A stretch of DNA of 40,637 bases from the NCBI GenBank assembly GCA_021825865.1, contig JAKAFU010000015.1, positions 1 through 40,637 on the forward strand, given 5' to 3'. Shown one piece after another: positions 1 to 40,637 of the stretch. The DNA is from a bacterium (GTDB lineage Bacteria > SZUA-79 > Acidulodesulfobacterales > Acidulodesulfobacteraceae). Every line of letters starts with the position of its first letter. Position 1 is the first letter of the stretch. Under the pieces are notes generated by a model that saw only the letters and a program-made list of their open reading frames with translations, did no database searches and had not been told where the DNA came from. The translations under genes were made by a program, and so were the position numbers.

Positions 1-1
1 A

Positions 2-514
2 GTTCATCCTCGTATATTGCCGCCGCAATCTATTAAGAACGGCTTCGGCAGTTATAATTTTATTTCCGACCGTTCAGGGATGAGCCAATTAAATTTTGAA
101 ATTCAGCATGATGGCGAAAATCCCGTGTTCTCAAGTAGAAATATTAAAATAAATCCTGCAGGTCTATATAAATTTCACATTTCTCTAAATGTTTCCCACA
201 TTTCAGCAGGCAAGCCGTTTATGATAAAACTTGTTCCGGTAGACAGGTTTGGCAATGTAATCCAGAATATTAACAAAATGAAAGGAAAAGTCAAATTGAG
301 TTTAATATCCGATTCGGGTATAGAACGGAGCAGTATAATTAATTTTAAGGACTTTGTAAACGGTGTCGCACTGATTAAAACAATTTTCAATAAAATTGGC
401 ACATTCTCTATACATGCAAAACCAATAGGCCGTATTATAAATCAAAAGATAAAACACAGCTCTGCTAAGATTAAAAATATAATACCGCCGAACAGTTTAC
501 TTTTGTCAAAATAA
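2..514 (+). CDS. C-terminal part of an Ig-like-domain protein (5' end outside window)
   Basis: The reading frame is open to the left edge; the first possible internal start is a TTG at 17 with no ribosome site, so this is best read as the 3' end of a longer gene. The visible part contains a stretch like the start of bacterial Ig-like/invasin repeats (AGKPFMIKLVPVDRFGNVI, encoded about 206-262) and a matching late strand (VNGVALIKTIFNKIGTFSIHA), the usual 'aGtpF...D.fGN...nG.a...f...G.y' pattern of a beta-sandwich. The tail after the domain is basic (KIKHSSAKIKN). Function is unknown; surface or periplasmic structural or adhesive roles are typical of such domains, but no signal peptide can be seen because the 5' end is missing. 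Confidence 0.6.
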   Translation, partial: VHPRILPPQSIKNGFGSYNFISDRSGMSQLNFEIQHDGENPVFSSRNIKINPAGLYKFHISLNVSHISAGKPFMIKLVPVDRFGNVIQNINKMKGKVKLSLISDSGIERSSIINFKDFVNGVALIKTIFNKIGTFSIHAKPIGRIINQKIKHSSAKIKNIIPPNSLLLSK

Positions 515-648
515 AATTTTTCTTGAATTAAAGTTTTTAAATTGTTATTATATATCATATACAGTATATATATATAATTATATATATAATATATAATAAT
601 CAGTCAAAGTAATAATTAAGAATTAGCAAAATTTAAAATCATAATAAC

Positions 649-722
649 GGCGGCATAGCCAAGCGGTAAGGCAGAGGTCTGCAAAACCTTTATCCCCGGT
701 TCAAATCCGGGTGCCGCCTCCA
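649..722 (+). tRNA. tRNA-Cys (GCA)
   Basis: The acceptor stem pairs GGCGGCA (649-655) with TGCCGCC (712-718). The anticodon loop CTGCAAA at 679-685 gives anticodon GCA (681-683). The T arm has the TTCAAAT loop, position 73 is T as expected for cysteine tRNAs, and CCA is encoded (720-722). It lies 58 bp upstream of the NfnA-like gene in the same orientation. The AT-rich stretch 515-648 before it contains no clear gene. Confidence 0.95.
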
Positions 723-780
723 CATGAATCAAGTTTTTTAAAAATAAAAATACAAGTTAAATAAATAAAGAGGTTGATTT

Positions 781-1623
781 ATGTATGAAATCATTGAAAA
801 TAAAAGCATTGGAGAAGGGGTCAATGTTTATAAAATAAATGCTCCGGATATTGCAGTTAAAGCTTTACCAGGTCAGTTTGTCATTTTGCGCGTACATAAA
901 AAAGGGGAACGTATTCCTATAACTATTGCGGATACGGATAAAAATTCAGGTTATATTACGATACTTGTCCAGACTTTGGGCAAAACAACGCATTTATTAA
1001 GTGAATTAAAAGCAGGGGAGGAGTTGGCGGACCTTGTAGGTCCATTAGGTATTCCTTCTGAAATTGAAAACTTCGGCACTGTAGTCTGTATCGGCGGAGG
1101 GTTCGGCATTGCGGCCGTTCATCCCATCGCAAAAGCTCTGAAAAATGCGGGGAACAATGTTATCTCAATTATAGGAGCTAGAAGGAAAGACCTTTTGCTG
1201 ATGGAAAATGAAATGAGAAATGCAAGCACCCAACTCTTAATAGCTACCGACGACGGCAGTTATGGAACAAAAGGATTTGTTACCGATATATTGAAAAAAT
1301 TAATAGTTGACGATAAAAAAAATATTATCAGGGTTATAGCGATAGGTCCTGTCCCTATGATGAAGGCAGTAAGCGATTTTACTAAAAAATATGATATAAA
1401 AACTATTGTAAGTCTGAATCCAATTATGATAGACGGAACTGGAATGTGCGGAGCCTGCCGCGTTTTAGTCGATGGACAGACAAAATTTGCATGCGTTGAC
1501 GGTCCTGATTTTGATGCGCATAAGGTTGATTTTGAGAACTTAGTAAATAGGCAGAGATTTTATAAAGATGAAGAGAAATCATCTTACGAGTGTCACAGAA
1601 AAGAGCATCATAAAGAGCAATAG
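781..1623 (+). CDS. NfnA/SudB-type FAD-NAD(P) and [2Fe-2S] subunit
   Basis: This 280-residue protein belongs to the ferredoxin-NADP reductase-like family that includes the small subunit of NADH-dependent ferredoxin:NADP oxidoreductase (NfnA) and Pyrococcus sulfide dehydrogenase SudB. An N-terminal FAD-binding barrel carries RIPITI (44-49). A nucleotide-binding domain contains VCIGGGFGI (102-110). The C-terminal [2Fe-2S] site has D218, C223, C226 and C238, matching the three-Cys/one-Asp ligation known for NfnA. A ribosome site AAAGAGG lies 7 nt before the ATG. The partner subunit follows at 1934. The enzyme is cytosolic and may balance NADH, NADPH and ferredoxin; a sulfur or sulfide role (SudAB) cannot be separated from an Nfn role by sequence alone. 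Confidence 0.88.
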   Translation: MYEIIENKSIGEGVNVYKINAPDIAVKALPGQFVILRVHKKGERIPITIADTDKNSGYITILVQTLGKTTHLLSELKAGEELADLVGPLGIPSEIENFGTVVCIGGGFGIAAVHPIAKALKNAGNNVISIIGARRKDLLLMENEMRNASTQLLIATDDGSYGTKGFVTDILKKLIVDDKKNIIRVIAIGPVPMMKAVSDFTKKYDIKTIVSLNPIMIDGTGMCGACRVLVDGQTKFACVDGPDFDAHKVDFENLVNRQRFYKDEEKSSYECHRKEHHKEQ

Positions 1624-1933
1624 GATTAATTAGCATAAATTGCAGCCGGTTGACTAAAGTCGGTCTATATTACATTTCATTTATTAATTTATAAATTAAA
1701 TCGTCGGCTATAGCAAGTTGTATAACTTATTAGATATCTAAACGAAACAATTCAGTATTCATTATAATACTAAAAATATAAAATTAAAAATTGAAGATGT
1801 TATTATTATTTTATCTAAAGAAATATTGAGAAGTTAACTAAATTGTTATGACGGGGAGGAATGGTTGTTTCTTATATTATAAGTCCTAACGTATATTATA
1901 TATAATAAATTATAAGACAGCTAAAATTAAAAT
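1624..1933. other. Spacer between NfnA-like and NfnB-like genes
   Basis: These 310 AT-rich bases hold no convincing gene. A TTGACT at 1650-1655 has no good -10 at a normal distance. A GGGGAGG (1853-1859) sits only one base before an ATG opening a 14-codon frame, too close to be a convincing ribosome site. Whether the two subunits are co-transcribed is unclear. Confidence 0.5.
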
Positions 1934-3385
1934 ATGGAAAATAAAAATAAAGAACAGATAATTCTTAACACTAAGGAAAGATTAAAAATAATACGTCATG
2001 ATATGCCTGCGCAAAATCCGGCAAAAAGAGTGCAAAATTTCAAAGAGGTTTCCATAGGTTATTCAATAGAAGAGGCAATTGAAGAAGCAAAAAGATGCAT
2101 TGATTGCAAAGTGCCCTATTGCATCCAGGGATGTCCTGTAAGCATTGATATTCCTGCCTTTATAAAATTGATAGAAAAAGGCGATTTTCTTGGAGCTGCA
2201 AAAAAAATCAGAGAAAAAAGTTCACTGCCGGCTATATGCGGGAGAGTTTGTCCTCAGGAAGACCAGTGCGAAAAAGTTTGTACCGTCGGAAGAAGAAAAG
2301 ATTCAACCTCGGTAGCCATTGGTAACCTTGAAAGATTTGTGGCAGATTATGAGGCTGAGCACGACAAAAAAAATAATCTTTCTAATGACAAATATTTATA
2401 CGATAAAAAAATTGCAATAGTAGGTGCAGGACCGTCAGGGCTTGCGGCGGCAGGAGAATTGCGGCAGAAAGGTTATCGTGTGTCAATATTTGAAGCGCTG
2501 CATGAGGTAGGCGGCGTTCTTATATACGGAGTTCCTGAATTCAGGCTCCCTAAGTCGATTCTTTTAAGGGAAGTGCAGATTTTGAAGGATATGGGAGTAG
2601 AAATATTTACAAATGTCGTTATAGGCAAGACAATAACTGTAGATGAATTGTTGAATGAAAAAGGTTATAGCGCCGTTTTTATCGGAACGGGCGCAGGTAC
2701 ACCTAAGTTTTTGAATATTCCCGGAGAAGAACTAAACGGGGTTTATTCCGCTAATGAGTTTCTTACCAGAATAAATCTAATGCGGGCATATAATATGAAT
2801 GAGTATGATACGCCGATGAAATGCGGTAAAACATTAGTAGTTTTTGGAGCAGGCAATACTGCTATGGATGCAGTTAGAACAGGACTCAGATTGGGTTACA
2901 GCGATGCAAGAATATTTTACAGAAGGTCCCGCAATGAAATGACAGCCAGACTTGAAGAAATACATCATGCTGAGCAGGAAGGAATTAAATTTGAATTTCT
3001 GATAAATCCTATAAGATTTATCGGAGATGAAAAACAAGACCTGAAACAAGTAGAATGCGAAAGAATGGAGTTGGGCGAACCTGATGAAAGCGGACGCAGA
3101 AGACCTATACCGATTAAGGGGTCAGAATTCATCGCCGACATCGACGCTGCGGTTATTGCTATAGGAACTAATGTAAATCCGATTGTGCCGTCTAGCACTC
3201 CCGGTATGGATTTAAATAAGTGGGGATATATTATAGCAGACGAAAAGACCGGAAAAACAACCAAGAAAGGTGTATTTGCAGGCGGCGACATAGTTACAGG
3301 CGCTGCGACCGTTATTCTCGCAATGGGAGCAGGCAAAAATGCCGCTGATGCCATAGATGAGTATTTGAAAACAAATATCTGGTAA
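1934..3385 (+). CDS. NfnB/SudA-type (GltD-like) flavo-iron-sulfur subunit
   Basis: This 483-residue protein is homologous to the glutamate synthase small subunit (GltD) and to NfnB/SudA. Near the N terminus eight cysteines (55, 58, 63, 67, 102, 106, 112, 116) form the Fe-S binding module. An FAD-binding Rossmann motif IVGAGPSGLAAAGEL lies at 162-176, and a second nucleotide-binding motif VVFGAGNTAMDA at about 300-311. The C-terminal GGD motif (AGGDIVTGAATV) completes the FAD site. With the preceding gene it should form a cytosolic heterodimer for electron bifurcation among NADH, NADPH and ferredoxin, or a sulfide dehydrogenase. No glutamate synthase large subunit is nearby, which argues against a plain GltD. 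No obvious Shine-Dalgarno precedes the ATG. Confidence 0.88.
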   Translation: MENKNKEQIILNTKERLKIIRHDMPAQNPAKRVQNFKEVSIGYSIEEAIEEAKRCIDCKVPYCIQGCPVSIDIPAFIKLIEKGDFLGAAKKIREKSSLPAICGRVCPQEDQCEKVCTVGRRKDSTSVAIGNLERFVADYEAEHDKKNNLSNDKYLYDKKIAIVGAGPSGLAAAGELRQKGYRVSIFEALHEVGGVLIYGVPEFRLPKSILLREVQILKDMGVEIFTNVVIGKTITVDELLNEKGYSAVFIGTGAGTPKFLNIPGEELNGVYSANEFLTRINLMRAYNMNEYDTPMKCGKTLVVFGAGNTAMDAVRTGLRLGYSDARIFYRRSRNEMTARLEEIHHAEQEGIKFEFLINPIRFIGDEKQDLKQVECERMELGEPDESGRRRPIPIKGSEFIADIDAAVIAIGTNVNPIVPSSTPGMDLNKWGYIIADEKTGKTTKKGVFAGGDIVTGAATVILAMGAGKNAADAIDEYLKTNIW

Positions 3386-3791
3386 ATTTATTGAGAGACG
3401 AAATATTTCAGATATACGTGCAAACGGATAAACGTATATATATTTTATTCACCGGCGTCAATTAATTGAAATATTAAAAAATAATATTGACAATATATTA
3501 AGATTTACTGTAATATTAAAGTATGTTTTTACTTATTTTTTTAATTTTTTGTTGAAGCAGTTTACTTGTATATATTTATAAATATTTTCTTATTATAAAG
3601 GTATTTTTTATAAATATATTTCTTTGTGAACATATTTTATTATAAATATATTTTATAAAGCCAAGCAGCATAAGATTCAATACCAATTTAAATATCTTTT
3701 GTTTTAACTGTTGGCAGGCGGCGTTATAATAATCGCGGATGCAATAAATTAAATTCTTGTATGTCTATAAGAAATTACTTTGCTTAAAACT
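3386..3791. other. AT-rich spacer before tRNA-Leu
   Basis: I see no gene here. The core TATAAATAT(A)TTT occurs three times at exact 32-nt intervals (3577, 3609, 3641). A perfect TATAAT (3725-3730) about 60 nt upstream of tRNA-Leu could be its -10 box, with only a weak -35 (TTTAAC, 3703-3708). Confidence 0.4.
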
Positions 3792-3879
3792 GCCGGGGTG
3801 GCGGAAGTGGTAGACGCAAGGGACTTAAAATCCCTCGGAACTTAGTTCCGTGCCGGTTCGATTCCGGCCCTCGGCACCA
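3792..3879 (+). tRNA. tRNA-Leu (UAA)
   Basis: The acceptor stem pairs GCCGGGG (3792-3798) with CCTCGGC (3869-3875), with discriminator A and encoded CCA (3877-3879). The anticodon stem AGGGA/TCCCT encloses the loop CTTAAAA, giving anticodon TAA (3826-3828). A long variable arm (CGGAACTTAGTTCCG) and total length of 88 nt confirm a class II tRNA for leucine. Confidence 0.95.
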
Positions 3880-3993
3880 ATCAATAGTCGTTTAACCTTT
3901 CATAATCTGATTACCATGCCATTGAATTGAGTATCAATATAATAATATTGTCTCAGTGCCGATTTACCTGAATCTCAGATTAAACTATATAAC

Positions 3994-4050
3994 AAAATAC
4001 AGTAAAATCCGAGCATAGCTATTTGCTTAGCGATTGTTTTGCCGTATTTT
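3994..4050 (+). terminator. Possible terminator after tRNA-Leu
   Basis: AAAATAC (3994-4000) can pair with GTATTTT (4044-4050), with partial inner pairing (GAGCA with TGCTT), followed by TAATTT. The stem is imperfect, so this is tentative. Confidence 0.3.
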
Positions 4051-4237
4051 TAATTTATTCATGATGCAATCTAATAAATATTTATTCAAAATTCTTTGAT
4101 TATTAATAGTTGCATATTGTTATATTTAATTATTCAAAATTTATATATAGTTATATTTTTATATAATAATAATCATATATATTTTTTATGTAAACATTAA
4201 TATTAAAAAAAATAGTTTTATATTAATGTTTTTTTTA

Positions 4238-4264
4238 TTGACATTCAAAACATTAAGTGATAAT
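4238..4264 (+). promoter_or_regulatory. Promoter of the binding-protein gene
   Basis: A perfect -35 TTGACA (4238-4243) is followed after 15 bp by GATAAT (4259-4264). The surrounding box TTTTATTGACATTCAAAA is nearly repeated upstream of doxDA (5482-5499). Confidence 0.55.
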
Positions 4265-4385
4265 TATATTATATTGTATTAAAAGTACAACATTCAGCAA
4301 TAAATAATATACAGTTTACATACAGTTTACGTTCTAATATAAAACTAGATCGAAAAATCAAATTAACTTTTAGGAGGCAAGAATT

Positions 4386-5378
4386 ATGAACGAAAGTTCA
4401 AAGAAGTTTTACAAACTTTTGGGCGTTGTTATGGCTTTTGTATTTGTAATTTCTATGACAATGTCTAACAGTTCTTTTGCTATGGGGATTAAAAGAATAT
4501 TCCCCCCATGGTGCAAACAGGGCGATCCAGCTCTTCATCAGGGATATAAGTTTAATGCAATAACAGTCGACAATAATCCGGATTATCACGGAAATATTAC
4601 TACTGTTACATTGCATCCGAAATCCAGTTTAGTACTTTATATCGGAGGAAACATATTCTTTGTGCTTCCGCGTTTAGTTAAAGCGTTTCTTAAAGAATAT
4701 CCAAATGTTAAACATGTATTTTACATTACCATTCCTCCCGGAATTCTGATTAGAATGTGGAAACACGGGGATACAATCACCCTTGGCAATTTAACAATGC
4801 ATGTTGTGCCGGATGTATATATGGCAGGAGCAAAAAAATTAAACTATACTAAGAAAATCGGCATGACGGTAGGTAAAAAAGTGACTTATGTTACAAACGA
4901 CCTTGAAATCATGACCGACAAAGGCAATCCTTATCACATAACCGGCTTAAAAAGCTTTTTAAATCCAAAATTAAAGTTGTCTATGCCGAATCCTGAATGG
5001 GAAGGAATTGCAAAGCAGATTAAAATGTCGTTAATAAAAGCAGGCGGCAAAAAATTAGAGCAGGCTGTTTATAATTACGGCGTTAAATCTGGAAGAGTAT
5101 ATTTGACGCATATTCATCATCGTCAGACACCTATAAGAATTATGCAGCATAAATCTGATGCAGGCGTAAATTGGTATTCTGAAGTGAAGTTCCAGGAAAT
5201 GATAGGTAATCCCATAACAGGGGTTAAGATTCCTGCAAGTCAGAATACGACAGCTCTTTACGGTGCAGCTATGACAAAAGGCGCGCCAAATAAAGTTGCC
5301 GCAAAAGAATGGTTAAATTTCTTAAAAACAAAAACAAGCTTAAGTATATTTGAAAGATACGGTTTTAAAGCTCCTTGA
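4386..5378 (+). CDS. Orphan periplasmic substrate-binding protein (ModA-like fold)
   Basis: This 330-residue protein has a signal peptide (hydrophobic core about 11-25, likely cleavage after FA at 32). The mature part looks like a type-2 periplasmic binding protein of the molybdate-binding-like group: a first strand and helix around LVLYIGGNIFFVLPRLVKAFLKEYP (family pattern with an aromatic-P end), a central DAGVNWYSE segment, and the typical C-terminal pattern of a 'KGAPNKVAAKEWLNFL' helix followed by FERYGF. No permease or ATPase gene is adjacent. The mature protein has one Cys (C43) and many His, including H242, H244 and H245 (THIHHRQTP). It is the first gene of a cluster with doxDA and a secreted DsrE-like protein, so a sulfur oxyanion or metal ligand is plausible, but the ligand is unknown. 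AGGAGG precedes the ATG by 8 nt. Confidence 0.75.
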   Translation: MNESSKKFYKLLGVVMAFVFVISMTMSNSSFAMGIKRIFPPWCKQGDPALHQGYKFNAITVDNNPDYHGNITTVTLHPKSSLVLYIGGNIFFVLPRLVKAFLKEYPNVKHVFYITIPPGILIRMWKHGDTITLGNLTMHVVPDVYMAGAKKLNYTKKIGMTVGKKVTYVTNDLEIMTDKGNPYHITGLKSFLNPKLKLSMPNPEWEGIAKQIKMSLIKAGGKKLEQAVYNYGVKSGRVYLTHIHHRQTPIRIMQHKSDAGVNWYSEVKFQEMIGNPITGVKIPASQNTTALYGAAMTKGAPNKVAAKEWLNFLKTKTSLSIFERYGFKAP

Positions 5379-5400
5379 TAGAGTTGTATTAAAATATCGT

Positions 5401-5460
5401 TTATTTGCGGATGTAATTCAGATTTGATTGCAAGCCAAAATGAAGCGCATCCGCAAATAA
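5401..5460. repeat. Perfect 13-bp inverted repeat between binding protein and doxDA
   Basis: TTATTTGCGGATG (5401-5413) is exactly mirrored by CATCCGCAAATAA (5448-5460) around a 34-nt loop. A short palindrome GCACATTGTGC (5461-5471) follows, then only four T's. It could be a terminator, an mRNA-processing or stability hairpin, or an operator. Confidence 0.55.
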
Positions 5461-5486
5461 GCACATTGTGCATAGGTTGTGTTTTA

Positions 5487-5514
5487 TTGACTTACAAAAT
5501 AATTTAATAGTAAT
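5487..5514 (+). promoter_or_regulatory. Candidate promoter of doxDA
   Basis: TTGACT (5487-5492) is followed after 16 bp by AGTAAT (5509-5514). The box matches the one upstream of the binding-protein gene in 16 of 18 positions, which supports both. Confidence 0.45.
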
Positions 5515-5619
5515 TGAATTATTGATAAAAAAATTTAAAATTCTTAAATTTGTCAAAGAAACCTATAAATAATGCAATTTAAGCAAATGTAATAAATGTA
5601 ATTAAATGGGGTAAAGAAA

Positions 5620-6666
5620 ATGGCAAACAATTTTGATGTTAAAGACAGTACGTTTTATCGTTATTTAGCCTATGCTGCAATTCCCTTAAGGATTACACTC
5701 GGCTGGATGTTTTTTTCGGCCGCGTGGAGAAGGGTTGTATTATCGGCAGGGAAATTAGAGCCTAACTCGCCGTTGTGGGTGGGGCATAAGTTTAATACTT
5801 TTATTCCTCATGCAAGCGGATTTATGGGTGTGCATTCTCTGATTCACACATTATTATTAAATCCGGGCGCGTTAGCTGTGTTTCTTGATATATTTACGGT
5901 AATTGAGTTCTTAGTCGGGCTTTCATTAATATTTGGGTTGTTTTCAAGACTTGGCGCATTCGGCGCGGTTTGTTTAGCATTTGGAATATTGTTCGGTTCA
6001 GGATGGCTGGGAGCAACATGTCTTGATGAATGGCAGGTAGGTTCGGTCGAACTAGTGATTGGGCTTCTAATATTGTTCGTCGGCAGCGCATGGTCGTTTG
6101 ACGACTTAGTCAGAAATGCCTGGCCAAATTTTGCTAATTCATTCGGCTACAGATTAATTGGAAACGGTCCATTGTGGGGAAACGGTTTTGTAACATGGGT
6201 TATAATATTCACCGTTTTCGGAACATTAGTAACTATGGGTTCAAATCAATTATTCGACGGCGGAGTCTGGGGAAAATTGCATAATTTTGGCGCAAAAGTC
6301 GTAGTTTCGGTATCTAATGCTAAAATTACCTCTAATAATGTTAAATTTCTAGCATACAGAATTGGCGGAAGCGGCGGCGCTCTGGCAAATATTATGAAAG
6401 TAAAATTGGTTAATGCTGCCGGAAAAACAGTGTATTTATGGAACAATAAAGCCGTAGTTTCACTTCCAAAATCAGATATACATAACATTTACGTTAATAA
6501 AATGACGGTTAATAAATTCAGTCTTGAAATGCCTCTTGGCGCCAAAGCATTTATAACTTTGCCGTTTGCTAAAAAAATTAAGGCGTTGAAAGCAGGAAGT
6601 TATAAATTAGAATTAGAAAATGTCGGCGGACAGGTATTTTCAGGTTCTGCTCAATATAACGGATAA
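5620..6666 (+). CDS. doxDA: DoxD-DoxA fusion, thiosulfate:quinone oxidoreductase
   Basis: This 348-residue membrane protein fuses the two small subunits of thiosulfate:quinone oxidoreductase, which oxidises thiosulfate to tetrathionate and passes electrons to the quinone pool. Residues about 15-165 match DoxD closely: PLRITLGWMFFSAAWRRVVL, then KLEPNS, GHKFN, FTVIEFLVGLSL, and the signature GSGWLGATCLDEWQVGS with C134, across about four membrane segments. One more membrane segment (about 188-208) leads into a C-terminal DoxA domain, a beta-rich module expected outside the membrane. Archaeal Acidianus encodes doxD and doxA separately; acidithiobacilli have the fused form, as here. A 65-bp gap leads to the DsrE-like gene. 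The start is an ATG after a GGGGT stretch. Confidence 0.92.
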   Translation: MANNFDVKDSTFYRYLAYAAIPLRITLGWMFFSAAWRRVVLSAGKLEPNSPLWVGHKFNTFIPHASGFMGVHSLIHTLLLNPGALAVFLDIFTVIEFLVGLSLIFGLFSRLGAFGAVCLAFGILFGSGWLGATCLDEWQVGSVELVIGLLILFVGSAWSFDDLVRNAWPNFANSFGYRLIGNGPLWGNGFVTWVIIFTVFGTLVTMGSNQLFDGGVWGKLHNFGAKVVVSVSNAKITSNNVKFLAYRIGGSGGALANIMKVKLVNAAGKTVYLWNNKAVVSLPKSDIHNIYVNKMTVNKFSLEMPLGAKAFITLPFAKKIKALKAGSYKLELENVGGQVFSGSAQYNG

Positions 6667-6731
6667 TTTAACAGTTATTTATAGTCGTTTAAGTGTGATA
6701 AATATAAAATTAACTAAAAAAGGAGAAGAAA

Positions 6732-7298
6732 ATGAAAAAGAAAAGCTCTTTATTAAGCATTGCAATTATGGCATTTGCAATTGCCGTTTTTTCAATGACA
6801 TCTAATGCTTATGCAAATTGGAGAGGAACAGCTCCAACGATTCATCCTGCCGGATGGTACGGTTGGCACAATGTTAACGGTGTTAGAAAATATTTTCCTA
6901 ATTTATCAATAAGCCCTGCTTTTACAATGGGTGCTCCGATGGTACCGGGAAAAATTTATCATGCAATTTATGTAATCAGCGCAAATAATAAAGTAAAAAT
7001 GAATAAAATCATCGATAATATTCATAATGCTTTAAACGACCCAAGATTAAAAGGTCATATTGTTGTCGAATTACAGGCATTTAGCGCAGGAACGCATCTA
7101 TATTTTAAAGGCAATGGATATAAAAAGGCTTTATTGACTTTAAAAAAAGACGGCGTAGAGTTAGTTCAATGTGCAAACAGCTTATATGAATTGCATATTC
7201 CGGTATCAAAAATATATTCATTTGTGAAAGTTGTTCCGTCAGCTCAGGGCGAAATTATCTTAAGAGAAGCAGAAGGATATGCATATTTAAAACCCTAA
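6732..7298 (+). CDS. Secreted DsrE-family protein
   Basis: This 188-residue protein has a clear signal peptide (charged MKKK, hydrophobic 8-22, likely cleavage after AYA at 28). The mature C-terminal half follows the DsrE/DsrF-like pattern: a GHIVVELQAFSAG strand, a KALLTLKKDGVELVQCANSL segment with the conserved cysteine (C147), and the end motif VVPSAQGEIILREAEGYAYLKP. Cytoplasmic DsrE proteins carry persulfide sulfur. Exported single-Cys relatives are less well understood, and a sulfur-carrier or sulfur-binding role at the DoxDA step is inference. AGGAG lies 6 nt before the ATG. It is the last gene of the cluster, with a strong terminator after it. Confidence 0.85.
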   Translation: MKKKSSLLSIAIMAFAIAVFSMTSNAYANWRGTAPTIHPAGWYGWHNVNGVRKYFPNLSISPAFTMGAPMVPGKIYHAIYVISANNKVKMNKIIDNIHNALNDPRLKGHIVVELQAFSAGTHLYFKGNGYKKALLTLKKDGVELVQCANSLYELHIPVSKIYSFVKVVPSAQGEIILREAEGYAYLKP

Positions 7299-7358
7299 TA
7301 AACGTTTCTATGTGTTTATAGAGTAAGTATATTGCATGATGTAATTAGATTTGGATTT

Positions 7359-7406
7359 AAAAGTCTGTTGTAAAATTGTAAAATTTTATAACAGACTTTT
7401 TTTTTA
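7359..7406 (+). terminator. Rho-independent terminator of the doxDA cluster
   Basis: AAGTCTGTTGTAAAATT (7361-7377) pairs with AATTTTATAACAGACTT (7382-7398) with a single G-U pair, a 4-nt loop and extra A-T pairs, running directly into nine T's. Confidence 0.9.
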
Positions 7407-7502
7407 TCAAATATTTCATTACATAATAATCAGTCATTGAAAAGCAATATCCTAAAAATAATTATTGCTAAAAAATTTAAAAATGATAATATATAAATAA
7501 TT

Positions 7503-8531
7503 ATGAATAGCGATGAAATATTAAAAAAAATTGAAAACGCATTAAATAAAGCTAAAGTCGAGTTCAATGAAGAAATTACCGAAAAAGGTTTAGAGGAGAT
7601 ATATAAAAATTATCTAGGGAAAAACAGCTTATTAAATAATATTTTGCGCAATATTTCAGGTTATGAGCCTGAAATTCGCAAAACGGTAGGTATGTCCGTC
7701 AATAATGCTAAGATTCAAATTGAAGAAACATATCAAAATTTAAAAGAGCAATTAAAAGTTAAAAATAGTATGTTAAACCGCTCTTTAAAAATTGATATGA
7801 CCCTTCCCGGTATTAAGCTCAAACAGTTTCACACACATCCTATTACTGCAGTGCTTAATGATACTGTAGAATTTTTTACTTCAATGGGATTTGAAGTTGT
7901 AGAAGGGCCTGAAATTGAAACAACCCATTATAACTTTGACGCTTTAAACATTCCTGATAATCACCCTGCAAGAGATATTTGGGATACTTTTTATTTAAAA
8001 AACGGTTTAATTCCAAGAACTCACACATCAAGCGTGCAGGTTAGAACAATGGAAGCAAAGAAACCCCCTCTGAGGGTAATCGCGCCCGGAAGGTGTTACA
8101 GATATGAGTCGGTAGATGCAACCCATTTATTTATGTTTAATCAGGTTGAAGGTCTTTTCGTTGATAAAAATGCAAAATTGAGTGATTTAAAGGGTATTCT
8201 GGAAGCTACGGTTAAGCGTCTGCTGGGCGCAAAAAAAACAAGATTCAGGCCGGCTTTTTATCCTTTTGTAGAACCCGGTTTAGATTTGGATATTGAGTGT
8301 GTTTTTTGCCATGGTAAAGGCTGCAGCGTTTGTAAATTTTCAGGATGGATTGAGGTAATTCCTTGCGGCATGGTACATCCGAAGGTATTTGAATATGCCG
8401 GAATAAATCCGGCAGAGTATAAGGGTTTTGCGTTTGGAATGGGATTTGACCGATTAGTTATGCTGAAATATAACGTTAATGATTTACGGCTGTTATATTC
8501 AGGCAATTTGGACGTTTTAAATCAGTTCTAA
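7503..8531 (+). CDS. pheS: Phenylalanine-tRNA ligase alpha subunit
   Basis: This 342-residue class II synthetase subunit charges tRNA-Phe together with PheT. An N-terminal helical arm (about 1-90) precedes the catalytic core. Visible motifs are the KQFHTHPITAVLNDTVEFF entry to the core, motif 2 (APGRCYRYESVDATHLFMFNQVEG, about 193-216), and motif 3 (GFAFGMGFDRLVML, near 305-318). A Cys-rich CVFCHGKGCSVC segment common in this family precedes GWIEVIPCGMVHPKV. Length is normal. There is no Shine-Dalgarno before the ATG; TATAAA (7492-7497) lies 5 nt upstream, so the transcript may be nearly leaderless. pheT is not next but 4.2 kb downstream. The gene ends only 7 bp before the convergent helicase gene. 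Confidence 0.96.
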   Translation: MNSDEILKKIENALNKAKVEFNEEITEKGLEEIYKNYLGKNSLLNNILRNISGYEPEIRKTVGMSVNNAKIQIEETYQNLKEQLKVKNSMLNRSLKIDMTLPGIKLKQFHTHPITAVLNDTVEFFTSMGFEVVEGPEIETTHYNFDALNIPDNHPARDIWDTFYLKNGLIPRTHTSSVQVRTMEAKKPPLRVIAPGRCYRYESVDATHLFMFNQVEGLFVDKNAKLSDLKGILEATVKRLLGAKKTRFRPAFYPFVEPGLDLDIECVFCHGKGCSVCKFSGWIEVIPCGMVHPKVFEYAGINPAEYKGFAFGMGFDRLVMLKYNVNDLRLLYSGNLDVLNQF

Positions 8532-8538
8532 TTATTGC

Positions 8539-10806
8539 TTAAAAATCTATAAATGAAGACTTATCCCCTGTGTAAGTAATAAAAATAAAATCTTTGGCTC
8601 TTGTAGTTCCTACATAAAATAATCTGCGTTCATCGTCTATAGTATTTTGATAGTTTATAAACGGCGCATTATAAAAAGCACTAAAAGGATGAGGAGTTTT
8701 AATATCGTTGTTTTCTTTATAGACTTTTGGAAAATTAGCGGCTGAAAGGCTGCTCAAAATTACAAAACTAAATTCCATGCCTTTTGATTTATGAATTGTT
8801 CCGATAAAGGCATTTCTGCTATATTTTAACTTAAAATTCTTGTATTGCGGTAAGCTTACATAATAATTAAAAAGCACCTTATATTCTATTTCTTCTTTGA
8901 CAGTTCTTGTCAATATGGCAGCTTTGATACCGCTTATTAACAGTGAGATAAATAAATTAATATTAAATGCAGTTTCATCCTTGCAGTTTTTAAAATGAAT
9001 GAGGTTTACCGCATTTAACTTAATAGAATCATTGAATCCTTCCATGTTATTCAAATCTTTATTGCTTGATATCCAATTATTTGTATTGTAATTAAATGTA
9101 TAAGGGTCGCAAGCATATTTATTCACTAAAATAGGAAAAGTACCCCTTAATTTTAAGTTAAAAGTATTTTTTTCATTTTTAAAATTATTTATATTATCTC
9201 CGCAGAACATTGATTTTGGATACCTGAAGTCTATTTGCCGAATAATATTATTAGAAAAATTTATTATAGACTTATTACACCTATAATTGGATTGTAATAA
9301 AACTGCTTTTCCCGATGGATAAAATAAATCAAAACTGAGTAGATTAATAGAATTACCGCCGTTAAATCCGTATATTGACTGGTCGTCATCGCCTGCATAT
9401 GTAATGTTGCCCCTTCCGTAATCAATTTTTTTAATTATTATATCGCTTAATAAATTAAGGTCCTGATATTCATCAATTAAAATATATTTGTACATTTTTG
9501 CAATTTCAATTAAAATGGATTCGTTTTTAAATAATTTCAAAACATATTGTAAAATATCATCAAAATTGTTTATTCCGTCAATTTCAGCATTACAAGTATT
9601 ATCTTTGCATTTATTTCCTTCATAAATTTTTGGAGTATTTCGGAAGCCTAAATATCTATAATAAATTTTAATGATAGAATAAAAAAAACTATGATAAGTG
9701 TAAATTTTCAAATTATTTTTAATAATTGGTATATTGTCATCCAAATTTAAAGCTTTTAATATTCGAGCTTTAATCTCACCTGCCGCATTATTAGTAAAAG
9801 TTAAAATTAAAATTTCATATGGAGATAGATAATTTAAAAGATATAAGAATTTGTTAACTATAACACTGGTTTTTCCGGAGCCGGCTCCTGCAAGAACAAT
9901 AGCCGGATTATCAATCTCCTTTAAAGCTATGTTTTGAATCCTGCTTAAATTTGTTTTACGATAAGAGTGGCAGTTGAACCTATCTATATTAACTTCTGAT
10001 GTGATATTTATACTTGATTTACTGTCCGAATTATTTTTAATATACGCGATATAAGCTATAATTTTATAAATTAAAGAAGAAGAGTTAAAATAAATTTCGT
10101 AAGAATTAAAATAAACAGTCAGCTTGATAAAATGCTCATTCTTTGTATATTCAAATTTATTAAAATTAAATTTTTTCAAAAAATTTAATTTAATAATTAT
10201 TTGGAAATTACTTGAATAATAAAGAATTAAATCCCCAGAATTTAGTTCTGAAGCTTTTTTTTCGTAAAGATTATTGCGAAAAGCTAAATCCAAAAATTTT
10301 TTTATACTTTCCGGATAAATTTCATCAGTTGCTACCAGTTTTGTCATGCATAATAATTTCAATCTAAGCTTAAATATATCAATATAATTAGATTGCGAAG
10401 ATGAGCTGTTAGCTGCAAGAGTATCGTAAACACTTAAAATGGAAGGAGCTAAACGTTCTAAACAAGGTATAAAAACTGCATGAGGAGTATTTAAAAAGTA
10501 ATCAATAATAGAATTAAAAAGTACAGCATCGTTTAAATTATTAATGCAGATATTTTTGACAAATAAAAAATCAGAATTTTTATAATCGGTTAAAAATTTA
10601 TCTAAACAAAAATTTAACGGTTTTTGATTAGAATTAATTATCAAATTATTTTTATAAATTTTAAAATCTAATATTTTATGAGAGAAACTGACGTTTAATT
10701 TATTTAGACTATTAATAAAATAATTCATTTCATCAGAGCCGAAAAGTTCAGTGCCTATAAGATTATTACGATAAAATGCTATATTTTTAAAGAAATTCAG
10801 ATTCAT
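8539..10806 (-). CDS. UvrD/Rep-like superfamily 1 helicase with long N-terminal extension
   Basis: This 755-residue protein has all main UvrD-type motifs: I AGAGSGKT (306-313), Ia LTFTNNAAGEIKAR, II IDEYQD (444-449), III GDDDQSIYGFNGG (472-484), IV NYRC (507-510), V IGTIHKSKGMEF (668-679) and VI DERRLFYVGTTRAKD (725-739). The first 280 residues are not helicase-like, are rich in Asn, Lys, Ile and Phe, and I do not recognise them. The 157 residues between motifs IV and V are fewer than in PcrA/UvrD, so the 2B region seems reduced. It is therefore unlikely to be standard UvrD; a 3'-5' DNA translocase role is expected. It is divergent from the phosphoribosyltransferase and DprA-like genes and lies between pheS and pheT. 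Confidence 0.9.
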   Translation of the reverse strand: MNLNFFKNIAFYRNNLIGTELFGSDEMNYFINSLNKLNVSFSHKILDFKIYKNNLIINSNQKPLNFCLDKFLTDYKNSDFLFVKNICINNLNDAVLFNSIIDYFLNTPHAVFIPCLERLAPSILSVYDTLAANSSSSQSNYIDIFKLRLKLLCMTKLVATDEIYPESIKKFLDLAFRNNLYEKKASELNSGDLILYYSSNFQIIIKLNFLKKFNFNKFEYTKNEHFIKLTVYFNSYEIYFNSSSLIYKIIAYIAYIKNNSDSKSSINITSEVNIDRFNCHSYRKTNLSRIQNIALKEIDNPAIVLAGAGSGKTSVIVNKFLYLLNYLSPYEILILTFTNNAAGEIKARILKALNLDDNIPIIKNNLKIYTYHSFFYSIIKIYYRYLGFRNTPKIYEGNKCKDNTCNAEIDGINNFDDILQYVLKLFKNESILIEIAKMYKYILIDEYQDLNLLSDIIIKKIDYGRGNITYAGDDDQSIYGFNGGNSINLLSFDLFYPSGKAVLLQSNYRCNKSIINFSNNIIRQIDFRYPKSMFCGDNINNFKNEKNTFNLKLRGTFPILVNKYACDPYTFNYNTNNWISSNKDLNNMEGFNDSIKLNAVNLIHFKNCKDETAFNINLFISLLISGIKAAILTRTVKEEIEYKVLFNYYVSLPQYKNFKLKYSRNAFIGTIHKSKGMEFSFVILSSLSAANFPKVYKENNDIKTPHPFSAFYNAPFINYQNTIDDERRLFYVGTTRAKDFIFITYTGDKSSFIDF

Positions 10807-11062
10807 ATTATGGTAGAATAAATAACGGATAAAGTTTTTATTTGCTATGGGAGCTAATCAGCGCGAATAAAAAAATAACAGCCGTAATAATTTATGCTAT
10901 GTTTATTAATAATAAGAAGAAGCCTTAGTTTTAACATTTATATTTTTTTAAAAACGAATAATTAATTATATTATACAAGCAATATAAAATTTTTTAATCA
11001 TATATACTTACATATATACTTATACTAAAATATAATATCATATATATGCAATATACAGCAGA

Positions 11063-11635
11063 ATGGCTTATATATCAGACGGCAAAATTAAAGAACCTGG
11101 GATGCAGCATTTAAAAATGCAATATAACGAAAAAGATAATTATTTCTATCTTGGGAATTATTTTCCAAAACGCAAAAGCAGCGCAGATGCATTTTCTAAT
11201 TTAATTATCCAGTACAAAAAAGGCAACAATTTTGCTGTAAAATATTTTGAAAATATAATTGTAAATATTATATTTAATTATTTCTGGTTTTGTGATTTAA
11301 TTGTTCCTGTCCCCACGAGCTCTTCTATGTTAGATGTTTATACAAACAAAATAATATGCTTGTCTTTAAATGCTTTAAATATAATTAAATATGAAGACGA
11401 TATATTAAAAAGAACAAGGGGATATGTGCCTTCACACATTACAAACAGAAGAAATACGGCAGATATTGCAAATTCTATTAAAGTAGTAAACGGGGAGCGC
11501 ATTAAAAATAAAAAAATTATTCTTTTTGATGATATAATAACGACAGGTCATACCTCTGGTGCAATCAGGAATATACTGATATCAAAAGGGGCAGATTCAG
11601 TTATAATGTTATTTATAGGAAGAACTGTAAATTAA
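11063..11635 (+). CDS. ComF-like phosphoribosyltransferase
   Basis: This 190-residue protein has a type I phosphoribosyltransferase core with the PRPP loop ILFDDIITTGHT (153-164) and the preceding strand DLIVPVPTSS (78-87). A KRTRGYVPSHITNRRN segment (116-131) occupies the position of the ComF 'R.....Q......R..N' region but lacks its usual Gln pattern. The N-terminal zinc ribbon of ComF (four Cys) is absent. It is followed after 14 bp by the DprA-like gene, so the two are probably one transcript. ComF and DprA both belong to DNA uptake and recombination pathways, yet no other competence genes are here. A possible -10 TATAAT lies at 11031-11036; no clear ribosome site is present. Substrate is unknown. 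Confidence 0.8.
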   Translation: MAYISDGKIKEPGMQHLKMQYNEKDNYFYLGNYFPKRKSSADAFSNLIIQYKKGNNFAVKYFENIIVNIIFNYFWFCDLIVPVPTSSSMLDVYTNKIICLSLNALNIIKYEDDILKRTRGYVPSHITNRRNTADIANSIKVVNGERIKNKKIILFDDIITTGHTSGAIRNILISKGADSVIMLFIGRTVN

Positions 11636-11649
11636 AATATTAAATTGTC

Positions 11650-12630
11650 ATGGATGATATTATTTGCACTCTGGCATTAAAGAAAATTCCGGGTTTAAGC
11701 AACAGCCATATATTTATTTTACTTACGCATTTTGCAAATCCATGCGATATATTTAATACAAATAAAACTGAATTTTTAAAAATTGGACTTAGGAACGATA
11801 TTATAGAAATATTGATGGATTCAAGAATCGTAAGAACATCGTTTATGCACGCAATAGACGAGGTGGAAGAAGCTGCGAAAAATAATATTAAAATAATTAC
11901 GTTTCAATCACCTGAATATCCGGCTAATCTCTTATTTGTTAAAAATAAGCCTCCTATTTTGTATTATAAGGGGAATATTAAAGAAAATCTTAGATTTGCA
12001 GTTGCCGTTATAGGACAAAGGAGACCGCCGGGTTATTCCTGTAACGTCACGGCAGATATAACAAAAAAAATAGGCAATGCCGGATTTTCCGTTATAAGCG
12101 GCCTTGCGGCAGGAATAGATACCGCTGCGCATAGAACGTCGGTAGACAACAATATTAATACAATAGCGTTTATCGGCTCCGGATTGCTGGAACCTGTCTA
12201 TCCGTCTCAAAATGAGGAATTGTATCAGGATATAATATTAAAAAAAGGAGCTGTTATTTCTGAATTACCGCTGCATGAAAAATTAACGCCTAAGAATTTA
12301 GTTGCGCGCGACAGACTTCAGAGCGGGTCGAGCTTAGCTGTATTTGCGATGTCTTCCCCGTTATCAAGCGGAACATTAAAGACATGCAATTTTGCGTTTA
12401 AACAGAAAAGACCCGTATTTATTCCGGCTTATAAACCCGTCCTTATGGATAATTATTCAAACATGGGACTTAAATCGCTGCTGAATAGGAAAGGGGTCAT
12501 TAATTTTAATGTTGAAAATATTGATTTAAACGATATAATTGATGAAATAAGAATAGTGTATAATGATTTATACGAAGAAAAATATGAAAAGGCAGGATAT
12601 TTATTAGAACAGCCCAGTTTATTCGCCTAA
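11650..12630 (+). CDS. Divergent DprA/Smf-like protein
   Basis: This 326-residue protein has the DprA Rossmann core: PPILYYKGNI (101-110), AVAVIGQRRPPGY (117-129), VISGLAAGIDTAAH (148-161), TIAFIGSGLLEPVYPSQN (171-188) and VISELPL (202-208). The canonical RNRI loop reads RDRLQSGSSLAVFAM (220-234), and SGTLKTCNFA follows at 240-249. In classical DprA this loop is RNR; the RDRLQSG version marks a divergent subfamily. DprA loads RecA on incoming single-stranded DNA; whether this one does is not certain. An N-terminal helical domain (1-90) looks like the HhH/SAM-type region. Downstream, 143 bp of spacer leads to pheT. No Shine-Dalgarno is seen before the ATG. Confidence 0.85.
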   Translation: MDDIICTLALKKIPGLSNSHIFILLTHFANPCDIFNTNKTEFLKIGLRNDIIEILMDSRIVRTSFMHAIDEVEEAAKNNIKIITFQSPEYPANLLFVKNKPPILYYKGNIKENLRFAVAVIGQRRPPGYSCNVTADITKKIGNAGFSVISGLAAGIDTAAHRTSVDNNINTIAFIGSGLLEPVYPSQNEELYQDIILKKGAVISELPLHEKLTPKNLVARDRLQSGSSLAVFAMSSPLSSGTLKTCNFAFKQKRPVFIPAYKPVLMDNYSNMGLKSLLNRKGVINFNVENIDLNDIIDEIRIVYNDLYEEKYEKAGYLLEQPSLFA

Positions 12631-12773
12631 TTAATGGAAAACGCACATGTGAATATAATAGCTAATAGTGGAAATAATACGGAGATAAAAATATATATAT
12701 TATATATATTGTATATATAATTAAAATAGACATGACAAAATTATAAAATAATTAATAATTACCGGAGGAAATT

Positions 12774-15221
12774 TTGAAGGTTAGTTTCAATTGGCTAAAA
12801 GAATATATTGATTTTACCGGAAAAGAAAATATAGTGCCGTCTTTGCTAAATAGCAGGACGATGGAGGTTGAAAAAATTATTGCTTATTCGGAAAAGAAAT
12901 CGTTTAAAAATATAATAGTAGGAGAAGTGAAAGAAATCAAACCGCATCCGTCGAGTCCTAATTTTAATATTGCAACAGTCTATGCAGGGGAAGACGCGGG
13001 ACAAAAAACAATAGTTTATACGAAGGCTAAAGCAGAGTTAAGTATCGGCGATAAACCGCTGATAGCTATTAAAGGCGCTGTTTTTGACGATGGACTGAAA
13101 ATCAGAGAAAAATCTATCCTTGGGGTTGTTTCGGAAGGGGCATTCTGTTCCGAAAAAGAGCTGGGATTTTCTCTAAATGTATCAAATATATTGAAATTTC
13201 CCGATGAACCTTTAGGAAAATCAGCATACGATATTTTTGAATTAAATGATATCGTTTTAGAATTTGACCTTGAACCAAACAGACCGGATTTGTTCGGCAT
13301 TCAAGGATTTGCTTATGAAATGTCGTCTATATTTGATAAAGATATAAATTTACCGAATATAGACGAAGATATTGAATTTAATGTAGGCGGTTCATATTCT
13401 TCAAAACCGGAAGAGATTACGGTAGTGATGAGCAATCCTGAAGCAGTTCCGTGTTATATTGCAGTACAAATTGACGATATATTTATTAAAGAATCCGACT
13501 TGGAAATTAAAAATAAATTAATTAAATCAGGGATAAGACCTATAAATAATATAGTAGATTTAACAAATTTAGTAATGCTCGAAACTGCTCAGCCTCTGCA
13601 TGCCTTTGACAAAATTAAGCTTTCCGGAAATAAAATCTTTCCGAGATTAAATAAAAAAAATGATGATACTATTGTAACTATTGACAATAAAGAAAGAAAA
13701 CTTTTTGACGATTCAATAATTATCGCTGACGAAGACAAGATTATTGCGCTTGGAGGAATTATGGGGGCAATCTCAAGCGCAATAGATGCAAAAACAAATT
13801 CCGTCATAGTTGAATCTGCCAATTTTAACATGTCAAACATCAGAAAGACATCAAGATTAATGGCGCTGAGAACTGATGCCTCTACAAGATTTGAAAAAGG
13901 ATTAAGCCCCGTTTCCGCCATTAATGCCATGAAGAGGATTGTATATCTGATTAAAAAGAATGTTCCGGAAGCTAAAGTAAATTGTTATTCGTATTATATT
14001 GCGGATATTATAAAACCTAAAGAATTTCATATATATTTTAATGAATTATTTAATTTTTTAGGGCAGCCCATAGATAAAAATAAAGTGTTCAAAATATTGT
14101 CAAGATTGGGTTTTAATGTCAGACTGTCTGAAATGGAAGACGGTATTTTTGTTACGGCTCCGTATTTTAGAAGCGATATTTTTGATGCAATAAATATTTA
14201 TGAAGAAATATTTAGAATTTATGGATATGACAAGGTTAAATCTACAATGCCCGAAGGTATTTTAAACTATCCTGAAGCAAATATTAATTATCAGACATCT
14301 AAAGAAATAAAAGAAATACTGGGGCATGCAGGTCTTGTTGAAATTATAACCCCGTCTTTTACGGGCAGCAAAGAACTTGAGATAATTTCTGAAAATTTCA
14401 ATAATGCTCTGGAACTTAAAAATCCGATTTCCGTCGAATTTAATTATCTAAGAACAAGCCTTATACCGGATTCTCTTAAGACATTAAATCAAAATTTAAA
14501 AAAATATAAAGATGTTAAAATTTATGAAATAGGAAAAATTTATTTCAGCAAAGATAATAAGGATAATGATGATAATAAAAAGTATGCGGATAATTATCCG
14601 GTCATAGAAAAAAATAGACTGTGCGGAGCATTTTGTTCCGGTATAAAATTTCAGAGCGAAGATACTGAATTTTACAGGATAAAAGGTACAGTCGAATTTT
14701 TATTTTCAAATCTTGGAATAAAAAAATATAATTTTATGCAGCCAAAAGAGCATAATATATTTGATACAGATAGAACGCTTGAAATTTTTATCGGTAAATC
14801 TTCAGCCGGTTTTTTTGGTGAAATCAAGACCGGGATACTTGAAGAATTCGGTTTAGAATTTAGGGTAGGCGTGTTTGATATAGATTTTGAAGTTATAAAA
14901 GAATTTATTTCTCATAAAAAAAATTTTATAGCTCCTTCCAAATATCCCATCATAGAACAAGATATTTCTATTATTGCCTCTATGGATTTAGAATATGGTG
15001 AAATTGAGAAATTTATTAAAAGATTCTCAAATCTTATAAAAAATATTGCCTTAATCGATATTTACAGAGGAAAGCAGATAGAAAAAGGAAAGATAGCGTA
15101 TTTAATAAGATATGATGCCTCCGATGACTCAAGAACATTAACTATGAAAGAAGTGAATGAACTGAGAGACAGGCTGCTCATAGAGTTGAACAAAAATTTC
15201 GGAATTATTCTGAGAGGATAA
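12774..15221 (+). CDS. pheT: Phenylalanine-tRNA ligase beta subunit
   Basis: This 815-residue subunit has the normal length and order: an N-terminal start KVSFNWLKEYIDF, a tRNA-binding OB fold (about 40-150, VGEVKEIKPHPSS), B3/4 editing region (GIRPINNIVDLTNLVMLETAQPLHAFD; later LRTDASTRFEKG), a B5 domain, the catalytic-like core, and a C-terminal FDX-ACB domain (APSKYPIIEQDISIIA; ending in ELNKNFGIILRG). The start is TTG at 12774, chosen because GGAGG at 12764-12768 lies 5 nt upstream and the family begins exactly here. It is separated from pheS by the helicase, phosphoribosyltransferase and DprA-like genes. Confidence 0.97.
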   Translation: MKVSFNWLKEYIDFTGKENIVPSLLNSRTMEVEKIIAYSEKKSFKNIIVGEVKEIKPHPSSPNFNIATVYAGEDAGQKTIVYTKAKAELSIGDKPLIAIKGAVFDDGLKIREKSILGVVSEGAFCSEKELGFSLNVSNILKFPDEPLGKSAYDIFELNDIVLEFDLEPNRPDLFGIQGFAYEMSSIFDKDINLPNIDEDIEFNVGGSYSSKPEEITVVMSNPEAVPCYIAVQIDDIFIKESDLEIKNKLIKSGIRPINNIVDLTNLVMLETAQPLHAFDKIKLSGNKIFPRLNKKNDDTIVTIDNKERKLFDDSIIIADEDKIIALGGIMGAISSAIDAKTNSVIVESANFNMSNIRKTSRLMALRTDASTRFEKGLSPVSAINAMKRIVYLIKKNVPEAKVNCYSYYIADIIKPKEFHIYFNELFNFLGQPIDKNKVFKILSRLGFNVRLSEMEDGIFVTAPYFRSDIFDAINIYEEIFRIYGYDKVKSTMPEGILNYPEANINYQTSKEIKEILGHAGLVEIITPSFTGSKELEIISENFNNALELKNPISVEFNYLRTSLIPDSLKTLNQNLKKYKDVKIYEIGKIYFSKDNKDNDDNKKYADNYPVIEKNRLCGAFCSGIKFQSEDTEFYRIKGTVEFLFSNLGIKKYNFMQPKEHNIFDTDRTLEIFIGKSSAGFFGEIKTGILEEFGLEFRVGVFDIDFEVIKEFISHKKNFIAPSKYPIIEQDISIIASMDLEYGEIEKFIKRFSNLIKNIALIDIYRGKQIEKGKIAYLIRYDASDDSRTLTMKEVNELRDRLLIELNKNFGIILRG

Positions 15222-15254
15222 TAATTATTTAATTATTCAACTGTTTTAAAACAT

Positions 15255-15283
15255 TTGCACTTTAGATAAAAAAAAATTATAAT
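15255..15283 (+). promoter_or_regulatory. Sigma70-like promoter of rseP
   Basis: TTGCAC (15255-15260), a 17-bp spacer and a perfect TATAAT (15278-15283) lie about 50 nt before the preferred rseP start. Confidence 0.6.
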
Positions 15284-15339
15284 AAATAGCAGGGACAGTG
15301 GTATATTATTAAATTAATTAATGGAGTTTGTGTATTTTT

Positions 15340-16503
15340 ATGGGAAATATATTGCAGGCATTTTTTTCAAACGGAGTATTAATAGATATTTTAGCATTTA
15401 TTATAGTTGTCAGTGTAATCGTAGTGTTCCATGAGTTCGGACATTTTATAGTAGCTAAAATGCTCGGAGTAAAGGTTGAAAATTTTTCTTTAGGATTCGG
15501 GCCTAAATTAATATCTAAAAAAATAGGCGAGACCGAGTATGCAGTTTCGGCATTGCCACTCGGAGGCTATGTAAAACTCCTCGGAGAAGACCCCGAAGAA
15601 GAACTGCCGCCGGAAGATGAAAAAAGGTCTTTCAGTAAACTTAGCCCTTTTAAAAAATTTTTAATCGTATTTTTTGGACCTGTTTTTAATTTTGTTTTAG
15701 CGCTTGTTATTTTAACGATAATTTTTTCGGCAGGCAAACCGATATTAAAATCAGTTGTGGGGAAGGTTATGAAAGGATATCCGGCAGCTGCTGCGGGACT
15801 AAAAAAAGGCGATATCATAACATCCGTCAACGGCAAAAAAATATGGAAATGGTCTTCGCTCTCAAAATATATTCAAAAGTACGGCAAGCACACTATTGCA
15901 TTAGGTGTAAAGCGCCCTATCAATGCAGCGGTAAACAATAAAATTGTTAAAAAATTACCGATAACCGGTAAAACCGATTATTCTAAAACATTTTTAATTC
16001 ATATTAAGCCGAGGCTTATTTCCGGTCTTAATATATTCAAACAAAAAATTACCCGCTATATTATAGGAATTTATCCTTCAAATGTTACGGTAAACCAGGG
16101 CAGCAACATATTTTCAGCATTCTATTCAGGATTAAAAGAGGTCTGGTTCATTATTTACATTACGATATTCAGCGTGTATATGCTTATAGCCGGCAAGATA
16201 CCGGCTACTGATTTAGGCGGACCGATTATGATAGCCCAGCTATCAGGCAGAGCGGCTTCAATGGGGTTGTCCCAGTTCTTTTATTTTATAGCGGTTATCA
16301 GCGTAAATATCGGATTGGTCAATTTGTTTCCCATACCTGCTTTGGACGGCGGGCATATCCTATTTTCATTTATTGAAATGGTTAGGCGCAGACCTCTTAG
16401 TCCAAAATTTCAGGAAAATGCCGCTAAAATCGGATTTGCTTTTCTTATAATGCTGCTGCTGTTTGTTTCTTACAATGACATAATGAGGAATATTAAGACT
16501 TAA
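15340..16503 (+). CDS. rseP: RseP-type site-2 zinc metalloprotease
   Basis: This membrane protease cleaves transmembrane segments such as those of anti-sigma factors. The zinc motif HEFGH is at 31-35 of the first membrane helix, and the second ligand motif LFPIPALDGGHILF near the C terminus. One PDZ domain is visible (GYPAAAAGLKKGDIITSVNGKKIWKW). From the ATG at 15340 the protein has 387 residues. An in-frame TTG at 15328 exists, but GGAG at 15323-15326 would be only 1 nt away from it, whereas it is 13 nt from the ATG; I therefore chose the ATG. It seems to have its own promoter after pheT. Confidence 0.93.
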   Translation: MGNILQAFFSNGVLIDILAFIIVVSVIVVFHEFGHFIVAKMLGVKVENFSLGFGPKLISKKIGETEYAVSALPLGGYVKLLGEDPEEELPPEDEKRSFSKLSPFKKFLIVFFGPVFNFVLALVILTIIFSAGKPILKSVVGKVMKGYPAAAAGLKKGDIITSVNGKKIWKWSSLSKYIQKYGKHTIALGVKRPINAAVNNKIVKKLPITGKTDYSKTFLIHIKPRLISGLNIFKQKITRYIIGIYPSNVTVNQGSNIFSAFYSGLKEVWFIIYITIFSVYMLIAGKIPATDLGGPIMIAQLSGRAASMGLSQFFYFIAVISVNIGLVNLFPIPALDGGHILFSFIEMVRRRPLSPKFQENAAKIGFAFLIMLLLFVSYNDIMRNIKT

Positions 16504-16639
16504 TTAGATTTTAGAATTTATATTTATATATACTTGCATGTTGTTTAATTTATTTTTTTATTTTACAGATATTTTTTATTTAATACCTTAATTTTAAACC
16601 TGTTTTCATTATACTGTTTATATAATGCTTTTATTATAA

Positions 16640-16684
16640 TGCTGTTACTATCATCGTGCTGTTACTATCATGCTGTTACTATCA
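16640..16684 (+). repeat. Triplicated 14-bp tandem repeat covering the tsaB start
   Basis: TGCTGTTACTATCA occurs three times without mismatch at 16640-16653, 16657-16670 and 16671-16684. With the preceding base, each copy begins ATG, GTG or ATG followed by CTG TTA CTA TCA, the first codons of tsaB, in three different frames. Confidence 0.9.
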
Positions 16685-17413
16685 ATAGATACTTCCGGCA
16701 GTTATTCGTGTATTTGCCTTATTGGCGAGAACTGCGATATTGTTGCTGAAAATAATATCGTTTTAAATGAAAAGAAACATTTTAAAGAATTGAATAATGA
16801 ACAGTTAATACCTTCAACTCTAATATTTAAACAATTAGACGGTATATTATCAGGTACCGGATTAAATTTAACCGATATCGGAGGCATGGCTGTTACTTTA
16901 GGCCCCGGTTCATTCACCGGAATCAGGGTTTCGCTTTCTATTGCCAAAACATTGGCTTACAGTCTAAATTTGAAAATATCCGGAGTCGAAAGTTTGTACG
17001 CATGTGCTTATTCGTTTATAAATAAAAGCAATAATTTCTATCTTACTGTTATAAAAGAATTTATAAAAGACAAATTTTATTTTGAAATTTATAAAATAGA
17101 AAATGGCACAATGACAAAATTTAAAAATCTTGATACAGGAAATATAAATGAAATCATTTGCTCAATTGTTCAGTTAAATATCAAATCTGATTTTGTTTTT
17201 TTAGGCAGTTATAATAAATACAAATTAAATGAAAATCTTCAGCTGTTCAACAATAGCGGGATAAAAATAGATATTTTCGATAATTTAAGATTGGCGTATT
17301 TATCAGGAATAATTGCTATTAATAAATTTGTTAATAATAAGCAGGAACAATCAGCGTTTCAAGATGCAGCGGGTCTTTCGCCTGTTTATGTATATAATAG
17401 CGGAGCTTTTTGA
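16670..17413 (+). CDS. tsaB: tRNA threonylcarbamoyladenosine biosynthesis protein TsaB
   Basis: This 247-residue protein is the TsaB partner of TsaD/TsaE in t6A37 modification of ANN-decoding tRNAs. The ASKHA-type N terminus LLLSIDTSG is followed by the family signature VTLGPGSFTGIRVSLSIAKTLAYSLNL (about 84-110). The C-terminal half is weakly conserved, as usual. The ATG at 16670 lies in the third copy of a tandem repeat, with no Shine-Dalgarno before it; an ATG at 16639 and GTG at 16656 in earlier copies are in other frames. tsaD and tsaE are not in the window. Confidence 0.88.
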   Translation: MLLLSIDTSGSYSCICLIGENCDIVAENNIVLNEKKHFKELNNEQLIPSTLIFKQLDGILSGTGLNLTDIGGMAVTLGPGSFTGIRVSLSIAKTLAYSLNLKISGVESLYACAYSFINKSNNFYLTVIKEFIKDKFYFEIYKIENGTMTKFKNLDTGNINEIICSIVQLNIKSDFVFLGSYNKYKLNENLQLFNNSGIKIDIFDNLRLAYLSGIIAINKFVNNKQEQSAFQDAAGLSPVYVYNSGAF

Positions 17414-17453
17414 AATATTAATAATATAAATTTTAAAATTTGGAGGTCATAGC

Positions 17454-17690
17454 ATGGAATGGCTTGATGACGACGAACAAAAGATTGCCGATGTTTTAAT
17501 AAAAACAAATTCAGATTTTAAAAAAATTTACGAAGAACATATCGATATAGATAAAAAATTAGATAAATTTACTACAAAACCTTTTTTGACGCCTGAAGAA
17601 CAAAAAACAATAAAAGAATTAAAACTTAAAAAACTTAACGGCAATGATATTATGAATCAGATGATTAAATCAAATATTATTAACGGGTGA
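17454..17690 (+). CDS. DUF465 (YdcH-like) small protein
   Basis: This 78-residue, charged, mostly helical protein shows the DUF465 pattern: a long helix with [14 protein letters not shown] (25-38), then [26 protein letters not shown] (42-67). A good ribosome site (GGAGG, 7 nt away) precedes the ATG. It ends 4 bp before ilvD and is probably co-transcribed with it. The function of the family is not known. Confidence 0.85.
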
Positions 17691-17694
17691 TATA

Positions 17695-19362
17695 ATGAAA
17701 AGCGATAATATTAAAAAAGGCGTTGATAAAACGCCGCATAGAGCGCTGCTCTATGCAACCGGCATTACAAATAAAGAAATGCGCAAACCTTTTATAGGGA
17801 TTGCTTCAAGCTTTACAGATCTCATACCCGGGCATGTAGGAATGAGGGATCTTGAAAGAGCGGCTGAAAACGGGGTATATAGTAATGGAGGGCATCCGTT
17901 TATTTTTGGCATACCCGGGATTTGCGACGGGATAGCTATGGGGCATAAAGGAATGCATTATTCTCTGCCTTCGCGCGAGCTAATAGCGGATATGGTTGAG
18001 ACTATCGCAGAGGCTCATTCCCTTGATGGTTTAATATTGCTTACCAACTGCGATAAGATTACGCCAGGCATGCTTATGGCAGCTCTCAGGCTTAATATAC
18101 CTGCTATAGTTGTCACTGCAGGACCTATGCTTTCCGGACATTATCACGGCAAAAGACTTTCTTTTGTCAGAGACACATTCGAAGCTGTGGCAAAATATAA
18201 AGTAAGCGAAATATCCGAAAATGAACTTGCTGACCTTGAAATGTGCGCATGTCCCGGTCAAGGCTCATGTCAGGGATTATATACCGCGAATACTATGGCT
18301 TGCCTTGCCGAGGTTATGGGAATGTCGCTGCCGGGTGCCGGAACTGCGCTTGCCGGCTCCGCAATTAAAAAAAGGATGGCATTTGAAAGCGGAATCAGGA
18401 TAGTAGATTTAATAAAAGAAAATATACTGCCGCGTGATATTGTTACAATGAATGCGCTGCACAATGCCATTATGGTCGATGTTGCACTTGGCGGTTCTTC
18501 TAATTCTGTCTTGCATTTGCTTGCAATAGCTAATGAAGCCGGAATTAAATTAGATTTAAAACTTTTTGACGAAATTTCCAGGAAAACTCCGCAGTTATCA
18601 AGTTTAAGACCGGCAGGAGAATATTTTCTGGAAGATTTAGATTTTGCCGGCGGTATTCCCGCACTTTTATATGAACTCAAATCGCTGGTAAAAGATTCAA
18701 CGGGTGTCAGCGGGCGTTCAGTCAAAGAAATAATCGACGGGGTCAGATATGTAAACAATGAGATAATTAGAAAAATTGACAATCCTTACAGAACTGAAGG
18801 CGGAATTGCTGTATTATACGGTAACTTAGCTCCCAAAGGGGCTATCATCAAATCAAGCGGCGTCGGTCCGTCCATGATGAAATTTACAGGAAATGCCAGA
18901 GTTTTTGATAGCGAGGAAGATTCGATGAAGAGCATATCCGCAGGAGAAATAAAACCTGGGGATATTGTGGTTATAAGATATGAAGGACCTAAAGGAGGCC
19001 CAGGCATGAGAGAAATGTTGGCGCCCACTTCTCAAATAGTCGGTATGGGATTAGGAGATAAAGTTGCTCTGATAACAGACGGGCGGTTTTCAGGGGGTAC
19101 AAGAGGTCCGTGTGTCGGGCATATTTCCCCTGAAGCTCAGGAAGGCGGTCCTATAGCTCTTGTTAACGAAGGCGATAGAATTGAAATTGATATAAACGAA
19201 AGAAAACTTAATGTGCTCCTCAGCGATAACGAATTAAGTCTTAGGAAATTAAACTGGAAGAAAAAAGAGAAAAAAATAGATTATGGTTATTTAGCAAGAT
19301 ATTCCGATATTGTTTCATCAGCTGACGAGGGGGCAATTGTAAATAGAAAGGTGAGAAAATGA
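17695..19362 (+). CDS. ilvD: Dihydroxy-acid dehydratase
   Basis: This 555-residue Fe-S enzyme dehydrates 2,3-dihydroxy-isovalerate and 2,3-dihydroxy-3-methylvalerate, the third common step of valine and isoleucine synthesis. Cluster ligands are visible at C119 ([10 protein letters not shown]) and C192 ([12 protein letters not shown]). The N-terminal [16 protein letters not shown] lacks the extra Cys of [2Fe-2S] types and resembles the E. coli-like [4Fe-4S] type. The C-terminal [19 protein letters not shown] motif is intact. It overlaps ilvB by 4 bp (ATGA), implying translational coupling. Confidence 0.97.
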
Positions 19363-21077
19363 TTAAAGAGAATAAAAAACAATTAATGACCGGTTCTAAA
19401 ATTCTTATTGAAAGCTTACTAAGAGAAGGCGTAGATACTATTTTCGGTTATCCCGGCGGTGCAGTACTTAATATTTACGATGAGCTTTTTAATTATAGAG
19501 ATAAATTAAATCATATTCTGGTACGTCATGAACAGGGCGCTGCGCACGCTGCAGACGGTTATGCCAGAGCTACCGGCAAAGTCGGCGTCGTGTTGGTAAC
19601 TTCAGGACCCGGCGCGACTAACACGATAACCGGAATTGCCACTGCATATATGGATTCGGTTCCTATGGTAATTATTACCGGACAGGTTCCGACAAGCTTA
19701 ATCGGTAACGACGCCTTTCAGGAAGCCGATACGGTCGGAATAACAAGACCCTGTACAAAGCACAATTATTTAGTAAAAGATGTCGGAGATCTTGCAAGGA
19801 TTGTTAAAGAGGCATTTTATATTGCTTCAACGGGCAGACCCGGTCCGGTGCTTATAGACATTCCTAAAGATATTTCTTCGAACGTTGCCGAATTTGATTA
19901 TCCTGAGAGTATTGAAATGCGGAGTTATAATCCTACTTATTTTGGTCATCACGTTCAAATATTAAAGGTTGTCGATGAACTCCTGAAGGCTGAAAAGCCT
20001 ATGTTTTATATAGGAGGAGGAGTAATAAGTTCAAACGCCGCGAATGAGCTTAAAGAAATTGCAGAAATGTTAGATCTGCCTATTGTTTCTACTCTTATGG
20101 GGCTTGGAGGATTTCCGTCGGAACATGCTTTGTTTTTTGGAATGCTCGGGATGCACGGAACTTATGCAGCTAACACCGGTATATCAAATGCCGATTTTAT
20201 TGTAGCGGTAGGTTCAAGATTTGATGACAGAGTGACGGGCAAAGTAGACGAATTCGGCAGAAAGGCGAAGTTTGCCCATATTGATATAGACCCGTCTTCT
20301 ATAGGTAAAAATGTTAAAATAGATATTCCGGTTGTAGGAGATGTTAAATCTGTATTAAACAGTATGCTGGAAATTTTATCGTTAAAATCAAAAGAAATTG
20401 AATCAACGCAATATAAAAGAATGAAATGGCTGGAAGAACTTAATATGTATAAATATGAACATCCTCTTTCATATAAAATGACCGATGTCATAAAACCTCA
20501 GTTTGTTGTTGAAAAAATATATGAATTAACCGACGGAGAGGCAATTATAGCAACAGAAGTCGGTCAAAATCAAATGTGGGCTGCACAATTTTATAAATTT
20601 AAAAATCCGAGATCATTATTGACATCCGGAGGGTTAGGCACTATGGGATATGGATTTCCCGCTGCTATCGGCGCTCAGGTAGCATTTCCGAACAGAACGG
20701 TATTTGATATTGCCGGAGACGGCAGTATTCAAATGAATATACAGGAATTAGCTACGGCCGTTCAATATAACCTGCCGGTGAAAATAGCGATAATAAATAA
20801 TAATTTTCTTGGCATGATAAGACAGTGGCAGGAATTATTTTATGAAAAGAGGTATTCGTTTTCCAAATTGAATATTAATCCGGATTTTGTTAAACTGGCA
20901 GAAAGCTATGGCGCTGTCGGATTAAGAGCGAACAAACCGGAACAGGTGGAAGATGTTTTAAAAACCGCATTGTCTATAAAAAAGCCTGTTGTTATGGATT
21001 TCGTTGTTGCTCAGGAAGAAGGGGTGTATCCGATGGTTGCTCCCGGTTATCCTATTACGGGAATGCTGCTTGTGTAG
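19359..21077 (+). CDS. ilvB: Acetolactate synthase large subunit
   Basis: This 572-residue ThDP enzyme forms acetolactate or acetohydroxybutyrate. The N-terminal Pyr domain carries the catalytic Glu in [19 protein letters not shown] (near 53). The FAD-binding middle domain follows, and the ThDP motif [30 protein letters not shown] lies at about 455-485. GAAGGTGAG-like sequence inside the end of ilvD (AAAGGTGAGAA) serves as ribosome site. The regulatory subunit ilvN follows after 145 bp. Confidence 0.97.
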
Positions 21078-21222
21078 CAGCTTTGAACAGAGGAATTATT
21101 TTTTTGTGCAATTTTAATGATTATGCGTTGCAATTTTTGGTAAGATTTATTTTGCGACCGCTTAACGGAATGTAATTATTTATTTTTGCTAATTAAATTT
21201 TTACAATAATTAAAGGGAAAAT

Positions 21223-21711
21223 ATGATGGAAAAAAACCATATTTTATCTATACTTGTTGAGAATGAGTCCGGCGTGCTGGCAAGAGTAGCGGGACTTTTT
21301 TCCGCTAGAGGATTTAATATAGACGGAATAAGCGTCGCAGGCACGCTTGAGAAAGACGAATCAAAGATGATAATATCAACCTACGGCGATGAGCAAATAT
21401 TAGAGCAGATTACAAAACAGTTGAACAGGCTTATTAATGTTATTAAAGTTCAGGAGCTTACGGATGATGAATCAGTGATGAGGCAGACAATTCTTGTAAA
21501 AGTAAATGCCGACGATTCTACTAAAAATGAAATATTTCGTATTAAGGAAATATTTGAGGCAAGAATTGTTGATGTGAGCCGCAATGCCTATGTTCTGGAG
21601 TTTAGCGGGTCAGCTAAGAAAATGGAAGCATTTATTGAACTGATAAGACCTATCGGTATAAAAGATATTGTTAAAACAGGAACGATAGCGATAACAAGGT
21701 CTAAAAAATGA
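21223..21711 (+). CDS. ilvN: Acetolactate synthase small (regulatory) subunit
   Basis: This 162-residue protein has the N-terminal ACT domain for valine feedback (HILSILVENESGVLARVAGLFSARGFNIDGISV, about 5-37) and the C-terminal domain (RQTILVKVNADDSTKNEI...; ending SGSAKKMEAFIELIRPIGIKDIVKTGTIAITR). Length is typical. AAAGGGAA lies just before the ATG-ATG start. It binds and activates IlvB. Confidence 0.96.
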   Translation: MMEKNHILSILVENESGVLARVAGLFSARGFNIDGISVAGTLEKDESKMIISTYGDEQILEQITKQLNRLINVIKVQELTDDESVMRQTILVKVNADDSTKNEIFRIKEIFEARIVDVSRNAYVLEFSGSAKKMEAFIELIRPIGIKDIVKTGTIAITRSKK

Positions 21712-21836
21712 ATATTTTTTCAAATTTGTTCGGTTTGTTTTGCGTAAATATGTAAATTTTAATGTTAGAATTTTAAAAAACTTAATATAAATATAACAAT
21801 AACATAAAAATATTAATAGAACAGCTTTAATATTAA

Positions 21837-22871
<1,035 letters not shown>

Positions 22872-23009
22872 CAAATGAAACTGATAACGATATCCGGCAT
22901 TAATTTAAATAGCCTTATTCGGATTTAACTATACCGGGCTAATTAATAATAACAGGTTGCCAATAATACTGTAATAAGGCTTAGCGCTATATTAATACTA
23001 TTGATATTT

Positions 23010-23729
23010 ATGAAATTTATTGCTAAAGAGGGTATAAAGTTAATAATATTTCCTTTAGTATGTTTTGTTATTTTTACATCTTTATATTTAGTACTGAATA
23101 TTAGCGCAAACAGTCTGCAGTACGTTTGCGCAGGTCTCTCGGTAATGTTTTTTATTTTGTTTCTCTTTAGCATTTATTTTTTTAGAGACCCGGAAAGAAA
23201 AGCATCGGCAGATAAAAATGAAATAATCTCGCCTGCTGACGGCAAAATTATTTATGCAGAAAAAATTTACGACGCGCGATATCTTAAAAAAGATGTCTTC
23301 AAAATAAGTATTTTTATGTCGCTGTTTAATGTCCATGTCAATAGAGTTCCTATTTCCGGCAATGTGATAGAAATAAAATATAACAAAGGAAAATTTTTTT
23401 CTGCAAATTTAGATAAAGCTTCGTTGGAAAATGAATATAATGCGGTAATTTTAGAAATAGATGCTCCCGTTCATGCAGCAGGCAGAAGTAAAAATGCATA
23501 TCATAAAAACGGCAAAACAATTATAGCATTTGTGCAAATAGCCGGACTTGTCGCAAGAAGAATAGTCTGCAAAATTAATAAAGGCGACAGAGTTGTTGCC
23601 GGTGACAGGTTTGGACTTATTAAATACGGGTCAAGGATGGATTTATACCTGCCGTCAGATTTTATTGCTTATGTGAAAGTTAATGACAAAGTGTATGCCG
23701 GTGAAACTTTAATAGGCAGAATAAGTTGA
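23010..23729 (+). CDS. psd: Phosphatidylserine decarboxylase (short form)
   Basis: This proenzyme decarboxylates phosphatidylserine to phosphatidylethanolamine. From the ATG at 23010 it has 239 residues; an in-frame TTG at 23001 would add three, but has no ribosome site. Two N-terminal membrane segments (about 10-50) are followed by FRDPERKASADKNEIISPADGKI, then the NVHVNRVPISG motif. Self-cleavage occurs at the GS of KYGSRMDLYLP, making S208 the pyruvoyl residue. It overlaps pssA by 4 bp. Its place between ilvC and leuA is conserved in Deltaproteobacteria-like genomes. Confidence 0.93.
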   Translation: MKFIAKEGIKLIIFPLVCFVIFTSLYLVLNISANSLQYVCAGLSVMFFILFLFSIYFFRDPERKASADKNEIISPADGKIIYAEKIYDARYLKKDVFKISIFMSLFNVHVNRVPISGNVIEIKYNKGKFFSANLDKASLENEYNAVILEIDAPVHAAGRSKNAYHKNGKTIIAFVQIAGLVARRIVCKINKGDRVVAGDRFGLIKYGSRMDLYLPSDFIAYVKVNDKVYAGETLIGRIS

Positions 23730-24538
23730 AGAATAAACAGAAGTACAACATTCATATCAAGCATTATAAAAATAAATTGACTAAGACGGCTGATGAGTTT
23801 TTTTTGCTCAGCAGAAATAAAGGCATATATTTTTTTCCAAACCTCATTACGAGTTTATCGCTATTTTCCGGATTCTATTCAATAATAAATTCTATTGACG
23901 GTAAATTTTATATTGCGGGATGGCTTATAGTAATTTCAATTTTATTAGACGGCTTAGACGGAAAGGTCGCAAGAATAACTAAAACAAGTTCAAAATTTGG
24001 GATAGAATATGACTCTTTGTCGGATTTAATAGCATTTGGCGCTGCTCCGTCAATATTAGTATATATATGGCAATTAAAAAATTTCGGGAAAATAGGCTGG
24101 GCGCTTATATTCGTATATTTTATAGGTGCAGCGTTAAGGCTTGCCAGATTTAATATTCAGGTAAATTCTGTAGAAAATAAAAAATTTACAGGATTGCCTT
24201 CTCCGGCGGCGGCAGGAATGGCTGTTTTCTCTATTTTTGTTATTGCATATTTTAAAGTATCCGTAAATGAGCATATAGCAATGATGATTATTATGCCCCT
24301 GCTCGGGCTTTTAATGATAAGCAATATAAGCTATTATGCAATGAAAGATTTAAGTTTTTTTAAGAAAAGACCTTTCGAAATCCTCGCTCTTGCGTCATTA
24401 ACGGTAATAATCATAATAATCAAACCGGTCATTATGTTTTTCTTAATTTTTTTTGTCTATTGTTTCATTTCGCCGCTATTGTATTTTTATCTTAATAATG
24501 GTAAGATAAAAGTCAAAAATGAAGATAAAGATGTATAA
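23726..24538 (+). CDS. pssA: CDP-diacylglycerol-serine O-phosphatidyltransferase
   Basis: This 270-residue membrane enzyme makes phosphatidylserine, the substrate of Psd. It contains an exact CDP-alcohol phosphotransferase signature DG-x2-AR-x8-G-x3-D-x3-D, read as DGKVAR at about 74-79, then G, D and D further on (FGIEYDSLSD). Several hydrophobic helices follow. The start is TTG at 23726 within the psd stop (TTGA overlap). The N-terminal 30 residues are basic. An in-frame downstream start cannot be excluded. Confidence 0.93.
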   Translation: MKNKQKYNIHIKHYKNKLTKTADEFFLLSRNKGIYFFPNLITSLSLFSGFYSIINSIDGKFYIAGWLIVISILLDGLDGKVARITKTSSKFGIEYDSLSDLIAFGAAPSILVYIWQLKNFGKIGWALIFVYFIGAALRLARFNIQVNSVENKKFTGLPSPAAAGMAVFSIFVIAYFKVSVNEHIAMMIIMPLLGLLMISNISYYAMKDLSFFKKRPFEILALASLTVIIIIIKPVIMFFLIFFVYCFISPLLYFYLNNGKIKVKNEDKDV

Positions 24539-24548
24539 TATATAAAAG

Positions 24549-24661
24549 TTGCACAATAGAATTAATTGCAAAATAGTATAAATTAAAACAAACCATATTT
24601 ACATAATATAAAAATTAAATATTTTCTTTGCTGCAATATATTTATTACATACTATTTTGCA
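24549..24661. promoter_or_regulatory. leuA leader with repeated TTGCAMAATAG elements
   Basis: TTGCACAATAG (24549-24559) and TTGCAAAATAG (24566-24576) are direct repeats 17 bp apart. The reverse complement occurs at 24652-24661, as part of a perfect 13-bp inverted repeat (TGCAAAATAGTAT 24567-24579 and ATACTATTTTGCA 24649-24661) ending 3 nt before the leuA ribosome site region. TTGCAC with TATAAA (24577-24582) might be a promoter, though the spacer is long. Confidence 0.45.
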
Positions 24662-24676
24662 TAAGAGAGGTTTAAT

Positions 24677-26248
24677 ATGGATTACGATAAAAATAAAAGA
24701 GTTATAAGAATATTTGATACTACGCTCAGAGACGGAGAACAGTCCCCCGGTGCGAGTATGAATATTGAAGAAAAACTTAATCTTGCCCGCCAGCTTGCAA
24801 GACTTGGAGTTGACACAATTGAAGCAGGTTTTCCTATAGCTTCGGACGGTGATTTTGAGGCTGTAAAAGCTATTGCGCAGGAAATAAAAAATGTTGAAAT
24901 AGCCGGACTTGCAAGAGCTAATGAAAAAGATATATACAGAGCTTATTCCGCCGTAAAATTTGCGGAAAAATCTGTAATACATACATTTATTGCCACATCT
25001 GACGTGCATTTAAAATACAAATTAAAAATGACGCGCGATGCTCTGCTTGAAAAAGCCGTTAATATGGTCAGGTACGCGAAGTCTTTTGTTGAAGAAGTAG
25101 AATTTTCTGCCGAAGATGCTTCACGGACCGACTTGGATTTTTTAAAAATAGTATTGGAAGAAGTTATAAAAGCAGGGGCTACAAGGTTAAATATTCCGGA
25201 TACGGTAGGTTATGCAACGCCTTTTGAATTTTATAATTTTATAAAAGACATAAAAACTAAAGTGAAAGGAATTGAAAATATTATTTTAAGTGTGCACTGT
25301 CATAACGACCTTGGACTAGGAACAGCCAATTCTTTAGCTGCTATACTTGCAGGAGCCAATCAAATAGAATGTACTATCAACGGAATCGGGGAAAGAGCCG
25401 GAAATGCGGCGTTAGAAGAGATTGTTATGGCTCTGAACGTCAGAAAAGATATATATAATGCCGAAACAAATGTTAAGACTTCGGAATTATACAGAACTTC
25501 GCAGCTGCTTACTTATACGACCGGTATCTCAGTTCAGCCGAATAAAGCCATTGTAGGAAAAAATGCATTCGCTCATGAAGCAGGTATTCATCAGGACGGC
25601 ATTTTAAAAGAAAAAACCACTTATGAAATAATGACCCCCGAATTGGTCGGCAGACAGTCTAATGAATTGGTGCTCGGAAAACATTCAGGCAAACATGCAT
25701 TTAAAGAAAGACTTGAATCATTGGGATATTTGCTTAGCGAAGACGAAATAGACAAGGCCTTTATAAAATTTAAGGCATTAGCGGACAGAAAAAAGGACAT
25801 ATACGACGAGGATATAGATTCGTTGGTTGCAAAAAATTCTAAACATTTTGAGAAGTACGAGCTGAAATATGTCAATGTTGTATGCGGTGATACGGTTACG
25901 CCGCTTGCCATGGTGAAGGTTGCCGTGGACGGAGAATTAAAAACATCTTCCGAATGGGGCAACGGACCGGTTGATGCAGTTTATAATTCAATAAGAAAAA
26001 TAACGGGTTCGAACTGTGCCGTCATAGGCTATGAAGTAAAATCTATCAGGGGAACTACCCAGGCTCAGGGCGATGTCAGTGTTACTATTGAAGATGCAAA
26101 TATTCATTTTACCGGAAGAAGCGCTCACACCGATATTGTCGTTGCGAGTGCTAAAGCATACATTAACTGTTTAAATAAACATTATGTATATAATAAAAAT
26201 TTAGAAAATATTTCGGAAAAGGAGTACGATTCTGTTTATCACGCATAA
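24677..26248 (+). CDS. leuA: 2-isopropylmalate synthase
   Basis: This 523-residue enzyme condenses acetyl-CoA and 2-ketoisovalerate, the first committed step of leucine synthesis. The TIM-barrel begins with IFDTTLRDGEQSPGASM, has the metal-binding H207 and H209 in SVHCHNDLGLG, then GIGERAGNAALEEIVMAL. The C-terminal part (about 390-510) is the LeuA allosteric domain for leucine. Length is that of the full-length regulated form. AGAGAGG precedes the ATG. Its leader holds repeated and inverted elements. Confidence 0.96.
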   Translation: MDYDKNKRVIRIFDTTLRDGEQSPGASMNIEEKLNLARQLARLGVDTIEAGFPIASDGDFEAVKAIAQEIKNVEIAGLARANEKDIYRAYSAVKFAEKSVIHTFIATSDVHLKYKLKMTRDALLEKAVNMVRYAKSFVEEVEFSAEDASRTDLDFLKIVLEEVIKAGATRLNIPDTVGYATPFEFYNFIKDIKTKVKGIENIILSVHCHNDLGLGTANSLAAILAGANQIECTINGIGERAGNAALEEIVMALNVRKDIYNAETNVKTSELYRTSQLLTYTTGISVQPNKAIVGKNAFAHEAGIHQDGILKEKTTYEIMTPELVGRQSNELVLGKHSGKHAFKERLESLGYLLSEDEIDKAFIKFKALADRKKDIYDEDIDSLVAKNSKHFEKYELKYVNVVCGDTVTPLAMVKVAVDGELKTSSEWGNGPVDAVYNSIRKITGSNCAVIGYEVKSIRGTTQAQGDVSVTIEDANIHFTGRSAHTDIVVASAKAYINCLNKHYVYNKNLENISEKEYDSVYHA

Positions 26249-26330
26249 TAAATAATACTCAACATATAAATATTAAAATATATTGCTGAAAAAAATATAA
26301 TAAAATTTTATTATTAATGAGGTAAATTTT

Positions 26331-27605
26331 ATGTCTAATCCGCTTACTATTACAGAAAAAATAATTCTTGCCCATACCGATTTAGAATCATGTTCTCCCG
26401 GAGATATAGTAAGTGCAAGAGTGGATATTGCGCTAGGAAATGACATAACGGCACCCATAGCGATACGAGAATTTGATACGATTGGAGTGTGCGATGTTTT
26501 TGACAATGAAAAAATAGCGCTTGTCCCCGACCATTTTGTCCCCAATAAAGATATAGCAAGCGCTAAACAGGCAAAAACATTGAGAGAATTTGCAAAAAAA
26601 TATAATATAAAATATTATTTTGAAAGCGGCGAGGTGGGCATTGAGCATGCTCTTTTACCGGAACAGGGAATAGTGCTTCCGGGAGACCTGGTTATAGGCG
26701 CAGATTCTCATACATGCACTTACGGAGCGCTGGGCGCTTTTTCAACCGGTGTCGGGTCGACGGATTTAGCTTATGCAATGGCGTTCGGAGAAGCATGGCT
26801 TAAAATTCCCTATTCTATAAAAGTTGTTTTTGACGGAAAACCCAATAAATGGGTGTCAGGTAAAGATTTAATACTTTTCCTTATAGGCAAGATCGGGGTT
26901 GAAGGAGCCAATTATATGGCACTGGAATTTTCCGGCACAACATTTAAGTATCTTACTATGGCAGACAGATTTTCTATTTCAAATATGGCAATAGAAGCCG
27001 GAGCTAAAAGCGGAATATTTGAACCTGACGAGATTACCGAAGAGTATGTTTCTAAGAGGGCTAAACGAGATTATACAATATATAAAAGCGACCCCGATGC
27101 TCAATATTTAAAAACGTTAAAATATGATACTGTTAAAATAAATCCTCAGGTAGCATTTCCTCATCTTCCTGAAAATAGCGTAGATGTTAAAGAAGCATCC
27201 GCTAAAAACATTAAAATAGACCAGTCGGTAATAGGTTCATGCACTAACGGCAGAATAGAAGATTTAAGAATTGCCGCTTCTATCTTAAAAGGCAAAAAAA
27301 TAGCAAAATACACCAGATTAATAGTAATACCCGCAACGCCGGAGATATATCTGATGGCTGAGAAAGAAGGACTTATAGACATATTTATGAATGCAGGAGG
27401 GGTTGTAAGCACTCCGACCTGCGGACCGTGTTTAGGCGGTTATATGGGCATCCTTGCAGACGGAGAAAAGGCTATATCCTCGACTAATAGAAATTTTAAA
27501 GGAAGAATGGGCGATATAACGAGTGAAGTGTATCTTGCAAACCCTGCCGTATGCGCTGCTTCGGCTATAACCGGCAAGATATCGTCGCCGGATGAAGTCG
27601 CGTAA
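26331..27605 (+). CDS. leuC: 3-isopropylmalate dehydratase large subunit
   Basis: This 424-residue aconitase-family subunit belongs to the shorter (about 420-residue) LeuC type found in archaea and many Deltaproteobacteria, not the 465-residue E. coli type. The cluster Cys motifs are [11 protein letters not shown] (near 302) and [10 protein letters not shown] (near 362-365). The [25 protein letters not shown] motif is intact. With LeuD it isomerises 2- to 3-isopropylmalate. GAGGT lies upstream of the ATG. A 158-bp spacer precedes leuD. Confidence 0.96.
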
Positions 27606-27763
27606 GCATTTGCAGGCATCCTTTTAGTATAGTTTTGCATGCTATATTTATTATACTGCATACTGGGAAATATGTTTTACAGCTGATGAATCTGTACTCT
27701 AAACTGTTGAGGAATAAAGTATTTGGCTATAAATAAATTTAATAGAATATTAGAGGTATTCCT

Positions 27764-28270
27764 ATGTTATTAAAAGGCAAAGTATTTAAATTCGCGGATA
27801 ATATAGACACTGACGCAATAATCCCTGCAAGGTATTTAAATGATTCCGACCCCGAAAATTTAAGAAAGCATTGTATGGAAGACGCCGACCCGTCGTTTGC
27901 GTCCAAAGTCAATAAAGGAGATTTTATTGCTGCAGGCGTCAATTTCGGGTGCGGTTCTTCAAGAGAGCATGCGCCTATTGCTATAAAAGCATCAGGTGTT
28001 CCTTTAGTGATTGCAAAAAGTTTCGCAAGGATATTTTATAGAAATTCGTTTAATATCGGACTTTTGATTTTAGAAGCGGATACCGATTCTATTGATTCTG
28101 AAGATGTTCTTGAAGTAGATACGGATAAAGGAGAGATTAAAAATATAACTAAAAATATTACTGTATATGCAAAACCTATACCTAAATTTATGGCTGAATT
28201 AGTCAGCGCAGGAGGATTAATGGAGCATGCCAGAAAAAGGGTAAAAAAAGAAGGGGAACTTAAAAAATGA
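27764..28270 (+). CDS. leuD: 3-isopropylmalate dehydratase small subunit
   Basis: This 168-residue swivel-domain subunit starts with the typical [20 protein letters not shown] and carries the substrate loop [19 protein letters not shown] (about 64-82). It pairs with the short-type LeuC. AGAGG precedes the ATG. The stop overlaps the leuB start (ATGATG) by 4 bp. Confidence 0.96.
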
Positions 28271-29358
28271 TGAAACTTGCGTTATTTGCCGGGGACGGCA
28301 TAGGGATTGAAGTCACAAAAGAGGCGGTAAAGGTCTTAAAATATCTGTTAGATTTAAACTCAATAAATTATGAAATTGAAGAAGGGCTTGTCGGCGGTGC
28401 TTCTTTTGAAGTGTACGGAAAGCCTTTAACCGATGAAACCCTTAAAATAGCAAAAGATTCAGACGCCGTTATATTCGGAGCGGTTGGAGGTACTAAATGG
28501 GAGCCTCTTCCAATAGAACTTAGACCTGAAAAAGCCCTTTTAGGGTTAAGATATGAATTAGATTTGTACGCAAATTTGCGTCCGGCAAAGGTGTATGATG
28601 ATTTAATAGATGCGTCGCCGCTGAAAAAAAATATTGTAGGCGGCACGGATATGCTTATCGTCAGAGAACTTACCGGCGGAATATATTTCGGACAGCCCCG
28701 CGGCGTTGAAGATATGCCGGACGGTTCTAAGAAAGGGTTCAATACGCTTGTTTACACCACTAAAGAAATTGAGAGAATCGCAAAGATAGCCTTTGATATT
28801 TCTATGAAAAGAAGGAAAAAAGTTTTATCGGTTGATAAGGCGAATGTTTTGGAATCTACCGAATTATGGAGAAATGTTGTGGCGGATGTGTCAAAGAGTT
28901 ATCCTGAAGTTGAACTGTCCAATATGTATGTTGATAATTGTTCTATGCAGCTTATTAAACAGCCTGCATCGTTTGATGTTATAGTGACTACTAATATGTT
29001 TGGAGATATATTGAGCGATGAAGCTTCGATGGTATCCGGCTCCATAGGAATGCTTCCTTCTGCAAGTTTAAACGGAAAAAAAGGTATGTACGAACCTATT
29101 CACGGGAGCGCTCCCGATATTGCGGGACAAAATAAAGCAAATCCGTTAGCGACTATTCTTTCTGTCGCCATGATGCTCAGATACAGTTTTGATGAGGATA
29201 ATCTTGCCGATTATATTGAAAAGTCCGTTGAAAATGTTATAAAAAAAGGTTACAGGACGCCGGACATATACTCCGGAGCTGCAGGGTTAAAATTGGTAGG
29301 CACATCTCAGATGGGAGAAGCTGTTTTATCTGAATTAAAAAATGCAGTACACGCGTAG
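28267..29358 (+). CDS. leuB: 3-isopropylmalate dehydrogenase
   Basis: This 363-residue NAD-dependent enzyme oxidises 3-isopropylmalate. Visible are [10 protein letters not shown], the substrate-binding [14 protein letters not shown], the [12 protein letters not shown] helix, DNCSMQLI, and the metal and cofactor regions [27 protein letters not shown] and [32 protein letters not shown] in the end of leuD serves as the ribosome site. Start may be either of two adjacent ATG codons (28267 or 28270). Confidence 0.97.
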
Positions 29359-29402
29359 CTTATAAAATTATAACTCTTATTATTTATTTATAAAATATAA
29401 TA

Positions 29403-30449
29403 ATGAAAAAAGATAAATACAATGTTGCGGTATTAGGCGCGACCGGTCTTGTCGGCAGAGAAATGATAGAAATTTTACAGGAAAGAAAGTTTCCGGTAAA
29501 TAATCTTTTTTTGCTGGCTTCGGAACATTCTGCCGGAGAACTTATTCAATTCAGAGGAACGGATTACGCAGTCGAACCGGTATCAGCAGACTATTTTAAA
29601 TCGCATAAAATAGATATTGTGCTTTCAAGCCCCGGTGCGGCGGCAAGTTCAAAATACAGCCCTATCGCTGCCAAAGAAGGTGCGGTTGTTATAGATAATA
29701 CGTCTTTTTTCAGGATGGATAAAGACGTTCCTCTAATTGTCCCTGAGGTTAATCCCGAAGATATTAAATATTTTAGTAAGAAAAATATAATAGCAAACCC
29801 GAATTGTTCTACGATACAGATGCTTGTTCCGTTAAAACCAATCCATGATAAATATAAAATTAAAAGGATTGTGGTTTCAACATATCAGTCCACTTCTGGA
29901 GCCGGTAAAAAAGCTATAGACGAATTATTTTACGAAACGGTAGATATATTGAATTCTAAAGCGGAAGCAGCCTCTCCAGACAAATTTCCGGTGCAAATTG
30001 CATTTAACTGCATTCCGCAAATAGATGTTTTCGGCGAAGGCGGATATACCAAAGAAGAGATTAAAATGGTGCAAGAAACGCACAAAATATTTCATGACGA
30101 AAATATCGGGGTCTGTGCTACGGCAGTCAGGGTTCCGGTGATGTTTTGTCATGGGGAGTCTATCAATATTGAAACCGAAAATGATTTTGCTCTTAAAGAT
30201 ATACAATCATTATTATCTAATGCTAAAGGCGTAAAAATTATCGATAATATTTTTAGCGATAGTGCAGATGAAAGATACCCATATCAAACTATGGTGAGCG
30301 GAAGCGACGACGTGTATGTCGGCAGAATAAGGCAGGATTTATCGGTTAAAAACGGCATAAATTTATGGGTAGTAGCTGATAATGTTAGAAAGGGCGCTGC
30401 ATTAAACGCCGTTCAGATAGCAGAAATATTGATAGACAATTATATATAA
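29403..30449 (+). CDS. asd: Aspartate-semialdehyde dehydrogenase
   Basis: This 348-residue enzyme reduces aspartyl phosphate, feeding lysine, methionine, threonine and diaminopimelate synthesis. The Rossmann motif GATGLVGREMIEIL begins at about 12, the catalytic Cys is C135 in NPNCSTIQM, and the later conserved VRVPVMFCHGESINIE segment carries the active-site His. It closes the leucine cluster, as in Geobacter and Desulfovibrio relatives. No Shine-Dalgarno is present before the ATG; TATAAA (29389-29394) lies 8 nt before it, so it may also be made as a short-leader transcript. Confidence 0.96.
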   Translation: MKKDKYNVAVLGATGLVGREMIEILQERKFPVNNLFLLASEHSAGELIQFRGTDYAVEPVSADYFKSHKIDIVLSSPGAAASSKYSPIAAKEGAVVIDNTSFFRMDKDVPLIVPEVNPEDIKYFSKKNIIANPNCSTIQMLVPLKPIHDKYKIKRIVVSTYQSTSGAGKKAIDELFYETVDILNSKAEAASPDKFPVQIAFNCIPQIDVFGEGGYTKEEIKMVQETHKIFHDENIGVCATAVRVPVMFCHGESINIETENDFALKDIQSLLSNAKGVKIIDNIFSDSADERYPYQTMVSGSDDVYVGRIRQDLSVKNGINLWVVADNVRKGAALNAVQIAEILIDNYI

Positions 30450-30621
30450 ATATAAGATTTATTTATATAATATACAAGATATTTTATCTAATATAATAAT
30501 AGATACAAGCTTCATAATAATATTCATTTTTGCTCGGTATTTATAACTGCTATCAGTTGTTTTGGCATTAATAATATATTTTTTTATGTATTTATCCGCT
30601 TATTAATTATTTTAACATTGA

Positions 30622-32187
30622 ATGGCTGCCGGATCTCAAAATAAAGAAATTCTAAAAAATTTATCGGTAGTCTCTTTTTATACATTTATCAGCAGAATTT
30701 TAGGTTTGCTGCGCGATGTCGTTATAGCATACTTTTTCGGCGCAGGCTATTTTACGGATGCTTTTTTTGTAGCCTTTAGAATTCCGAATCTTCTCAGAAG
30801 ACTTTTTGGAGAAGGCGGAATTTCTGCCGCATTTATTCCTGTATATTCAGATAATGTCGTTAATAAATCCAAAGAACAGTCCGAAGACCTTTTGATGACG
30901 GTTTTTACGATTTTGTTTGTCATACTCCTGTTCTTATCTCTATTAGGGGTTATTTTTTCCTCTTTTTTTGTTACAATAACCGCTCCTGGTTTTATCGGCA
31001 AACATTTAGAATATAATCTTACTGTTTTTTTAACCAGAATTATGTTTCCGTACATAATTTTAATAGGTCTAACGGCTTTTTTCGCAGGAATTTTAAATGT
31101 GCACGGATCGTACGGTCCAGGCGCTTTTTATCCTATAATTTTAAACATAGCGCTAATACTCAGCGCTCTATTATTAAGATCTTTTTTTCATTTTAAGATT
31201 ATATCTTTGGCTATCGGAGTGATAATCGGAGGTGTACTGCAATTATCGTCTCAAATTTATTATATAAAGCGTAAAAAAATAAAATTAGGATTTAGATTTC
31301 ATATTAAAAATAAAGATGTTAAAACGGTATTTAAGCTCTTAACGCCTTCTCTTCTGGGTATGGCCGTCATACAATTAAATTTGCTGTTTGATACGCTGCT
31401 GGCGTCATTTTTGCCTGTCGGAAGTATTTCCTACCTATATTACGCCGACAGACTTTATCAATTTCCTCTTGGAGTATTTGCTATTGCTTTGCAAACTGCA
31501 ATTTTTCCAATTATGTCGGCTTCTTTTGCAAGACAGAACGGCGAAGAAATACGGCATTCTTTTAATTTTGCAACATCGCTTATGTTTTTTATAATTATTC
31601 CTTCAAGTATCGGTTTAATTCTTCTTAGAAGCCAATTAGTCGATATAATATATATGCACGGATTGTTCAACAGTTTCGATGCAAAACAGACAGTTTCCGT
31701 ATTATTATTTTTTATAGTAGGATTATGGGCATCTGCATTATTAAAAACGGTAGTTCCTGTGTTTTATTCAATGAAAGATACAAAAACACCTGTTAATGCA
31801 GCTATATATGCTTTAATAATCAATATTATACTCGCAGTTATTTTAATGAAAATTATGGGTGTAGACGGGTTAGCCCTCGCATCAAGTATTTCTTTAATAT
31901 TCAACTATTTCTTTCTGCTGAATAAAATAAGCAAAAAAAATAAATTTAAATTGAATAAAGAATTTTTTATATCTTTTTTGAAGACGATTTTCGCAGGAAT
32001 TGTTATGGGAGCTTTAGTCGAATTTGTGATTATTGAAAGTATGCACTTCGGATTAAATCTGCTTTTTATTATAGCATTAGCGTTATTGACGGGCGTCCTG
32101 TCATACGCAGGAGCATCGGCCGCCGTTAAAAATGAAATGTTAGAATTATTATATAATAATATTGTAAAAAAAAATAAAACCAGTTAA
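30622..32187 (+). CDS. murJ: Lipid II flippase MurJ
   Basis: This 521-residue protein has about 14 hydrophobic helices and the MOP-superfamily MurJ start: SVVSFYTFISRILGLLRDVVIAYFFGAGYFTDAFFVAFRIPNLLRRLFGEGGISAAFIPVY. It moves lipid II across the inner membrane for peptidoglycan synthesis. PVFYSMKDTKTPV is also typical. Length is normal. The ATG lacks a ribosome site; 172 bp of AT-rich spacer precede it. Confidence 0.95.
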   Translation: MAAGSQNKEILKNLSVVSFYTFISRILGLLRDVVIAYFFGAGYFTDAFFVAFRIPNLLRRLFGEGGISAAFIPVYSDNVVNKSKEQSEDLLMTVFTILFVILLFLSLLGVIFSSFFVTITAPGFIGKHLEYNLTVFLTRIMFPYIILIGLTAFFAGILNVHGSYGPGAFYPIILNIALILSALLLRSFFHFKIISLAIGVIIGGVLQLSSQIYYIKRKKIKLGFRFHIKNKDVKTVFKLLTPSLLGMAVIQLNLLFDTLLASFLPVGSISYLYYADRLYQFPLGVFAIALQTAIFPIMSASFARQNGEEIRHSFNFATSLMFFIIIPSSIGLILLRSQLVDIIYMHGLFNSFDAKQTVSVLLFFIVGLWASALLKTVVPVFYSMKDTKTPVNAAIYALIINIILAVILMKIMGVDGLALASSISLIFNYFFLLNKISKKNKFKLNKEFFISFLKTIFAGIVMGALVEFVIIESMHFGLNLLFIIALALLTGVLSYAGASAAVKNEMLELLYNNIVKKNKTS

Positions 32188-32267
32188 ATCTAAGTAAATT
32201 TAAATAGAAGTTTAATATTAAATTTTCCTATCGCAATATACTGCATTATTAAGAAAATTTATAAAAT

Positions 32268-32295
32268 TTTACTTTATTTGCAATTATGCTATAAT
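32268..32295 (+). promoter_or_regulatory. Extended -10 promoter of phoH, likely leaderless
   Basis: A perfect extended -10 (TGC then TATAAT, 32287-32295) has a TTTACT -35 (32268-32273) 16 bp upstream. The preferred phoH ATG is at 32302, 7 nt after the -10, about where transcription should start. Confidence 0.65.
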
Positions 32296-32301
32296 TGTGA
32301 A

Positions 32302-33288
32302 ATGACGATAAAGACAAGACCATATACCGAAAAAATTGAATTAGACGATATTGAACTATTTAACAGATTTGCGGATATTTCTCTGAACACTCTGCCTATA
32401 GTGGAAAAAGAGTTTGCCGTTAATGCCTCTATAAGAGGCAATATCATAATGATTACCGGCTTAACCGAAAATGTTAAATTATCAAGTTCGTTTATTTATG
32501 ATCTGGTAAATTTATATCGATTAAATATTAGAATAAGCGATGACGAAATTATCAAGATGTCCAAAGCAAAGATATCTAATCCTGCAATAAATTTACACGA
32601 ACAGTTTTACAAAGCCGTTCTTATTACCCATAAGAAAAAGGTAATTTCGCCGAAAACGCTCAATCAGAAAAAATATGTCGATGCTATTTTTGAAAACGAT
32701 ATAGTAATAGGCATAGGTCCGGCGGGCACCGGAAAGACTTACCTCTCAATGGCTTGTGCGGTAAATCTTTTTCAAAAAAATATCTTCGACAGGATTATAC
32801 TGACAAGACCGGCGGTAGAGGCCGGAGAAAAATTAGGTTTTTTGCCCGGAGATATTTCCGAAAAAATTAATCCGTATCTGCGTCCTTTATATGATGCGCT
32901 GTATGAAATGCTTGAATTTGAGAAAGTTGTTAAACTTATAGAGCAGGATATTATTGAAGTAGCGCCTCTCGCATTTATGAGAGGAAGAACTTTAAATAAT
33001 TCATTTATTATTTTAGATGAAGCTCAAAATACTACAAACGAACAGATGAAAATGATGCTGACAAGAATAGGCTCAGGTTCAAAAATCGTTGTCAACGGGG
33101 ATATTACTCAGACGGATTTGCCTTCCGATAAAGAATCCGGCTTGCTCACTGCAAGCAATATTTTAACGGGCATAGAAGGCATCAAAATTATTAATTTCAA
33201 TAAAACTGATATATTAAGACATAAACTTGTTCAAAATATTATAAAAGCATATGAAACGAACGAAATTCATAGAAGTTCTAAAAAGTAA
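32302..33288 (+). CDS. phoH: PhoH family ATPase
   Basis: This 328-residue P-loop ATPase has Walker A GPAGTGKT (139-146), Walker B FIILDEAQN, and the conserved LTRPAVEAGEKLGFLPGD segment. I chose ATG 32302; a TTG at 32278 would place the start inside the promoter. Neighbours are the 7TM-HD hydrolase and ybeY, a widespread order linked to ribosome and RNA quality control. It overlaps the next gene by 38 bp. The promoter geometry implies a leaderless mRNA. Confidence 0.94.
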   Translation: MTIKTRPYTEKIELDDIELFNRFADISLNTLPIVEKEFAVNASIRGNIIMITGLTENVKLSSSFIYDLVNLYRLNIRISDDEIIKMSKAKISNPAINLHEQFYKAVLITHKKKVISPKTLNQKKYVDAIFENDIVIGIGPAGTGKTYLSMACAVNLFQKNIFDRIILTRPAVEAGEKLGFLPGDISEKINPYLRPLYDALYEMLEFEKVVKLIEQDIIEVAPLAFMRGRTLNNSFIILDEAQNTTNEQMKMMLTRIGSGSKIVVNGDITQTDLPSDKESGLLTASNILTGIEGIKIINFNKTDILRHKLVQNIIKAYETNEIHRSSKK

Positions 33289-35569
33289 GCAATTTGGAAT
33301 AAAAAATCATCAATATAAATTAATAGCAATTTTAATTATATCCTCTATTTTGCTTACTTTTATGCTTTATAGCGGAGTAGAATACATAAAAGATAAATAT
33401 AAAGCCGGAGAAATATCAAAAAAAACAATAATAGCACGAAAGGGGTTCAGGTATGTCAATGTTAAGAAAACCAATGATACGCTTAAGTTAAAAATTAAAA
33501 ATATTCCCGGTGTTTATATTTATTATCCTGAGGTCAAAGTTGTTCTGGAAAGGAAAATAAGAAATGCATTCAGAAAGGCGGGTTCTTTCGATAGAACGCA
33601 TGCCAAAAATAATGTGAACGAGGAAATTTCAGGCAATATATTTAATTCAGAACTAGGGACTAAATTAAATAGCAGTTTAATAAATGAATTTTATTTTTTA
33701 AATTATAACAGCAATATAGAAAATTATATTTTAAAAATAATAAACGCTATATATAAAAAAGGTGTAATTTCAGGTCCTTCTTTACAGAATAGAAAGATTG
33801 AAATCAAAAATATAGTAACAAATAATTCAAAATTAATAAAATATCCGCAATTTTTTTTCACGTTAAAAAAGGTTAAAAATTTTTCTTATTACTATACCCA
33901 AAAATATTTAAATTTTCTGCCTTCTTACATGAGAAATGATATATATGCCGTAGTATCTTCAATTGTTAAGCCTAATATAGTATATTCAAAATCTTTGACT
34001 ATAAGAAAAATTGAATATGCAAAAAAAGAAATTCATCCCATATATAAACATGTGGTAAAAGGTATGCTTTTAATAAGCGCCGGACAATTGATTACAAAAT
34101 CAAAAGCGTTAGAGCTTAATACTTATGAAGATAAATTTATATTAAAAAATAATATACCGTCGCTGATAGGGCTTTTCTTAGTAGTCGCTATTATATTATC
34201 CGTTTCTTATCTTTTTCCGTATAAATTTATACGGAAATTCAGAACATCCTTAGATTTTAAAAATATTATTTTTTCGATGATAATTTTGATCATTTCCGTA
34301 TTAGCTATTAAGATAGGCATAATATTTGCCGATGCTTTTTCTAACTATTTTCCGTTTATAAATAAGCAGGATATCTACTATTTAATTCCCTTTGTTTTTG
34401 GACCTATGCTTATCAGAATAATATTGAATTCTGAAGTTTCCGTCGTTTTTATAGCAATATTTTCAATATTGACGGCGATTATTTTTAAAAATAATATCTT
34501 TTTTATGATATATGCGTTTGGAGGAAGTTTTATAGCGTCATATGAAGTATTTGATTTTTCATCGTGGGGAAGGGTTATAAGGTCCGGTGTTGCAACGGGT
34601 ATTGCAAATATTTTTATGGTCATAGCATTTTCTTTAGTGAGTCTGAATCTGTTAAATATTCAAAATATTTATAGTATTTTTTTTGCGTTTTTATCAGGGA
34701 TTCTTTCCTCTATAATTGTTATAGGATTAATACCGATATTTGAAAGGATTTTCAAATATACGACAGATTTTAAACTGTTAGAATTGTCCAGTTCAAATCA
34801 TCCGCTGCTGAGGCAGCTTTCTCTGATAGCCCCCGGAACATATCAGCATTCTATAATGGTAGCTACATTAGCAGAATCTGCCGCCGATGCAATAGTAGCG
34901 AATCCTTTGCTTGCGAGGGTAGCAAGTCTTTATCATGACATAGGCAAAATAAACAAACCTAATTATTTTATAGAAAATATTAACAGCAAAGACAATCCTC
35001 ATGATAAGCTGTCACCTACAATGAGCAGTTTAATAATAGCATCGCACGTGAAAGACGGTTATGAGCTTGCCAAAAAATATGACCTTGGAGACAAAGTAGC
35101 GGATATAATAGCTCAGCATCACGGAAATTCTATGATAGGAGCTTTTTATGAAAAGGCTCTGAAAGAAAGCAAGGATGATAATCTATCTAAAGAAAGCTTC
35201 AGGTATATAGGTAAAAAACCGCAAACAAAAGAAGCAGGTATTATAATGCTGGCTGATTCGGTAGAAGCTATATCCAGAACATTAGATAATATATCTCCGT
35301 CAAGACTTGAACTTATGGTTGAAAAAACGGTTAATAGGATTTACAACGACGGACAGCTTGATGAATGTGAACTTACACTAAAAGATCTGTATAATATCAA
35401 AAAAGCTTTTGTTAAAGTTTTAAACAGCATTTTTCACCAAAGAATTCCATATGCAGGGAGAACTAATATTGAAGAAACAGAAGAAAATAATACAAAGAGC
35501 AATAATAAATATAGCGAATATCCAAAGAAAGGAGAAAATAAATCAAAAGTTAGTCCGTTATATCGTTGA
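33251..35569 (+). CDS. 7TMR-HD family phosphohydrolase (PgpH-like)
   Basis: This 772-residue membrane protein has one N-terminal helix (about 22-42), a large external domain (about 45-300), seven membrane helices (about 305-500) and a cytoplasmic HD domain. HD residues are visible: H about 537 (PGTYQHSIMVATLAESAA), YHDIGK at about 560-565, SHVKDG, IIAQHHG near 621 and the Asp in MLADSVEA. This architecture is that of PgpH, which hydrolyses c-di-AMP in Firmicutes; in this lineage the substrate is not proven. The C-terminal tail is low complexity (EETEENNTKSNNK) and overlaps ybeY in another frame. No ribosome site precedes the start, which lies inside phoH. Confidence 0.9.
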   Translation: MKRTKFIEVLKSKQFGIKNHQYKLIAILIISSILLTFMLYSGVEYIKDKYKAGEISKKTIIARKGFRYVNVKKTNDTLKLKIKNIPGVYIYYPEVKVVLERKIRNAFRKAGSFDRTHAKNNVNEEISGNIFNSELGTKLNSSLINEFYFLNYNSNIENYILKIINAIYKKGVISGPSLQNRKIEIKNIVTNNSKLIKYPQFFFTLKKVKNFSYYYTQKYLNFLPSYMRNDIYAVVSSIVKPNIVYSKSLTIRKIEYAKKEIHPIYKHVVKGMLLISAGQLITKSKALELNTYEDKFILKNNIPSLIGLFLVVAIILSVSYLFPYKFIRKFRTSLDFKNIIFSMIILIISVLAIKIGIIFADAFSNYFPFINKQDIYYLIPFVFGPMLIRIILNSEVSVVFIAIFSILTAIIFKNNIFFMIYAFGGSFIASYEVFDFSSWGRVIRSGVATGIANIFMVIAFSLVSLNLLNIQNIYSIFFAFLSGILSSIIVIGLIPIFERIFKYTTDFKLLELSSSNHPLLRQLSLIAPGTYQHSIMVATLAESAADAIVANPLLARVASLYHDIGKINKPNYFIENINSKDNPHDKLSPTMSSLIIASHVKDGYELAKKYDLGDKVADIIAQHHGNSMIGAFYEKALKESKDDNLSKESFRYIGKKPQTKEAGIIMLADSVEAISRTLDNISPSRLELMVEKTVNRIYNDGQLDECELTLKDLYNIKKAFVKVLNSIFHQRIPYAGRTNIEETEENNTKSNNKYSEYPKKGENKSKVSPLYR

Positions 35570-36023
35570 AAAAACTGTGTTTCATATGTTCTATGGTTCT
35601 TTTCACTTAGATATAATTTTTTGTTCTCCCGCTTATATAAAAAATTTAAATAAAATATACAGAGATAAAAATAAAACAACGGATATTCTTTCTTTTGAAT
35701 TTAAAGAATATGATGAAGATACGTATTTTATTGGAGAATTATTTATCTGTCCGGCCGCTGCAAAAAAAAATTCTTTAAATTTTAAAGATTTTTGGGATAA
35801 AGAAGGGTGGACGCAAATAAATAAATCAGAATATTTAACGGATTTAGCAAATAAAGATACAACAAATAAAGATACCGGATATAGCGATTTTGACAAAGAA
35901 ATTATACTGCTTCTCATTCATGGTATTTTACATTTGTTTGGATATGACCATGAGGATGACGCAGAAAATGCTCAAGAAATGAAGGAATTGCAGAATATTT
36001 TATATATAGATGCGGTTTCTTAA
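35451..36023 (+). CDS. ybeY: Endoribonuclease YbeY
   Basis: This metal-dependent RNase matures 16S rRNA 3' ends and acts in ribosome quality control. The zinc motif HGILHLFGYDH has H157, H161 and H167 (counted from 35451), and LNKIYRDKNKTTDILSFEF is the usual first motif. Between GELFICP and the zinc motif there is an insertion of about 20 residues more than usual (DLANKDTTNKDTGYSDFD). Starts ATG 35451 or TTG 35469 both lie inside the 7TM-HD gene, giving an overlap of 101-119 nt; beginning after the overlap would remove the first beta strand. An AAAGGAG at 35528-35534 has no usual start codon after it in this frame. Confidence 0.9.
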   Translation: MQGELILKKQKKIIQRAIINIANIQRKEKINQKLVRYIVEKTVFHMFYGSFHLDIIFCSPAYIKNLNKIYRDKNKTTDILSFEFKEYDEDTYFIGELFICPAAAKKNSLNFKDFWDKEGWTQINKSEYLTDLANKDTTNKDTGYSDFDKEIILLLIHGILHLFGYDHEDDAENAQEMKELQNILYIDAVS

Positions 36024-36084
36024 TTTATTGCTGCATTAAATTTTCGATTGATTTGATTTTGTTTTATTTAATTTTAATTAATAA

Positions 36085-36834
36085 ATGAGCACGATAAAAA
36101 AAAATAAGGACGAATTTTCATATAAAAAACAATACACGCCTAAAAATTGGATTGAAGCGTTTAATGTGGCGATTGAAGGTGTAATTTTAGCTACAAAAAC
36201 AGAGCGCAATATGAAGATTCATTTTTTGGCGGCGGCGGCCGTCATTTTCGCCGCTATATTTTTAAAATTGCCGAAAATTGATTTTTTGTTGATATTCATT
36301 AGCGCCATAATGGTTTTATCGGCAGAATTATTTAATACGTCAATCGAATATTTTCTGGATTTATTTTTTGAAGGCTATTCAGAGAAAACAGCCGCGATAA
36401 AAAACATTGCCGCGGGCTCCGTTTTAATTGCTTCATTTGGAGCTTTTATAGTAGGATATGAAATATTTTCAAAATATCTATACAGTGTGTTATACTATTT
36501 ACTTATTATGATAAAGACGGATGAATCAAATATGATAATTGCGGTAATATCTATCATATTTGTTATAGTTATTATAATTAAAGCCATCTTTAATAGCGGA
36601 AAGCCTTTGAGCGGCGGTATGCCCAGCGGACATTCCGCTATTGCATTTTCGATTTGGCTCATGGTATCTCTTATAACATTAAATCCTATAGTTTCTTTGC
36701 TAACTTTCATCTTAGCTTTTCTTGTCGCGTTATCAAGAAAAAAAACAGGTATACATACTGCTTCCGAGGTAGTTGCGGGCAGTCTGATAGGCATTATAAT
36801 AACTGCTTTAGCTTTTAAATTTTTTTATTTTTAA
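36085..36834 (+). CDS. DgkA-PAP2 fusion (undecaprenol/diacylglycerol kinase plus lipid phosphatase)
   Basis: This 249-residue membrane protein joins two enzymes of opposite chemistry. Residues about 20-130 are a DgkA-type kinase: AFNVAIEGV, ERNMKIHFLAA (40-50) and the signature LSAELFNTSIEYFLDL (78-93). Residues about 150-249 are a PAP2-type phosphatase: KPLSGGMPSGHSA (173-185, with PSGH) and SRKKTGIHTASEVVAG (217-232, with H224). The usual Asp after the His is Glu (E228), and the first PAP2 motif is reduced. It might interconvert undecaprenol and its phosphate, or act on diacylglycerol. mazG follows after 21 bp. Confidence 0.88.
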   Translation: MSTIKKNKDEFSYKKQYTPKNWIEAFNVAIEGVILATKTERNMKIHFLAAAAVIFAAIFLKLPKIDFLLIFISAIMVLSAELFNTSIEYFLDLFFEGYSEKTAAIKNIAAGSVLIASFGAFIVGYEIFSKYLYSVLYYLLIMIKTDESNMIIAVISIIFVIVIIIKAIFNSGKPLSGGMPSGHSAIAFSIWLMVSLITLNPIVSLLTFILAFLVALSRKKTGIHTASEVVAGSLIGIIITALAFKFFYF

Positions 36835-36855
36835 ATTTCAATTATTATTTTATTT

Positions 36856-37815
36856 ATGAATCGAAACAACGAAAATAATTCAGATTATAATCATTATAAA
36901 GGATTTCATGGATTAGTTGATATTATAAAGCAGCTGAGGTCGGAAAACGGCTGCCCGTGGGATAAAAAACAAACCGAAGAAACTCTAAAACCGTATGTTT
37001 TAGAAGAGGCGTATGAAGTCGCAGAAGCGTTAGATTCTAAAGATACGGATGAAATTTCCGAAGAATTAGGAGACCTTTTACTGCAGGTTGTGTTTCTATC
37101 GCAGATATACGCAGAAAAGAAGATATTTTCAATTGAAGATGTTATAACAAAAATAAATAATAAATTATTGCGCAGGCATCCGCATGTTTTTGATAAAACA
37201 TTCAGTTTGAAAGAAGGCGAGCGTTTAAATGACATTATTTTAGAAAACTGGGAAAAAATAAAAAAACAGGAAAAAAAAGAAAAAAAACACAAAGAAAAAT
37301 ATAATGAAGAAAATATCATATCCGATTCTTCCGTTTACGTCGTTAAAAATATGCCGGCGCTTCACAGGGCTTATATGGTGCAGGAGAAAGCCTCACGGCA
37401 GGGATTTGATTTTTCAAGTATTGGCGGGGCGTTAGAAAAAATTAATGAAGAGGCAAACGAACTCAGGCAGGAAATTGAAAATTGCAGGGATGACTCAATA
37501 AAAATAAAAAATTCAATAGACGATAACGCTGCTCTATGCGCCAATGGAAACGATGCAGGCAGAATAAAAGAAGAATACGGAGATTTATTGTTTTCTATAG
37601 TAAATGTCGGCAGGTTGTTAGATTTGCATCCATGTGATGCCTTGAATAATGCATCTGATAAATTTATTAAGAGATTTCATTATATCGAAAATAAGCTGTT
37701 ATCGGTTCAAAATGCAGATATTAAATCAGCTGATGCTGCCACTCTTGATAAACTATGGGAAGAAGCAAAACGCTATTTTTCTAAAGTGGACGACTGTCCG
37801 CATCAGGCTGACTGA
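36856..37815 (+). CDS. mazG: Nucleoside triphosphate pyrophosphohydrolase MazG
   Basis: This 319-residue protein has two MazG domains. The first (about 10-125) shows RSENGCPWDKKQTEETLKPYVLEEAYEVAEAL and EELGDLLLQVVF, the metal-binding E-E-D pattern. The second (about 185-300) shows AYMVQEKASRQGFDF, then KEEYGDLLFSIVNVGRLL and the final LDKLWEEAK. A Lys-rich linker (KKQEKKEKKHKEK) separates them, longer than in E. coli MazG. It removes pyrophosphate from NTPs, cleaning damaged or surplus nucleotides. Confidence 0.94.
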   Translation: MNRNNENNSDYNHYKGFHGLVDIIKQLRSENGCPWDKKQTEETLKPYVLEEAYEVAEALDSKDTDEISEELGDLLLQVVFLSQIYAEKKIFSIEDVITKINNKLLRRHPHVFDKTFSLKEGERLNDIILENWEKIKKQEKKEKKHKEKYNEENIISDSSVYVVKNMPALHRAYMVQEKASRQGFDFSSIGGALEKINEEANELRQEIENCRDDSIKIKNSIDDNAALCANGNDAGRIKEEYGDLLFSIVNVGRLLDLHPCDALNNASDKFIKRFHYIENKLLSVQNADIKSADAATLDKLWEEAKRYFSKVDDCPHQAD

Positions 37816-37973
37816 CAGTGTGTATAAAAAAAGATATAAAATCGAAAACTTTTACCGGAATTTTTTCCTTAGATTAACTTAAATTAAATTAACTTAATAT
37901 AATTTTGTAGTTGTTACGTAAAATAATTATTAATGAGCGTCATTAATTATTTTAATTATTTAATTAATTAAAA

Positions 37974-39569
37974 ATGAACTTTAAAATAAATATAAACAGC
38001 AGGTTCGGCAATTTTCTGTTTTCTATTTTGTCGGGAATATTGCTGATTTTAATATTTCCTGAGTTCAATCTTGAATTTATTGCATGGATTGCTTTGGTTC
38101 CCTTATTTATTTCAATAAATAAATCAAAGGGTTTCAAGGAATCTTTTTTATACGGATTTATTTCAGGTCTTATCTTTTATGCGGGTATATTATACTGGAT
38201 AGTTTACACGGTGCATGTATTCGGTAATTTGCCGTATTATATTTCTATTTTTGCATTGCTTCTTCTATCGTCTTATTTAGCTCTATATATAGGTTTTTTT
38301 GCAGGTTTTGCTAAAATAGTGATTAATCCTGCTATAAAAAACACTAAGTTCAATAAGTATTTTGTAAGTTTAAGTTTTATTTTAGTTCCATCCTGCTGGG
38401 TTTTTTTTGAATATCTTAAATCTACCCTGTTAACCGGTTTTCCGTGGGAAAATCTCGGTTTTTCTCAGTATCTTAATATCCCCTTTATCCAGATATCTAA
38501 TATAGTCGGTGTTTTTGGGCTGTCATTTATTATTGTGCTGATTAATTTTATAATTTTTCACTTTATATTTTATAAAAATATTACAAAAAAACAAGCTGCC
38601 GTTGAATTTTTGTTCGCTTTATCTATTGTTATACTTGTTGTTGCATACGGATATTTTAATATTTACAGTGTTAAAAAGTCTCTATCCGGTCGAAAATCTT
38701 ACAGAGTTGCAACTATTCAAGGTAATATCGGAATGTTTCAGAAATGGAAAATAACCAAAAAAAGGACTACGCGCATATATTTAAATCTGACTAAAAAGGC
38801 AATGCTTTATAAACCTTATCTTGTTTTATGGCCGGAAACGTCTTTGCCTTATATAATTTCAGCTTATCCTGCATACTGGAATAAGGTAATGAATTTTACC
38901 GAAAAAAATAAAATAGACCTGATTTTTGGTGCAATAGGCGCAAGATTTTATGACTATAAAGAGCACTATTATAATCGCGATTATATGTTTACAAGAACAG
39001 GACGATATTCATATTACGATAAACACCATCTTGTGCCTTTCGGCGAATATATTCCTTTAAGGCATCAGCTGCCTTTCCTTGCCCATATATTAAGAGGCGC
39101 GGGCATCGGCAATTTTACGCCCGGGGAAAAATTCAGGATTTTGAAAGGCGGGAAGATTAAAGCGGGCTCTATGATTTGTTATGAAGCCTATTTTGATTCT
39201 TTAGTAAGACATTTTTCAAAAGACGGGGCAAATCTTTATATAAGCATTACGGACGATACATGGTACGGCAAAACGGCAGCTCCCTACCAGGACATGTCAA
39301 TGACCGTATTTTCTGCGGTAGAAAACGATAGATATGTTGCAAGAGCCGGTAATTCCGGCATAAGCGGAATAATATCGCCCACAGGAAGCATAATTGCCGA
39401 AACTGGAATTTTTAAAAGAACATTTTTAATAGGAAACGTAAAATTAATTAATCATAAGACTTTTTTTGCTGTATATGGTAATATATTTGCTCATATAATT
39501 ATTTATATTTTTATAATATCAATGATACTTTATATTTATTTTAAGAGGAGAAATACAAACAAAAGATGA
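37974..39569 (+). CDS. lnt: Apolipoprotein N-acyltransferase
   Basis: This 531-residue inner-membrane enzyme adds the third acyl chain to lipoproteins. Several N-terminal membrane helices (about 8-215) lead to a periplasmic nitrilase-like domain with the full triad: E288 (LWPETSLPY), K350 (DKHHLVPFGEY) and C402 (MICYEAYF). A last membrane helix ends the protein. Presence of Lnt indicates a Gram-negative-type envelope. The stop overlaps the prfB ATG by 4 bp (ATGA). No Shine-Dalgarno is seen before the start. Confidence 0.95.
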   Translation: MNFKININSRFGNFLFSILSGILLILIFPEFNLEFIAWIALVPLFISINKSKGFKESFLYGFISGLIFYAGILYWIVYTVHVFGNLPYYISIFALLLLSSYLALYIGFFAGFAKIVINPAIKNTKFNKYFVSLSFILVPSCWVFFEYLKSTLLTGFPWENLGFSQYLNIPFIQISNIVGVFGLSFIIVLINFIIFHFIFYKNITKKQAAVEFLFALSIVILVVAYGYFNIYSVKKSLSGRKSYRVATIQGNIGMFQKWKITKKRTTRIYLNLTKKAMLYKPYLVLWPETSLPYIISAYPAYWNKVMNFTEKNKIDLIFGAIGARFYDYKEHYYNRDYMFTRTGRYSYYDKHHLVPFGEYIPLRHQLPFLAHILRGAGIGNFTPGEKFRILKGGKIKAGSMICYEAYFDSLVRHFSKDGANLYISITDDTWYGKTAAPYQDMSMTVFSAVENDRYVARAGNSGISGIISPTGSIIAETGIFKRTFLIGNVKLINHKTFFAVYGNIFAHIIIYIFIISMILYIYFKRRNTNKR

Positions 39570-40637
39570 AAGATAACAAAACAGACAATAAGACGGCGCT
39601 GAATGTGCCTAATGAAGATGCCGTAATTAACATAGATTTTATAAAGAAAAATGTAGACATTTTAGACGATAAATTATCTAAAATACGGAGGAGGCTTTGA
39701 CCCGGATAAAATCAATCAAAGGATAGAGGAAATCGATAAAATCTCGGCGGGCGAAAATTTTTTCAGTAATCAGGCTTTATCCGCTTCCGTTTTAAAAGAA
39801 AAAGCGTATTTAGAAAATAGATTAAATCCTTTCACAACGGTTTATGAAGAATTTAATAATTTAAAAGAATTGGCAGGTTTAGCCATACAGGAAAATGATT
39901 CAGGATTGCTGGCGGAAATTGAACAAAATTTAAAAAGTTTAGAAAAAACAGTTCTGAAATTAGAAATTGAATTAACTCTTTCCGGAAAGGACGATAAATT
40001 AAATGCAATTGTTGAAATACATGCAGGTTCAGGCGGCACAGAATCTATGGATTTTGCGTCCATGCTTTTAAGGATGTATTTAAGATGGGCAGATAAAAAA
40101 AAGTTTCCGGTGAATATTATGGAGTTTAACTCAGGGGACGAAGCAGGCGTAAAAAGTGTAACATTTATTGTTTCAGGGCTGTACGCGTTTGGCTATCTTA
40201 AATCAGAAACAGGGGTTCACAGGCTTGTCAGAATATCCCCTTTTGATGCCAACAAACGCAGACACACATCGTTTGCATCAGTGTTTGTTTATCCTGAAAT
40301 AGAAGATACTTCAGAAATAATTATAGATGAAAAAGATTTAAGAATTGACACATACAGGTCAAGCGGCGCCGGAGGACAGCATGTTAACACGACAGATTCG
40401 GCGGTCAGGATTACCCATCTGCCGACCGGTGTAGTAGTAGCGTGTCAGAACGAAAGGTCTCAGTACAAGAACAAAGATACCGCTATGAAAATTTTAAGAG
40501 CCAGACTTTATGATTATTATAAAAAACAGAAAGAGGAAGAAGAAAATAAACTGCAAAATGATAAAAAAGAAATATCGTGGGGCTCGCAGATAAGGTCATA
40601 TACGCTTAACCCCAACAGGGTTATTAAAGACCATAGA
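39566..40637 (+). CDS. prfB: Peptide chain release factor 2 with programmed +1 frameshift (3' end outside window)
   Basis: Translation starts at ATG 39566 and meets an in-frame TGA at 39698-39700 after 44 codons. A +1 shift at CTT (39695-39697) continues in the frame beginning GAC 39699 to the right edge, giving 313 more residues. RF2 hallmarks are the SPF tripeptide (VRISPFDANKRRHTSF) and the GGQ motif (RSSGAGGQHVNTTDSAVRITH). The leading 44 residues are longer than the 25 of E. coli. About 20-30 C-terminal residues are missing. AAGAGGAG in the end of lnt is a likely ribosome site. Confidence 0.96.
39687..39701 (+). promoter_or_regulatory. prfB +1 frameshift (recoding) site
   Basis: GGAGG (39687-39691), three bases (AGG), then CTT TGA C. 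The internal Shine-Dalgarno sits three bases before CTT, the same spacing as in E. coli, and TGA is the RF2 stop that makes the shift self-regulating. Confidence 0.93.

Follow-up and report, generated by a model that had tools for sequence, protein, structure and literature searches.

A secreted protein of the DsrE superfamily, here termed DsrEx, is encoded downstream of a fused thiosulfate:quinone oxidoreductase (TQO; DoxDA) and an orphan solute-binding protein (SBP). It is very probably a real and hitherto undescribed working part of TQO, since the same partners recur beside DoxDA in several unrelated phyla. DsrE proteins are otherwise known as cytoplasmic sulfur carriers. The whole stretch of DNA analyzed (the window) is one contig of 40,637 bp from a genome of 1.9 Mb, which is 90.5% complete. 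The initial annotation had recognized three consecutive genes, namely a signal-peptide binding protein with no ABC partner, a DoxD-DoxA fusion with its signature Cys, and a signal-peptide DsrE with a conserved Cys147; all three open reading frames lie at the positions given in that annotation, and each description was borne out by the profile, alignment and structural data presented below. The unit and its boundaries comprise the following features:

3792-3876, + strand: tRNA gene (Rfam tRNA match), the left boundary upstream of SBP
4386-5378, + strand: SBP, 330 aa, exported orphan solute-binding protein with a ModA / PEB3 / sulfate-binding-like fold
5399-5462, + strand: strong hairpin between SBP and DoxDA (inverted repeat; RNA fold -29.3 kcal/mol, z -5.6)
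5620-6666, + strand: DoxDA, 348 aa, fused TQO with Cys134 in GATCLDEW
6732-7298, + strand: DsrEx, secreted DsrE-superfamily protein, 188 aa, with a single Cys, Cys147
7359-7400, + strand: hairpin resembling an intrinsic terminator, at the end of the unit (stem of 19 pairs, loop of 4 nt, T tail)

SBP and DoxDA are separated by 241 bp, which contain the 5399-5462 hairpin, a possible attenuator or mRNA stabilizer, because of which the two genes may differ in expression level. The total number of matches in a terminator scan of the window was not above chance, though the stem at 7359-7400 is long; a promoter scan of the window returned no more sites than were found in shuffled sequence.

Properties of the three proteins

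SBP matches Pfam SBP_bac_11 with an E value of 4e-36, far over the cut-off, and begins with a hydrophobic, signal-peptide-like segment (residues 6-35). Its AlphaFold model (pLDDT 83) gave Foldseek matches to YvgL-like, ModA, SubI and PEB3 proteins, and the motifs PPW, DxHG and IHHRQ are invariant in an 18-row alignment. Against the NCBIfam modA equivalog TIGR01256 it scored 30.1 bits, where the cut-off is 62.5, and its identification as ModA was rejected on this ground. By inspection, no ABC permease or ATPase genes are evident among the ORFs of the window; none are annotated in the 3.5-6 kb around plasmid-borne homologs of SBP, one record of which has no gene table.

DoxDA exceeds the Pfam cut-offs for both of its domains, DoxD (1.5e-40; 139 bits, cut-off 22.7) and DoxA (9e-23; 81 bits, cut-off 27), and Cys134 is invariant in an eight-row alignment that includes distant DoxDAs of 30-40% identity. 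Since it reached 107 bits against a cut-off of 300 for the NCBIfam equivalog NF041179 (TQO_large_DoxD), it is considered a TQO member at the domain level only, and not that equivalog. It is predicted from its sequence to oxidize thiosulfate to tetrathionate with quinone. The protein has hydrophobic segments, the hydropathy of which is not decisive for membrane topology.

DsrEx likewise possesses a hydrophobic, signal-peptide-like N-terminal segment (residues 3-28). It scored 17.4 bits against Pfam DsrE (PF02635; gathering cut-off 22.7), and relatives in the same role pass this profile with 40.9, 38.5 and 30.6 bits. A phmmer search matched it to MTH1491 (1l1s) at 1.6e-7, and a 20-row family profile matched DsrE structures at 5e-11, including MTH1491, ST0148 and DsrE/F entries. 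The core of its AlphaFold model has a pLDDT of >90; the best Foldseek match was 1l1s (TM 0.95 on the target), followed by ST0148, YchN, TusBCD and DsrEFH, and the 12 matches with a Foldseek probability of 1.0 are all DsrE-like, YchN, Tus or DsrEFH entries or small proteins with a DsrE fold. The initial annotation had raised the concern that the protein might align with a non-sulfur family or that its Cys might vary. The former was rejected because the confident fold matches fall in the DsrE superfamily only, phmmer and the family profile likewise pointing to this sulfur family. As to the latter, Cys147, which in the model ends the strand 143-147, is invariant in 42/42 aligned secreted DsrEs; in DsrEx it is surrounded by GVELVQCANS.

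Conservation and distribution of the unit

Among 30 genomes of the family, the same 13 carry SBP, full DoxDA and DsrEx (at least 76% identity), and in every family locus read the genes are adjacent in the order SBP-DoxDA-DsrE; conservation together in relatives, another point on which the annotation had hung its reading, was found in 13/13 genomes and 11/11 loci. The genomes of group g6 have all three genes or none, a count which sets aside the sox-linked copy of DsrEx, and the unit therefore appears to move or to be lost as one. Chance adjacency was rejected in view of this all-or-none co-occurrence and the recurrence in distant phyla.

A species-level genome collection was scanned with a DoxDA profile, and the best 80 DoxDA loci were used. 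Of these loci, 30 have a secreted DsrE with a signal-like N-terminus adjacent to DoxDA or within a few genes of it. Acidulodesulfobacteriota, the acid-mine phylum to which the window belongs, account for 11 (DsrE 31-75 bp downstream), acidophilic Proteobacteria for 12 (order DsrE-SBP-DoxDA), Bacteroidota for five (DsrE 12-24 bp upstream of DoxDA) and Acidobacteriota for two (71 and 166 bp upstream). At two proteobacterial loci (L186 and L188) DoxDA lies 2.5-3 kb further on from DsrE-SBP. The Bacteroidota calls are the weakest, having been made with the iterated profile only (E 1e-27 or better after inclusion; one with a Pfam value of 0.039). The periplasmic DsrE linked to TQO, which had been proposed from this window, thus has counterparts well beyond it.

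Among the best 80 loci, 20 from Proteobacteria have SBP upstream of DoxDA. The gene preceding SBP in every one of these encodes a secreted DsrE (12) or else a Tat-exported protein of ~260 aa (8). The same alternation is seen at plasmid-borne SBP loci, several of them near copies, where a DsrE (3) or the Tat protein (8) stands immediately upstream in 11/11. The plasmid SBP is followed by DoxDA in Acetobacter and Kozakia; in Bradyrhizobium, Methylobacterium, Paraburkholderia, Komagataeibacter and Hymenobacter the place of DoxDA is taken by c-type cytochromes, with or without a cbb3 oxidase, or by a SoxB-like protein. Over 113 residues, DsrEx shares 40% identity with the Hymenobacter DsrE. Many gammaproteobacteria have weak homologs of SBP (33-37% identity) that do not adjoin DoxD; these were excluded from the counts. 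These distributions bear upon the reading that SBP is an unrelated molybdate or sulfate scavenger and the gene order accidental. The ModA-like fold would suit such a protein, but its score lies under the modA equivalog cut-off, within the family it occurs only in genomes carrying this DoxDA, and it adjoins DoxDA in other classes too; already weakened by the co-occurrence with DoxDA, this reading is highly improbable.

Many DoxDAs are without both partners (Aquificota, Desulfurella, Polyangium and most Bacteroidota), from which it follows that TQO in general does not depend on SBP and DsrE. No Acidithiobacillus is present among the best 80 loci, nor was one identifiable in a class-level search, and a secreted rhodanese of relatives (L080), used as query, was not found near them. 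A CydA-like quinol oxidase gene, named by eye, lies directly downstream of DoxDA at three proteobacterial loci (L185, L190, L194).

In a quick tree of DoxDA, the window protein groups with those of Aquificota, which lack both partners, and is far from the partner-bearing proteobacterial DoxDAs; the minimum number of label changes, counted without a root and so not telling gain from loss, is at least 7 for DsrE and 4 for SBP. The DoxDA-linked DsrEs do not form one group in the DsrE tree either (at least three label changes, also unrooted), and DsrEx is sister to copies from its own phylum without DoxDA, two of which are in sox clusters. The scatter of DoxDA-linked DsrEs on the trees favors repeated association of the two genes. 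Close DoxDA relatives, moreover, swap the slot upstream of SBP (DsrE at L197, the Tat protein at L205). Such repeated association and replacement are best explained by function.

Comparison with known sulfur systems

The tsd-sbp-doxDA-rhd cluster of Acidithiobacillus ferrooxidans (AFE_0042 to AFE_0045) likewise has a periplasmic SBP beside a fused DoxDA (PMC6335251, PMC2754497), the likeness of the window SBP to AFE_0043 being judged from cluster layout. This sulfur-induced operon has exported proteins of its own, TSD with a Tat signal and the rhodanese-like P21 (PMC6335251, PMC2754497), whereas the exported sulfur protein of the window is a DsrE situated downstream of DoxDA; no DsrE has been described in the A. 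ferrooxidans cluster. TSD is a thiosulfate dehydrogenase of ~25 kDa which forms tetrathionate, the gene for which adjoins sbp and doxDA; the enzyme reduces neither ubiquinone nor cytochrome c (PMC6335251). AFE_0042 is recorded as a "Tat pathway signal sequence" protein (PMC2754497), and from gene position, size and signal we infer that the Tat-exported family found upstream of SBP is the TSD family. DsrEx falls outside this family, being shorter, without a twin-arginine signal, and encoded downstream of DoxDA. The C-terminal half of the Tat protein carries the motif RGVVFLxCHN in 16/16 sequences, similar to the GVELVQCANS of DsrEx, and when its profile was compared with that of the secreted DsrEs, an E value of 3e-5 and a probability of 73 were obtained, which is suggestive of a remotely DsrE-like domain.

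The sulfur module put forward in the initial annotation stands as regards the link between DsrE and DoxDA and their conservation together, but not as a new layout, since the arrangement of SBP, DoxDA and an exported sulfurtransferase was already known from A. ferrooxidans (PMC6335251, PMC2754497). For the same reason, the novelty resides in a secreted DsrE in the role of TQO partner. No report of a secreted or periplasmic DsrE associated with TQO came to light in a literature search of incomplete coverage, and a 2019 description of the source order mentions dsr and sox genes and contains no word beginning with "dox" (PMC6776010).

The nearest fold to DsrEx is that of MTH1491, the DsrE3A-type structure 3mc3 ranking only fourth. 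DsrEFH and TusBCD share its fold superfamily. These are cytoplasmic heterohexamers serving DsrC or TusE; DsrEx, unlike them, is a single exported protein. Another related system is the DsrE/TusA thiosulfate-transfer system of Metallosphaera cuprina, which has a DsrE fold and a reactive Cys in a sulfur-oxidizing acidophile that also possesses TQO (PMC4175335). Its DsrE3A is a cytoplasmic partner of TusA with two conserved Cys residues, and forms a Cys-S-thiosulfonate with tetrathionate and not with thiosulfate (PMC4175335), whereas DsrEx, an exported protein, has a single Cys and is encoded beside TQO. The source genome also resembles the S4-intermediate pathway (TQO plus tetrathionate hydrolase) in having DoxD and DoxA over their cut-offs and a tetrathionate hydrolase (E 9e-184 to 6L8A), together with a second homolog of that enzyme (E 1.7e-63). 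It differs from that pathway in that the TQO of the window has two exported partners and tetH is not adjacent to DoxDA.

Proposed function and alternatives

We place somewhat on the likely side of even the proposal that SBP, DoxDA and DsrEx form one functional unit, a TQO with exported substrate-handling partners in which Cys147 carries thiosulfate. SBP, a binding protein of the oxyanion type, would capture a sulfur oxyanion, thiosulfate being the most likely, on the outer side of the cytoplasmic membrane, and DsrEx would hold a thiosulfate unit on Cys147 as Cys-S-thiosulfonate. In a presumed contact with DsrEx, DoxDA would reduce quinone with two electrons; tetrathionate would then be freed from Cys147 by a second thiosulfate, although the order of these steps is provisional, and the product would be taken over by the tetrathionate hydrolase of the organism. 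The carrier role is proposed because the Metallosphaera DsrE forms Cys-S-thiosulfonate with tetrathionate, and the direction of sulfur transfer between DsrEx and DoxDA is presumptive. The main objection to exported partners is that the active site of the Acidianus TQO has been suggested to face the cytoplasm, as cited in PMC4175335; a site so placed would be separated from them.

As DsrE3A reacted with tetrathionate and not with thiosulfate (PMC4175335), a role after oxidation fits this chemistry equally, DsrEx taking a thiosulfonate from tetrathionate made by DoxDA and delivering it to a periplasmic carrier such as SoxYZ. Close orthologs of DsrEx (66-70% identity) are encoded without DoxDA and SBP in three genomes (G009, G012, G019). 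In G009 and G019 the copy sits among sox genes, named by reading the sequences (a cytochrome in both; soxB in G009), and secreted DsrE paralogs, and in G012 it stands apart. The presence of such orthologs and paralogs in sox clusters, together with soxYZ, soxB and cytochrome genes, speaks for this role, as do the soxYZ, soxB and secreted DsrE genes on another contig of the source genome (L072). The operon of the window, however, has no Sox gene, nor are sox genes near DsrE-DoxDA in Acidobacteriota, Bacteroidota and most of the proteobacterial loci read; furthermore, a TSD-like protein can stand in the place of DsrE, and the product of TSD is tetrathionate. On these grounds we regard a post-oxidation role as fairly unlikely. 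The DsrE-TQO transfer route envisaged in the initial annotation retains its central link, but that account had missed the secreted DsrEs of sox clusters.

Orphan SBPs can act in signaling, which lends some credit to a third reading, that SBP is a signal receptor and DsrE reduces or repairs polysulfide or thiosulfonate adducts on DoxDA or other exported thiols. Genes for DsbD, DsbA and thioredoxin-like proteins near several SBP loci would agree with sensing or redox protection of this kind, but no sensor or regulator is consistently adjacent, and the constant neighbors (DoxDA, cytochromes c and terminal oxidases) are those of electron transfer; we consider it improbable.

Within the preferred reading of a TQO with exported partners, a bolder and tentative extension, which we hold at less than even, is that DsrE (or the DsrE-like, Tat-exported TSD) and SBP constitute the cofactor-free substrate half of a modular thiosulfate dehydrogenase, with thiosulfate on one Cys. 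The electron-accepting half would be exchangeable, being DoxDA, with quinone as acceptor, in some cases and c-type cytochromes plus a terminal oxidase in others. If true, such a dehydrogenase would make up a heme-free class next to TsdA and Sox, the failure of purified TSD to reduce quinone or cytochrome c would be accounted for, and the TQO of these bacteria would have an outward-facing active site.

With a conserved, exported DsrE attached to TQO in at least four phyla, thiosulfate oxidation, which in acid mine drainage, the setting here, makes acid and mobilizes metals, would acquire a sulfur-carrier step in the periplasm. The link also bears on the side of the membrane faced by the TQO site and on the mechanism of the A. 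ferrooxidans TSD. Likely TSD-type and DsrE genes, now labeled "hypothetical" or "transcriptional initiation protein Tat," would gain a testable function. Separately, the sox clusters of relatives were observed to contain secreted DsrE paralogs alongside soxYZ, soxB and cytochromes.

Secreted DsrE proteins and sox clusters

In the relatives, several secreted DsrE paralogs, often one of them a lipoprotein, lie within or adjoin a sox cluster (loci L067, L069, L070, L071, L074, L075, L076, and L080), which carries soxY, soxZ, a DUF302-like gene, soxB, and cytochromes c. The arrangement soxYZ-DUF302-soxB-dsrE is also found in the window's own genome, on a different contig (L072). Across this phylum, Sox may generally include periplasmic DsrEs. 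At L080, L074, and L069, the DsrE/sox genes adjoin those for a YeeE/YedE-type transporter, a protein resembling TusA, and a pair of small DsrE/DsrF-like proteins (all named by eye); this latter set likely serves thiosulfate or sulfur import.

Tetrathionate hydrolase and a homolog

A tetrathionate hydrolase (TetH) gene, a homolog, and a PQQ-type neighbor lie on other contigs of the window's genome, at L240, 2439-6226, and L239, 2208-3569.

One product is clearly TetH, matching 6L8A at 9e-184. A second homolog scores 1.7e-63, and a third PQQ-type gene neighbors the first on its upstream side.

Features surrounding DoxDA

The following were located in the window:

5399-5462: strong hairpin (z -5.6) in the gap between the solute-binding protein gene and DoxDA
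7503-8531: pheS (named by eye)
12774-15221: pheT (named by eye)

The hairpin possibly sets expression of the binding protein higher than that of DoxDA. The stretch from pheS to pheT (7503-15221) is interrupted by a gene for a UvrD-like helicase, which runs on the opposite strand, and by genes for a phosphoribosyltransferase and a DprA-like protein, likewise named by eye.

Directly upstream of many Bacteroidota DoxDAs without DsrE is a small exported protein of approximately 116-126 residues (loci L145, L147, L149, L152, L153, L157, L159, L161, L167, and L181). At the plasmid loci L226, L227, L242, L243, L244, and L248, the Tat-exported proteins, likely of the thiosulfate dehydrogenase type, bear the annotation "transcriptional initiation protein Tat"; this name seems to be a mistake.
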